DNA from: Gordonia polyisoprenivorans
GTDB lineage: Bacteria > Actinomycetota > Actinomycetes > Mycobacteriales > Mycobacteriaceae
NCBI RefSeq assembly: GCF_017654315.1
Contig: NZ_CP072203.1
Location: 3,224,001 to 3,288,000 of the forward strand
Direction: 5' to 3'
DNA: 64,000 nucleotides
Part shown: piece after piece, positions 1-64,000 of the stretch
Layout: the number at the start of each line of letters is the position of its first letter
How positions within the stretch are numbered: position 1 is the first letter of the stretch
Made by a program: the position numbers and the translations under genes
Notes under the pieces: generated by a model
What the model was told of the DNA's origin: nothing
The model's input: the letters and a program-made list of their open reading frames with translations, nothing else
Databases searched by the model: none

Positions 1-2
1 GG

Positions 3-107
3 CACGACCCGACCGACCCCGGAGCGGCCACCTCGGTGATGGTGACGATCGAGCAGGGCGGCGCCGTGTGTGCCGAGATCCGGCTGGGTGTGGTGACCGG
101 GACGTGA
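3..107 (+). CDS. 3' end of an unidentified upstream gene (partial)
   Basis: An open frame runs in from the left edge and ends at a TGA at 105-107. Only about 34 C-terminal residues are present, ending in EIRLGVVTGT, too few to assign a family. Its stop codon overlaps the ATG of the UbiA-like gene (TGATG), which suggests the two are translationally coupled in one operon. The product is probably part of the same pathway as the prenyltransferase, but that is an inference from position only. Confidence 0.55.
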   Translation, partial: HDPTDPGAATSVMVTIEQGGAVCAEIRLGVVTGT

Positions 108-1036
108 TGGTGGCCGAAACCCTTCGGGCGTCGTCGGTCTCGGTCGTGCGCATTGCCCGGTTCACCGCGGTCATGTTCAAGCCGCAGTATCTGCTTTTCG
201 GGGTCCTGTGGGTGCTGGCGGCCGAAGGGACTGCGGCCCGGCTCAGCGAGGTGCGTTGGGATCTCGGTCCGGCAACCGTCGTGCGTGTGGTGGTCGTGGT
301 GCTCGTTCTGCTGTTCCTGCGGATGGTCGACGAACAGAAGGATCTCGACTACGACCGCGTGTATCACCCGGGCCGGCCGCTGGTGACCGGTGCGGTCACC
401 GCTGCCGATCTGCGCGTCGCGATGCTCGTGCTCGGTGTGGTCGTGGTGGTGCTGTCCGGGATGGCGAGTGCGGGCTCGGCGATCGCGATCGCGGCGGTGC
501 TGGCCTACGGGCTCGGTCTGTGGGCCGCCGAGACGCTGTGGCCTGCGTTGCGACGCTCGGTGCTCGGCAATCTCGCAGTCACCTACCCGGTGCAACTGGT
601 GTTGGCGGCGTACGTGATCGGCTCGGCGGTCGACACCGGACAAGTGGGGGCAACATGGTCGACGGCGTGGGTCGCGGTGCTCATGGCCGGGTCGTTCCTG
701 CAGTTCGAGTTTGCGCGGAAGATTTCCCGCCGGCCGCGACCCGGTGAGATGTACTACTCGAATCCGCTCGGTGCCGCCGGCGCGGTCGGTGTCTCGATGG
801 GCTTCGTCGCCCTCACAACCGTCGCGGTCCTGGTGATCTGGACGCCGTGGCGGTTTGGAGTAGTTTCTGCCCTCTTCGGTTGGACGGCAGTCGTTCTCGC
901 CGTCGTCCCGGTCGGCGCCACGGCGGTGTGGCTGCGCTCGCGCCATGAGGATTACCCGCCGACGCCCGCCGCGGTGTACGTCCTGAGCGTCTACCTCGCG
1001 GTGATCGGCGCGGCGCTGGCCACCCCGACGGGATGA
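107..1036 (+). CDS. UbiA-family membrane prenyltransferase-like protein
   Basis: A 309-residue, strongly hydrophobic protein with about eight or nine predicted membrane segments. The first aspartate-rich loop (DEQKDLDYDR followed by HPGRPLVTG) matches the prenyl-diphosphate and Mg-binding motif of UbiA enzymes, which transfer polyprenyl groups to acceptors in the membrane. The second conserved loop reads FEFARKISRRP instead of a DxxxD motif; I recall this variant from a poorly characterised UbiA branch. The ATG at 107 overlaps the preceding stop, so I prefer it to the upstream GTG at 68. The gene converges on the glycosyltransferase-P450 fusion with a gap of only 27 bp. Substrate unknown. Confidence 0.8.
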   Translation: MVAETLRASSVSVVRIARFTAVMFKPQYLLFGVLWVLAAEGTAARLSEVRWDLGPATVVRVVVVVLVLLFLRMVDEQKDLDYDRVYHPGRPLVTGAVTAADLRVAMLVLGVVVVVLSGMASAGSAIAIAAVLAYGLGLWAAETLWPALRRSVLGNLAVTYPVQLVLAAYVIGSAVDTGQVGATWSTAWVAVLMAGSFLQFEFARKISRRPRPGEMYYSNPLGAAGAVGVSMGFVALTTVAVLVIWTPWRFGVVSALFGWTAVVLAVVPVGATAVWLRSRHEDYPPTPAAVYVLSVYLAVIGAALATPTG

Positions 1037-1063
1037 GGTGACCCAGCGATGATTACCGCACCC

Positions 1064-3703
1064 TCATCGCCTCGGCTCGAGGCGCACCCGGACCTGCGAG
1101 GGAGCGGCGACGAAATCGGTCGTCGACGGCCGCGCCCGGCGGCGGCCGGCCGGACGGACATTCCAGCGCGAGTAGAGTGCCGCCGAGCACAGCAGGATCG
1201 TCGAGATCGCGAACGTGTTTCCCGGGCAATGGCGTTCTCCCACACCGAAAGCGAGATCGGCTTTCCGGTCGAGATGCCCGGCTCGGTCCGCCTCCCATCG
1301 GTTCGGGTCGAAGGTCTCCGGATCGGTGTAGAACTGTGGGTCGTGCAGGACGAGGTACGGGCTGTAGATCACCGTCGAACCGTCCGGCAGGGTGAGACGT
1401 CCGGTGTCGTCGTCGCCGAAGGTGACCGGCCCGTCGGCGGTCTGACTGCTGATCCACGGCCCCCACATCCGCAGTGTCTCGGCCACCACCCGACGCAGGT
1501 ACGTGAGCTGTTCGAGGTGGTCGGGGTGTACCGGTCCCTCGCCGACGACGCGTTCGACCTCCTGTGCAACAAGGGAACTCACGTGCGGGTTGCGGGCGAC
1601 CTCGTACCACACCCAGGCCAGGATCGATGCCGTCGAACCGACGCCGGCGGCCACCATAAGCAGCAGTTCGTCGATGATCTCGTCGTCGGACAGGCCGATT
1701 CCGGTGTCCTCGTCGGTGTGTCCGACGAGGACCGACAGGACGTCGCCGTGATCGACGCCTTGGCTTCGGTAGCGGCGAACGACGGTGCCGATGGCCTCGC
1801 GCAGCATCGCCGAATCGCGGGCGAAACGCCGGTTCGCGCGCATCCGCATCCGGCGGACGGGGGCGGGCAGCGCGCCGCGGATGATCACCTCGCCGAGCAA
1901 CCAGGGCACGGTCTCACGCACCCGATCGAGCGCGTCGGCGCCGAAGTCGGCACGGAACAGCGTCGAGGTGACGGTCTGCAACACCAGACCGTGCGCCTCG
2001 GTCCGCAGATCCACCGGATGCTCATCGGTCAGACCGCGAGACCAGTCATCGGCGATGGCAGCCGTGGTGACCGCGTACCGCGCCAGCCGACGCGCGCGCA
2101 ACGCCGGTGCCATCTGACGCCTGCGCACCTCGTGGCGTCGCCCGCAGAGAACATTGGAAGCCTCCCGGATCGCCTCGTGCATCGCCTCCTGCAGATCGGC
2201 GCGGTGGAACTCGCCCGCGGTCCGAAAACCGATCTGCCGGATTGTTTCCGGAGTCGTGACCAGATAGGCGGGCCGGGTACCGAGGTCCACGCGCACCACC
2301 GGGCCGATACGGCCCAGACCGACGATGAAATGCAGTCCCTGGCGCAGGGCGACGAGGCTGTGGCCGAGCCCGGGTACGCGTCCGGGGGCGCTCGGGACGT
2401 CTTCGGGCCGCGCGGGCACACACTCTCGGCGCCGTCGCTCGGCACCGACGAGGTCCCGGTAGATCCCGACGGTCTGCCGGGTCATCCGGGACTGGGGAAC
2501 AGCGGTGTCGGACAGCGCTTCTCGTGCAGCATCGAGCCGCGCCGGGTTGGCGAGCACCGCTGCGATGGTCGCGGCGACGGAATCGGCCGACGCATCGGCG
2601 GCACGCAGCCCGCCGCCGGCGGGTACCGTCTCGTCGAGGTCGCGATCGCAGTAGATGACCGGAAGACCGGCAGCGGCGGCCTCGAGCAGGACCAGTCCCT
2701 GCGTGTCGAAACCGGCCGAGGTGAACAACAGCGCGTCGGCGTCGGCCATCGCGGCCAGCACACCGGCCCGGTCGGTCGGCCCGCGCAACCGGATACGTTG
2801 TCGCAGGCCGAGTTCGTCGACGCGCGTGCGAATGAGAGCTTCTTGATCGCCGCCGCCCAGGATGTCGAGTGTGCATCCCGGGGTCGCCGCGACCGCCTCG
2901 ACAGCCACCATCGGACGCTTCTCCGCGGAGATCCGGCCGCACCACAGCAATCTGAGCGGATCGTCGTGGCCGTGGGCAGACCGTCGCGGCAGTGTGGCCA
3001 GGAGATCGTCGTCGACGCCGCCCGAGACGACGCGGATGACACCCGAGAGGCCGTGGCGGCGCAATCGTTCGGCGAAATGCTCGGTCGGTGCGATCACCAC
3101 GTCGGCGGTACGCGCCTGCGCGAGCATCGTGTGCCACACCTGCCGCGCGGTGCGGGATTCGGTTACCCGATCGACGCCTCCGCGATGTGTCGACGAGCGG
3201 GGGGACACGAAGCAACGCTGCAGCATTCGCATTCCCACCGCGGACGCCCAGGGCGCAGGGGAGGTGCGTTCGATGAACACGTCGTCGCGGCTGTGCATCG
3301 TCTGGACCAGTGGAATTCGGTGCCGGCGGGCGACTTTGGCGCCGAGGATCGCAACCCCATAGGTGGTGTGCACGTGCACGACGTCGATCGGGGCGCGTCG
3401 GATCAGTTCTTTCTCGACCGCCGCGAGGACTCCGCGGGTGGGCACGACGAACGGAAAACCGTTGACCGACAGCGCCCGCGGTGCGGGCACGGTCACGAGC
3501 CAGGCGGGCACGGTGGCACCCGGATCGGTCGGTGCCGGCGCGAACACCGTCACCCGATGTCCAAGGCGTTCGAGCGCCCGGCGCTGGTCGTGCACCGCGG
3601 TGGAGATGCCACCGAGAGATCCCGGCGGGAAGTCGGTGAACATGGCGATGTGCAGCCGGCCGTGGGGCTCGCCGGGCTCGGGCGTCGCACTGTCGGGTCG
3701 CAT
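1064..3703 (-). CDS. Fused GT4 glycosyltransferase and cytochrome P450
   Basis: A single 879-residue frame with two complete enzymes. Residues about 17-420 are a GT4 (GT-B fold) glycosyltransferase: it has the N-terminal PPGSLGGIS loop and the C-terminal nucleotide-sugar region with GFDTQGLVLLEAAAAGLPV (the usual first Glu of the EX7E motif is Asp333; Glu341 is kept). Residues about 430-879 are a cytochrome P450: HEVRRR C-helix, I-helix AAGVGSTAS (685-693, lacking the usual acidic residue), ExxR at Glu742-Arg745, and haem loop FGVGERHCPG with ligand Cys826. No signal peptide or membrane helix is evident, so it is probably cytosolic. The linker (about 420-440) is Arg and Pro rich. The frame is unbroken across the junction. 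It is divergent from a GT1 gene 40 bp away. Likely role: oxidation and glycosylation of one lipid or isoprenoid substrate; substrate unknown. Confidence 0.85.
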   Translation of the reverse strand: MRPDSATPEPGEPHGRLHIAMFTDFPPGSLGGISTAVHDQRRALERLGHRVTVFAPAPTDPGATVPAWLVTVPAPRALSVNGFPFVVPTRGVLAAVEKELIRRAPIDVVHVHTTYGVAILGAKVARRHRIPLVQTMHSRDDVFIERTSPAPWASAVGMRMLQRCFVSPRSSTHRGGVDRVTESRTARQVWHTMLAQARTADVVIAPTEHFAERLRRHGLSGVIRVVSGGVDDDLLATLPRRSAHGHDDPLRLLWCGRISAEKRPMVAVEAVAATPGCTLDILGGGDQEALIRTRVDELGLRQRIRLRGPTDRAGVLAAMADADALLFTSAGFDTQGLVLLEAAAAGLPVIYCDRDLDETVPAGGGLRAADASADSVAATIAAVLANPARLDAAREALSDTAVPQSRMTRQTVGIYRDLVGAERRRRECVPARPEDVPSAPGRVPGLGHSLVALRQGLHFIVGLGRIGPVVRVDLGTRPAYLVTTPETIRQIGFRTAGEFHRADLQEAMHEAIREASNVLCGRRHEVRRRQMAPALRARRLARYAVTTAAIADDWSRGLTDEHPVDLRTEAHGLVLQTVTSTLFRADFGADALDRVRETVPWLLGEVIIRGALPAPVRRMRMRANRRFARDSAMLREAIGTVVRRYRSQGVDHGDVLSVLVGHTDEDTGIGLSDDEIIDELLLMVAAGVGSTASILAWVWYEVARNPHVSSLVAQEVERVVGEGPVHPDHLEQLTYLRRVVAETLRMWGPWISSQTADGPVTFGDDDTGRLTLPDGSTVIYSPYLVLHDPQFYTDPETFDPNRWEADRAGHLDRKADLAFGVGERHCPGNTFAISTILLCSAALYSRWNVRPAGRRRARPSTTDFVAAPSQVRVRLEPRR

Positions 3704-3743
3704 TGTCTGCAGGGTAATCCACCCAGCAATCGAAAGGAGTCAC

Positions 3744-5024
3744 ATGAGGATTGCGATCCCGCTGACGGGAACACGCGGAGACGTCCAGCCGGCGGTGGCG
3801 TTGGGGGTGGAGTTGCGCCGCCGCGGACATGACGTCCTCGTCGGAGCGCCACCGAATCTCCTCGACTTCACCCGTCGTGCCGGTCTCGACGCCGTGAGCT
3901 GCGGACCCGATGTGGCACAACTGTATTCCTCCGATGAGGGACAACGAGCGTTGGCCGCGGGCAGCAGCCTGGCTTTGATGCGACTGGTCGGTGCGCAGAT
4001 GGCCGACTATGCGTCTCGGATGAACACGGAGGTGATCGAGGTATGTCGGGGTGCCGACGTGGTGGTCGCGACGCTGCTGACCGAGGATCGTGCGGCGTCG
4101 GTGACCGAGGCCTTCGACATCCCGATGGTGACGATGCACGGATTCCCGGGTCGGCCGAGCCGCAGCTATCCGTTCCCCGGCGCCCTGCCACCGACGATGA
4201 CGCCGCCCGCAGTGGTCAACCGCGCGACATGGCTGGTGGCCGACAACGCGCGCCGGCTCGTGTTCCTGCGCTACCTGACCGAGCTGCGTACCGAGCTGGG
4301 TTTACGCCGCAGTCTGGCGATACCCGCCCAGATATGTGCTCGCCGAGGGATTCCGGAGATCCAGATCTACGATCGCGCACTGGTGCCCGGCCTGGCCGAG
4401 GAGTGGGGGCAACGGCGACCGCTCGTGGGATTCCTTCCGCTGGAACCCGACACGCGTGCCGCGGTCGGCGACCTCGACGGTGACCATGCCGAGGTGACCG
4501 AGTGGATCGACGCCGGAAGCCGGCCGGTGTACTGCGGCTTCGGCAGCATGCCGATCCGTGACGCATCGGCCACCGTCGCCATGATGCGGACGGTCGCAGC
4601 ACGTCTCGGCGTGCGCATCCTCGTCAGCGCGGGGTGGAGTGATCTCGATCCGGGCGCTCGCGGCGTCGCCGAGGGCGACGTGATGATCACCGGTGCGCTT
4701 GCGCACGATCTGATCTTCCCCCGATGTGCGGCAGCGGTGCATCACGGTGGGATCGGCACGACCTTCGAGAGTCTGCGCGCGGGCCTACCGACACTGATCT
4801 GTTCGGTGTCGTTCGACCAGCCGATGTGGGGTGGGCAGGTGACCAGGCTCGGCGTGGGCGGCCATCTCCGGTTCGCCGACCTCGACGCCGATTCGCTCAC
4901 CATGGCACTACGCGCCGTCCTGCACCCCGACACCGTCGATCGTGCGGCCCGGTTCGCGGCACGACTGACCGACCATTCCGATGCCACCGCACGCACGGCC
5001 GACATCGTCGAGGCCGCCGCGTGA
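3744..5024 (+). CDS. GT1-family (UGT-like) glycosyltransferase
   Basis: A 426-residue GT-B fold enzyme. The N-terminus MRIAIPLTGTRGDVQPAVAL is the acceptor-domain start typical of bacterial antibiotic and sterol/lipid glucosyltransferases. The C-terminal sugar-nucleotide signature is clear: HHGGIGTTFESLRAGLP from about residue 333, followed by the FDQPMWG segment. Start chosen at ATG 3744 because a strong GAAAGGAG ribosome site sits at 3732-3739; the longer frame upstream is antisense to the fusion gene. Together with the fusion's GT4 domain, two glycosyl transfers are possible in this locus. No membrane segments are apparent. Acceptor unknown. Confidence 0.85.
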   Translation: MRIAIPLTGTRGDVQPAVALGVELRRRGHDVLVGAPPNLLDFTRRAGLDAVSCGPDVAQLYSSDEGQRALAAGSSLALMRLVGAQMADYASRMNTEVIEVCRGADVVVATLLTEDRAASVTEAFDIPMVTMHGFPGRPSRSYPFPGALPPTMTPPAVVNRATWLVADNARRLVFLRYLTELRTELGLRRSLAIPAQICARRGIPEIQIYDRALVPGLAEEWGQRRPLVGFLPLEPDTRAAVGDLDGDHAEVTEWIDAGSRPVYCGFGSMPIRDASATVAMMRTVAARLGVRILVSAGWSDLDPGARGVAEGDVMITGALAHDLIFPRCAAAVHHGGIGTTFESLRAGLPTLICSVSFDQPMWGGQVTRLGVGGHLRFADLDADSLTMALRAVLHPDTVDRAARFAARLTDHSDATARTADIVEAAA

Positions 5025-5109
5025 GCCGGAATGGCGGCAGCCGGTCAGCGATGACATGCTTGTGCCCCGACCACTGGAAACATCCACACAACAGAGGTGA
5101 GACACGACG

Positions 5110-5874
5110 ATGACGGTGACCTTCGGCGATCACGACTACGCGCTGGTGATGTTCGACCTCGACGACACGCTCGCGCCGTCGAAGAGTCCACTCGACGACG
5201 CCATGGTCGAGGTGCTGCGGCGGCTGCTGCAACGGTCACTGGTGTGCATCATCTCCGGGGGGCGCTACGAGCAATTCCGTGCCCAGGTCCTCGATCGGAT
5301 CGGTGGCGTCGACGAGGTCGCCAACCTGCACCTGATGCCCACCTGCGGTACCCAGTACGTCCGCTACTCCGACGGACAGTGGGAGACCGTGTACGCCGAG
5401 GACCTCACCGACGACGAGAAGCAGCGCACCCTCGACGCCCTGGAGACCGGCGCGAAGGAACTCGGCCTCTGGGAGAGCGAGACATGGGGCCCGATCCTCG
5501 AGGACCGCGGCAGTCAGATCACCTACTCGGCGCTCGGACAGTCCGCGCCGGTGGACGCCAAGAAGGCATGGGACCCCGACGGTGCGAAAAAGGAATCGCT
5601 GCGCGCCTATGCCGCGGAACGACTTCCGGATCTCGAGGTCCGCAGCGGCGGGTCGACATCGGTGGACGTGACCCGCAAGGGCATCGACAAGGCCTACGGC
5701 GCACGCAAACTCATGGAGATCCTCGACCTGGGCCTCGACGACATCCTGTTCTTCGGGGACCGGCTCGACGAGGGTGGCAACGACCGCCCCGTCCAGGACA
5801 TCGGCATCACCTCCGTCGCGGTCGAGGGCTGGGAGGACACCCACGCCAAACTGGTTGCGCTGCTCGACAACTGA
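5110..5874 (+). CDS. HAD-IIB family phosphatase/phosphomannomutase-like protein
   Basis: A 254-residue haloacid-dehalogenase superfamily protein. Motif I is FDLDDT (nucleophile Asp16, general acid Asp18), motif II lies in CIISGGRYEQF, and motif IV is FFGDRLDEGGND. The cap arrangement and the late motif resemble the HAD-IIB group, which includes eukaryotic-type phosphomannomutases and sugar phosphatases. It lies 85 bp after the GT1 gene on the same strand, so a role in sugar-phosphate supply for the glycosyltransferases is attractive but inferred. ATG 5110 follows an AGAGGTGA ribosome site. It ends in a shared hairpin with the convergent PhoD gene. Confidence 0.75.
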   Translation: MTVTFGDHDYALVMFDLDDTLAPSKSPLDDAMVEVLRRLLQRSLVCIISGGRYEQFRAQVLDRIGGVDEVANLHLMPTCGTQYVRYSDGQWETVYAEDLTDDEKQRTLDALETGAKELGLWESETWGPILEDRGSQITYSALGQSAPVDAKKAWDPDGAKKESLRAYAAERLPDLEVRSGGSTSVDVTRKGIDKAYGARKLMEILDLGLDDILFFGDRLDEGGNDRPVQDIGITSVAVEGWEDTHAKLVALLDN

Positions 5875-5926
5875 GCCACCGCCCCCGTTCGGGTTTGCGA
5901 ACCGGGTGGTGGGGAGATGCTCAGTT
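5869..5926. terminator. Bidirectional hairpin between convergent genes
   Basis: The 8-nt arms AACTGAGC (5869-5876) and GCTCAGTT (5919-5926) are perfect complements and contain the stop codons of both flanking genes. Between them a second stem (CACCGCCC with GGGTGGTG, one G-U pair, then GTTCG with CGAAC) closes a short loop. There is no T tract, as is common in actinobacteria. Confidence 0.55.
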
Positions 5927-7618
5927 GATCGGCGCCGCGGCCGGTTGCACGCGTGGCGATCCGGCCATCACCCGGTAGGAGCGGCCGTGGTACCGACCGG
6001 TCCGTGGATCGGCCTTATCGGTGACGAACCACCAGTCCATCTGTGCCGCAGCCGGTGTGACGGTCAGTACGGCGTATCCGTGAGCATCGAAGTCGTTCCA
6101 GCGGACGTGCCGGTTGGCCGCCATCAGTGCCGGCGAGACGGCCGCACCCGCGGTGTGCTCGGGCACGCCGAGGATGTCGTCGATATTGCTGGAGGTGACC
6201 GAGGTGACGACGAGTTCGGTTGCCACCGAACCGCTTCCCGGATAGTCGGCGGCATCGACCGGGATGTCACACGCCCACGACGAGTGGATGTCGCCGGTGA
6301 TGAACACCACGTTGGTGACCTTGTTCGACCGGATCGCGTCGAGCAGGCGACGGCGATCGGCGGTGTAGCCGTCCCACTGATCGGGGTTGTAGGGCAACCC
6401 CTCGGCGGGTAGCCCGAGGGACTCGGTGAGGGCGGCGGTGGTGCGTGTGTCGAGCGGGGGCAGCAACACCGGTGAGATCATCACGGGATTGCCGACGATC
6501 TTCCATCGCGTCGACGAGGACGCGATACCGCCGGTGAGCCAACGCATCTGGGCGGCCCCGGTGATCGACCGGGCCGGGTCGTCGATGCGATTCGACGACA
6601 TCGAGACCTGTTGGTCGCGGTAGGTGCGCAGGTCGAGCATCGACAGTTCGAGCAGCCGACCGAAGCGCAACCGTCGATAGAGGTGTGTGCCCGAGTCGTC
6701 GGCGGCCGAGCGCACCGGCATCCACTCGTGGTACGCGCGTTCGGCGGCGGCCTTGCGTGTCGCCCACGCACCCTCGTCGGGCGAGTGGTTCTCGGCACCA
6801 CCGGCCCACGCGTCGTTGGCGGATTCGTGATCGTCCCAGGTGCAGATCCACGGCAGAACACGATGGAGCTCCGCGAGATCCGGATCGGTCTTGTACTGCG
6901 CGTGACGGACTCGGTAATCGGCGAGCGTGACGATCTCGTGTCGAGGTGAATGTGTGCGCACCGCACCGGCTTTACCGGTGTACTCGCCGGTGCCGTACTC
7001 GTAGAGATAGTCGCCGAGGGCGACGATGGCGTGCAGGTCTCGGTGGGAGCGAAGATGCCGGTACGCGCCGAAGTACCCCGCCTCCCAATTCGCGCACGAC
7101 ACCACCCCGAAGCGCATCCGCGACACGTCGGCGTCGGGTGATGGCGCGGTGCGGGTGCGGCCCACCGGCGACACCGCCCCGGTGGCCGGCCCGGAGGTCA
7201 CGCGAAACCGGTAGTGATACTCGGTGGCCGGCGTGAGGCCGGCCGCATCGACCTTGACGGTGAAGTCGTGCTCGGCGACGGCGTCCACCGCGCCCGACGC
7301 GACGATCGTCCCGAAGTGCTCGTCGTGGGCGAGCTCCCACCGCACGGTGCCCCCCGCGCCACGCCCCGAGCCCGGCACCGCGTCGGCGGTCGCGGTGATC
7401 CGGGTCCAGAGGATGACCCGGTCGGGCAGCGGATCACCCGAGGCGACACCGTGGCCGAAGACCGCGGAGGTCACGGGAACCGACGCCGGTGCCGCGAGGG
7501 CGTTGGTCGCCCACAGGCCCGCCACCGGGCTCGCCGCGCACAGCGCGGCACCGGTCTGCAGAAGCCGTCGCCGCCCGAGCGGGCTCACAGCAGTCTGGTT
7601 CACAGCAGTCGGGTTCAT
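5921..7618 (-). CDS. phoD: PhoD-like alkaline phosphatase, Tat-exported
   Basis: About 565 residues. A twin-arginine signal (GRRRLLQTGAALCAASPVAG) is followed by the N-terminal PhoD beta domain (FGHGVASGDPLPDRVILWTR) and the metallophosphatase core with GDYLYEYG, TWDDHESAND and FITGDIHSSW, the metal-binding blocks of PhoD. Such enzymes release phosphate from phosphodiesters and monoesters outside the membrane and usually bind Ca and Fe. The N-terminus is uncertain: ATG 7618 is used here, while GTGs at 7633, 7603 and 7588 are in frame and the last gives the shortest Tat signal. Phosphate-starvation control is typical of the family, but I found no Pho box I could defend. Confidence 0.85.
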   Translation of the reverse strand: MNPTAVNQTAVSPLGRRRLLQTGAALCAASPVAGLWATNALAAPASVPVTSAVFGHGVASGDPLPDRVILWTRITATADAVPGSGRGAGGTVRWELAHDEHFGTIVASGAVDAVAEHDFTVKVDAAGLTPATEYHYRFRVTSGPATGAVSPVGRTRTAPSPDADVSRMRFGVVSCANWEAGYFGAYRHLRSHRDLHAIVALGDYLYEYGTGEYTGKAGAVRTHSPRHEIVTLADYRVRHAQYKTDPDLAELHRVLPWICTWDDHESANDAWAGGAENHSPDEGAWATRKAAAERAYHEWMPVRSAADDSGTHLYRRLRFGRLLELSMLDLRTYRDQQVSMSSNRIDDPARSITGAAQMRWLTGGIASSSTRWKIVGNPVMISPVLLPPLDTRTTAALTESLGLPAEGLPYNPDQWDGYTADRRRLLDAIRSNKVTNVVFITGDIHSSWACDIPVDAADYPGSGSVATELVVTSVTSSNIDDILGVPEHTAGAAVSPALMAANRHVRWNDFDAHGYAVLTVTPAAAQMDWWFVTDKADPRTGRYHGRSYRVMAGSPRVQPAAAPIN

Positions 7619-7900
7619 GCGCGGCTGGTTCACGGGGCATCATTGTGCGGCATTTCCGACATATCGCCATGGCCGACCTCGTGTGGCGCTCACATCGGTG
7701 CTGGTCGCCACAGCGGTGACACCGACGCGACGCCGAGAATTCACCTGCTGCTCATCGCGATCGCCGTCGTGTGCACAACAGGTCGGTCCGGCACGGGGTG
7801 GGCGGAATCGCCACGGATGCCGGTGGGACAATCGATGACTGCGTTCTCCTCCCGCCCGGGGGACGCGGCGATGGCGTGAGGCGAGTGACGAGGAGGCGAC

Positions 7901-8653
7901 GTGTCCGAGATGGTTCCGTTGCGGGTGCAGATGGTGGCTTCCACCGAGTTCACCGCGCCGTCGGATGTGCCCTGGACCACCGATGCCGACGGCGGCGAGG
8001 CCCTCGTCGAGTTCGCCGGTCGAGCCTGCTATCAGAGCTGGGACAAACCGAATCCGCGGACCGCGACCAATGCCGGCTACCTGCGCCACATCCTCGAGGT
8101 CGGGCACCTCTCGCTTCTCGAGCACGCGACGGTGACCTTCTACATCACCGGCATCTCCCGGTCGTGCACCCACGAGCTCATCCGCCACCGGCACTTCTCG
8201 TACTCCCAACTGTCCCAGCGGTTCGTCCCCGAACACGATTCGAATGTGGTTGCGCCCCCGGCCATCAGCGGCGATGCGGAACTCGAGCGCTTGTTCGTCG
8301 AGGCCACCGACGCCAGCCGCGCCGCCTACGCCGAACTCCTCGCCGCGCTCGAGGCCAAGTTCGCCGACGTCCCCAACGCGATCCTGCGTCGTAAGCAGGC
8401 CCGGCAGGCCGCGCGGTCGGTGTTGCCCAACGCCACCGAGACCAAGATCGTCGTCACCGGCAACTACCGGGCGTGGCGCCACTTCGTCGGGATGCGGGCC
8501 ACCGAGCACGCCGACGTCGAGATCCGACAACTCGCCGTCGAATGCCTGCGCCAGCTGATGGAGGTCGCGCCAACGGTCTTCGGCGACTTCGAGATCGGCA
8601 CGCTCGCCGACGGCACCGAGGTCGCGACCTCACCGTTCGTGCTCGAGGGCTGA
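7901..8653 (+). CDS. thyX: Flavin-dependent thymidylate synthase
   Basis: A 250-residue protein of normal ThyX length. The signature RHRX7S is present at residues 95-105 ([11 protein letters not shown]), followed by QRFVPEHD. ThyX makes dTMP from dUMP using methylene-tetrahydrofolate, FAD and NADPH. GTG 7901 is used because AGGAGG at 7891-7896 is adjacent; ATG 7910 is the alternative and has longer spacing. As in mycobacteria it is followed by dapA and the RNase J gene on the same strand. The upstream 267 bp holds no convincing gene. Confidence 0.95.
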
Positions 8654-11676
<3,023 letters not shown>

Positions 11677-11771
11677 CGCGCTGCTGATCCCGGGCCCGCT
11701 GACACCATGCGTCGCCGTGATGTCGGGCCCGGTGGGCTACGGTCGACGACCGCAGACAGTAGCGTTGGGGT

Positions 11772-12407
11772 GTGAGCTTCGCACAGGATGAACGCCGTGC
11801 CCTTGTCGACTCGATGCGAGAGGTGGGTCCGGATGCGCTGACATTGTGCGCCGGATGGACCACCCGCGACCTCGCCGCGCATCTCGTGGTCCGGGAACGC
11901 CGACTCGATGCCGCACCGGGAATCCTGATCAAACCCCTCGCCGGGTACACCGAGAAGGTGCAGGCATCGGTGGCCGCCGACACCGACTGGGACGCACTGC
12001 TCGCCGACCTCGCCTCCGGCCCGCCGATCTTCTCACCGATGCGACCACTGGATCGGTGGGTGAATCTGGCCGAGATGTTCATCCACCACGAGGACGTGCT
12101 GCGCGGTGCCGCCGATCCCGACAGCGAGTGGGTTCCGCGCGTCCTCGACCCCGGACTGCAGGACGCGCTGCGCATGCCGTTGCGGTCGATGAGCAAGATG
12201 ACCCTGCGCTCGATGCCGGCGCATGTCACGCTGCGTGGCACCGACGGCAGCGACCTCGCCTCGGGTGGCAGCGGCGATCCGGTGACGGTCACCGGTACGC
12301 CCGGGGAGTTGCTGCTGTTCGCGACCGGGCGGACGCCGGTCACCGTGACCTTTGACGGCGACCCCGGGCAGATCGACGAAGTGAAGGCCGCGGCCCACGG
12401 GTTCTGA
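11772..12407 (+). CDS. TIGR03085-type maleylpyruvate-isomerase-like metal-binding protein
   Basis: A 211-residue protein starting at GTG 11772. The DinB/maleylpyruvate isomerase-like helical N-terminus (CAGWTTRDLAAHLVVRERR) and the FIHHEDVLRG motif match the actinobacterial TIGR03085 family; the histidines are probable metal ligands. The biochemical role is unknown. It sits between RNase J and ftsK on the same strand. Confidence 0.75.
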   Translation: MSFAQDERRALVDSMREVGPDALTLCAGWTTRDLAAHLVVRERRLDAAPGILIKPLAGYTEKVQASVAADTDWDALLADLASGPPIFSPMRPLDRWVNLAEMFIHHEDVLRGAADPDSEWVPRVLDPGLQDALRMPLRSMSKMTLRSMPAHVTLRGTDGSDLASGGSGDPVTVTGTPGELLLFATGRTPVTVTFDGDPGQIDEVKAAAHGF

Positions 12408-12550
12408 TGGCCGGCGGTTCTGATGGTTTGCGGATTCGGGAGCACGACGGCAGCGAAATCACCACGTCGTGGGTCACGAATTCAACACGCGCCGGTGTTG
12501 CCGGTGTTGCCCGTGTGACTGAGGTGATCATTGCCGACTAGTCTGTCGGC

Positions 12551-15500
12551 ATGGCTTCGAGAGCGAGCACTGGCACGCGCACGTCCGCATCCCGTGCGTC
12601 GGGGGGGTCCTCGTCCACGCGGTCGGGGACATCACGGTCCTCGGGGACGCGCTCACGCACGTCGACGTCAGCATCCCGGTCGAAGAACGCGAGTGCCAAG
12701 GCGGCGTCGCCGAAGTCGGGGAAGTCGAGTTCGGGGAAGTCCAGTTCGGCGAGCTCACGGTCATCCGGGTCGGGTACGCGCAGCGCCACCGCGAGCAAGA
12801 CCCGCACGTCGGGCACATCCCGCGGGGCATCGCGGTCGAGTGCGGCCGCGTCGGCAGACATCTCCCGGCGCAGTCCGGGTGCAGGTGCGGTGGGTGCCGT
12901 GGGCAAGGGCATCGGCAAGGGCGTCGGCGCCGGTTGGGGACTCCTGGCACGCGGAGTCGGCGGCGTCGCGCGTGCGGGCTCGGGACGGCGGGGACCGTCG
13001 AGCCGGGATGCCGGCAGCGACGACTTCTACGACGATGACTTCCACGACGGTGACTTCCACGACGGTGACTTTCCCGACGACCTCTACGACGACGCCCATG
13101 ACGACGACGCAGCCGCAGAGTACGACGACCCCGACCTCGACGCCGGCCCGCGTGGCGGGCGACGCGCAGTCGACCGGCGCGCACATCGCGACCGAGCATC
13201 GACCACCCGCGACGGTGTCGGCCACACGCACCGGCGCGACGGTGTGGCCCTCGGGTTGTTGGCACTCGCCGTGCTCATCGCGGCCGGAGTGTGGTTCGGC
13301 GCAGCCGGTCCCGCCGGGGCCTTCATCAATGCGCTGATGCGTGCGATCGTCGGCTCCCTGGCGGTCGTGATCCCGGTTGCGCTGGTCGGTGCGGCGATCG
13401 TCCTGATGCGACGCCCGCCGAACCCGGTGCGTCGGGGCCGCTACATCGGTGCCGCGCTGCTCATTGTGCTGCCGCTGCTGGGACTCATCCATCTGATGGC
13501 GGGGTCGCCGACGGATCTCGATGGCCGCTCTGGTGCCGGCGGGTTCCTCGGGTTTGCCGTCGGCGCGCCGCTGACCGCCGGTGCGACGGCATGGGTGTCG
13601 GTGCCGATCCTGTTGTTGTGCATGGCCTTTGGTGTTCTGGTCATCAGCGGTCGGACGGTGCGTGACGTGCTCGACGCAGTGCGCACCTATCTCGGACTGA
13701 CCGCAGGTGTCGACGACTGGGACACCGACGACGACGAACTTCCGTGGGATACCGACGAACCCCATCCCCATGATCCCGACGCCCATGACCGCGACGACTT
13801 CGGATCCGACGATCGGTTCGGTGTGTCGTCCGCTCGACGCGGTCGTCCCGCAGGCGACCCGGGGTACTCGCCCGATCCCTACGACAATTACCCGCCAGAC
13901 CCGGCCGCCGAGAGTCCGCGGCGTTCCCGACGATCCCGTCGTCCGGCACCGGTCAGTGCCGGCGACGTGCTCGCGTCGGCGACGACGGAGCGATTCGGCG
14001 ACGATGCCACCACGGATCCGTTCGTCGACGAGGTCACCGAACCGCTCGCCGAGCCACCGGCGCCGCGCCGGACGCGCAGCCGACCCGCCGCTCGGGCGAC
14101 CTCGGAGACCACCAAGCCCGCGCGCGCCACGCCGCCCGCCGCGGCTCCGGCTGCTCCAGCGCCGACCCCCGTCGACGACGACGCGGATGAGCCGTTCACC
14201 GTCGAGCCCGCCGACGGCGACTATCGGCTGCCGCCGACCGCCCTGCTGATCGAGGGCGATCCGCCCAAGCAGGGGAGCAGCTCGAACGAGGACATGATCG
14301 ATCGTGTCACCGGTGTTCTGGAGCAGTTCAAGATCGACGCCGCGGTCACCGGTTACACCCGTGGGCCGACGGTCACCCGGTACGAGGTCGAACTCGGCCC
14401 GGGGGTCAAGGTCGAGAAGATCACCGCCTTGCAACGCAACATCGCGTATGCGGTGGCCACCGACAACGTGCGGCTTCTCGCGCCGATCCCGGGTAAATCG
14501 GCGGTCGGTATCGAGGTACCCAACTCCGACCGGGAGATGGTGCGTCTCGCCGACGTCCTCACCGCGCCGTCGACCCGCAAGGACGGTCACCCGCTGGTCA
14601 TCGGCCTCGGCAAGGACATCGAGGGTGACTTCGTCAGCGCGAATCTGGCGAAGATGCCGCACCTGCTGGTCGCCGGCTCGACCGGGTCGGGTAAATCGAG
14701 CTTCGTGAACTCGATGCTGGTGTCGCTGCTCACCCGGGCCACACCCGAACAGGTACGGATGATCCTCATCGACCCGAAGATGGTCGAGCTGACCCCGTAC
14801 GAGGGCATCCCGCATCTGATCACGCCGATCATCACCCAACCGAAGAAGGCCGCAGCCGCGTTGGCATGGCTGGTGGAGGAGATGGAGCAGCGCTACCAGG
14901 ACATGAAGGCGTCCCGGGTGCGTCACATCGATGACTTCAACGCGAAGGTGCGTTCCGGTGAGATCACCACGCCACTCGGGTCCGAGCGCGTGTACAAGCC
15001 GTATCCCTACATCGTGGCGATCGTCGACGAGCTCGCCGACCTGATGATGACCGCCCCGCGCGATGTCGAGGACGCGATCGTGCGTATCACCCAGAAGGCC
15101 CGCGCCGCGGGCATTCATCTGGTGCTGGCCACCCAGCGGCCGTCGGTGGACGTGGTGACCGGCCTGATCAAGACCAACGTGCCCTCGCGTCTGGCGTTCG
15201 CGACGTCGTCGCTGACCGACTCACGTGTCATCCTCGACCAACCGGGCGCGGAAAAGCTCATCGGCATGGGCGACGGGCTGTTCCTGCCGATGGGGGCGAA
15301 CAAACCGATCCGCATGCAGGGCGCGTTCATCACCGACGAGGAGATCAGTGCCGTCGTCGACTACGCCAAGGAGCAGGCCGAGCCCGAATACACCGAGGGC
15401 GTCACCGCAGCCAAGGCCGGCGGCAAGAAGGACATCGACTCCGACATCGGCAACGATCTCGACGATCTGCTCCAGGCGATCGAGTTGGTCGTCAGCAGCC

Positions 15501-15712
15501 AGTTCGGCTCGACGTCGATGCTCCAGCGCAAGTTGCGTGTCGGTTTCGCCAAGGCCGGACGACTCATGGATCTGATGGAGACCCGAGGGGTCGTCGGACC
15601 GAGCGAGGGGTCCAAGGCCCGCGAGGTGCTGGTGAAGCCGGAGGATCTGGCCGGCGTGATCGCATCGATCAACGGCGGCGGGGAGCAGGACGGCGACACC
15701 GAGGCCGAGTAG
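12551..15712 (+). CDS. ftsK: DNA translocase FtsK
   Basis: A 1053-residue FtsK/SpoIIIE protein that pumps chromosomal DNA through the closing septum. Residues 1-100 are an extreme Ser/Arg/Thr/Ala tract, and about 157-186 a very acidic stretch of DFHDG-type repeats. Four hydrophobic segments follow between about 230 and 367, then a Pro-rich linker. The motor has Walker [10 protein letters not shown] near residue 709, Walker [14 protein letters not shown], and the winged-helix gamma domain (about 970-1035) that reads KOPS-like sites. Most FtsK proteins are about 750-900 residues, so the extra length is in the low-complexity N-terminus. Confidence 0.95.
13022..13081 (+). repeat. 15-nt tandem repeat in ftsK (DFHDG units)
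   Basis: Four adjacent 15-nt units based on GACTTCCACGACGGT (13022-13036, 13037-13051, 13052-13066, 13067-13081); the middle two are identical. They encode the acidic pentapeptides [15 protein letters not shown] and DFPDD. Confidence 0.85.
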
Positions 15713-15729
15713 ACCGGGCATGCCGGTCT
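15711..15729. terminator. Short hairpin at the ftsK stop
   Basis: AGACCGG (15711-15717) pairs with CCGGTCT (15723-15729) around a 5-nt loop. It overlaps the ftsK stop codon and lies before the convergent YjbR-like gene, so it could act on both. Confidence 0.4.
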
Positions 15730-15743
15730 CGGCAGTCGCGGTC

Positions 15744-16175
15744 TCAGGTGTCGCCGTGCGCGGCGAGCCAGTCGCGTGCGCGTCGCGCCGAGGCCCGAGA
15801 CAGCCAGGCATCGGTGACGATCTCGGTCAATTCGTCGACCGAGATCTCACCGATCCTCGACGTCCGAAGCAGCACCGATGGGTGACCGTCGAAGTGCGTG
15901 GTCGTGAAGAACGGTGACCTCGGGTCCTGGACGAGCGCCTGTTTGTCGGCTTCCGAGGGCACCCACAGCACCACGACGTCGTCGTAACGGTGTCCGGCCT
16001 CGTCGACCGCGTCCGGGCGCGGGGTGCGGAAGAACACGAAACTCTTGCCGCCGACCTGATAGACCGGGCGATCGGGATCGCCGTTCGCGTCGGTGACATA
16101 CGGCATCGACCGGGCTGCGGCGTGGATGTCGTCCACGGTGGCCGCGCGGGACCGGTGACGTGCCATGGCCGCCAT
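15744..16175 (-). CDS. MmcQ/YjbR-like DNA-binding-fold protein
   Basis: About 143 residues of the MmcQ/YjbR (CyaY-like fold) family, recognisable from VYQVGGKSFVFFRTPRPDA in the first half and the C-terminal DAWLSRASARRARDWLA. Function unknown; family members are small and usually single-domain. ATG 16175 or ATG 16166 are both possible, with no strong ribosome site at either. It diverges from the terC riboswitch. Confidence 0.65.
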   Translation of the reverse strand: MAAMARHRSRAATVDDIHAAARSMPYVTDANGDPDRPVYQVGGKSFVFFRTPRPDAVDEAGHRYDDVVVLWVPSEADKQALVQDPRSPFFTTTHFDGHPSVLLRTSRIGEISVDELTEIVTDAWLSRASARRARDWLAAHGDT

Positions 16176-16234
16176 CGTAGGTCGCGTCGTCAGGCGAACC
16201 GGTCGAATCGGACATCGTGTAGGGTGGTCGCAGA

Positions 16235-16365
16235 TCGAAGAGGGGAGTATCCCCATCTCGCGGCGGGTCCGTCAATACGGTCGCGGAGCCCGAAGGTGCC
16301 GATCACCTTCGGACCGAGGCCCGGATCCCCGGTCGTCCAACGGCGGGAGAGACCTCTGGCATCGC
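16235..16365 (+). ncRNA. yybP-ykoY manganese riboswitch upstream of terC
   Basis: The 5' part carries AGAGGGGAGTATCCCC (from about 16239) and the 3' part CGGCGGGAGAGACCTCT (16341-16357), with a CCGTCAATACGG element between. AGAGG and CCTCT close the basal stem. These blocks match my recollection of the yybP-ykoY consensus, whose members sense Mn2+ and commonly precede TerC/Alx genes, exactly as here. The linker to the terC start (about 40 nt) contains the ribosome site, so control of translation is plausible. Confidence 0.8.
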
Positions 16366-16402
16366 AACCATCTTTGTGCTGCGCGCTGGAGGTAGATCGC
16401 TC

Positions 16403-17392
16403 ATGCAAGTCTCGACCACGATGTGGATCATCACGTGTTTGGTGATCCTGGGTCTGTTCATCTTCGATTTCTTCGCCCACGTCCGGGTACCGCACGCTCC
16501 CTCCCTCAAGGAATCGGGCATGTGGTCGGCCATCTACATCACGATCGCCGTCATCTTCGGCGGATTCGTGTGGTGGAAATGGGGATCGACGTACGGCGGT
16601 GAATATTTCGCCGGGTACGTCACCGAGAAGGCACTCTCGGTCGACAACCTCTTCGTCTTCGTCATCATCATGTCGAAGTTCGCCGTGCCCAAGGAATACC
16701 AGCAGAAGGTGCTGCTGCTCGGCATCGTCATGGCGTTGGTGCTGCGTGGTCTGTTCATCGCCGTCGGCGCTGCCGCGATCAACGCGTACAGCTGGGTGTT
16801 CTACCTGTTCGGTGCGTTCCTGATCTTCACCGCGATCAAGCTGCTGCGCGAGAGTGACGATCCGGTCGAGCACGAGGAGCAGCGCGAATCGCGTCTGGAA
16901 CGATTCGTCAAGCGGGTTCTGCGCACCACGGACACCTATGACGGTGACCGCCTGTTCACCCGGATCTCCGGCAAACGGATGGCCACCCCGATGTTGTTGG
17001 TGCTCATCGTCATCGGCTTCACCGACATCCTCTTCGCCCTCGACTCCATCCCGGCGATCTACGGACTGACCCAGCAGCCCTACCTGGTGTTCACCGCCAA
17101 TGCGTTCGCGCTGATGGGTCTGCGTCAGCTGTACTTCCTGCTCGGTGGCCTGCTCGACCGCCTGGTGTACCTGTCCTTCGGCCTGTCGTTCATCCTGGCC
17201 TTCATCGGCGTCAAGCTGGTGCTGCACGCGTTGCACGAGAACACCCTGCCGTTCATCAACGGCGGCGAGCACCTGTCGGTCCCGGAGATCTCCACCCCGC
17301 TCTCGCTGGGCATCATCGTCGGCACCCTGGTGATCACGACGGTCGCGAGCCTGGTGAGTTCGCGACGACAGAAGGCGGTTCCGCCGACGTGA
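16403..17392 (+). CDS. TerC-family integral membrane metal exporter
   Basis: A 329-residue polytopic protein with about nine membrane segments. The two family motifs with in-membrane acidic residues are visible: EKALSVDNLFVFVIIMSKF and GFTDILFALDSIPAIYG. Homologues (Alx, MntP-like TerC) export manganese or help load metal onto exported proteins. ATG 16403 follows GGAGG at 16388-16392. The riboswitch upstream supports a Mn role; tellurium resistance, the historical name, is not implied. Confidence 0.88.
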   Translation: MQVSTTMWIITCLVILGLFIFDFFAHVRVPHAPSLKESGMWSAIYITIAVIFGGFVWWKWGSTYGGEYFAGYVTEKALSVDNLFVFVIIMSKFAVPKEYQQKVLLLGIVMALVLRGLFIAVGAAAINAYSWVFYLFGAFLIFTAIKLLRESDDPVEHEEQRESRLERFVKRVLRTTDTYDGDRLFTRISGKRMATPMLLVLIVIGFTDILFALDSIPAIYGLTQQPYLVFTANAFALMGLRQLYFLLGGLLDRLVYLSFGLSFILAFIGVKLVLHALHENTLPFINGGEHLSVPEISTPLSLGIIVGTLVITTVASLVSSRRQKAVPPT

Positions 17393-17402
17393 TGAGGTCG
17401 GT

Positions 17403-17432
17403 GCGGTGCGGACCGGAATCGGTCCGCACCGC
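17403..17432 (+). terminator. Strong hairpin downstream of terC
   Basis: A perfect 13-bp stem (17403-17415 with 17420-17432) closed by a GAAT tetraloop, starting 11 bp after the terC stop. There is no T tract. The rest of the 197-bp gap to the next gene shows no gene I can support. Confidence 0.7.
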
Positions 17433-17589
17433 CTTCCGCCTCATTGCGACGTGTGAAGGAATCCCCGCCGTACCTGCGGTGGGGCGTCGGGGAGACCGGC
17501 GTCCGGCGTGAGTGTCAGGGTGCAACCGGTGAGCGTCACGCCGATCGCGGTCACGGCGCCGGCGATCCTGCCCCGCGGTCGTGGCGAGG

Positions 17590-17877
17590 TCAGTCGTCGA
17601 ACGGTCCGTACACCTGGGTGAACTCGACGATGCGCACCGAGTCGACGGCCTGGTGTGCGTTGAACGGGTCGTTGGCCATGAATGCCTCGGCAGCGTCGAT
17701 GTCGCCGTCGACCCGGATCAAGATCAATGCTCCGGAGCCGTCGGGGTATGGACCGCTGAGGAGCACGTTGCCGGCCTGGTGCTCCTCCGACAGCCATTGA
17801 CGATGGACGGCACGATGGGCGTCGCGGGTGGCCCCCTTGGCCGGCTCGTAGCCGTAATGCACCGCATAAATGGTCAC
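17590..17877 (-). CDS. YciI-like small protein
   Basis: A 95-residue YciI-family (ferredoxin-like alpha+beta) protein: it begins TIYAVHYGYE and contains RQWLSEEHQAGNVLLSGPYPDGSGALIL, the family core. The start is GTG 17877 because GAGGAG lies seven bases upstream; longer frames lack this. The family contains small enzymes of mostly unknown substrate. It is 61 bp downstream of argA on the same strand. Confidence 0.75.
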   Translation of the reverse strand: MTIYAVHYGYEPAKGATRDAHRAVHRQWLSEEHQAGNVLLSGPYPDGSGALILIRVDGDIDAAEAFMANDPFNAHQAVDSVRIVEFTQVYGPFDD

Positions 17878-17938
17878 GAAAGAATCTCCTCGCTCTGGTG
17901 AATATCGTTCGACACGTTGGGGTTTCGGCTCATCATGT

Positions 17939-18466
17939 CTATTGTTCGGCGGCCGGCGCATCAAGGTGGACCAGCATCCTGGTGTTGCCCAGCGTATTCG
18001 GCTTGACGTAGCTCAGGTCGAGGAACTCCGCGACACCGGTGTCGTAGGAGCGGCACATCTCCTCGAACACCTCTCGGGTGACCGGCGTGCCCTCGATCTC
18101 CCGGAACCCGTGTCGGCCGAAGAACTCGGTCTCGAAGGTGAGCACGAAGACGCGTGCGAGTTGCAACTCCCGCGCCACGTCGAGTAGTCGTGCGACGAGC
18201 CGGTGGCCGATACCCCGCCCGGAGCACTGCTGATCGACGGCGACGGTACGGACCTCACCGAGGTCGGCCCAGAGTACGTGCAGTGCACCACAACCCACGA
18301 CAAGCCCGTCGAGTTCGGCCACCCAGAACTCCTGCACGGCCTCGTAGAGCGTGACGAGGTTCTTCTCCAACAGGATTCGCCCGGCGTACTGGTCGATGAG
18401 TTCCTTGATGCGCGGAACGTCGGAGGTCCGGGCACGACGGACGACGACCTCGCCACGGGAGTTCAT
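17939..18466 (-). CDS. argA: Amino-acid N-acetyltransferase (ArgA-type GNAT)
   Basis: A 175-residue GNAT protein, the size of the short mycobacterial ArgA (Rv2747), which acetylates glutamate in the first step of arginine synthesis. The acetyl-CoA loop is QQCSGRGIGHRL, and IKELIDQYAGRILLEKNLVTLYE is the ArgA-like N-terminal block. ATG 18466 is chosen since the longer frame is arginine-rich and non-conserved in style. It is divergent from pgsA, as in M. tuberculosis. Confidence 0.85.
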   Translation of the reverse strand: MNSRGEVVVRRARTSDVPRIKELIDQYAGRILLEKNLVTLYEAVQEFWVAELDGLVVGCGALHVLWADLGEVRTVAVDQQCSGRGIGHRLVARLLDVARELQLARVFVLTFETEFFGRHGFREIEGTPVTREVFEEMCRSYDTGVAEFLDLSYVKPNTLGNTRMLVHLDAPAAEQ

Positions 18467-18674
18467 GCATTCATCTTGCCCCCAGGCTGACATGCGCGTC
18501 ACCGGGAGGCAGGCTCTCGACCGGAGCCGCGACGGGGCACCGGTGACGGGTGGCCGGTCCACGCCCGGATCCGCCGGTCGCCGAGCACGCCTCGGTCGAT
18601 ACCCTGGTGATCGTGCGAATGAACGACACGCGTCCGGCGCCGAGTACAGGAGCCGGCGCCCGGGATGCGGTCTC

Positions 18675-19379
18675 ATGACCGATCGGATGCGCCGGGCGGT
18701 CAACGAACGCGGTCTCGCCGACGTCGGGCGGGGACCCGATCACATCACCGATCCCGTCGACCCGGTGCCGGTCGTCAACATCGCCAATGCGCTGACCGTC
18801 TTCCGGATCGTCCTGGTACCGGTATTCCTGGTGGTGCTGTTCATCGATGGTGGACACCAGACCTGGTGGCGTGTCGGCGCCGCGGTGATCTTCTGCGTCG
18901 CCGCGATCACCGACCACATCGACGGCCGCCTGGCCCGTGGACGCAACCTGGTCACCGACTTCGGCAAACTCGCCGATCCCATCGCCGACAAGGCGCTGAT
19001 CGGTTCGGCACTGATCGGACTGTCGCTACTCGGGGATCTGTCGTGGTGGATCACCGCGATCATCCTGGTCCGCGAACTCGGCGTCACCGCGCTGCGGTTC
19101 TGGGTACTGCGACACGGGGTCATCCCCGCCAGCCGGGGCGGCAAGCTCAAGACGTTGTTGCAGGCCATCGGTATCGGATTGCTGCTCTTTCCGCTGAGTG
19201 GGGCGTTTCATCTGCTGGCGGTCATCATCATGTGGGTGGCGGTCGTCATCACGGTGGCCACCGGATTCGATTACGTGTGGCAGGCGCTGCGCCTGCGCCG
19301 TTCCGCGCGCCATCGGGCCCGCGGGGCCGCACCGCACCAGGGCGCCCCGATCACCGGGTCGGGCCCCGAACGACACTGA
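18675..19379 (+). CDS. pgsA: CDP-alcohol phosphatidyltransferase (PgsA-type)
   Basis: A 234-residue membrane enzyme. The CDP-alcohol phosphotransferase motif D(x)2DG(x)2AR(x)8G(x)3D(x)3D is complete: Asp80, Asp83, Gly84, Ala87-Arg88, Gly97, Asp101, Asp105. Several hydrophobic segments follow. By gene position it corresponds to M. tuberculosis pgsA3, annotated as phosphatidylglycerophosphate synthase. The next gene is clgR, so membrane lipid synthesis lies beside envelope-stress control. Confidence 0.88.
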   Translation: MTDRMRRAVNERGLADVGRGPDHITDPVDPVPVVNIANALTVFRIVLVPVFLVVLFIDGGHQTWWRVGAAVIFCVAAITDHIDGRLARGRNLVTDFGKLADPIADKALIGSALIGLSLLGDLSWWITAIILVRELGVTALRFWVLRHGVIPASRGGKLKTLLQAIGIGLLLFPLSGAFHLLAVIIMWVAVVITVATGFDYVWQALRLRRSARHRARGAAPHQGAPITGSGPERH

Positions 19380-19467
19380 CCCGCGGAGACGACACCGGCC
19401 CGCGCATCAGAATCGGCTGTCGGATCAGGCATCGTCCGGCGGATAAGGCGGGCCCAGGCCGGGTACT

Positions 19468-19505
19468 CACGTGTCGGCTCGCGCCGGAGACACGTGTCGG
19501 CTCGC
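19468..19505. repeat. 15-nt direct repeat pair upstream of clgR
   Basis: CACGTGTCGGCTCGC occurs at 19468-19482 and again at 19491-19505, a 23-bp period. Each copy contains the palindrome CACGTG. It may bind a regulator; no known consensus is matched. Confidence 0.7.
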
Positions 19506-19586
19506 CGCGGGAGACGCGGCGACGGTCACGGAATTCGACTACTGTCGTCCACACGCGCGCTCAACGGTTGCCCGCGCGTGACCTTC

Positions 19587-19616
19587 GGGAACGACACACC
19601 CCCGTCGGTCGTTGAA
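19587..19616 (+). promoter_or_regulatory. SigE/ECF-type promoter for clgR-pspA
   Basis: GGGAAC (19587-19592) and GTTGAA (19611-19616) are separated by 18 bp, close to the mycobacterial SigE consensus (GGGAAC then GTT). The M. tuberculosis clgR-pspA operon is known to be SigE-driven. The site is about 105 bp before the clgR ATG. Confidence 0.6.
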
Positions 19617-19720
19617 CAGCACGGTGGTGGTTCGCCAACACGATGTGGGGCCCAGCACGGGTGGTTCATCGCCACCGGTGGCGGTGTTCGGATGTGCGAG
19701 ACAGACAGGGAGGAAGCCCG

Positions 19721-20074
19721 ATGGCAATGCTTTTGCGAGAGGCGCTCGGCGACAGCCTGCGTCGCGTTCGCACCCAGCAGGGCCGGACGCTGCGTGAGGT
19801 GTCCACCGATGCGCGGGTGAGTCTGGGTTACCTGTCCGAGGTCGAGCGGGGTCAGAAAGAGGCATCCAGCGAACTTCTGGCCGCCATCTGCGACGCTCTC
19901 GAGGTGGAGATCGCCGATCTGCTCCTCGACGTCGGCACCGCCATGCGTCCGGACCATGCCACGGCGTCGGCTCAGGCGGCCGACGGTGCCGACCGTGAGG
20001 CGGCCATCGCGTCCAAGGTGGTCATCGCGGCACCGGAGGTGCATACACACGCGACCGCGCTGGCGGCAGCCTGA
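19721..20074 (+). CDS. clgR: Clp protease and envelope-stress regulator ClgR
   Basis: A 117-residue XRE-type helix-turn-helix protein. The DNA-binding domain spans about residues 10-70, with [30 protein letters not shown], the typical ClgR recognition region. ClgR activates clp genes and, in mycobacteria, the psp genes. The C-terminus ends ATALAAA, like an SsrA-type Ala-Ala tail, consistent with reports that ClgR is itself a Clp substrate. ATG 19721 follows GGGAGGAA. A SigE-type promoter lies upstream and pspA downstream. Confidence 0.9.
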
Positions 20075-20225
20075 CGTCGCCTCGTTCGACGACACCCGTT
20101 CGGCGGCGCCGCTTGTCGCCCCGAAATCCGGCGTCTCGGTCGCGTATGCGTTCGGGACTGTCGATGCGGGTGTGAGATGTCGGTGGATCCCTCGATGTCC
20201 GGGTGGCCGGGCGACGTGAGGTGTG

Positions 20226-20236
20226 CGCGATCCGCG
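20226..20236. promoter_or_regulatory. Candidate ClgR-binding site before pspA
   Basis: CGC-GATCC-GCG (20226-20236) fits the CGC-N5-GCG core described for ClgR sites. It lies 124 bp before the pspA ATG, in a 285-bp gap that otherwise holds no gene. Confidence 0.45.
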
Positions 20237-20359
20237 AGATCCGGGTATCCCCGGGGTAATCCCCCAACTGAATGCCGGACTGCATCGCACCGCCGACCGA
20301 GACGCTAGATTGGTGTGCAGACCGACGCGAAACCGTTCTGAATGGAGCTGACGAGAAGC

Positions 20360-21175
20360 ATGGCGAACCCGTTCGTGAAGATGTGGCGCTATCTGATGGC
20401 ACTCGGCAACGCGAAGATCGACGAGAATGCCGACCCGAAGATCCAGATCCAGCAGGCGATCGAGGATGCGCAGCGCCAGCATCAGGCGCTCTCGCAGCAG
20501 GCGGCGTCGGTGATCGGCAACCAGCGTCAGCTCGAGATGAAGCTCAATCGTCAACTCGAAGAGGTCGAGCGGCTGCAGGCCAACACCCGTCAGGCGCTGA
20601 CCTTGGCCGATCAGGCCAATGCCGCAGGCGATGCGCAGAAGGCGCAGGAGTACACCAACGCGGCTGAGGCCTTCGCTGCTCAGCTCGTCACCGCCGAACA
20701 GGGCGTCGAGGACCTGAAATCGCTGCACGATCAATCCCTGCAGGCCGCGCAGCAGGCCAAGCAGGCGGTCGAACGCAATGCGATGATCTTGCAGCAGAAG
20801 CTCGCCGAACGCTCCAAGCTGCTCAGCCAGCTCGAGCAGGCCAAGATGCAGGAGCAGGTCAGCGCCTCTCTCAATCAGATGAGTGAGCTCTCGGTGCCGG
20901 GCAACACCCCGAGCCTCGACCAGGTGCGCGAGAAGATCGAGCGACGCTACGCCAACGCGCTCGGTTCCGCCGAACTGGCGAAGAATTCGGTGCAGGGCCG
21001 GATGGCCGAGGTCGAGCAGGCCGGCGTGCAGATGGCCGGGCATGCGCGTCTCGAACAGATTCGTGCCAGCATGTCCGGCGGCTCGCTGCCGACCGGGGGA
21101 GCGGCCTCCCCGGCGGCGCAGCCGGCTCCGGGACTGACGAAGCCTACCACCGAGCCGCCGCAGACGGGCAACTGA
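20360..21175 (+). CDS. pspA: PspA/IM30-family membrane-stress protein (35 kDa antigen type)
   Basis: A 271-residue protein that is almost entirely alpha-helical and Gln/Ala/Glu rich, with long coiled coils from about residue 25 to 225, as in PspA/IM30 proteins that coat damaged membranes. The start [20 protein letters not shown] is the amphipathic membrane-binding helix. The C-terminal 40 residues are Pro/Ala rich. It follows clgR, as in M. tuberculosis. The membrane partners found after pspA in M. tuberculosis (Rv2743c, Rv2742c) are missing; a glycosyltransferase follows directly. Confidence 0.92.
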
Positions 21176-21183
21176 CCTCACCG

Positions 21184-22458
21184 TTGCCGCCGACGTCGTC
21201 TCCGGTGGCCCCCCGGAAGGTCGCCATTGTCGCCGGTCCGGACGCCGGACACGCGTTCCCGGCGTTTGCGTTGGCGGAAAAGCTTGCAGCGCAAGATATC
21301 TCGGCTACGGTCTGGACCGGCGCCGTGTGGCACGAGGTGGCGCGCTCGCGCGGACTCGACGTCGCGGAGTTACCCGGCCTGCGTGCTCGGGCCACCGACG
21401 ACGATTCCGATGCCGGCGCCAAGCTCGGTGCGCGCGCCGCCCGCATGGCCGTTGCGCTTGCACCGGTGCTCGCCGCCCGGGGAACCGATCTGGTGATCTC
21501 CGATGTCATCACCGTCGGCGGGCTGTGGGCGGCGGAGCTGTGCGGAATCCCCGCGATCGAGTTGTCGCCGCATCCGCTCTACCTGCCGTCGCGGGGATTG
21601 CCGCCCATCGGCGCCGGGCTGAGCCCGGGTGACGGGGTCGGTGGTCGACTCCGCGACATCGCGCTGCGCACGGCGAGCAATGTCTCCGTCCGTGCCGGTG
21701 AGCGTCAGCGTGCGATCGCACGGCGGGGGATCGGTTTGGCGGAGTCTCCTGCCGGCCTTCCCCGACTGATCGCGACCCTGCCCGCGCTCGAGGTCCCCCG
21801 ACCGGACTGGCCGACGCGGGCGCACCTCGTCGGACCACTGCTGTGGGAGCCCACCGACGTGATCGTCGAACCGCCGCCGGGCGCCGGCCCCGTGGTGGTG
21901 GTGGCGCCGTCGACCGCGGTGATCGGTGCGGCCGACATGCTCACCGAGACGCTGGCCGGATTGGCCGAACTGGCATCGAGAGATCCTGTGCGCGTGGTCA
22001 TCTCGGCGCTCGACCCACCAGGGGCCGAGGGGTTCGGGGCGCCCGGGCTGTCGGTGACCGCCGGACTGGGACGGCAAGATCAGCTCGTGGCCCGAGCCGA
22101 TGTGGTGGTATGCGGAGGTGGTCACGGGATGCTGGCGAAGTCGTTGTCGGCAGGGGTACCGGTGGTCACCGTTCCCGGCGGCGGTGATCAGTGGGAATTG
22201 GCCAACCGGGTGGCCCGACAGGGCAGCGGCATGCTGGTGCGGCCGGTCGAGGGGCACGCGATCGCCGAGGCGGTCGCCACGGTGCTCGGCGATTCGGGGT
22301 ATGCGCGCGCTGCGGCATCGGCTGCCGCATCGGCGTCGGACGTGGTGGACCCGGTGCGCGTGGCGTGCGAGGTGTACCGTCGGTCGGTCGCCGGGGATGC
22401 GCTCGGACACGGCGGTGGGTACCGGACGGGCAAAGGGGGAGTGCCGCGATGCGATTGA
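21184..22458 (+). CDS. GT1-like glycosyltransferase (Rv2739c-type)
   Basis: About 424 residues with the two-domain GT-B layout: N-terminal RKVAIVAGPDAGHAFPAFALAEKL and C-terminal GGGHGMLAKSLSAGVPVVTVPGGGDQWELANRV, the sugar-nucleotide site of MurG/UGT-like enzymes. Position matches Rv2739c, annotated as an alanine-rich transferase of unknown acceptor. Start is uncertain: TTG 21184 is listed, and GTG 21205 would give VAPRKVAIV. It overlaps the next gene by 10 bp. Confidence 0.75.
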   Translation: MPPTSSPVAPRKVAIVAGPDAGHAFPAFALAEKLAAQDISATVWTGAVWHEVARSRGLDVAELPGLRARATDDDSDAGAKLGARAARMAVALAPVLAARGTDLVISDVITVGGLWAAELCGIPAIELSPHPLYLPSRGLPPIGAGLSPGDGVGGRLRDIALRTASNVSVRAGERQRAIARRGIGLAESPAGLPRLIATLPALEVPRPDWPTRAHLVGPLLWEPTDVIVEPPPGAGPVVVVAPSTAVIGAADMLTETLAGLAELASRDPVRVVISALDPPGAEGFGAPGLSVTAGLGRQDQLVARADVVVCGGGHGMLAKSLSAGVPVVTVPGGGDQWELANRVARQGSGMLVRPVEGHAIAEAVATVLGDSGYARAAASAAASASDVVDPVRVACEVYRRSVAGDALGHGGGYRTGKGGVPRCD

Positions 22459-22643
22459 CCGAGTTCACCGAGTTGATCACCGAGGAGTTCGGCACGATGT
22501 CGGCGGACTCGATCCTGTCCGATCACGTGCTCACCGAACTCGGTGGACGGACGGGCGCGCAGGCGATCGAGGCGGGCGTCGATCCGCGCGATGTATGGGT
22601 GGCGATCTGTCGGGACTTCGACGTGCCGCGCCACCGCTGGTAG
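22449..22643 (+). CDS. DUF3046 small conserved protein
   Basis: A 64-residue protein (MRLTEFTELITEEFG at the start, DVWVAICRDFDVPRHRW at the end), the DUF3046 family found immediately before recA in mycobacteria (Rv2738c). Function unknown. It starts inside the preceding gene, so it is likely co-translated. Confidence 0.85.
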   Translation: MRLTEFTELITEEFGTMSADSILSDHVLTELGGRTGAQAIEAGVDPRDVWVAICRDFDVPRHRW

Positions 22644-22705
22644 AACTCGCGCTGGTGGTCACGCTGGTAGAAGTCGCCCGGAACCCGCGTGTCGGACTTG
22701 CCATC

Positions 22706-22717
22706 GAACACATGTTC
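22706..22717. promoter_or_regulatory. LexA (SOS) box upstream of recA
   Basis: GAACACATGTTC is a perfect 12-bp palindrome that fits the actinobacterial SOS consensus GAAC-N4-GTTC. It lies 188 bp before the recA start. The 250-bp gap around it shows no further gene. Confidence 0.8.
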
Positions 22718-22893
22718 ACGCAATTCTGTAGGGGTGTGGAACCAACTCGGCACCGGGTGCGTCCAAAGCTCTCGTGAGGACGTGAACGGTTTTGTCGGAC
22801 CCCGTCGCTAACGTCCTTCACGAATCACACCGATACCGACGACCCACCCGATGACCGCCGGAGTACCCGGCGCACAGACACGAGGAGACAGCC

Positions 22894-23937
22894 ATGGCAG
22901 CAGCGCCCCAGGATCGTGAGAAGGCGCTCGATCTCGCACTCGCACAGATCGACAAGAACTTCGGCAAGGGCTCGGTCATGCGGCTCGGCGAAGAGACCCG
23001 ACAGCCGATCGAGGTGATCCCGACCGGCTCGATCGCCCTCGACGTCGCGCTGGGTATCGGCGGACTCCCGCGCGGCCGCGTCGTCGAGATCTACGGCCCG
23101 GAATCGTCGGGTAAGACCACCGTCGCCCTGCATGCGGTCGCCAACGCACAGGCCCAGGGCGGTATCGCGGCGTTCATCGACGCCGAGCACGCGCTCGATC
23201 CGGATTACGCGGCCAAGCTCGGCGTGGACGTCGATGCCCTGCTGGTGTCGCAGCCGGACACCGGTGAGCAGGCGTTGGAGATCGCCGACATGCTGATCCG
23301 CTCCGGTGCCCTCGACATCCTCGTCATCGACTCGGTTGCCGCACTGGTGCCCAAGGCCGAGATCGAGGGTGAGATGGGCGATTCGCATGTCGGTCTGCAG
23401 GCCCGCCTGATGAGCCAGGCGCTGCGCAAGATGACCTCGGCGTTGAGCAATTCCAACACCACCGCGATCTTCATCAACCAGCTGCGCGAGAAGATCGGCG
23501 TGATGTTCGGCTCACCGGAGACCACCACGGGCGGTAAGGCACTCAAGTTCTACTCGTCGGTGCGTCTGGACGTCCGTCGCATCGAGACCCTGAAGGACGG
23601 CACCGACGCCGTCGGCAACCGCACGCGCGTCAAGGTCGTCAAGAACAAGGTGGCACCGCCGTTCAAGCAGGCCGAGTTCGACATCCTCTACGGACACGGC
23701 ATCTCCAAGGAGGGCTCGCTCATCGACATGGGTGTGGCCGAAGGCTTCATCCGCAAGTCCGGCTCGTGGTTCACCTACGAGGGCGATCAGCTCGGTCAGG
23801 GCAAGGAGAACGCCCGGAAGTTCCTGCTCGAGAACGACGACATCCGCGACGAGATCGAGAAGAAGATCAAGGAGAAGCTGGGCATCGGCGCGGTGGTCGA
23901 CGCCGATGACGTTGCTCCGGCTCCGGTGGAATTCTGA
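22894..23937 (+). CDS. recA: Recombinase RecA
   Basis: A 347-residue recombinase that forms the filament for homologous recombination and triggers LexA self-cleavage. Walker A is GPESSGKTT (68-76), and the [25 protein letters not shown] block is the L2/DNA-binding region. It is full length with no intein, unlike M. tuberculosis recA. Regulated by the SOS box upstream. recX follows. Confidence 0.98.
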
Positions 23938-23939
23938 CC

Positions 23940-23993
23940 GGCGCAACCGAACCCCGCGGCGCAACCGACTCCCGCGGCGCAACCGGCCCCACG
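23940..23993 (+). repeat. Three 18-nt tandem repeats between recA and recX
   Basis: Units at 23940-23957, 23958-23975 and 23976-23993 are variants of GGCGCAACCGAACCCCGC. In the recX frame they are open and read GATEPR, GATDSR, GATGPT, immediately before the conserved AWDVALRLLG start of RecX. Confidence 0.8.
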
Positions 23994-24002
23994 GCGTGGG
24001 AT

Positions 24003-24479
24003 GTGGCGTTGCGACTGCTGGGAGTCCGGGCGCGGTCGCGCGGCGAGATGCAGGAGCGGCTGGGTCGGCGCGGCTTCGACGCCGACACGGTGGCCGATGT
24101 GATGCGGCGCCTGGATTCCGCGGGTATGCTCGACGATGAGGACTTCGCCTCCGAGTGGGTGCGGTCACGCCACACCCACTCGGGACGCGGACGCGTGGCG
24201 CTACGTCACGAGCTCAAGGCGAAGGGCGTGGATGCGGCAACGATCGAGAATGCGTTGGCCGACATCGACCCCGAGGACGAGCGTGCCGTGGCCGGCCGTC
24301 TGGTCGCCAAGAAACTGACTCCGCGTGTGCTCGAGCAGGTGGCCGATCGCACCGAGCGGGACAAGCACTTTCGTCGACTGGTGGGCATGCTGGTCCGCCG
24401 CGGGTATCCGCAGTCCCTGGCGATCGACGTCGTCGGCGAGCACCTCGACGCTGCGGCCGGAATGGACTCGGCGGAGTGA
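24003..24479 (+). CDS. recX: Regulatory protein RecX
   Basis: 158 residues from GTG 24003, containing the three-helix RecX repeats (ALRLLGVRARSRGEMQERL, then DDEDFASEWVRSR). RecX limits RecA filament growth. The annotated start may be too short: the frame is open back to 23931, with TAWDV directly before residue 1 and a CTG at 23934 that overlaps the recA stop (CTGA). No ATG, GTG or TTG exists in that stretch, so either this GTG or a non-standard start is used. Confidence 0.88.
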   Translation: MALRLLGVRARSRGEMQERLGRRGFDADTVADVMRRLDSAGMLDDEDFASEWVRSRHTHSGRGRVALRHELKAKGVDAATIENALADIDPEDERAVAGRLVAKKLTPRVLEQVADRTERDKHFRRLVGMLVRRGYPQSLAIDVVGEHLDAAAGMDSAE

Positions 24480-24507
24480 ATTGATCGCGCCGAGCCGAGA
24501 AACAGCT

Positions 24508-24558
24508 CGATCAGTATGACGTTTCACCCGGAATCCGGGCGAAACGTCATACTGATCG
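24508..24558. terminator. Long bidirectional hairpin between recX and gluD
   Basis: 18-nt arms (24508-24525 and 24541-24558) are perfectly complementary and enclose a second 5-bp stem (CCCGG with CCGGG) with an AAT loop. It lies between convergent genes and can serve both. The 115-bp gap holds nothing else. Confidence 0.8.
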
Positions 24559-24594
24559 GCAACATCGTCTGATCGATACGGGCCTGGAGTGCCG

Positions 24595-25485
24595 TTATCG
24601 CGGACCGAAGTTCGGCATGTTCTCCATGGCGCCGAGATCCACGTCCTCACCGTGGGGGACGTCGGTTCTGCGGCGTCCCCGGCGCAACGTCTTCTCGATG
24701 AACGTCGCCAGAGACGACAGTCCGAAGTTGATGATGATCATCACCACCGCCACCACGACGAGGGCGGGCAGGTAGTTGCCGTAGTACGACGCCGACTGGA
24801 TGCCCGACCGGACCACCTCGACGTAGCCGATGGCGTAGCCGAGTGCGGAGTCCTTCAGTGCGATGACCATCTGCGAGATCAGGGCGGGCAGCATCGCGGT
24901 GATCGCCTGCGGCAGTAGCACGATGCGCATCATCTGGGACTTGCGCAGTCCCAACGCCATCGACGCCTCGGTCTGTCCCTTGGGCAGTGAGTTGATGCCC
25001 GAACGCAGGATTTCGGCGATCACCGACCCGTTGTAGAGGGTCAGGCCCGTGACGACCGCCGCGAACGCCAACTGCGAGGAGGGGAACACCGCGTAATCGG
25101 CGAACAGGTAGTAGGCGAAGATCATCAGGATCAGCACCGGGATGGCGCGGAAAATTTCGACGAACAAGCCGGTCAGCGTCCGCACCCACAGGTGATCGGA
25201 CAGTCGGCCGATGCCGAGCACCGAACCGAGGATCATGGCGAAGATGATCGACAGGAACGCCGCTTTCAGGGTTCCCCAGAGACCCGGCAGGATGTAGGTC
25301 GTCCAGGTGGTCCCGGTGACGAAGGGATTCCATTTCTCACCGGTCAGCTGATCGTTGTCGGTGAGGACGAGGACCACGTACACGACGACCGCGACGATCA
25401 CCGCGAGGAAGATCGCGGCGATGATCGCATTGCGAATCCGTGCCTTCGGTCCGGGTGCGTCGTAGAGAACTGTTGCGCCGCTCAT
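24595..25485 (-). CDS. gluD: Glutamate ABC transporter permease GluD
   Basis: A 296-residue inner-membrane permease of the polar-amino-acid (HisM/GlnP) type, with about five or six membrane segments and the ATPase-contact loop [22 protein letters not shown]. The C-terminal tail is charged ([18 protein letters not shown]). Its start overlaps the gluC stop by 4 bp. Last gene of the operon. Confidence 0.88.
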
Positions 25486-26165
25486 CGTTTCACCGCCAGT
25501 CGCTTGGCGAGGTAGCCGAAGACGGCGCCCTCGATCAGGGTGATGATCATGAAGCCGATGGCGATGATCACGAAGATCGCGACGATCTCATTGGCGTGGT
25601 CCTCGATCTGTTCCTTCATCAGCAGCGAGGCTTCGGCGACCCCGATCACCGAGGCGATCGTGGTGTTCTTGGTCAGGGCGATCAACACGCTGCCCAGTGG
25701 TCCGATCACCGCGCGCAACGCTTGTGGCAGCACGATGATCCCGAAGACCTGCGTGAAACCCAGGCCCAGGGAGCGGGCGGCCTCGGCCTGCCCGATCGGG
25801 ACGGTGTTGAAACCCGATCGCAGTGTCTCGCAGACGAAGGTGGCCGTGTAGAGGATGAAGGCCAGCACCGCCAGGCGGAAGTTGTTGTTCTCGATGAAGG
25901 TGTTGTTGTCCGGAGCCAATGCCAGACCGAGGTTTTGATAGAGGCCCACCGAGCAGAAGATGATGATCAGTGTCAGCGGCGTGTTGCGCACGATGTTGAC
26001 GTAGGTGGCGCCGAACCAGCGCATCACCGGAACGGGGGAGACCCGCATCCCGGCCAGGATGATGCCCCAGATGAGCGCGCCGAGCGCCGACCAGAAGGTG
26101 AGTTCCAGGGTCACCTTGAACGCGGGCCACAGTTGTGGCCCCATGTCCGACCAGAGTTCATTCAT
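25482..26165 (-). CDS. gluC: Glutamate ABC transporter permease GluC
   Basis: A 227-residue permease paired with GluD. It carries the ATPase-docking loop [23 protein letters not shown] and the family segment [18 protein letters not shown]. It begins 19 bp after the binding-protein gene. The order A-B-C-D is the same as in the Corynebacterium glutamate uptake operon, as I recall it. Confidence 0.88.
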
Positions 26166-26184
26166 GGTTGTTCACCTGCCTTCC

Positions 26185-27282
26185 TCAGCTCAGTCCCGGC
26201 GGGCACGGGGTGGACGTGGAGTTGACGATCTTGTCGACGGCCTGCGGTCCGGGATCGGGTAGGAACTTGTAGCTCGATCCGGGCGCGGCGGCACGGGCCA
26301 TCATCTCGTCGACATACTGATTGCCGATCGCCTTGCGCAGCGCCGCCTCCCATGCGGATTCGCCTCCACCCGGGCCCGGCTGGAGCATGGCGTCGAGTGC
26401 CTCGTCCACGGCGGTGATCGCGTCGGGGTAGTTCTTGGCCATGCCGATGCCGTAGTTCTCGGTGGAGAACGGCGCACCCTGCTTCTTGAGGACCTTCTTG
26501 CCGCTGCTGGTCACGCACGCGTCCTTGGGATAGGTCATCCCGACGAGCTTGAACTCGTCGGGGAAGAAGTCGGCGTAACCGGCGAGGATGACCTCGTCGG
26601 TGGTCAACGCGTCGACCTTGCCGCGACGCACGGCCTCCACGCACGACGAGTACGAGTCGTACTCCTGCAGTTGCACTCCGGGTAGCTGCGCCTTGACGTT
26701 CTGCGCCGACGTCGACCCGGTGACCGAGCAGAGTTTCTTGCCCTTGTTCAGATCGGTGAGCGAGGTGATCGAGTTGTCGTCCTCGCGGACGAGCAGCGCC
26801 TGATAGTTGATCAGGTAGGGCCCGGCGAAGCTGACCTGCTTCGCGCGGGAGGCGTTGATCGAGTAGGTGGCCGCGATCATGTCGACCTCACCGTTGTTGA
26901 TGAGCGTCTCGCGCTGGGCTGACGGTGTCTCGCGCCAGGTGATCTCGGGGTGAGCCACCTTGAGCTGATCGGCGATGTGATTGACGACGTAGGTCGACAT
27001 CGACGGGTCGAATCCGGTGACGCTTCGGTCGGGGTTGCGGATACCCAGGCCGGGCTGGTCGTACTTGGTGCCCAGAACCACTTTTCCGTTGCGAATGGAG
27101 TCGAGCAGATTGCGGGGTTCGGAACTGCCGCAGGCGGTCAGGCAGGCGGCGAGGACCGCGGCCACGAGCACCGCGGCGCCCAGGGCCGCGGAGCGTCCGC
27201 GTCGCCGATGACCGGAGGTCTGTGGAAAACGTTGTCGCATATGTCTTGTCGATGATCCCGGGGTGTTGGTGGGGTTGGCCAT
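26185..27282 (-). CDS. gluB: Glutamate-binding lipoprotein GluB
   Basis: A 365-residue extracytoplasmic binding protein. The N-terminus has a basic region, a hydrophobic segment and lipobox LTAC with lipidated Cys51. The mature part is a type-3 (amino-acid) solute-binding fold (VVLGTKYDQPGLGIRNPD; EVDMIAATYSINASRAKQV; LCSVTGSTSAQNVK). A later Met at residue 15 is an alternative start. It follows gluA with a 1-bp gap. Confidence 0.88.
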   Translation of the reverse strand: MANPTNTPGSSTRHMRQRFPQTSGHRRRGRSAALGAAVLVAAVLAACLTACGSSEPRNLLDSIRNGKVVLGTKYDQPGLGIRNPDRSVTGFDPSMSTYVVNHIADQLKVAHPEITWRETPSAQRETLINNGEVDMIAATYSINASRAKQVSFAGPYLINYQALLVREDDNSITSLTDLNKGKKLCSVTGSTSAQNVKAQLPGVQLQEYDSYSSCVEAVRRGKVDALTTDEVILAGYADFFPDEFKLVGMTYPKDACVTSSGKKVLKKQGAPFSTENYGIGMAKNYPDAITAVDEALDAMLQPGPGGGESAWEAALRKAIGNQYVDEMMARAAAPGSSYKFLPDPGPQAVDKIVNSTSTPCPPGLS

Positions 27283-27283
27283 C

Positions 27284-28069
27284 TCAGTGACCCAGGATCT
27301 TCGACAGGAAGTCCTTGGCGCGGTCGGACTGCGGGTTGTCGAAGAAGGACTCGGGGTCGGAATCCTCGACGACCGCGCCGTCGGCCATGAAGATGACGCG
27401 GTCGGCGGCCTTGCGGGCGAAGCCCATCTCGTGGGTGACCACGAGCATCGTCATGCCCTCCTTGGCCAGCGAGACCATGACGTCGAGGACCTCGTTGACC
27501 ATCTCCGGGTCGAGGGCCGAGGTGGGCTCGTCGAACAGCATGATCTTGGGGTTCATGGCCAGGGATCGGGCGATCGCCACGCGTTGCTGCTGTCCGCCGG
27601 ATAGCTGCGCCGGGTACTTGTCCTTCTGACTGGCGATGCCCACCCGCTCGAGGAGCTGGAGGGCGTGCTTCTCGGCCTTGGCCTTGTTCTGTTTGCGGAC
27701 CTTCGTCGGCGCGAGTGTGACGTTCTGCAGGATCGTCTTGTGTGCGAACAGGTTGAACGACTGGAAGACCATGCCGACATCGGCGCGCAGGCGCGCGAGA
27801 TCCTTACCCTCGGCGGGTAGCAACTCACCTTCGATGCGGATCTCGCCGCTATCGATCGGTTCGAGACGATTGATCGTGCGGCACAGGGTCGATTTACCCG
27901 ATCCCGAGGGGCCGAGCACGACCACGACCTGCCCGCGTGGAACGTCGAGGTTGATGTCCTTGAGGACGTGGAGCTCACCGAAGTGCTTCTGCACATTCGT
28001 CATGGCGATCATCGGCGGTGAATCGGCGGCGGTCGCCGCACCCGGCGCCGCGTTCGGGGATTCGGTCAT
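27284..28069 (-). CDS. gluA: Glutamate ABC transporter ATP-binding protein GluA
   Basis: A 261-residue ATPase with Walker [10 protein letters not shown], signature LSGGQQQR, Walker [10 protein letters not shown] and the switch His in VVTHEMG. It powers uptake through GluCD. The N-terminal 20 residues are an Ala/Pro extension before the core. First gene of the operon, divergent from miaB across 171 bp. Confidence 0.92.
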
Positions 28070-28240
28070 ACGTCACAACCCTAATGGGGACAAGTCCGAA
28101 CGGCGCGGCAAATGCGACACCTGCGTGTCCGATTCAGGAGGAAACGGGTAGTCACGTGCACTTTTCCGCTCAAGCTCCCCGACGTGACCCCGCCCGTAGG
28201 CCCGACAGCCGATTTGCCCCCGCCCCGTACTCTGGACCGA

Positions 28241-29851
28241 GTGAGTATCGACCTGTCCGAATCCGCAGCGACCTCGCCGAATGTCGGTGTGGGCGACGAC
28301 GTCGTGCGTCGCTATCAGGTCCGCACCTACGGCTGCCAGATGAACGTCCATGACTCCGAGCGCATCTCGGGGTTGCTCGAGGAGGCGGGCTACATCCGGG
28401 CCGACTCCGACGACGACGCCGACCTTGTGGTCTTCAACACATGCGCGATCCGGGAGAACGCCGACAACAAGCTCTACGGCAATCTGTCGCATCTGGCGCC
28501 GGTGAAGGCCGCTCGGCCGGGTATGCAGATCGCCGTGGGCGGTTGTCTGGCGCAGAAGGACAAGGACGCGGTGCTGGGCCGGGCGCCGTGGGTCGACGTC
28601 GTCTTCGGCACACACAACATCGGGTCGTTGCCGGTGTTGCTCGAACGCGCGCGCCACAACGAGGCCGCCCAGGTCGAGATCCGTGACTCCCTCGAAGCAT
28701 TTCCCTCGACCTTGCCGGCGAAACGCGAATCCGCCTATGCCGGTTGGGTTTCGGTGTCGGTGGGATGTAACAACACGTGCACGTTCTGCATCGTGCCGTC
28801 GTTGCGTGGCAAGGAGGTCGATCGCCGGCCCGGCGACGTGCTCGCCGAGGTGAGCGCCCTCGTCGACACCGGTGTGCTCGAGGTGACCCTGCTCGGGCAG
28901 AACGTCAACGCCTATGGCATGTCCTTCGCCGACCCGGACACCCCGCGCAACCGCGGTGCGTTCGCCGAACTGCTGCGCGCCTGCGGCGACATCGACGGGC
29001 TCGAGCGCGTGCGGTTCACCTCGCCCCATCCGGCGGAGTTCACCGACGATGTCATCGAGGCGATGGCCCACACGCCGAATGTCTGCCCGCAGCTGCACAT
29101 GCCGCTGCAATCCGGGTCCGACCGGATATTGAAGTCGATGCGCCGCAGCTATCGGCGTACCCGCTTCCTCGGCATCCTCGAGAAGGTCCGTGCGGCGATG
29201 CCGCACGCCGCCATCACCACCGACATCATCGTCGGCTTCCCCGGCGAGACCGAGGACGACTTCGTCCAGACCCTCGAGGTGGTCGAACAAGCCCGCTTCG
29301 CCAGCGCCTTCACCTTCCAGTACTCGCCGCGACCGGGTACGCCCGCGGCCACGATGGACGAGCAGGTGCCGCCGGAGGTCGTCTCCGAGCGGTACCGACG
29401 CCTGATCGAACTCCAGGAGCAGATCTGTCTGTCGGAGAACCGGGCGATCATCGGCCGGGAGGTCGAGTTGCTCGTGGTCGCCGACGAGGGCCGCAAGAGC
29501 GCGCACTCGCACCGCATGACCGGTCGCGCGCGGGACGGCCGGCTGGTTCATTTCCGTCCCGGGGACCGCGCCACGGCGATCCGTCCCGGTGACATCGTGA
29601 CCACCGAGGTCACCGAGGCTGCGCCGCACCACCTCATCGCCGACGCCGGGGTGGCCGGGCATCGGCGCACCCGAGCCGGTGACGCACACGAACAGAGCCG
29701 GACCCCGACGACTCCGCCGGTGGGCGTCGGCCTCGGTATCCCCGGCATCGGTCCCGCGCCGGTCGTCGCGGAGGACAACGGCTGCGGTGCCGGGGCCTGT
29801 GGGGCCGGTCCCGCGGATCCCGGGCGCGTGATGGCGACGGCAGGACAGTGA
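28241..29851 (+). CDS. miaB: tRNA-2-methylthio-N6-dimethylallyladenosine synthase MiaB
   Basis: A 536-residue radical-SAM methylthiotransferase acting on A37 of tRNA after MiaA. The N-terminal cluster cysteines are Cys32, Cys68 and Cys102; the radical-SAM motif is Cys176, Cys180, Cys183 (GCNNTCTFC). A TRAM domain lies near 440-500, followed by a 60-residue low-complexity tail with GCGAGACGAG. GTG 28241 is used; TACTCT 8 bp upstream and no ribosome site suggest a leaderless message. Confidence 0.92.
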
Positions 29852-29859
29852 GGGACGAC

Positions 29860-30639
29860 ATGAGTATCGACGATCAGAACCCGCAGGACTCCGACCGACG
29901 CGACGGCGACGACGTCGCGGGTGCGGCCGACGGAGAATCCGCGGCGACGCGTGAACGCCGCGAGAACCTGCGGGGCGACAAGGCGCTCTCGGAACTCCTC
30001 GGTCGCGATGTCCGGCGTCCGTCCGGATCGTCGGAGAGCCTTGCCGACCTGGCTGCCTATGAGAACGACCTGCGCAAGGCCGAACGCAAGGTGGCCGGCG
30101 AGATCAACCCGGGTGCGCGCGCCATCGTCGTGGCGGTCGCGGTGCTGCTCGCGATGGTGTCGCTGGTGCTACCGCACACCGGGTCGGCCAGCGGGATCGA
30201 CGTGCTGACGATGTCGGCGAATGCGGTGACCGAGCGGGTGGCGGTGACCTCCCGGGTCTTCGTCTATCTGCTGGTGATCTTCGGGATCGGCGCATCGATG
30301 CTCGCACTGCTCACCCGGCGCTGGATCATCGCGTGGGTCGCATTGTGCGGATCGGCCGTCGCCTGCGTTGCCGGGATGCTGGCCTGGTGGACCCGCAACA
30401 CCCCGGGCGTCGGCGGGATCGAGCCGCCGTCCGGCGTCGGGATCGGGCTGATCCTCGGCTGGATCGCGGTCTTCGTGCTCACCTTCCACTGGGCGCGGGT
30501 CGTGTGGGCACGCAGCACCTATCACCTCGCCATCGCCGAACAGCGCCGGGTCGAGGCCGCCAAACGCGAGGAGGCGACCCGCCGCATCCGCGGCCGGACC
30601 GACTTCCGTCCACCCACCGACGGTGGCACCGGGGCCTGA
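29860..30639 (+). CDS. Conserved actinobacterial membrane protein (Rv2732c-like)
   Basis: A 259-residue protein with a charged cytoplasmic N-terminus (to about residue 85), about four membrane segments between 90 and 210, and a basic, Arg-rich C-terminal tail (ATRRIRGRTDFRPP). It has no recognised enzyme motif. ATG 29860 is preferred since GAGGG is five bases upstream; GTG 29848 overlaps the miaB stop. Position matches Rv2732c after miaB. Confidence 0.75.
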   Translation: MSIDDQNPQDSDRRDGDDVAGAADGESAATRERRENLRGDKALSELLGRDVRRPSGSSESLADLAAYENDLRKAERKVAGEINPGARAIVVAVAVLLAMVSLVLPHTGSASGIDVLTMSANAVTERVAVTSRVFVYLLVIFGIGASMLALLTRRWIIAWVALCGSAVACVAGMLAWWTRNTPGVGGIEPPSGVGIGLILGWIAVFVLTFHWARVVWARSTYHLAIAEQRRVEAAKREEATRRIRGRTDFRPPTDGGTGA

Positions 30640-30684
30640 CCGGCGGTGACACCAGAGCCTGAGCGGCGGTGACCCGACGCGGGC

Positions 30685-32118
30685 TCAGAGCTCGTCGATC
30701 GCGGTCTGGGCGGCCTGAGCCCACTCGTGCCACTGTGCCGCCTGCTCGCGCAGCTTGGCCGCGTCACGTGCTTTGCCGCGCTCCTCGGCCTTGCGGGCCT
30801 GTTCTTCCAATTGCGCTGCGCGGTCGGCGAATTGGGCGGCGCGTGCCTGCGCCTCCGGGTCGGTGCGCTGCCATTGTGCGTCCTCGGCGTCGCGAATCCG
30901 CTTCTCGAGGGCGCGGGCCCGGCTCTCGAGACTGTGCATCTGCTCCCGGGGGACCTTGCCGATCTCGTCCCACTTGTCGCGGAACGCACGGAACTCGCGG
31001 CGCGCCGCCTCGAGGTCGGCGGCGGGATCGATGGCGGCCTCGGCGGCGGCGAGCAACTCGAGTTTCGCCTGGCCGTTGGCGGTGAACTCGGCATCGCGCT
31101 CGGAGGCGACCGCATTACGTGCGGCGAAGAACACGTCCTGCGCGGCCTTGAAACGCTGCCACAGTGCTTCGTCGGCGTCGCGGGGGGCGCGGCCCGCCGC
31201 TTTCCACTCACCCAGCAGTTCCCGGAAGCGGGCCGAGGTCGGACCCCAGTCGGTCGACGACGACAATTCCTCGGCCTGCGCGATCAACTCCTCCTTGCGC
31301 GCCTTGGCGCCGGCACGTACCCGGTCGAGCTCGGCGAAATGTGCACCCCGTCGGCGGTTGAACGCGTCTCGCGCCTTCGCGTACCGCTTCCACAGCACGT
31401 CGTCGGTCTTGCGGTCGATGCCCTTGATCGACTTCCATTCGTCGAGGATCGCCCGCAACCGGTCTCCCGACGTCTTCCACTGGGTGGACTCCGCGCCGAT
31501 CGTCTCGGCCTCGGCGGCTAGTTCCTCCTTGCGGGCGATCGCGGCAGCGCGGGTGGCCTCCCGCTCGGCCTTGAGTGAGTCGGCGACCTCGTCCGCGGTC
31601 CCGACGATCGCCGACAACCGCTCGGCGAGCGCATCGACATCACCGATCACCGCGGCGTCGGGGAGAGTCTCCAGAAGATGCTTGGCGGCGGCCTGTGCCT
31701 TGCGCGGATCGCCGGACCGCGCGGCGAGGCGTTCCTCGAGGATCTCGACCTCGGTTGCCAGATCGTCGAATCGCCGCCCGAAGTGTTCGAGCCCGTCCTC
31801 GATGGACCCGGCTTGCCACGATCCGATCTGTCGTTCGCCGGAGGAGGTCTTCAGCCATACGACGCCGTCGGCATCGATCCGCCCGAACCGATGGGGATCT
31901 GTGTGCGGCAACGGATTCGGGGTGACCACCGGGATCGGGGCGGACGCTGCCGGTCCCGGTTGGGGACGAGGCCGCGGCCCGGGACGCGGGCCCGGGCGAG
32001 GGCCGGGTTTGGGCGCCGGGGGCGAGGCCGCCGGTGCCGTGGTGGGTGCGCTGGTCTCGGTATCGCCACCGCTGGCCTCGTGCCCGCTGTTCTCCGGTGT
32101 CCCGTCTGGTCCGCTCAT
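30685..32118 (-). CDS. DUF349 repeat coiled-coil protein (Rv2731-like)
   Basis: A 477-residue protein. Residues 20-60 are a Pro/Gly/Arg tract ([17 protein letters not shown]). The rest is helical and charged, with DUF349 repeats visible as [44 protein letters not shown] and [22 protein letters not shown]349 proteins may bind tRNA or ribosomes, but function here is unknown. It is divergent from the next gene across 230 bp in which I see no gene. Confidence 0.85.
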
Positions 32119-32348
32119 GTGCAGGTGCCCCTTCCCGCCTCGTGGTGCCGCGCGTCACGGCTGCCGTTCACTTCGATCCCCGACCGCGTCAGGCCGCCGG
32201 GCTGGAGTCCATTCAAGCAGCTCAGAGTTCATCGCGTGTGGGCTGCGGAACAATGGGTCCCGCTCGTCGTCGGATCGGCGCGGTCCGGCCGGCGACGCCC
32301 GCCCGGGGTGTCCACGGTGGCCTCACGCCGTCGACTAGCGTCGAGCAG

Positions 32349-33257
32349 GTGTTCACCTGCGCGGTATTCGTCCCGAGTGCGCCCTTGTTGGTACCCGAAC
32401 TCGCCGGTCCCGACGCCGACGACACGCGGCCGGTTCGCGAGGCGACGCGCTCGGCGGTGACCGCGCTGGTGGACTCGGCCACGCGATGGGTCGCCGTCGG
32501 CGCCGACGACACGGCGACCGCCCCGGAAGCCGCGGGACCCGACGCGGCCGTCCGCACCGACCGGCCGCGCTGCCGCACCGATGTGGCCGCGACCGGGACC
32601 TTTGCGCGTTTCGGTGTCGACGTGCCGGTGACCCTGGATTCCGCCGCGGATCCCACCGCCGAGGCGCCGTCGGCGGATACCGGCGCCGGCGCCGACCGGA
32701 CGCGACTGCCGCTGTCGATGCTGATCGCCGCCTGGCTGCGGGAGCAGGCGGGAGCCGACCGCGTGACGCCGGTGGTGCTCGACCCGTCGGCGAGCCCCGA
32801 ACAGTGTGCGGCGGTGGGGGAGGGGATCGCAGCGGCGCTGTCGACGGTGTCCGAACCGGTCGGTCTGCTGGTGGTGGGGGACGGTGCGATCGCGCTGTCC
32901 CCGAAGGCCCCGGGCGGCGGCGAGCGCGAATCGGCCGTGCGGTTGCAGGAGCGGATCGATGCCGCCCTCGAATCCGCGGATCTGTCGGCTCTGGCCGGCC
33001 TCGACGTAGAGGAGTGCCACGCCGAGGGTGTCGGCGGACGAGTCGCCTGGCAGGTCGCGGCGGCCGTCGCCCGTGCGGCGGGTACGCACACCGGTGTGAC
33101 CCCTGCCGAGCTGCATCCCCCCGGGTTGGATGCAGCCGGGTTGGACGCAGCTGGGTTGGACGCAGCTGGGTTGAACGCCGAATGCCTGTATGCCGCTGCG
33201 CCGTTCGGTGTGGGGTATGTCGTGGCACGTTGGACGCCGAACCGGAACCGATCATGA
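32349..33257 (+). CDS. Conserved actinobacterial protein (Rv2728c-like)
   Basis: A 302-residue Ala-rich protein beginning with [20 protein letters not shown] and ending GVGYVVARW, a layout reminiscent of class III extradiol dioxygenase/MEMO-like proteins, but I cannot point to metal ligands. It has a 15-nt repeat near the C-terminus. GTG 32349 is used. Its stop overlaps the miaA start (ATGA), so the two are co-translated, as in M. tuberculosis. Confidence 0.75.
33123..33182 (+). repeat. 15-nt tandem repeat (GLDAA units)
   Basis: Four units based on GGGTTGGACGCAGCT (33123-33137, 33138-33152, 33153-33167, 33168-33182); the second and third are identical. They encode GLDAA three times, then GLNAE, close to the 3' end of the Rv2728c-like gene. 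Confidence 0.88.
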
Positions 33258-34177
33258 CCGGCGGTGGTCTGCCGGTTCCGGTTCCGGTGGCGGTGGTGGG
33301 TCCCACGGCGGTCGGCAAGTCCGATCTCGCGCTCGATCTCGCCGAGGCCCTCGACGGGGAGATCGTCAATATCGACGCGATGCAGCAGTACCGCGGAATG
33401 GACATCGGGACCGCGAAACTCGCCGTCGTGCAGCGTCGTGGCATCACCCATCACCAGATCGACGTCCTCGACGTGACCGAGGTCGCGACGGTCGCGCGAT
33501 ATCAGGCCGCGGCCACGCGCGACATCGAGGAGTTGCTCTCGGCCGGCCGGACCCCGGTGATCGTCGGCGGATCGATGCTCTACATCCAGGGGTTGCTCGA
33601 CGACTGGCAGTTTCCGGCGACCGACCCGCAGGTTCGTGCGCGTTACGAGGAGATGCTGGCGCAGATCGGCGTCGCCGCCCTGCACCGCAAGCTCGCCGAG
33701 GTCGACCCCGCCGCGGCCGAAGCGATCCTCGACACCGACGGTCGCCGGATCGTGCGGGCCCTCGAGGTCGTCGAACTCACCGGTGAGCCGTTCGCCGCGT
33801 CGGCTCCGAAGATCGGTGAACCACACTGGGGTACAAGGATTCTCGCTCTCGACCGAGAAACCGCAGACCTCGACGAGCGGATCGTCGCGCGCACCGCGGC
33901 GATGTTCGCCGACGGCCTGGTCGACGAGGTGGCCGGGCTGGCGGAGAACGGTCTGCGTGAGGGGCGCACCGCGCGCCGGGCGATCGGATACGCACAGACC
34001 CTGGCCGCCCTCGACGGCGAGTACGACCTCGACCGGGCCGTCGAGCTGACCGTGATCGGCACCCGGCGCTATGTTCGCCGGCAGCGTTCCTGGTTCCGGC
34101 GTGATCATCGGATCGTGTGGCTCGACGCCGCGGCCGCCGACCTCACCGATCGGGCACTGGCTACCCTGGACCGGTGA
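33254..34177 (+). CDS. miaA: tRNA dimethylallyltransferase MiaA
   Basis: A 307-residue enzyme that prenylates A37 of tRNA, the step before MiaB. The P-loop is GPTAVGKS (residues 16-23), and [15 protein letters not shown] and [15 protein letters not shown] are conserved blocks. ATG 33254 overlaps the preceding stop and the gene's own stop overlaps the dapF start (GTGA). Confidence 0.96.
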
Positions 34178-35094
34178 CGACCAGCGCCTCGACCACCGCC
34201 GCCGAATCGATGAGTGGCCTGCCGTTCGTGAAGGGTCACGGCACCCAGAACGACTTCGTCATCCTCACCGATCCCGCGGCCGAGATCGCACTGAGTGTCG
34301 ATCTCGTCGCCGCCCTGTGCGATCGACAACGCGGTATCGGCTCCGACGGGCTGTTGCGGGTCGCCCGATCGGGTGCGCTGGTCGCGGCCGGGGTGCTCGA
34401 GGTCCTGCCGGATCAGGTGCGCCCCGACGACTGGTTCATGGACTATCGCAACGCCGACGGCTCGATCGCCGAGATGTGCGGCAACGGGGTCCGCGTCTTC
34501 GCCCATCACCTGCGCGCGTCGGGCCTGGTGGCCACCGACGAATTCACCGTGGGCTCGCGTGCCGGTGCCCGTCCGGTCATCGTGCACACTTTCGACCGGC
34601 TGCGCGCCGACGTCAGTGTGCAGATGGGCCCGGCGAGCGTGGGGGAACCCTCGACGGTCCGCATCGGTGACGATCTGTACCCCGGGGTGGCGGTCGACGT
34701 CGGCAATCCGCATCTGGCCTGTGTCGTTCCCGAACTCGATGCCGCCGGCCTGGCCGCCGTCGACTTCTCCCGGGGTGTCGTGATCGACCCCGAGGTCTTC
34801 GCCCACGGCGCCAACGTCGAACTGTTGACCGTCCCCGAGGCCGTCGATGGACGTCTGCACGCCCGGATGCGGGTGTTCGAACGTGGCGTCGGTGAAACCC
34901 GAAGCTGTGGAACGGGTTTGGTCGCCGCCGCGGCGGCCGCGCTACGCCATCGGGGTGAGCGGGTCGGGGAGTTGGTGATCGACGTGCCGGGCGGGCGGGT
35001 CGAGGTCCGCATCCTCGCCGACGACGCGTGGCTGCGCGGTCCGTCGGAACTGGTCGCCGACGGTGCGTTGCGCGCCGGATGGGACGGTTCCTGA
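34174..35094 (+). CDS. dapF: Diaminopimelate epimerase
   Basis: A 306-residue epimerase that converts LL- to meso-diaminopimelate for cell wall and lysine. The two catalytic cysteines are in EMCGNGVR and TRSCGTG. A longer loop than usual ([15 protein letters not shown]) separates early strands. GTG 34174 overlaps the miaA stop; ATG 34210 is a possible alternative. Confidence 0.95.
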
Positions 35095-35199
35095 CACGAC
35101 CGGGGCGCGCCGCCGGGACGGCCGGGCGGTCGGCGCCGCCGGGTGCCGCGAAATATTCGTGTGCGCTGCATCGTTGCCGCATGCGACCATGGAAGGCGT

Positions 35200-36711
35200 A
35201 TGAGCAACACGACGCACACCGCATATCCCATCCCGACCCCTGATCTCCCCGAGGACATCGGTGTCTCCGACGACACCGACCTCACCGACGATCAGGGCTT
35301 CACCGGGAGTCACCGCGCCGACGAGCCGACCACCGGCGAACTCCAATTGTCCGAGCGTGCCTCCCTGCAGCGCGTGGCCGGTCTGTCGACCGAGCTCACC
35401 GACATCACCGAGGTCGAGTACCGGCAGCTCCGGCTCGAACGCGTCGTGCTGGTCGGTGTCTGGACCGAGGGCACCTCGGCGCAGGCGCGCGCGGCGATGA
35501 CCGAGCTCGCCGCGCTGGCCGAGACCGCCGGGTCGGCGGTTCTCGATGCCGTCATCCAGCGGCGCAACGCTCCCGACCCCGGCACCTACATCGGGTCCGG
35601 CAAGGCCGAGGAACTGCGCGAGATCGTGCTGGCCACCGGCGCCGACACCGTCATCTGCGACGGTGAGCTCACCCCCGGTCAGCTCACCGCGCTGGAGAAG
35701 GTCGTCAAGGTCAAGGTCATCGACCGGACCGCGCTGATCCTCGACATCTTCGCCCAACACGCCACCTCCCGCGAGGGCAAGGCACAGGTGTCGCTGGCCC
35801 AGATGGAGTACATGATGCCCCGCCTGCGTGGCTGGGGTGAGTCGATGTCACGGCAGGCCGGTGGTCGTGCCGGCAGCAACGGTGGCGTCGGCCTGCGCGG
35901 TCCCGGTGAGACCAAGATCGAGACCGATCGTCGCCGGATTCGTGAGCGCATGGCCAAGTTGCGGCGCGAGATCCGGGACATGAAGAAGGCGCGCGTGACC
36001 AAGCGATCGGCCCGCAGCCGCAGCGCGGTGCCGTCGCTGACGGTCGCCGGCTACACCAACGCCGGGAAGTCGTCGTTGGTCAACGCGATGACGGGCGCGG
36101 GCATGCTGGTGCAGGACGCCCTGTTCGCGACCCTCGACCCGACGACCCGCCGGGCCACGCTCGACGACGGTCGCGAGGTGGTCTTCACCGACACCGTCGG
36201 CTTCGTCCGCCACCTGCCGACCCAGCTCGTCGAAGCCTTCCGCTCCACTCTCGAGGAGGTCGTCGACGCCGACCTGCTGTTGCACGTCGTCGACGGCAGT
36301 GACGAGTTCCCCGCGGAGCAGATCGCCGCGGTTCGTCGGGTGATCAACGAGGTCGTCGCCGAGGAGGGGGTGTCCTCGCCGCCGGAACTGCTCGTGATCA
36401 ACAAGATCGACGCGATCGACCACACCCGGATGACCGAATTGCGGGCGATGGCCCCCGACGCGGTCTTCGTCTCGGCGCGCACCGGTGAGGGATTGCCGGA
36501 CCTGTTCGATCGGGTACGGGAATTCGTCGGCCGGACCGACGTCGAACTGACCCTCGCCGTGCCCTACACCCGGGGCGACCTAATCTCGCGTATCCACGAG
36601 GAGGGTGAGGTGCTCGCCAGCGACCACACCGCCGACGGCACCCGCATGACGGTGCGGGTGCCGCAGGCCTTCGCCGGTCAGCTCGCCGACCTCGTGGTCA
36701 CGCGGTCCTGA
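35200..36711 (+). CDS. hflX: Ribosome-associated GTPase HflX
   Basis: A 503-residue GTPase that splits or rescues ribosomes under stress. The N-terminal HflX domain (GTSAQARAAMTELAALAETAGSAV; PDPGTYIGSGKAEEL) precedes the G domain with G1 AGYTNAGKSS, G3 DTVGF and G4 NKID. Residues 1-60 are a Thr/Asp-rich extension. ATG 35200 has GGAAGG just upstream. Confidence 0.93.
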   Translation: MSNTTHTAYPIPTPDLPEDIGVSDDTDLTDDQGFTGSHRADEPTTGELQLSERASLQRVAGLSTELTDITEVEYRQLRLERVVLVGVWTEGTSAQARAAMTELAALAETAGSAVLDAVIQRRNAPDPGTYIGSGKAEELREIVLATGADTVICDGELTPGQLTALEKVVKVKVIDRTALILDIFAQHATSREGKAQVSLAQMEYMMPRLRGWGESMSRQAGGRAGSNGGVGLRGPGETKIETDRRRIRERMAKLRREIRDMKKARVTKRSARSRSAVPSLTVAGYTNAGKSSLVNAMTGAGMLVQDALFATLDPTTRRATLDDGREVVFTDTVGFVRHLPTQLVEAFRSTLEEVVDADLLLHVVDGSDEFPAEQIAAVRRVINEVVAEEGVSSPPELLVINKIDAIDHTRMTELRAMAPDAVFVSARTGEGLPDLFDRVREFVGRTDVELTLAVPYTRGDLISRIHEEGEVLASDHTADGTRMTVRVPQAFAGQLADLVVTRS

Positions 36712-36741
36712 CCGTCGCCGGTGCCGACCGCGTCACGCTGA

Positions 36742-37962
36742 TCATGGGTCGGTCCGGACGGCCTCGGGTGCGGGTGTCGGTTCGCGCAACCCGCTCGACA
36801 GGGCGAGTGCGAGAACCGGGATGCAGCCGAGCACGACGAACACGGCCTGCGTGCCCCACCGGTCGGCGACCATCCCCAACAACGGCATGAACAGACCGCC
36901 GGCACTGACCGCGAGCCCCAGGGTGACACCGGCCGCGGTGCCGGGGCGGTTGGGCAGATAGTCCTGGCCCAGCTTCACCAGCACGGCGAACGGGATGTTG
37001 GTCACCAGGCCGACCACGAAGACCAGGGGCAGTGCCGCGATCTGATGGCCGCACGCCAGCATGGCGAACAAGGCGGGGATCAGCGCGATGTTGCCGATCT
37101 GCACGGTGCGCACCATCCCGACCCGGTCGCCGAGCCGCCCGCCGGCCAGCGTGCCGAACACCCCGCCCACCAACTGCAGCGTGAGGGCAAGTCCCGCAAT
37201 CGAACTCGACGCCCCGAGGTGTCGTATCCAATACAACGCGATGAAGGTGTTGACGCCGAAGGAGATCGTCGAGCGGACCACTTCGACGGCGGTCAAGGTG
37301 CCGAACATGCCCCAGCGGTCGACTCCGCCGTGGGCGATCCGCGCGGCGGGATGTACCGCGGTCCGGCGTTGATGGCGCCAGAGGATGTATCCCATCAGCA
37401 CCGCCGGGCCGATGAACACCGCAGTTGCCCCGACACCCCACGCATCGAGCGCCGGGGTGGCCAGGGCGGGCGCCAGGAAGAAGCCGACGCTGCCGCCGGC
37501 GGCGAACAGGCTCATCGCGCTCGCGCTGTCGCCCGCGGCGCTCCGCGCGTCGCGCCCGGCGGGTGGATGGAACATCGCCACGCCGAAGCCGGAGATCAGC
37601 AGCAGGGTCCAGACCAGGGCGTATGAGCCGGCGAGGCCCGCGAGTCCGGCACCCGACCCGGCCACGACCAGCCCGACCGGCGACATCCACCGCAGCCGAT
37701 GCCGGTCGGCCAGCAACCCGATCAGAACCTGTGGCAGTGCGCTGCCGAGTGTGGCGGCGAGCGCGAGACCCGAGGCGCCCACATAGGAGTAATGCCGCTC
37801 CAGCACGAAGAACGGTACGGCGGCCGGTACCAGGCCCTGGTAGAAGTCGTCGACCGCATGGGCGGTGGCCCAGATTCGCATACGCTGCCATGCCGATCCC
37901 GAGTCGGCAGGTCGACGTGACCCCGGTGGAATCGCCTCGACGGCGGTGTTCTCGATACTCAT
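36742..37962 (-). CDS. MFS exporter
   Basis: A 406-residue protein with about twelve membrane segments in two halves and MFS loop motifs (GLLADRHRLRWM; GGRLGDRVGMVRTV). Its style is like the fosmidomycin-resistance/sugar-phosphate group, but the substrate is unknown. ATG 37962 is the likely start. It is divergent from the AraC gene across 53 bp, so the latter probably controls it. Confidence 0.85.
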   Translation of the reverse strand: MSIENTAVEAIPPGSRRPADSGSAWQRMRIWATAHAVDDFYQGLVPAAVPFFVLERHYSYVGASGLALAATLGSALPQVLIGLLADRHRLRWMSPVGLVVAGSGAGLAGLAGSYALVWTLLLISGFGVAMFHPPAGRDARSAAGDSASAMSLFAAGGSVGFFLAPALATPALDAWGVGATAVFIGPAVLMGYILWRHQRRTAVHPAARIAHGGVDRWGMFGTLTAVEVVRSTISFGVNTFIALYWIRHLGASSSIAGLALTLQLVGGVFGTLAGGRLGDRVGMVRTVQIGNIALIPALFAMLACGHQIAALPLVFVVGLVTNIPFAVLVKLGQDYLPNRPGTAAGVTLGLAVSAGGLFMPLLGMVADRWGTQAVFVVLGCIPVLALALSSGLREPTPAPEAVRTDP

Positions 37963-37995
37963 GGTTCCATCGTGGTTCGTCGACCAGTTGCAGTC

Positions 37996-38024
37996 TTCCG
38001 ATATTCTGTCAATCAATGTCGGAA
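37996..38024. promoter_or_regulatory. Inverted repeat between AraC and MFS genes
   Basis: TTCCGA (37996-38001) and TCGGAA (38019-38024) form a dyad with a 17-bp AT-rich centre that overlaps the regulator's ATG. A candidate operator only. Confidence 0.3.
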
Positions 38025-38774
38025 AACAGCCAGCATGAGCGGGTGGTGACCCAGACGTCCTCGCGCGCGGCCGGCGAGATCGTCGAGCGTCACCGGCACA
38101 CCGATGACCAGCTCATCTACGTCAGCCGTGGGGTGATCGCCGTCGCCACCGATGACGGACACTGGGTCGCGTCGTCGAATCGCGCGGTGTGGATTCCCGC
38201 CGAGACGTGGCACCAGCACCGATTCCACGGCACCAGCCGGTTTCATACGGTGGGCTTCGCCGCAGCCGAACGAGTGCTGGACGCAGACGGTCCCGCGGTG
38301 ATCTCGGTGGCGCCGTTGGTGCGGGAACTGGTGATCGCCGTCGCGACCGATGCCCTCGGCCTCGACGAACTGTCCCGGATCCGCGCCGTGCTGCGCGATC
38401 AGCTGCGCCGCGTGCCGCAGGATCCGGTCTCGCTGCCCACCCCACGCGACGACCGGCTCGCGCGTGCCTGCGACCTGGTGCTCGCCGACCTCTCCGTCCC
38501 TCGCCCGCTGAGTGAGCTCGCGGCGGTTGCCGGTGCAGGCGAACGCACCCTGGCACGCCTGTTCCGCGACGAGATGGGGGTGACCTATCCGCAGTGGCGC
38601 ACCAACATCCGGGTGTATCAGGCCATGATCGCGCTCGCCGAGGGACGCTCGATCACCGCGACCGCCCACGACTGCGGGTGGGCCACCCCGAGTGCGTTCA
38701 TCTCGGCTTTTCGGCAGGCGACGGGCCGCACCCCACGCGCGTACCAGCTTGAAACCGTCCCGGTGCGTTCCTGA
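38016..38774 (+). CDS. AraC-family transcriptional regulator
   Basis: A 252-residue regulator with an N-terminal cupin sensor (HRHTDDQLIYVSRGVIAV; IPAETWHQHRFHG) and a C-terminal double HTH (PLSELAAVAGAGERTLARLFRDE; ITATAHDCGWATPSAFISAFRQ). Proteins of this cupin type often control a neighbouring MFS exporter, which is divergent here. An inverted repeat (TTCCGA/TCGGAA) spans the start codon and may be its operator. Confidence 0.88.
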   Translation: MSENSQHERVVTQTSSRAAGEIVERHRHTDDQLIYVSRGVIAVATDDGHWVASSNRAVWIPAETWHQHRFHGTSRFHTVGFAAAERVLDADGPAVISVAPLVRELVIAVATDALGLDELSRIRAVLRDQLRRVPQDPVSLPTPRDDRLARACDLVLADLSVPRPLSELAAVAGAGERTLARLFRDEMGVTYPQWRTNIRVYQAMIALAEGRSITATAHDCGWATPSAFISAFRQATGRTPRAYQLETVPVRS

Positions 38775-38839
38775 CCGGCCGAGGTTCTCCCACCGCCGGA
38801 ATCCCTCGGTCACAATCCTTGTGGGACGAGTGTTGCGGC

Positions 38840-38891
38840 GACAACGCCATCGGCCACCGACCCGCTGGGGTCGGTGGCCGATGGCGTTGTC
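38840..38891. terminator. Very long perfect hairpin between AraC and ptsH
   Basis: 23-nt arms (38840-38862 and 38869-38891) are perfectly complementary; the next bases C63-G68 extend the stem to 24 bp with a GCTG loop. Lies between convergent genes. Confidence 0.8.
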
Positions 38892-38908
38892 AGAGTTCGG
38901 TTACCGGG

Positions 38909-39169
38909 TCACTCGGCGTCGAGGTCGGTGGCGACCAACTTGGCGATCGCGTCGACGGTGGCGGGGTCCTCGGCGGTCACGACCACGTTGGTGCCCTTCT
39001 CGGCGCCGAGCGTCATGATCATCAGCGCCGATCCGGCGTCGACCGGCTCGCCGCCCTCGACGGCCAGGGTGATCAGGCCGCCGGCATCGGCTGCGGCCTC
39101 GGCGATGATCGTCGCGGGGCGGGCGTGCAGTCCGACGGCGGAGCCGACGGCGACGGTGGTGCTGGGCAT
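38909..39169 (-). CDS. ptsH: Phosphocarrier protein HPr
   Basis: An 86-residue HPr that carries phosphate from enzyme I to the fructose permease. The phosphorylated His is in VGLHARPA and the region of the regulatory Ser is GSALMIM. AAGGAGAAA precedes the ATG. It lies 144 bp downstream of fruA on the same strand. Confidence 0.95.
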   Translation of the reverse strand: MPSTTVAVGSAVGLHARPATIIAEAAADAGGLITLAVEGGEPVDAGSALMIMTLGAEKGTNVVVTAEDPATVDAIAKLVATDLDAE

Positions 39170-39313
39170 GATGGGTTTCTCCTTGACCTGTTTGGATGGA
39201 TCTGGTGGGACGGGGATCGATTCAGACGGGATCGGTGGTGGGGGACGGACCGCGCGCGGGCGTGACCTTCGATTGTGCCCGCGGCGGTCGGTCGAGGTGG
39301 GCGAACCGCGCCA

Positions 39314-41425
39314 TCAGGCGGGGACGGCCTCCCGCGGGGTGGTCGCGACGGCGGTGCGGTCGCGGTTGCGGCCCCACTGCTTGGCGGCGATGACGCACAG
39401 CGCCGAGAGAACGGTGCCCGCGGCGAGGGCGACGAGGAACCACCACCAGGCGTTCATGGCGAAGAAGACGAACACGCCGCCGTGCGGGGCGCGCAGTTCG
39501 ACGCCGAGCGCCATGATCAGCGCGCCGGACAGGGCACCGCCGGCCATCATCGACGGGATCACCCGCAGCGGATCGGTCGCGGCGAACGGAATGGCACCCT
39601 CGGAGATGAACGAGGCGCCGAGAAGCCAAGCGGCCTTGCCGTTCTCGCGCTCGGGTTCGGTGAACAGCTGCGGACGTAGGACCGTGGACGCCAGGGCCAT
39701 TGCCAGCGGCGGGACCATGCCGGCACACATGACCGCGGCCATGATCTCCAGCTGCGCCGAGCCGCCGACCGCGAGGCCGGTGGTGGCGAACAGATAGGCC
39801 GCCTTGTTCACCGGGCCGCCGAGGTCGAAGCACATCATCAGGCCCAGCACGATGCCCAGGATGATCGCCGAGCCACCGGTCATGCTGCTGAGGCCGTTGT
39901 TCATCTCGGTGGTGAGCCACGCCAGCGGCCTGCCGAGGAACATGAACATCACCGCACCGATGACGAGGCTGCCGAAGAGCGGGATGATCACCACCGGCAT
40001 CAGGCCACGCGCCCACTGCGGCAACGGAAGTCGAGAGATCGCCAGGCAGATGACGCCGGCCGCGAGGCCACCGATCAGGCCGCCGATGAAGCTGGCGCCG
40101 ACGGCCACCGACACCAGGCCGGCGACGAAGCCGGGAGCGATACCGGGCCGGTCGGCGATCGCGAACGAGATGTACCCGGCCAACGCCGGGACCAGCATGC
40201 CCATCGCCAGGGAGCCGATCGCGAAGCTCACCGCCCCCAGATAGGTGCCGAGTCCTCCTGCCGGGAGATTCCAGAGCGTGTTGTGCAGCGCGATGTAGGC
40301 ACCGTCGCTCATCGTCTTGTCGATGTTCTTGTTGGCGATCTGGTAGCCGGCCAACAGGAATCCGAGGGCGATCAGCAGACCGCCTGCCGCGACGAACGGG
40401 ATCATGTAGCTGACGCCGGTCATCAGGGCCTGCTGAACCTGCTTGCCCAGGCTGAGCCCGCCCTTCTCCGTGGCACCGGCGGCGGCACTGTCGCCGTCGC
40501 CGGCGCGCACCACCGCCGCGTGCGGATTCTTCGCTGCCGCAAGCGCTTCGGCGATCATCGCGTCGGGTTCGTTGATGGCGCGCTTGACACCGGACTCGAT
40601 GACCGGCTTGCCGTGGAACCGGCTCTTGCCCTTGACGCCGACGTCGGTGGCGAAGATGACGGCGTCGGCGCCGGCGATGACGTCCGGGGTGAACGGGGTG
40701 GTTCCCGAGGAACCCTGGGGCTCGACGTGGAAGTCGACACCGGCGCGCTCGGCGGCGTACTTCAGCGCGTCGGCGGCCATGTAGGTGTGGGCGATCCCGG
40801 TGGGGCACGCGGTGATCGCGACGATCGACATCGGCGTGTCGCTCGTCGGCGCGTCCGGGGTCGACGAGTCGGCCGGGGGGGACTTCTGGGTGGTCACCTT
40901 GTCGGTGGCCACCTTCTGCGTTGCCACTTTCTCGGTGCTCGTGTTCGCGGCGGTGCTCGAGCCGGCCGCGGGCGGATTGATCGCACCGTCGACGAGGTCG
41001 ACGATCTCGTCGTCGGTGCGCGCTGCCCGCAGTGAGGCGACGAAGTCGGGGCGCACCAGCGCACGAGCGAGCGAGCTGAGCAGTTTCATGTGCTCGGAGG
41101 CACCGCCCTCGGGGGCGGCGATGAGGAAGACGATGTCGGCCGGACCGTCGGGGGCGCCGAAGTCGACCTTCTTCGACAGCCGCGCCATCGCCAGGCTCGC
41201 CTGCGACACCGATGCGGCGCGGGCGTGGGGGATGGCGATCCCGCCGGGTAGGCCGGTGGCGGACTTGGCTTCTCGGGCGAGTGCGGCGCGCGCGAGGTCG
41301 GCGGGTTCGCTGGTACGACCGGCTTCGCCGAGGTTCTCGGCGAGGTGATTGATCACCGCCGACGGGTCGTCGCCTGCGTCGACGTCGAGATTCACCGTGG
41401 CTGCGGTGATGATCTGCTCGGACAT
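39314..41425 (-). CDS. fruA: Fructose PTS permease, EIIABC
   Basis: A 703-residue three-domain permease. EIIA (1-150) has the phospho-His67 in IAIPHARA; EIIB (about 198-300) has Cys207 in ITACPTGIAHTYMAADAL; EIIC (about 330-690) is the polytopic sugar channel. It imports fructose as fructose-1-phosphate. The A-B linker (150-195) holds a KVATQ-type repeat. It is 70 bp downstream of fruK. Confidence 0.95.
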   Translation of the reverse strand: MSEQIITAATVNLDVDAGDDPSAVINHLAENLGEAGRTSEPADLARAALAREAKSATGLPGGIAIPHARAASVSQASLAMARLSKKVDFGAPDGPADIVFLIAAPEGGASEHMKLLSSLARALVRPDFVASLRAARTDDEIVDLVDGAINPPAAGSSTAANTSTEKVATQKVATDKVTTQKSPPADSSTPDAPTSDTPMSIVAITACPTGIAHTYMAADALKYAAERAGVDFHVEPQGSSGTTPFTPDVIAGADAVIFATDVGVKGKSRFHGKPVIESGVKRAINEPDAMIAEALAAAKNPHAAVVRAGDGDSAAAGATEKGGLSLGKQVQQALMTGVSYMIPFVAAGGLLIALGFLLAGYQIANKNIDKTMSDGAYIALHNTLWNLPAGGLGTYLGAVSFAIGSLAMGMLVPALAGYISFAIADRPGIAPGFVAGLVSVAVGASFIGGLIGGLAAGVICLAISRLPLPQWARGLMPVVIIPLFGSLVIGAVMFMFLGRPLAWLTTEMNNGLSSMTGGSAIILGIVLGLMMCFDLGGPVNKAAYLFATTGLAVGGSAQLEIMAAVMCAGMVPPLAMALASTVLRPQLFTEPERENGKAAWLLGASFISEGAIPFAATDPLRVIPSMMAGGALSGALIMALGVELRAPHGGVFVFFAMNAWWWFLVALAAGTVLSALCVIAAKQWGRNRDRTAVATTPREAVPA
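40886..40930 (-). repeat. 15-nt tandem repeat in the fruA linker
   Basis: Three 15-nt units (40886-40900, 40901-40915, 40916-40930) encode KVATQ, KVATD and KVTTQ on the minus strand, in the disordered linker between EIIA and EIIB. Confidence 0.75.
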
Positions 41426-41495
41426 GGGTTTCCTTACTGCTGTGTCCTGGTGGGGGTGTTGATGGTGGGGGTCTGGTTCTGGGTCACGGGTGGTG

Positions 41496-42461
41496 TCATG
41501 GGGTGGGGGCGGCTCCGGCGAGATCGGTGATCACGACATGGTCGGGATCGAGGTGGTCGGGGCGGGGAGGCTGGGTGCCGGCGAGTGCGGCCGCCGCGGC
41601 GCCGTAGGCAACCGCGCTGCGCAAGCGTCCGGGCTCGTCGTCGCCCCGGGTCTCGGCGATCAGGTAGCCGGCCAGCGAGGAGTCGCCTGCGCCGACGGTG
41701 CTGCGCGGGACGATCGGCGGCGGCGTGGCGAACCAGCTACCGGACTCGGTGGTCAGCAGTGCGCCGGCCGCGCCGAGGGTGGCCAGCACGGCGCCGCCGA
41801 TGCGGTGCGCCATGTCGGCCGACGCCGAGACGATGGGCGACAGATCACCCTCGGTGGCGGCGCGACGCAGGATCTCCGGATCGGCACCACTGACCTCGGC
41901 GAGTTCGTACTCGTTCGGCTTGATCAGGTCGACGCGTCCGGTCACCGCCGCCGACAGGGGAGCGCCCGAGGTGTCGATGGCGACCCGGTGTCCGCGCGCG
42001 ATGAGTTGGTCGGCGAGCACGCGATACCAGTCGTCGGCAACACCCGGTGGCAGTGATCCGCACAGGGCCACCCAGTCGGCGCCGGCCGCGCGGGCCAACA
42101 CGAGATCGGTCAGCGCACGCACCTGACGGTCGTCGAGGAATTGACCGGAGGCGTTGATCTTGGTCGTGGTGCCGTCGGGTTCGGCGATGGTGATGTTCGA
42201 CCGCACCTCACCGGGCACGGCGAGGGCCTCGTGGCGGAGTCCGACCTGGTCCAACGCGGTCAGCAGCGGATCGCCGTTGCGTGCCGGCAGGACCGCGAGG
42301 GTGGTCAGGCCCGCCTCGGCGATGACGCGGGAAACGTTGACGCCCTTGCCGCCCGGCTCGGCGCGGACACCGACGGTGCGTTGTACCTCGCCGCGTTGGA
42401 GGGGACCGGCGATCTCCAGGGTGCGGTCGAGGCTCGGGTTGGCGGTGACGGTGAGGATCAT
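41496..42461 (-). CDS. fruK: 1-phosphofructokinase
   Basis: A 321-residue PfkB-family kinase that phosphorylates fructose-1-phosphate. The N-terminus MILTVTANPSLDRTLEI, the EPGGKGVNVSRVIAEAG substrate loop and GAGDSSLAG catalytic motif (base Asp) are clear. The start overlaps the fruR stop (ATGA). Confidence 0.95.
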   Translation of the reverse strand: MILTVTANPSLDRTLEIAGPLQRGEVQRTVGVRAEPGGKGVNVSRVIAEAGLTTLAVLPARNGDPLLTALDQVGLRHEALAVPGEVRSNITIAEPDGTTTKINASGQFLDDRQVRALTDLVLARAAGADWVALCGSLPPGVADDWYRVLADQLIARGHRVAIDTSGAPLSAAVTGRVDLIKPNEYELAEVSGADPEILRRAATEGDLSPIVSASADMAHRIGGAVLATLGAAGALLTTESGSWFATPPPIVPRSTVGAGDSSLAGYLIAETRGDDEPGRLRSAVAYGAAAAALAGTQPPRPDHLDPDHVVITDLAGAAPTP

Positions 42462-43228
42462 GCGATCACGACCTCGATCCCGCGCGCGGAGAGCACCGCG
42501 GAGAAGGTGGGATCGATACCGGCGTCGGTGATGAGGACATCGACGTCGTCGAGGTCGGCGAAACCGGCGAAATCCTCTCGATTCATCTTCGAGGAGTCGG
42601 CGAGCACGATCACGCGCTGAGCCGAGCGCACCAGCGCCGACTTCACCGCCGCCTCGTCGGGGTCCGGTGTGGACAGACCAAGCCCCTCGCTGACCCCGTT
42701 GGTGCCGATGAAGGCGACCGTCGAGCGGAACTGCCGGAGTCGGGACACCGTCTCGGCGCCGACCGCGGCCTGCGTCAGACTACGGACTCGTCCGCCCACC
42801 AGATGCAGTGTGGCGCTGGGATGTTCGGCAAGAAGCGTGGCCAGGGGCAGGCTGCTGGTGACCACGCTCAGGCGTCGGTCGGTGGGGATGTTGAGTGCGG
42901 CCTGGTAGGTGGTGGTGCCGGCGTCGAGAGCGAGCGAGCCGCCGTCGGGCGGCAGGAAACGCATCGCCGCACGGCCGATCGCCACCTTCTGATCGGCATG
43001 GCTGGCCTCGCGCTCGCCGATGCCCTGCTCGTCGACGATCTGGACCAGGCCGGGACGAACCGCGCCACCGTGTACGCGCTGCAGATGGCCGGCGCGTTCC
43101 AGGCTGGCCAGATCGCGTCGCACCGTCTCGCTGGTGACCTCGAAGCGCTCGGCGAGCGCGCTCACCGAGGCGCGGCCCTTCGAGCGGACCAGCTCGGCGA
43201 TCGCCTGCTGTCGTTCTTCCGCGTACAC
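42458..43228 (-). CDS. fruR: DeoR-family regulator of the fructose PTS
   Basis: A 256-residue DeoR-type repressor. The N-terminal HTH reads RQQAIAELVRSKGRASVSALAERFEVTSETVRRDL, and the C-terminal part is the DeoR sensor fold that binds a sugar phosphate (GTNGVSEGLGLSTPDPDEAAVK). It starts at GTG 43228. It likely represses fruK-fruA and perhaps the divergent ptsI from the operator repeats at about 43284-43320. Confidence 0.9.
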   Translation of the reverse strand: MYAEERQQAIAELVRSKGRASVSALAERFEVTSETVRRDLASLERAGHLQRVHGGAVRPGLVQIVDEQGIGEREASHADQKVAIGRAAMRFLPPDGGSLALDAGTTTYQAALNIPTDRRLSVVTSSLPLATLLAEHPSATLHLVGGRVRSLTQAAVGAETVSRLRQFRSTVAFIGTNGVSEGLGLSTPDPDEAAVKSALVRSAQRVIVLADSSKMNREDFAGFADLDDVDVLITDAGIDPTFSAVLSARGIEVVIA

Positions 43229-43283
43229 GTCTCTCCGATCTCTTTCCGACCACCGACCCCATGTGGGTTTCTGTGGGACTCGG

Positions 43284-43343
43284 TGTTGATATATCTGTGT
43301 TTACGCCTGTTTATGTTGACAAGTCAAGGATTTCTTGTAACTT
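43284..43343. promoter_or_regulatory. Operator repeats and ptsI promoter
   Basis: Four TGTTKAY repeats lie at 43284, 43298, 43308 and 43314 in an unusually AT-rich stretch, a likely FruR operator. A sigma-A-like pair TTGACA (43316-43321) and TAACTT (43338-43343), spaced 16 bp, points toward ptsI. The rest of the 277-bp gap holds no gene. Confidence 0.5.
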
Positions 43344-43505
43344 CGATCACAAGAGGTGGTGACGTACCGGTGTTTCACATCCATCGGACGCCTGGTCGGA
43401 TCACACAGAACGACCGCTTGACCGGTACGACCTGCATCACCGAACACCCGCACCACCGCATCACCGAACAACCGCATCACTGAAGGACGAGGAAAGGCCG
43501 GAACC

Positions 43506-45230
43506 GTGGATCAACAGGTTCGCCCCCAGCACACGCAGACCGAGAGCAGTGCGTCGGATGCCGACACCACGCTGCACGGGACGCCCGTCGTCGGCGGCAA
43601 GGCCTACGGGCCGGTCGTCCGGCCGGGTGAGCGGGTGAGCGTCGCCTCCACCGATCCCGGCTCACACGTGGTGGCCGAGGCCGACCGTGAAGCCGAGAAG
43701 GCCCGCTTCGCCGATGCCGCCGCCGTGGTCGCCGCCCGACTGCGTGAGCGCGCATCGCACGCCTCGGGCGCCGCCGCCGAGGTCCTGATCGCCACCGCGG
43801 GCCTCGTCGAGGATCGGGGATGGATCGGGACGGTTGCCAAGCTGATTGCCGACGGCACCCCGGCCCCGGCCGCGGCCGCCGCGGCCACCGAACAGTTCGC
43901 CGCGATGTTCGCCAAACTCGGCGGGATCATGGCCGAGCGCATCACCGACCTCAACGACGTCCGCGATCGGGTGGTGGCCGAGGTGCTCGGCGAACCCGAA
44001 CCGGGGGTCCCCGTGCCCGACGAACCGTCGGTGCTCCTCGCCGACGACCTCGCGCCCGCCGACACCGCCGGCCTCGACCCGAAACTGATCACCGCGCTGG
44101 CCACCCGGCTCGGCGGCCCGACCAGTCACACCGCGATCATCGCCCGCCAACTCGGGATTCCGTGCGTGGTGGCGGTCGCCGGTCTCGACGAGGTATCCGC
44201 GGGCACACCTGTGCTCGTCGATGGGACGGCGGGAACCGTTGTCGTCCAACCTGATCCGGAGCGCGCCAAGGACGAGGTGGAGCAGAGCCGGCGGGAGGCG
44301 GAGGCGATCGCGGGATGGAGCGGGCCCGGACGCACCGCCGATGGCGTGGAGGTGGCCATCCTGGCCAACGTCGCCGACGGCGTCTCGGCGCGCGCGGCCA
44401 CGGCGTACCCCGTCGAGGGGGTGGGTCTGTTCCGCACCGAACTCGCCTTCCTCGATCGGGCCGACGAGCCGTCGGTGCAGGAGCAGGCAGCGCTCTATCG
44501 CGAGGTCATCGAGGCTTTCGACGGCAAGAAGGTCGTCGTTCGGACCCTGGATGCCGGCTCGGACAAGCCACTGAAATTCGTCGATCACGGCACCGAGGCG
44601 AATCCCGCACTGGGGGTACGGGGCAACCGGATCGCCGCGACACATCCCGAGATCCGTGCCGGACAACTCGACGCGATCGCCCGCGCCGCGCAGGAGACCG
44701 GGACCACGCCCTGGGTGATGGCGCCGATGATCGCCTCGGCCGCCGAAGCCGCCGAATTCGCCGCCGAGGTCCGCGGCCGCGGGCTCGTGGCGGGGGTGAT
44801 GATCGAGATCCCGTCGGCGGCGATCCTCGCACCGTCCATCCTCGCCGAGGTCGACTTCGTCTCGATCGGCACCAACGACCTGACGCAGTACACGATGGCC
44901 GCCGACCGGATGTCGGCCGAACTCGCCGGGCTCACCGACCCGTGGCAGCCTGCCGTGCTCTCGCTGATCGCCGGTGTCGCCGAGGCCGGCACCCGCAGCG
45001 AGACCCCGGTGGGGGTGTGCGGCGAGGCCGCCGCCGACCCGCTGCTCGCGTGTGTTCTCGTCGGACTCGGCGTCACCTCGCTGTCGAGTGCCCCGGCCGC
45101 GGCGCCCGCGGTGGGGGCGAAGCTCGCCGAGGTCGACCTCGAGGCGTGCCGCTCCGCCGCCCGTGCCGCACTGGCCACCGCATCACCGGCCGATGCGCGT
45201 ACCGCGGCAGCCGAAGCGTTGCGCGGCTGA
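43506..45230 (+). CDS. ptsI: PTS enzyme I
   Basis: A 574-residue phosphoenolpyruvate-protein phosphotransferase that phosphorylates HPr. The active His208 is in GGPTSHTAII, and the PEP-binding barrel shows ANVADG, EGVGLFRTELAF and ASAAEAAEFAAEV-type blocks. GTG 43506 follows an AAGGACGAGGAAAGG ribosome region. Divergent from fruR-fruK-fruA, so the whole PTS is co-located. Confidence 0.95.
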   Translation: MDQQVRPQHTQTESSASDADTTLHGTPVVGGKAYGPVVRPGERVSVASTDPGSHVVAEADREAEKARFADAAAVVAARLRERASHASGAAAEVLIATAGLVEDRGWIGTVAKLIADGTPAPAAAAAATEQFAAMFAKLGGIMAERITDLNDVRDRVVAEVLGEPEPGVPVPDEPSVLLADDLAPADTAGLDPKLITALATRLGGPTSHTAIIARQLGIPCVVAVAGLDEVSAGTPVLVDGTAGTVVVQPDPERAKDEVEQSRREAEAIAGWSGPGRTADGVEVAILANVADGVSARAATAYPVEGVGLFRTELAFLDRADEPSVQEQAALYREVIEAFDGKKVVVRTLDAGSDKPLKFVDHGTEANPALGVRGNRIAATHPEIRAGQLDAIARAAQETGTTPWVMAPMIASAAEAAEFAAEVRGRGLVAGVMIEIPSAAILAPSILAEVDFVSIGTNDLTQYTMAADRMSAELAGLTDPWQPAVLSLIAGVAEAGTRSETPVGVCGEAAADPLLACVLVGLGVTSLSSAPAAAPAVGAKLAEVDLEACRSAARAALATASPADARTAAAEALRG

Positions 45231-45267
45231 GCGATCCGACCGAACGGTCCGGCGCGGGTGGCTCCGC

Positions 45268-46008
45268 TCAGATGCGGCGCATCACCGTGACGACCTTGCC
45301 CAGGATCGCGGCGTCGTCGCCGGGGATGGGCTCGAACAGGTCGTTGTGCGGCATCAGCCACACATGACCGTCCTTGCGCTTGAAGGTCTTGACCGTCGCC
45401 TCGCCATCGATCATCGCTGCAACGATGTCGCCGTTGTCGGCGACGTTCTGCTGCCGTACGACCACCCAGTCGCCGTCGCAGATGGCCGCGTCGATCATCG
45501 ACTCGCCGACGACGCGCAACAGGAACAGCGACCCGTCGCCCACGAGTTCACGCGGCAGCGGGAAGACGTCCTCGACGGCCTCCTCGGCCAGGATCGGTCC
45601 GCCGGCCGCGATGCGCCCCAGGACCGGCACGAACGTCGGCGTGGGGAGATTCGACGCATTCGGATTGTCGTCGGTGGGTGTGGGATCGCCGTCCTGGACG
45701 TTCACCGCACGGGGCCGGTTGTGGTCGCGTTTGAGCAGACCCTTGCGCTCGAGGGTCCGTAGCTGGTGTGCGACCGATGAGGTCGACGCCAGGCCGACGG
45801 CGTCGCCGATCTCGCGGATGCTCGGCGGGTATCCCCGCTCGCGCACGGACTTGCGGATCACGTCGAGCACGCCCTTCTGGCGCGGGGTGAGCGCGGCCTC
45901 GACGGCCGCCGGATCGATCGGGCCGGTCGCGACGGTCTCGTCGGAGTCGTCCGAGTCGGTGACGGTGGTCGCCTCGGGGTCGGACGAACGGCCCTTCTTC
46001 TCACTCAT
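45268..46008 (-). CDS. lexA: SOS repressor LexA
   Basis: A 246-residue repressor. Winged HTH (about 40-105, [25 protein letters not shown]) and the S24 peptidase domain: cleavage site Ala135-Gly136 in RIAAGGPI, catalytic Ser170 (VVGESMID) and Lys207 (ATVKTFK). RecA filament stimulates self-cleavage. ATG 46008 has AAAGGATG upstream. Two SOS boxes lie in the shared promoter region with the LysM gene. Confidence 0.96.
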
Positions 46009-46120
46009 GGGGTTCGCATCCTTTCGGTCGGTGCGCACGTCCTGTCGGAGTACGCCCTGGTTGACGGGCCCTGTGGAGAGCTGAACACCGGCCAGGGTAG
46101 CCGAGGCGACAGGCAACCTC

Positions 46121-46132
46121 AAACATGTGTTC
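46121..46132. promoter_or_regulatory. SOS box proximal to lexA
   Basis: On the minus strand it reads GAACACATGTTT, matching GAAC-N4-GTTY. It shares eleven of twelve bases with the recA box and is 113 bp before the lexA start. Confidence 0.7.
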
Positions 46133-46173
46133 GACGTGTCGCGAGAAATTGTCGGAGCCCCGTGGTAGAACTC

Positions 46174-46185
46174 GAACATCCGTTC
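46174..46185. promoter_or_regulatory. SOS box proximal to the LysM gene
   Basis: GAACATCCGTTC matches GAAC-N4-GTTC and lies 32 bp before the LysM gene's ATG, so that gene is predicted to be SOS-induced. Confidence 0.65.
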
Positions 46186-46216
46186 TTCGAATGCATGATC
46201 GAGACAGGGAGACACC

Positions 46217-46813
46217 ATGCCGACCGTACTTCTGCCCACCACGCCGGGCGCCGACGACCTGCAGGTTCGGTCCCGGCGGACGGCCCACCACACCGCCGCC
46301 CGCCGCGGGACATCGATTTCGGCCCGCGCGACCGTCGAACACCGCGTGCTCAAACACCGGTCGTCGGAGCGCAGTCTCCCGGAACGGCGCACGCTCGAGC
46401 GCGAGCCGGCACGCAGGCGACCGGCGTACGCGGGCCCGGCCCGGCCCGGTGTACGCCGCGCTCCGCTGGTTGCGGGTACCCGCTGTTCCTCGCCGGTCGG
46501 CCCGCGTGTCACCGCGCATCGCACCGCCCGTCGGAGCGGTGCGATGGTGGCTGTGCTTACCGGCGTCGCCCTGGCGCTGCTGGTCTGGCTGGTGGCCGTG
46601 GCCGGCAGCGATTACCAGCAGTCGACCACCCCGACGCCCACGGCGACCGAGGTCGTGCACGTGCGAGCGGGGGAGTCGTTGAACTCCGTCGCGGCGCGGG
46701 TGGCCCCCGATCTCCCGCGGCAGGCCGTCATCGAGGAGATCACGAAGATGAACGAGATGACGGGCAGCGGGCTGCAGGTCGGGCAGGCGCTGCTCGTGCC
46801 TGCCTACCGGTGA
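46217..46813 (+). CDS. LysM membrane protein, predicted SOS-induced
   Basis: A 198-residue protein with a long, Arg/Ser-rich cytoplasmic N-terminus (1-105), one membrane segment (about 109-130) and an external LysM domain (about 147-196: [17 protein letters not shown] to [13 protein letters not shown]), which binds peptidoglycan. Position matches Rv2719c (ChiZ), an SOS-induced cell-division effector; I see no catalytic motif. Likely delays division during DNA damage. Confidence 0.78.
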
Positions 46814-46871
46814 CGTCACGGCCGGACGATCACACGGTAATTCCGCCGCTGTGGGGCGGTATTGTCGGTGT

Positions 46872-47351
46872 ATGCGCTGCCCGTTCTGCAGGAATGATGA
46901 CACCAAGGTCATCGACTCCCGAGTTGCCGACGAGGGGCAGGCGATCCGCCGTCGCCGCTCCTGCAGCGCATGCGGTCGCCGGTTCTCGACGGTGGAGACC
47001 GCCGTCCTCGCCGTCGTCAAACGCAACGGCGTCACCGAGCCGTTCAGCCGGGAGAAAGTGATGCGTGGGGTCCGGCGCGCGTGTCAGGGCCGCCAGGTCG
47101 ACGAGGACGATCTCGCGCAACTCGCCCAGCAGGTCGAGGAGACCGTCCGGGCCTCCGGGGTGGCCGAGATCCCCAGCAACGAAGTCGGATTGGCAATCCT
47201 CAAACCTTTACGCGACCTCGATGAGGTCGCCTACCTGCGATTCGCGTCGGTATACCGCTCCTTCGATTCCCTCGAGGATTTCCAGCGCGAGATCGACGAC
47301 CTGCAGGGCAATCTGACCCACGACCGGACCACTCCTGCGTCCGGCGCAGTC

Positions 47352-47378
<27 letters not shown>
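46872..47378 (+). CDS. nrdR: Ribonucleotide-reductase repressor NrdR
   Basis: A 168-residue repressor. Zinc ribbon Cys3, Cys6, Cys31, Cys34 (MRCPFC; CSAC), followed by the ATP-cone ([17 protein letters not shown]). Controls nrd genes by NrdR boxes. Its 3' end overlaps the convergent hrpA by 27 bp. Confidence 0.95.
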
Positions 47379-51359
<3,981 letters not shown>

Positions 51360-51455
51360 GATGCCTTCCAGGATATGGGGTCGGGCGGGAGTGGGCCGGA
51401 TCGCACCGGCTCTTGCCCGCCCCCGCGACTCGCGTGGCCGGAGCCGACCGGCATC

Positions 51456-52694
51456 ATGGTGACCATGGCTGGTTCGCTGTGGCATGGCTTCGCCGACATG
51501 GGTTCGGTGAGCACCAACGGTCCGTTCGTCGTCACCCGCGGCGAGGGTGCGCGCATCTGGGATGCGCAGGGCAACTCCTATCTCGACGCCACGGCGGGAC
51601 TGTGGTTCACCAACGTCGGTCACGGGCGCACCGAGATCGCCGACGCGGTGCGTGCACAGTTGGCGACGCTGGCCCACTACTCCGGGTTCGGTGATCTCAC
51701 CGCCGATGTCACCGACACCCTCGCCGATCGGCTCGCGGCGCTGGCACCGGTGCCCGGCAGCAAGATCTTCTTCACCTCCGGCGGCAGCGATTCCGTCGAC
51801 ACCGCGGCCAAGCTGGCACGTCGGTATTGGACCGAGGTCGGCAAGCCGGAGAAGACCTTGCTCGTCGGTCGCACCAAGGCCTATCACGGCATGCATGTCG
51901 CGGGTACCTCGCTGGCCGGGATCCCGGCCAACCACGACGGCTATGGGCAACTCATGCCCGACGCGGAGTCGGTCGGCTGGGACGACGCCAAGAGTCTGCT
52001 CGGGCTCATCGAACGGGTCGGCGCCGATCGGGTGGCCGCCTTCTTCTGCGAACCGATCATCGGTGCGGGCGGGGTGTATCTGCCGCCCGAGGGCTATCTC
52101 GCCGAGGTGCGCCAGATCTGCCGCGACCATGACGTCCTGTTCGTCGCCGACGAGGTGGTCACCGGTTTCGGCCGCATCGGCGGCGACAGCTGGTTCGCGT
52201 CGTCGCGGTTCGACCTGCAGCCGGATCTGATGACCACCGCCAAGGGACTGACGTCGGGGTACGTACCGATGGGCGCGGTGTTCGTCGCGCCGCGGATCGC
52301 CGAGCCGTTCTACGCCGGCGGCGTCTGGTGGCGGCACGGCTACACCTACGGCGGTCACGCCGGTGCCGCGGCTGCGGCGATGGCCAACCTCGACATCATC
52401 GAACGTGAGGGATTGCTCGCCGAGGCGACCCGTCTGGAGACCGATCTGGCGACGGCGCTGAGCCCGCTCGCCGATCTCGACGCCGTGAGCGAGGTCCGCA
52501 CCGGGTTGGGAGCGGTCAGCGCCGTCCAGCTCGCCGATCCCGCGCGCGCCCAGGACGCGGTGGCGGCCATGCGCCGTCACGGGGTCAGCGGACGCGCCGC
52601 CGGACAGGGTGCCCTGCAGATCTCCCCGGCCTTCGTGATGAGCACGGCAGAGGTCGGCGATCTCGCGAGCCGCATCGGTGATGCCCTGAGCTGA
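51456..52694 (+). CDS. Class III PLP aminotransferase
   Basis: About 412 residues. The PLP fold shows FTSGGSDSVDTAAKLAR, the EPIIGAGGVYLPPEGYL loop, VADEVVTGFGRIG, and the lysine in MTTAKGLTSGYVPMGAV. Members act on omega-amino acids or polyamines; the substrate is unknown. ATG 51456 or ATG 51465 may be the start. It converges on ahpD with a hairpin between. Confidence 0.88.
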   Translation: MVTMAGSLWHGFADMGSVSTNGPFVVTRGEGARIWDAQGNSYLDATAGLWFTNVGHGRTEIADAVRAQLATLAHYSGFGDLTADVTDTLADRLAALAPVPGSKIFFTSGGSDSVDTAAKLARRYWTEVGKPEKTLLVGRTKAYHGMHVAGTSLAGIPANHDGYGQLMPDAESVGWDDAKSLLGLIERVGADRVAAFFCEPIIGAGGVYLPPEGYLAEVRQICRDHDVLFVADEVVTGFGRIGGDSWFASSRFDLQPDLMTTAKGLTSGYVPMGAVFVAPRIAEPFYAGGVWWRHGYTYGGHAGAAAAAMANLDIIEREGLLAEATRLETDLATALSPLADLDAVSEVRTGLGAVSAVQLADPARAQDAVAAMRRHGVSGRAAGQGALQISPAFVMSTAEVGDLASRIGDALS

Positions 52695-52748
52695 GTCTCA
52701 GCGCACACGTCGCACCGCGCAGTTCGGAGCGCGCACGCCGTCGACGAC

Positions 52749-52788
52749 TCGGGCCCGGTGCCTGCTCTCACGCAGACACCGGGCCCGA
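52749..52788. terminator. Bidirectional hairpin between the aminotransferase and ahpD
   Basis: TCGGGCCCGGTG (52749-52760) pairs with CACCGGGCCCGA (52777-52788), 12 bp with a 16-nt loop that may extend the stem by 3 bp. Confidence 0.7.
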
Positions 52789-52822
52789 CATCGTCTGTCA
52801 CAGTGGGGCTGTCACAAGCCGA

Positions 52823-53356
52823 TCAGACGCCGCTGAGCACCTCGGTGGTGGCGATCGCCTGGCCGACACCGGCCACGATCGAGGCGACCTTGAGTGCTTC
52901 GAAGATCGCCTCGCGGTCGACGCCCGCCTCGCGCAGGGTGGCCTCGTGCGCGCCCACGCAGTGCTCGCAGCCGTTGATCGAGCTGACCGCGAACGACCAC
53001 AACTCGAAGTTGGCCTTGTCGACGCCGGGATTGCCGATGATGTTCATCCGCAGACCGGGACGAAGGTCGTCGTACTTGCCGCCGAGGAATCCACGACCGC
53101 GGTAGAAGACGTTGTTCATCCCCATGATCGACGCGGCGCCCAGGGCGGCGTTGTAGGCCTCCGCGGACAGCGTGTCGGCGGCCTCCTCACCGATCTCGGC
53201 CAACACCTTGGCATTTCGCGTCGCGGCGGCGGTCGCGAGCAGGGTGCCCCACAGCTGCTCCTCGTTCAGTGCCGTGGTGCGGCTGATCGAACCGAGGTTG
53301 AGCTTGAGGTCCTTGGCGTACTCGGGGAGGGCTTCTTTGAGGTTGTCGATGCTCAT
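52823..53356 (-). CDS. ahpD: Alkyl hydroperoxidase AhpD
   Basis: A 177-residue protein with the active Cys130-x-x-Cys133 and His137 ([11 protein letters not shown]), at the same numbering as M. tuberculosis AhpD. It recycles AhpC using reduced lipoamide carriers. It is 11 bp downstream of ahpC. Confidence 0.95.
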
Positions 53357-53367
53357 GCGTGCTCCTC

Positions 53368-53955
53368 TCAGACGCTGGCGGTCAGCAGTTCGCCTGCGTT
53401 GATGGTGGGGTCACCCTTGCGCCAGTTGCATGCGCACAGTTCGTCGGACTGCAGGGCGTCGAGGACGCGGAGCACCTCGTCGACGTTACGGCCCACCGAA
53501 CCCGCGGTGACCGAGACGAACTGGATCTCGTTGTTCGGATCGACGATGAAGGTGGCGCGGTCGGCAACGCCATCGGCGTTGAGAACACCTGCCGCGGTGG
53601 TCAGTTCGCGCTTGAGGTCGCTCAGCATCGGGAAGGGCAGGGTCTTGAGGTCCTCGTGCTGGGCGCGCCACTGGAAGTGGACGAACTCGTTGTCCACCGA
53701 GGCGCCGAGCACCTGCGCGTCACGGTCGGCGAACTCGTCGTTGAGCTTGCCGAAGGCGGCGATCTCGGTCGGGCACACGAAGGTGAAGTCCTTCGGCCAG
53801 AAGAAGACGATCCGCCACTTGCCGGGATGATCGTCGCTGGAGATCTGGGTGAAGTAATCGTCGGGCTGCTGGGCGTCGACCTTCGACAGGTCGCCGCCGA
53901 TCACAGCGGTGAGGTTGTAGGCGGGGAACTGATCGCCGATCGTGAGCAGAGCCAT
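53368..53955 (-). CDS. ahpC: Peroxiredoxin AhpC
   Basis: A 195-residue peroxiredoxin. Peroxidatic Cys61 in FTFVCPTE, resolving Cys174 and Cys176 in DELCACNW, the same positions as in M. tuberculosis. ATG 53955 follows AAGGAGAG. Divergent from oxyR, which is the expected regulator. Confidence 0.95.
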
Positions 53956-54089
53956 GGTGTGCAATCTCTCCTTCTTGTCGCGCGGGCGCCGGCGATCCGG
54001 ACGGATCGGCACGGCAGTACCGATAATGCTTCGCACCGACCATTGTGCTCGGGAATCGGTGAAAGCGAAACGTGATGATTAGCACTACA

Positions 54090-54119
54090 CTGATAGGCAT
54101 GACCGATAAAACTTATCAG
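54090..54119. promoter_or_regulatory. Dyad over the oxyR start, possible OxyR site
   Basis: CTGATA (54090-54095) and TATCAG (54114-54119) form a dyad that spans the oxyR ATG in the ahpC-oxyR gap. Autoregulation is possible. Confidence 0.3.
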
Positions 54120-55049
54120 CCGTCGCTGGCCGGTCTGCGAGCCTTCGTCACGCTCGCACGAAAGCGCCATTTTGGTTCGGCAGCAAACGAATTGGGGATC
54201 AGCCAGCCGTCGTTGTCCCAGGCGCTGGCCGCGCTGGAGGCGGGTCTCGAACGTAAACTCATCGAGCGCACCACCCGGCGTGTCTTCTTGACGCCGGAGG
54301 GGCAGACCCTGCTCCCCAAGGCGATCGCGGTGACCGACGCCGCCGACGACTTCCTGTCCGCGGCGGCCGGTGCCGACGATCCGCTCTCCGGTGCGGTACG
54401 CCTCGGGGTGATCCCCACGGTCGCGCCCTACATCCTGCCGCGGATGCTGCGGGGGTTGCCGGCCCGAGTACCCGACCTCGAACTGCGGGTGGTCGAGGAT
54501 CAGACCGCGCGTCTGCTCACCGCGTTGCGCGAGGGCTCGCTGGACGTGGCGGTCCTGGCCCTGCCCGCAGACGCCGCCGGCATCGCCGAGATCCCGATGT
54601 ATGACGAGGATTTCGTGCTCGCCCTGCCCGTCGGCCATGCACTCGCCGGCCGCAAAAGCGTCGACCCGAGCACCCTCGCCGACCTTCCGCTGCTGTTGCT
54701 CGACGAGGGGCATTGCCTGCGTGATCAGGCCCTCGAGGTATGTCGGCTGGCCGGGGTCTCGCCCGACCTCGGGCACACCCGCGCGGCGTCGCTGGCCACC
54801 GCGGTGCAATGTGTCGAGGGCGGGCTGGGTGTCACGTTGATCCCCGAGACCGCGATCGAATCGGAAACGGCGGCAGGCGAACTGGCAATCGCGCGGTTCA
54901 TCGCCCCACGACCGGGACGGCGGATCGGGTTGGTCTATCGGGCGTCGTCGGGCCGCGACGAACCGTATCGGCGGCTGGCCGCGGTGATCGCCGGACTGGT
55001 CGAGGAGATCGCGCCGGTGCGGATCTGCGCGCCTGCGGTCGCCGTCTGA
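54099..55049 (+). CDS. oxyR: Peroxide-sensing regulator OxyR
   Basis: A 316-residue LysR-type regulator with HTH ([23 protein letters not shown]) and redox Cys206 and Cys215 in [12 protein letters not shown], the same spacing as E. coli Cys199-Cys208. It is intact, unlike the M. tuberculosis pseudogene. It likely activates ahpC-ahpD. Confidence 0.93.
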
Positions 55050-55079
55050 AAGAGGCTGCGCTCACGCCTGGTTCGTCGG

Positions 55080-57224
55080 TCAGGCCTGCGTCGTCGCCAC
55101 GGCCTGGGCGAGCTCTTCCCATTCGTCGAGCAGGCTGGAGTCGACGTCGCGGATCATCGCACCGACGCGATCGGTGATGTCCTCGATCTCCTCGGTCGCC
55201 ACGGCGAGCGGAAGTCCTTGTCGCAAGGCGCGATAGCAGTCCGAGAGATAGCGCAGCACGATGCCCTCGCTGCGGGCGAGCCCATAGGCGGAGATCAGCT
55301 CGGTGAAGGTCATCGCCCGTTCGAGCATCTCGCGCAGAACCGACTTCGGCTTCGGGGGGAACGACGACACCCACGGATGGCCCCGCCGATAGACGTCGAA
55401 GGCATAGGCGATCTCCTCGGCGAGGGGCCGGGGCCAGGTGATCTCCTCCAACCGTGACATCCGCTCCTCGTACTCGATGCCGTCGGCTTTCATCTCCGCG
55501 ATCGCGGCGTCGCGGGCGAGTTTGCGTTGCGCGAGCAACAACGGACGCGGATCCTCGAGTGTCGACTCGAGGATCGAGACCACGTCGAGGGCGTAGGTCG
55601 TCGAGTCCGGGTCGAGGAGTTCGAAGGCGGCGAGCGCGAACGAGGACAACGGATTGGTCAGGGCGAAGTTCTCCGGCATGTCCACCGACAGCGCCACGTG
55701 TCTGCCGTCGGCGTCGGGCCGGTCGAGTTGGACGACGATGCCGGCGTTGCGCAGATCGCGGTAGAGCGCGATGGTGTGCCGGATGTGGCGAAGCTGCCGG
55801 TCGCGCGGCTCGTGGTTGTCCTCGAGGAGGTGGCGCGTGGCCGCGAAGCAGTCACCGGGCCGGCCGAGGACCTCCATGAGCATCGCGGTGGTCATCTGGA
55901 AATGGGAGCGCAGCGGCTCGTCGGGGGCCTCGGCGAGTTGCAGGAAGGTCTTCTCGCCCCAGGAGACGAATCCCTCCGGTGGCTTCTTGCGGACGATCTT
56001 GCGGAGTTTCTTCGGGTCGTCGCCGGCCTTGCCGACCGCCCGCGCGTTCTCCACGTCGTGTTCGGGCGCCTGGGCGACCACGTAACCGATCGTGTCGAAT
56101 CCGGCGCGGCCGGCGCGTCCGGCGATCTGGTGGAACTCCCTGGCCCGCAATCGTCGTACCCGGGTGCCGTCGTACTTGCTGAGGCCGGCGAACAGCACGG
56201 TCCGGATCGGGACGTTGATTCCGACCCCGAGTGTGTCGGTGCCCGCCACGACCTTGAGGAGACCGCGCTGGGCCAGACGTTCGACGAGACGCCGGTATCT
56301 GGGCAGCATGCCCGCGTGATGCACCCCGATCCCGGCCCGCAACAGCTTGGACAGGGTGGAGCCGAAGCCGGTGGAGAACCGGAAATCGCCGATGGCGTCC
56401 GCGATCTCGGCGCGTTCGGACTTGTCGCAGATCCGCGCCGACAACAGTGCCTGCGCCCGCTCGACCGCAGCGGCCTGGGTGAAGTGCACGACGTAGATCG
56501 GGGCCCGGCCGCGGTCGATGAGGTCCTCGATGGTCTCGTGGATCGGCGTCATCGCATACGCGTACTCCAGCGGCACCGGGCGCTGGGTCCCGGTGATGGC
56601 GACCGTGTCCCGCCCGGTCCGGCGGCGCAGGTCGTCGACGAAGAAGGTGACGTCGCCCAGCGTCGCCGACATCAGCAGGAACTGCGTGTGGGGGAGTTCG
56701 ATGATCGGAACCTGCCACGCCCAGCCCCGGTCGCGTTCGCCGTAGAAGTGGAACTCGTCGGCGACGAGCACCCCGATGTCGCTGTCGGGGCCGTCGCGCA
56801 GCGCGAGATTGGCGACGATTTCGGCGGTCGCGCAGATGATGGGGGCGTCGGCGTTGACCGCGGCGTCGCCGGTCAGCAACCCGACGTTCTCGGCGCCGAA
56901 CTGCTCGCACAGGTCGAAGAACTTCTCGCTCACCAGAGCCTTGATCGGGGCGGTGTAGAAGGCGCGCCGACCGCGGCAGCGGGCGAAGTGGATCGCGCCG
57001 GAGGCCACCAGCGACTTCCCCGACCCGGTCGGTGTGGCGAGGATGACGTTGTTGTCCGACACCAACTCGAGCAGGGCGTCCTCCTGATGCGGGTAGAACG
57101 CGATGCCGCGTCCCGCCCACCAGTTGGTGAACTCCTCGAAGGCGGTGTCCTCATCGGCGGTGGGGGACAGAGGGGCCGGGGTCGGGGGTGCAGGGGTCAG
57201 CGGTGCAGAGGACGGTGAGGACAC
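55080..57224 (-). CDS. DEAD/DEAH helicase with DUF3516
   Basis: A 714-residue helicase with Walker A ATPTGSGKS (63-71), a DEFH box (156-159), SATLGD motif and HQIAGRAGRAGFD in the second RecA domain. The C-terminal half resembles the actinobacterial DUF3516 domain. Similar in style to Ski2-like helicases. GTG 57224 is the start. Substrate unknown. Confidence 0.85.
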   Translation of the reverse strand: MSSPSSAPLTPAPPTPAPLSPTADEDTAFEEFTNWWAGRGIAFYPHQEDALLELVSDNNVILATPTGSGKSLVASGAIHFARCRGRRAFYTAPIKALVSEKFFDLCEQFGAENVGLLTGDAAVNADAPIICATAEIVANLALRDGPDSDIGVLVADEFHFYGERDRGWAWQVPIIELPHTQFLLMSATLGDVTFFVDDLRRRTGRDTVAITGTQRPVPLEYAYAMTPIHETIEDLIDRGRAPIYVVHFTQAAAVERAQALLSARICDKSERAEIADAIGDFRFSTGFGSTLSKLLRAGIGVHHAGMLPRYRRLVERLAQRGLLKVVAGTDTLGVGINVPIRTVLFAGLSKYDGTRVRRLRAREFHQIAGRAGRAGFDTIGYVVAQAPEHDVENARAVGKAGDDPKKLRKIVRKKPPEGFVSWGEKTFLQLAEAPDEPLRSHFQMTTAMLMEVLGRPGDCFAATRHLLEDNHEPRDRQLRHIRHTIALYRDLRNAGIVVQLDRPDADGRHVALSVDMPENFALTNPLSSFALAAFELLDPDSTTYALDVVSILESTLEDPRPLLLAQRKLARDAAIAEMKADGIEYEERMSRLEEITWPRPLAEEIAYAFDVYRRGHPWVSSFPPKPKSVLREMLERAMTFTELISAYGLARSEGIVLRYLSDCYRALRQGLPLAVATEEIEDITDRVGAMIRDVDSSLLDEWEELAQAVATTQA

Positions 57225-57268
57225 ATCCGGGTCGCCGATCCGGGCGGCGTCGCCCGGATCGGGTCGGC

Positions 57269-58327
57269 TCAGATCGGAAATGGCCGACCACCGCTGCCGT
57301 CGTCGGGATCCTCACCGTTGCCGTGCTGATCGCCGCTGCCGTACGGATTACCGTCGTCCGGCTGATCGTCGCCACCCTGATGCAGGTCCGCGAGGAAGCG
57401 TTCGAGCTCGGCGCCGAGTTCGTCGCCACTGGGTAGGGATTCCTCGGTGGCCAGCAGCGACGCCCGTTCGGTCTGTGCCTGCTGGAATGCGTCGTATTGC
57501 TGCTCGAGCGCCGTCACCACCGTCTCGATCTCGGCGTTGCCCGAGACCTCGGTGTCGACTTGCTCACGAACCTTCTCCGCGGCCGTGTCGAGCGCGGCGA
57601 CCGGCAGATCGAGGCCGGTGATCGCCGTCACCGCCGACAACAGCCGCGACGCGGCAGCGGGGTAGTCGGTCTGCGACAGATAATGCGGAACGTGCACCGA
57701 CAGGCCCGAGGCCCGGCGACCACCCTGCCCCAGCCGCAGTTCGAGCAGCATCGAGGCGCTGGCCGGCAGTTTCATCGCGGTACCCCATCGTGGCAGGTCG
57801 CCGAGGATGTCGGGATCGCTGCCGTGGGCGGTGATCGAGGCCGGTCGGGTGTGTGGAACGGCCATCGGGATCGCGTTGAGCCCGACGACGTCGGTGACGC
57901 CGAAACGGTCGGCCAATCGCCGCACGGCCTCGGTGAACTTCTCCCACCGCAAGTCCGGCTCCGAGCCGGACAGCAGCAGGAACGGGCGGTCGTTGGCGTC
58001 GCGCACGGCATGCAGGGTCAGCGTCGGCATCGCCACACCGGTGAAGGTCTCCCCGCTGAAATCGACCATCGGGCGACGAGAGCGGTAATCCATCAGCTCA
58101 TCGGTGTCGAAGGTCGCCACCAAATCGGACTCCAGGCTGTTGCGCAGATGAGCTGCCGCCAGAGCCACCGCATGACCTGCGTCGGCGAACCCGTCGAGAG
58201 CGTGGATCAGTACCGGACCCGTGTCATGGCGTCCCATGGCGGGCGCGGGAAAGGCCAGCTCGTACAGCGAGCCCTCACCGCGCGAGGCATCGTCGCGCGA
58301 GCCGTCATCGGCGGTCCGCTCGTCCAT
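57269..58327 (-). CDS. PAC2-family protein (Rv2714-like)
   Basis: A 352-residue PAC2 (proteasome-assembly-chaperone-like) fold, with GPVLIHALDGFADAGHAV and VVGLNAIPMAVPHTRP blocks, the actinobacterial type. The C-terminal 60 residues are acidic and Gly/Asp rich. AGGAGG precedes the ATG. Role not established. Divergent from a lipoprotein gene across 253 bp without another gene. Confidence 0.85.
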   Translation of the reverse strand: MDERTADDGSRDDASRGEGSLYELAFPAPAMGRHDTGPVLIHALDGFADAGHAVALAAAHLRNSLESDLVATFDTDELMDYRSRRPMVDFSGETFTGVAMPTLTLHAVRDANDRPFLLLSGSEPDLRWEKFTEAVRRLADRFGVTDVVGLNAIPMAVPHTRPASITAHGSDPDILGDLPRWGTAMKLPASASMLLELRLGQGGRRASGLSVHVPHYLSQTDYPAAASRLLSAVTAITGLDLPVAALDTAAEKVREQVDTEVSGNAEIETVVTALEQQYDAFQQAQTERASLLATEESLPSGDELGAELERFLADLHQGGDDQPDDGNPYGSGDQHGNGEDPDDGSGGRPFPI

Positions 58328-58580
58328 GTCAATCCTCCTCGATGTGGCCCGTCGCCCCAGGTGAGCGTGGGCAGGAACCACAATTGTCTCGCATATGCGC
58401 CGCCGCAGACCAATTCCGCAGCTCGGCGCCGTATCGCAGACGGTTCTCGCACCGTCTCGGCCACTACAACCATCGCCATCCGGCGGCGATTCCCGCCGGA
58501 AGGTGCGCCGCACCCCGCGCGCCGAGTGGCACAGTGATCCCCATGATGACGATTCCTCTGACGACCCATCGCGGGAACCC

Positions 58581-59312
58581 ATGACGCCCCTGCGTGCCCC
58601 GACGCCGAGACCCCCGGGTCGAGCGCGCCCCCGATCACTGAACCGGTATACCCGTGTGCCCGGTCGGACGCCCCGCCTGCTGGGTATGTCACTGTGTGCG
58701 GTAGTGCTGCTCGCCGGCTGTATGACCGATGGTCAGGCGGTGGGCAATTCGGCGGCCGATCTCTCGGCTCGCGCGGTACTCCCCGCCGACTTCCCGGTCC
58801 CGGGTGCCACGCGGGTTCCCGACACGGCGGTGCCGTTCGCCCTGGCCGGAGTCAGTGGTAACGATCCGGCCGTGGCCTACCCGGCCGACTGTGCACCCCC
58901 GGCTCCGTCGGCCGCAGGCGCCGTCGTCACCTCGGTGATCGTGGCCGCGGGATCCACGTCCTACACCTCGGCGATCGCCCGCGTGCACGACGGGCTCGCC
59001 GCACTGCTCGCACAGGCCGGTCGATGCCCGGAGACCCGGACCGGTGGGCAGCAGGCCGGCAGCATCGTGGCGACCCGCATCCAACCGGCCCCGCCGGCAC
59101 CTACCGGCGTCGGTACCGCCGCCCTGCACCGCACCGTGTTCACCGGCGACATCACCCATTCCGACGCCACGAGCAGTCTGACGTTGCTCGGACAACGCGG
59201 CGACGTCCGCGTGTACGCGCAGTACCGATGGCCCGGTGCGGGCGCCATCGACCCGACGGCCGCCCAGAATCTCGACGCGCTGTTCACCACAGCGGTGGCT
59301 GCTGCCTTCTGA
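58581..59312 (+). CDS. Predicted lipoprotein of unknown function
   Basis: About 243 residues. A long basic lead, then a hydrophobic segment and lipobox LLAGC (lipidated Cys47). The mature part has no domain I recognise; it has a two-Cys pattern and ends in ALFTTAVAAAF. ATG 58581 is used; ATG 58686 would leave a short signal peptide. Confidence 0.65.
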   Translation: MTPLRAPTPRPPGRARPRSLNRYTRVPGRTPRLLGMSLCAVVLLAGCMTDGQAVGNSAADLSARAVLPADFPVPGATRVPDTAVPFALAGVSGNDPAVAYPADCAPPAPSAAGAVVTSVIVAAGSTSYTSAIARVHDGLAALLAQAGRCPETRTGGQQAGSIVATRIQPAPPAPTGVGTAALHRTVFTGDITHSDATSSLTLLGQRGDVRVYAQYRWPGAGAIDPTAAQNLDALFTTAVAAAF

Positions 59313-59460
59313 CCGGAGTGCGTGACCGGAGTGCGTGCAGACCGGAGTCCTGACGGATGTTCGTGTCGGCGGCTGTGGACGAGTGTCGATCGGGGGATTG
59401 CCGGTCCGGCACGGTCCCGACCGACGCGGACGGGGCAGGACCGGCGACCACGATCAGCGC

Positions 59461-60717
59461 ATGACGCCACACACACCTCCCTCGCCCATCGATGCGACCA
59501 CCTTGCTCAGCGCGGTCCCCGCGCTGCTCGGATTCATCCCGACCCGCTCGCTGATCGTCGTCGTCCTCAGGTCCCCGAACAATGTGCGGGTCGCGATGCG
59601 CTTCGACCTGTCGCTGACGCCCGACGGGTGTGCCGCCGACGAACTCCTCGTCGTCGCCGAGAGTCTCGGGCACATCGTGCGCCGACACGGAGGGGGACCG
59701 GTGGTCGCGGTGATCGCCGACGACCGATATTCGCCCCACGATGACCGTTACCGCCGGGTGTTCTCCCTGGCCGACGACTGCCTCACCGAATCCGGCGGTC
59801 TCGCACAGGGTTTCGTTGTCACCGCCTTCGAGCGGCACGCGCCGTGGCAACTGATCTGGAGACGCGGTACCGGCCCCACGGCAGCCGGCGTGGGCGGCCG
59901 ACCGGCCGGCGGCACCATGGCCGATCCCTACACCTCGCCGACCGCCGTCGCCGAGGCGGTGTCGACGGGTCGACGGATACTCGGCGATCGCGGTGAGATC
60001 GCCGCGATGCTCACCCCGCTGCCGCACTGTGACTCCCCGAACTGTGACTTCCCGAGCAGCGACTTCCCGAGCAGCGACTTCCCGAGCAGCGACTCCCCGA
60101 GCGGTGATTCCCCGATCGTCACCGAATTCATTGCGGGACAACCGGTTTCGGCGCGACCCGAGCTGCGGTTGGCGCCACCGCGAGGCGAGCGGTCGAGCCG
60201 TCCGGCTCTTGTTGGCATCGAACCCCACGGTGGCATCGAACCCCGCGGTGACATCGAACCCCGGGATGGGCGAAACGCCGAACTGCTACGGGCCGTTCTT
60301 CATGCGATGCAGGCGCCGGGCGTGCCGGACTGCGCGACCATGACGTTGCTGCACCGCGCGATCACCACGCTTCCGGTCCGCGACGCCGCACTCGCCTGCG
60401 CGGTCACCGATCTGAGAGCCGATGCGGAAAACCTGTGGCGAACTCTCACGCGCCGCTTGCGCGGTACCGGGCGTGCCAGCGCCGCAACGCTTCTCGCGCA
60501 TCTTCACTACATCGGCGGCGAGGGGGCGTTCGCGGGTGTCGCACTCGACTGCGCCCTGGCGGCCGACCCCGGGTGGAAGCTGGCGACTCTGCTCGACCAG
60601 GCGCTGCGCGGCGGTGCGACACCCTCGATCCTCTGGGACATGATCGACGAGTCCTACGGCATCGCCACCGATCTCGGGGTGGTGATCCCGCGAGCCACGC
60701 TTCGTGCCGTCGGCTGA
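59461..60717 (+). CDS. DUF4192 family protein
   Basis: A 418-residue protein beginning with the DUF4192 block LLSAVPALLGFIPTRSLIVVVL, common in actinobacteria with no known role. The centre carries two separate tandem repeats (15-nt and 18-nt) in a disordered stretch; conserved sequence resumes at NAELLRAVLHAMQ. Confidence 0.8.
   Translation: MTPHTPPSPIDATTLLSAVPALLGFIPTRSLIVVVLRSPNNVRVAMRFDLSLTPDGCAADELLVVAESLGHIVRRHGGGPVVAVIADDRYSPHDDRYRRVFSLADDCLTESGGLAQGFVVTAFERHAPWQLIWRRGTGPTAAGVGGRPAGGTMADPYTSPTAVAEAVSTGRRILGDRGEIAAMLTPLPHCDSPNCDFPSSDFPSSDFPSSDSPSGDSPIVTEFIAGQPVSARPELRLAPPRGERSSRPALVGIEPHGGIEPRGDIEPRDGRNAELLRAVLHAMQAPGVPDCATMTLLHRAITTLPVRDAALACAVTDLRADAENLWRTLTRRLRGTGRASAATLLAHLHYIGGEGAFAGVALDCALAADPGWKLATLLDQALRGGATPSILWDMIDESYGIATDLGVVIPRATLRAVG
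60031..60120 (+). repeat. Six 15-nt tandem repeats (DFPSS type)
   Basis: Units start at 60031, 60046, 60061, 60076, 60091 and 60106; the second to fourth are identical (GACTTCCCGAGCAGC). They encode DSPNC, DFPSS x3, DSPSG, DSPIV. Confidence 0.9.
60214..60267 (+). repeat. Three 18-nt tandem repeats (GIEPRG type)
   Basis: Units at 60214-60231, 60232-60249 and 60250-60267, variants of GGCATCGAACCCCGCGGT, encode GIEPHG, GIEPRG, DIEPRD in the same DUF4192 gene. Confidence 0.85.
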
Positions 60718-60801
60718 CCGGCCGGGCCCGCCGAACCGTGACCCAACGGTGTGGCCCGAATGGCGAGGTGGTGCGCGTCGCGGTCGGTCAGGGAATCTCG
60801 C

Positions 60802-61485
60802 TCAGACCTTCTCGACGAAGATCGAGTGTGCCATCTCCGCAGAGAGGACCAGGCCCTCGTGGCCCGGGGTGTCGACCTCGACGCGCTGCGGGCTGCAGGT
60901 CACCGTCACGCGGGCGTTGGGGACGATGCCGGCCTCGCGGAGGTCGGAGATCAGCTCGCGATCGGACTGGGCGTGCTCGGCGACGCGGCGAACGATCACC
61001 GCGACCGGATCGCCCTGCGGGAGATCGGAGAGCCGGGTGGCGGCGTCGATGGTGGTCGTGGCCTCCGCGCCGAGCGCCTCGAGCCCGGGGATCGGGTTCC
61101 CGTACGGCGAGGTGGTGGGGTTGTCGAGAACGGCCAGCAGGCGTCGTTCGACGTTCTCGCTCATCACGTGCTCCCAGCGGCAGGCCTCATCGTGAACCTG
61201 ATCCCAGGGCATCCCGATGACGTCGACGAGAAGTCGCTCCGCCAACCGATGCTTGCGCATGACGGCGATCGCGAGACCGCGGCCCTTGTCGGTCAGCTCG
61301 AGGTGACGGTCGCCCGCGACCCGCAAGAGCCCGTCGCGTTCCATGCGCGCCACCGTCTGTGACACCGTCGGTCCGCTTTGATCGAGACGCTCGGCGATAC
61401 GAGCACGCAGTGGGACGATCCCCTCTTCTTCGAGGTCGTAGATCGTCCGCAGGTACATCTCGGTGGTATCAACCAGATCGTTCAC
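60802..61485 (-). CDS. ideR: Iron-dependent repressor IdeR
   Basis: A 227-residue DtxR/IdeR repressor. Metal ligands keep the DtxR numbering: Met10, Cys102, Glu105, His106 (DEACRWEHVMSE); HTH SGPTVSQTVARMERDG. C-terminal SH3-like domain. GTG 61485 with AAGGGA upstream gives the family N-terminus. Divergent from acuC. Confidence 0.95.
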   Translation of the reverse strand: MNDLVDTTEMYLRTIYDLEEEGIVPLRARIAERLDQSGPTVSQTVARMERDGLLRVAGDRHLELTDKGRGLAIAVMRKHRLAERLLVDVIGMPWDQVHDEACRWEHVMSENVERRLLAVLDNPTTSPYGNPIPGLEALGAEATTTIDAATRLSDLPQGDPVAVIVRRVAEHAQSDRELISDLREAGIVPNARVTVTCSPQRVEVDTPGHEGLVLSAEMAHSIFVEKV

Positions 61486-61679
61486 TGTCCGCAGTCCCTT
61501 CGTCGTCACCAAGGGTACCTTGACCAGCACCGGCATCGGTCGATGTCGTCGTGGCCCCCGGCACATCCGCGTGGCGCCAACGGGTCCTCGGTGTGAGCAA
61601 CGTCGCCCGCGCGCCGATCCGCACCGGGCGGGCCTCGGACCCACTAGCCTGAATCCGTGCCGAGTCAGTGGAGTCCTCG

Positions 61680-62924
61680 ATGAGTGCAGCGGTGATCTGG
61701 AGTGAGGACTTCCTGTCCTACCGATGGGCGCATTCCCATCCGATGAACCCCGTGCGTCTGGCGCTGACGATGTCGTTGGCACGCAGTCTCGGGGTACTCG
61801 ACGACGTCGACCTCGCCGACCCGCTGCAGATCGACGACGACGCGCTGATCCCGGTGCACTCCCGCGACTACATCGACGCCGTGCGGGCCGTCGGATCGGG
61901 CACCGCGTCGTTGTCCGGGCCGCTGCTGGCGCGGCTGTTCGGGCTCGGGGACGCCGACAACCCGGTCTTCGACGGCATGCACGAAGCCGCTCGTCTGCTC
62001 GTCGGGGGGACGCTGGCCGCCGCGCAGGCCGTCGCGTCGGGATCGGTGCGCCGGGCAGTCAACATCGGCGGCGGCATGCACCATGCCATGCGGTCCCGCG
62101 CCGCGGGATTCTGCATCTACAACGACTGCTCGGTCGCCATCCGGTGGTTGCTCGACCACGGCTACGACCGCATCGCCTACATCGACATCGACGCCCATCA
62201 CGGTGACGGGGTGCAGGCCGAGTTCGTCGCCGACCCACGGGTCATGACCATCTCCCTCCATCAGCATCCGGCCACCCTGTGGCCCGGCACCGGTTGGCCG
62301 ACCGAGATCGGCGAGGACGACGCGCACGGCACCGCGGTGAATCTCCCGTTCATGCCGAATACCCCGGATCGATTGTGGCTGAGGGGTTTTCATGCGGTGG
62401 TGCCGTCGATGATCGCCGAGTTCGCGCCACAGATCCTGATCAGCCAATGCGGCGCGGACAGCCACCGCGCCGACCCGCTGACCGATCTGGCATTGACCGT
62501 CGACGGGCAGCGCGCGGCGATGATCGCGATGCGTGACCTCGCTGAAAAGTACTGTGAGGGACGGTGGATCGCGGTCGGTGGCGGGGGATACGGCGTGGTC
62601 AACGTGGTGCCGCGCAGTTGGACGCACCTCCTCGGTGTGGTCCTCGACCGCGACATTCCCGTCGAGACCACCATCGGTGAGCAGTGGTGCGAGACCGCCA
62701 CCGAGGTGGCAGGCACGATCTACTCGGAGTATTCGGCCGCACCGGTCGGCACCATGAGCGACGACGGCGACGTCGGCTATGTCGCCTGGGACGGCGACGC
62801 CGGTCAGGAAGCACCGCCCGGTATCGACGAGTCGGCGCTGCGACAGACCGATCGCGCCATCATGGCCACTCGCAAGGCGGTGTTCCCGCTGCACGGACTC
62901 GACCCGGAGGATCCGCGTGACTGA
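61680..62924 (+). CDS. acuC: AcuC-type deacetylase (class I HDAC fold)
   Basis: A 414-residue zinc hydrolase: GGGMHHAMRSRAAGFC, YIDIDAHHGDGVQ and GVNVVP-type active-site blocks (His-His and Asp/His ligands). AcuC removes acetyl groups from proteins such as acetyl-CoA synthetase. ATG 61680 follows GGAG. Its stop overlaps the GNAT gene start. Confidence 0.9.
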   Translation: MSAAVIWSEDFLSYRWAHSHPMNPVRLALTMSLARSLGVLDDVDLADPLQIDDDALIPVHSRDYIDAVRAVGSGTASLSGPLLARLFGLGDADNPVFDGMHEAARLLVGGTLAAAQAVASGSVRRAVNIGGGMHHAMRSRAAGFCIYNDCSVAIRWLLDHGYDRIAYIDIDAHHGDGVQAEFVADPRVMTISLHQHPATLWPGTGWPTEIGEDDAHGTAVNLPFMPNTPDRLWLRGFHAVVPSMIAEFAPQILISQCGADSHRADPLTDLALTVDGQRAAMIAMRDLAEKYCEGRWIAVGGGGYGVVNVVPRSWTHLLGVVLDRDIPVETTIGEQWCETATEVAGTIYSEYSAAPVGTMSDDGDVGYVAWDGDAGQEAPPGIDESALRQTDRAIMATRKAVFPLHGLDPEDPRD

Positions 62925-64000
62925 GCAACCCACCTCCGACGGCGCAGCGCAGGCGGATGCCGATGCCGAGATGAGCGCGGGATCGCGCACCGTGGAGGGC
63001 CCGGTCCCGCGTGGGCCCTGGGATTACCCGCGGCACTGGATCGCCGATGTCCTGGCCTCGGACGGCGGCGTCGTTCATCTGCGGCCGATCGTCCCCGATG
63101 ACGCCGATCGCGTGGTCCGGTTCCATGCCGGGCTGAGTGAGCGCACCCGCTACATGCGCTACTTCGGCCCCACCCCGACGCTGCCGCCGCGCGAGGTGGT
63201 GCGGATGACCACGGTCGATCACCAGCAGCGGGTGGCGCTGGTTGCCGTGCTCGGTGGTGAATTCATCGCGATCGGCATCTACGAGGGCCTCGCCGCCGAC
63301 GGCAAACCCGAGTCGGCCGAGGTCGCCTTCGTCGTCGCCGACGCGCATCAGGGGCGCGGGCTGGGACCGATCCTTCTCGAACACCTCGCCGGCGCCGCCG
63401 CGGAGAACGGATTCACCCGTTTCGAGGCGGAGGTGCTCAGCGAGAACCCGAACATGGTCGCGGTGTTCCGCGACGCCGGCTACCAGATCTCGAGAGCCTT
63501 CGACGGCGCGACGGTCCACGTCGAGTTCACCATCGATCCGACCGAGGCGTTGCTGTCGGTGCGCAACGCCCGCGAACGCGCCTCCGAGGCGCGCAGCGTC
63601 GCCAATCTGTTGCGGCCCATGTCGGTGGCGGTGATCGGTGCATCGACCGATCCGAAGAAGGTCGGCAATGCCCTCTTGGCCAACATCATCGCCGGCGGAT
63701 TCGCCGGACCGGTGTTCCCGGTCAACGGGCCCGGACATCGCGGCGAAGACCCCGACGAGCAGGCGCACGCCGGCGGTGCGACCGGTCACGGCGCGGTGAG
63801 CCATCAGGTGGCACACGGCAATCCGCGTCTGCGTGACCGTGAGCGTCCGCCGTCGGTGCGGGGTATCCGTGCCTACGAGACGGTGCGCGACATCCCGGAT
63901 CCCGTGGATCTGGCGGTCGTGGCCGTGCCCGCCGCAGTCGTCGACGACGTCCTCGACGACTGCCTCGTCAAGGGCGTACGCACCCTGGTCATCGTGTCGT
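62917..64000 (+). CDS. GNAT acetyltransferase fused to acyl-CoA-ligase-like domain (5' part)
   Basis: The gene starts at GTG 62917 within the acuC stop and runs off the window; 361 residues are visible. GNAT domain about 45-210 with acetyl-CoA loop QGRGLG (145-150); then the CoA-binding start of the NDP-forming acyl-CoA-synthetase type (SVAVIGASTDPKKVGNAL, 236-253; PDPVDLAVVAVPA). This is the Pat-type layout of protein acetyltransferases. A 45-residue insert (about 271-315) splits the CoA-binding domain. With AcuC it forms an acetylation/deacetylation pair. Confidence 0.82.
   Translation, partial: MTEQPTSDGAAQADADAEMSAGSRTVEGPVPRGPWDYPRHWIADVLASDGGVVHLRPIVPDDADRVVRFHAGLSERTRYMRYFGPTPTLPPREVVRMTTVDHQQRVALVAVLGGEFIAIGIYEGLAADGKPESAEVAFVVADAHQGRGLGPILLEHLAGAAAENGFTRFEAEVLSENPNMVAVFRDAGYQISRAFDGATVHVEFTIDPTEALLSVRNARERASEARSVANLLRPMSVAVIGASTDPKKVGNALLANIIAGGFAGPVFPVNGPGHRGEDPDEQAHAGGATGHGAVSHQVAHGNPRLRDRERPPSVRGIRAYETVRDIPDPVDLAVVAVPAAVVDDVLDDCLVKGVRTLVIVS

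Follow-up and report, generated by a model that had tools for sequence, protein, structure and literature searches.

What would join a glycosyltransferase to a cytochrome P450 in one polypeptide, and on which molecule would such a protein act? The question is posed by a locus of Gordonia polyisoprenivorans, which was analysed within a window of 64,000 nucleotides (positions 3224001-3288000 of a single-contig genome of 6,033,879 bases with a completeness of 100). Here, a single open frame of 879 codons plus stop on the minus strand (3703..1064) contains an entire GT4 glycosyltransferase in its N-terminal part and an entire P450 in its C-terminal part. The in-frame fusion proposed in the initial annotation is borne out by the frame itself, which contains neither a stop nor a frame change at the junction, by a 25-sequence alignment, and by Pfam, where all three domains score above their cut-offs, i.e. 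Glyco_transf_4 (residues 31-233), Glycos_transf_1 (246-393) and p450 (465-870). The GT4 half, as delimited by Pfam, the alignment and an AlphaFold2 model, spans about residues 17-430 (2414..3655) and includes a helix (404-427) leading to the linker, while Pfam and the alignment place the P450 half at residues 437-879 (1067..2395). The junction (residues 404-436, 2396..2494), a helix followed by a variable linker, is recognized from the alignment, the AlphaFold2 model and a drop in identity: compared with the other G. polyisoprenivorans, the two halves are 89% and 96% identical and residues 400-436 are 76% identical. The GT half is modeled as strands alternating with helices in a whole model with a pTM of 0.65; in fold searches directed at its putative GT-B fold, the structure matches were taken up by the P450 half. 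Scanning for promoters and terminators yielded no match.

The same fusion was found at 25 loci. Once the ORFs of the hits had been read, at least 23 of the 401 genomes sampled in the family proved to have it, a lower bound as the family search scored two candidates per genome, and Nocardia wallacei and N. mexicana add the other two. Full-length fusions are present in G. polyisoprenivorans and these two species, N. otitidiscaviarum has the GT4 alone, and a contig of G. polyisoprenivorans NBRC 16320 carries a fusion of 91-92% identity to that of the window. Two of 59 genomes in the genus sample have the fusion. In the order sample, matches at 1e-60 were obtained in 33 of 397 genomes, of which 22 lie outside the family and match through the P450 half alone; in the phylum sample, all matches (5/396 genomes) fell within the family. 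Among plasmids and phages a fusion-length match was absent, as none of the 391 and none of the 6 matching records, respectively, covers 80% of the query. Most fusions belong to a genus coded g22, which we take to be Nocardia because, in the trees, rows from named Nocardia fall among its own. At one locus (L067, genome G258), both halves are broken by frame changes and so are its acyl-AMP ligase (FAAL) and other genes; thus, this is probably poor sequence. Judged by their sequences, both halves are conserved beyond chance, in a layout that recurs in 25 loci.

The immediate surroundings of the fusion suggest a pathway. PEP-synthase-like (PEPS), FAAL, ACP, reductase (SDR) and NDK-like genes and the start of afsA lie upstream of the window (G000:C1, about 3214362-3224000), and the window opens with the 3' end of the AfsA gene (ScbA/BarX-type; 1..107, plus strand), followed by the last gene of this core, which encodes a UbiA-like membrane protein (107..1036, plus strand) and converges with the fusion at a distance of 27 bases. 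The order is hence PEP-synthase-like, acyl-AMP ligase, ACP, reductase, NDK-like, AfsA and UbiA-like. The assignments rest on NF004881 for the PEPS-like protein (918 bits, cut-off 883), NF041195 for AfsA, which scores as ScbA-type (219 bits, cut-off 200), PF00550 for the ACP (22.3 bits, cut-off 20.8) and a match to NF010118 for the UbiA-like protein, which stays below the PF01040 cut-off (21.9 versus 34.2 bits); the FAAL carries a C-terminal extension, and the reductase is SDR/thioester-reductase-like. Some Nocardia-like loci have a nitroreductase-family gene between AfsA and UbiA. On its other side, the fusion is divergent from a GT1 gene (3744..5024, plus strand; MGT/EryCIII/sterol-glucosyltransferase-like), with 40 bases between the start codons. 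This GT1 adjoins the fusion in 24 of the 25 loci (missing in L052), with 61-71% identity in the non-Gordonia loci, and adjoins an unfused P450 in six more (L068, L070, L071, L072, L074 and L075; 54-65%). An ABC-2 permease, identified by Pfam on three loci, follows GT1 in 21 of 25 loci, the two Gordonia loci, L046 and L052 being the exceptions, and its place beside GT1 in Nocardia-like genomes suggests export. The HAD (5110-5874) and PhoD (5921-7633) genes farther along the window were considered and rejected as members of the module, since among 57 loci they occur in that of the window and that of the other G. polyisoprenivorans only. No TetR gene came to notice among those identified from PEPS to GT1.

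Which pathway this core resembles can be read from known clusters. An 11.0-kb locus of genome G595 (L104), with nine genes for PEPS, FAAL-N, FAAL-C, ACP, SDR, NDK, UbiA, a luciferase-like protein and AfsA, matches by size and gene content the salinipostin (spt) cluster of Salinispora tropica CNB-440, which PMC7888443 gives as a butyrolactone-class cluster for salinipostin, RS20900-RS20940, of 11.1 kb and nine locus-tag steps. The Gordonia core shares with it homologues of PEPS-like, FAAL, ACP, SDR, NDK-like, UbiA-like and AfsA proteins at 30-47% identity. However, the FAAL is encoded by two genes in S. tropica and by one in Gordonia, AfsA, which is last in spt, precedes UbiA in Gordonia, and the luciferase-like gene of spt has no counterpart at E 1e-3 in L014, L015, L009 or the window. 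With AfsA, UbiA and NDK at no more than 30-31% identity to their L104 counterparts, and with AfsA placed elsewhere, the Gordonia product may differ. The spt locus also lacks a match to GT4, GT1 or P450, and glycosylation is thus not part of the known salinipostin pathway. Salinipostins, cyclipostins and cyclophostin are bicyclic enol phosphates of related structure, and it has been proposed that they share their origin with A-factor-type lactones (PMC6681047). An AfsA-domain, an isoprenylcysteine-methyltransferase-family, a PEPS-like and a UbiA-like gene also stand in a row on a plasmid of Streptomyces clavuligerus. The gblA cluster of Rhodococcus jostii RHA1 shares the AfsA-type enzyme and an NAD-dependent epimerase/dehydratase, but its order is gblA-gblR-gblE, with a TetR receptor between, and FAAL, ACP, PEPS, P450 and glycosyltransferase are unnamed in the excerpted text (PMC5735094); on this differing gene set, as excerpted there, the core was rejected as a gblA cluster.

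Is the fusion, then, part of the spt-like pathway? A marker of the core is present in all 23 fusion genomes, and in 13 of them AfsA, NDK, SDR and UbiA lie within the same stretch of about 18 kb as the fusion. In the other ten, FAAL is found elsewhere in the genome, as in G368, where it lies at 6.44 Mb and the fusion at 1.75 Mb; AfsA, UbiA, NDK, SDR and PEPS stand beside the distant FAAL in both genomes read of these ten (G193 and G104), and FAAL alone stands for the core in the remaining eight. Gordonia G010, with FAAL-ACP-SDR-PEPS and without AfsA, NDK, UbiA or P450, shows that the core cannot be deduced from a FAAL relative by itself. FAAL is infrequent in the background, occurring in 3 of 59 genomes of the genus sample and 8 of 397 of the order sample, and all six genomes of the latter with a fusion or P450 orthologue are among these eight (Fisher p 5e-12, a value that ignores kinship). 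It might be argued that the fusion and GT1 serve a separate glycolipid or detoxification pathway and are merely near, or co-inherited with, the spt-like core. Such an explanation would accommodate the ten genomes in which core and fusion are unlinked, as well as the unfused GT4 relatives that reside in other clusters, with PKS/NRPS-type genes (L077) or MMPL (L088), or, at nine loci, beside a GT1-like gene of 30-32% identity. GT1 itself weakly resembles rifamycin- and macrolide-inactivating glycosyltransferases, at 103 bits against a cut-off of 800, a score on which its assignment as such an enzyme was rejected. However, the core marker occurs in 23 of 23 fusion genomes versus 1 of 17 genomes with an unfused GT4 only (G355, with AfsA and UbiA beside the FAAL), and genomes with an unfused P450 orthologue only have the core in seven of nine cases (G086, G164, G098, G116, G072, G226 and G208), while the other two (G326 and G244), on short stretches, have UbiA beside the P450. 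We therefore regard a separate pathway as unlikely. The P450 and the glycosyltransferase need not share a substrate, given that the P450 orthologues of G072 and G116, and a second copy in G098, are located at a distance from the core.

The second question is whether both halves are active enzymes. Within the P450 half, the alignment identifies the ExxR motif (residues 742-745, 1469..1480) and the haem-binding signature (819-828, 1220..1249) with Cys826; E742, R745 and Cys826 are invariant in the 25 fusions, the ExxR motif and Cys826 having been named in the initial annotation. The I-helix reads AGVGS (686-690, 1634..1648), and, as the initial annotation had noted, the usual Asp/Glu is missing: all 25 fusions have Gly at this position and Ser for Thr, with a consensus of xG[V/I]GS, and the canonical AGx[D/E][T/S] pair is not found. 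Of 12 unfused P450 rows, nine also have Gly, and the three earliest-branching ones (L083, L092 and L095) have Glu; four P450 paralogues of the same genome, used as outgroup, read AGHET, AAHDT, AGHHT and AAHDT and thus keep the acid in three of four cases. The acid was lost on the branch leading to most of this P450 family. In the GT4 half, the EX7E motif starts with Asp as had been claimed (D333-x7-E341, 2681..2707), and does so in 23 of 25 fusions, with Glu in L046 and L062 and an invariant second Glu. Unfused GT4 relatives likewise have Asp in 18 of 19 cases, the one left over being the broken piece L067. The residue hence characterizes the GT4 family rather than the fusion, and we rejected this conservative, family-wide change as a mark of odd chemistry. 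The suggestion of an unusual chemistry therefore holds for the P450, with its lost acid and three early orthologues that keep Glu, and is weak for the glycosyltransferase. Both I-helix substitutions would also fit a protein in which one half only is catalytic, e.g. with the acid-less P450 being a non-monooxygenase of an isomerase, dehydratase or peroxygenase type, or a binding module for the GT, and the neighbours examined included neither a ferredoxin nor a reductase gene. We consider this quite improbable, as ExxR, Cys826 and the haem signature are kept in 25 of 25 fusions, purifying selection is stronger on the P450 half (NG86 dN/dS 0.022/0.138, against the other G. polyisoprenivorans) than on the GT half (0.057/0.224), and hydroxylating P450s without the canonical acid exist. 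Finally, an assembly or sequencing artefact that joined two genes, which the separate occurrence of P450 orthologues and GT4 relatives elsewhere might suggest, was rejected and has a negligible probability, because relatives turned out to keep the fusion in separate genomes, at 24 further loci including the NBRC 16320 contig and two named Nocardia, and the window itself stems from a complete single-contig genome.

The trees bear on how often the two genes were joined. When L067, L070 and L073 are left out, the 25 fused rows form one side of a branch in the P450 tree (support 91/90) and the unfused orthologues the other, corresponding to a single change, whereas four changes of the fused/unfused label are needed when the three are kept. 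L070, a second copy in G294, is without GT4, and L073, a second copy in G193, has the N-terminal part only; these two copies demonstrate that a fusion may disappear or be shortened. In the GT4 tree, the fused rows do not group as one clade and the label requires three changes, or two after dropping L067, L093 and L094, but a single fused clade is not rejected (p-AU 0.497). L114 (G072) is absent from all trees. The simplest reading would be one fusion event, in which a GT4 gene was joined upstream of a P450 already associated with the cluster, and in which the GT half was later lost or trimmed in single copies.

A further line of evidence comes from loci in which GT4 is replaced. L071 of G098 has the gene order of the window: UbiA is followed by two opposite-strand genes, for the P450 and for a protein of 398 aa, and these by GT1. 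The 398-aa protein sits at the place of GT4 and overlaps the start of the P450 by four bases; it is a GT87 protein (158 bits, cut-off 25) and unrelated to GT4. G072 has a 56% identical GT87 between UbiA and GT1 (L115), its P450 orthologue being on another contig. Thus, in these two relatives the position is still occupied by a glycosyltransferase in the absence of GT4, and in one of them it shares an operon with the P450. At further unfused loci (L068, L072, L074, L075 and others), neither GT4 nor GT87 was seen at the position, and GT1 alone is present. GT4 enzymes draw on activated sugars in the cytoplasm, whereas GT87 enzymes work across the membrane with polyprenyl-phosphate sugars, so that the sides on which the two act would differ. 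The initial annotation had reasoned that oxidation and sugar transfer act on the same molecule; this putative coupling is backed by the co-occurrence with the spt-like cluster and by the GT87 gene overlapping an unfused P450 gene.

Natural P450 fusions, such as the BM3-type reductase fusions, CYP51-ferredoxin and CYP170A1 with its second, terpene-synthase site, demonstrate that a P450 may share its chain with another activity. In those cases the P450 is paired with a redox protein, or the second activity resides in the same fold, whereas its partner here is a sugar transferase, and we know of no characterised enzyme that combines P450 oxidation and glycosylation on one chain. Both halves belong to known families; it is the layout that, to our knowledge, is undescribed. 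CYP170A1 (albaflavenone synthase, 3dbg/3el3) and CYP184A1 (7wzl/7wzm) are, unlike the fusion, stand-alone P450s, and assignments of the P450 half as pentalenene oxygenase (227 bits, cut-off 800) or albaflavenone monooxygenase (217 bits, cut-off 700) were rejected on the NCBIfam scores. The GT half weakly matches PimA and Gtf1 (38-39 bits), which are far, stand-alone GT4 relatives; the acceptor of PimA is a lipid, phosphatidylinositol. A literature search found no description of a P450-glycosyltransferase fusion, a comparative study of spt clusters being outside its reach, and the exact-phrase matches, going by their titles, were on fungal or fungal-drug topics only. The spt-like cluster type is probably known outside Salinispora from Creamer et al. 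2021, and this work and Kudo et al. 2020 may already show such clusters in Gordonia or Nocardia, or even the fusion. The former is listed by title among the references of PMC12838356.

Taken together, the fusion is probably a bifunctional tailoring enzyme of an spt-like gamma-butyrolactone pathway that oxidises and then glycosylates the product; our confidence is lower for any given product than for this role in the pathway. From protein families and gene context we infer the activity of both halves, the substrate, the sugar and the order of the steps. The acyl-AMP ligase would charge the small ACP with a fatty acid, AfsA would condense a beta-ketoacyl chain with a glycerol-type phosphate, and the reductase, PEP-synthase-like, NDK-like and UbiA-like proteins would finish a lipid-like lactone or phosphotriester. 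This lipid would then be oxidised by the P450 half, most simply by hydroxylation, and the GT4 half of the same chain would transfer a sugar from a nucleotide sugar to the new oxygen. The divergent GT1 might add a further sugar or decorate another position, and the permease beside it in Nocardia-like genomes would serve export. For the acid-less P450, a peroxygenase-like, isomerase-like or substrate-assisted chemistry is possible.

In natural-product tailoring it is common for an oxidation to be followed by glycosylation, and since the fusion is conserved and comes with an addressable pathway, it allows substrate channelling from a P450 to a glycosyltransferase to be put to the test. With the I-helix acid consistently lost here and kept in some orthologues, these proteins would offer a natural series for the chemistry of proton delivery in P450s. 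More speculatively, and as a tentative idea, one polypeptide might hydroxylate or otherwise oxidise, with a P450 devoid of the usual proton-relay acid, and then glycosylate a salinipostin-like enol-phosphotriester or butenolide inside the cell, yielding a sugar-masked signal that is exported and freed later. Glycosylated signalling lipids might thus form a class of their own in actinobacteria, one that acquired its glycosyl step on two or more occasions from families without common ancestry, as a GT4 fusion and in a GT87 operon. Glycosylated relatives of salinipostin-type lactones would, accordingly, be predicted to occur in Gordonia and Nocardia.

In L071, a locus of genome G098, the position of the GT4 half is taken by a GT87 gene (L071:9519-10715), which overlaps the start of the P450, and a relative of this gene (56%) is located at L115:3462-4568 in a locus of genome G072. 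Genome G193 harbors an additional P450 copy (L073:8099-10495), a frame of 799 amino acids in which the GT4 part consists of the N-terminal domain only, along with a complete GT4::P450 fusion. The start codons of the fusion and of the divergently oriented second glycosyltransferase gene, GT1, are separated by just 40 bases (window 3704-3743), and no sigma-70-like consensus was found within this interval. A P450 is also encoded by Mycobacterium phage Adler (KC960489, KF981876), with 26% identity across residues 630-878 of the fusion.

Within the spt-like core, the NDK-like and AfsA genes are joined in one frame in two genomes of genus g4 (L083:10151-12007, 618 amino acids; L092:10649-12529, 626 amino acids), each frame matching both Pfam domains. 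The FAAL of the Gordonia locus L014 (L014:13237-16722) carries about 600 extra residues. The counterpart of this extension is separate in L071 and matches NTP_transf_2 (23.3 bits, cut-off 21), while its match to DUF6001, at 22.9 bits, falls below the cut-off of 25.

A related FAAL-ACP-SDR set together with a PEPS-like gene (32%) occurs at L113 in Gordonia genome G010, where no matches to AfsA, NDK, UbiA or P450 were obtained; this set possibly belongs to a different pathway using the same loading genes. Finally, the Streptomyces clavuligerus plasmid pF1D18A (L108) carries consecutive genes for an AfsA-domain protein, an isoprenylcysteine methyltransferase family member, a PEPS-like and a UbiA-like protein, a gene row that perhaps represents a related lactone cluster.
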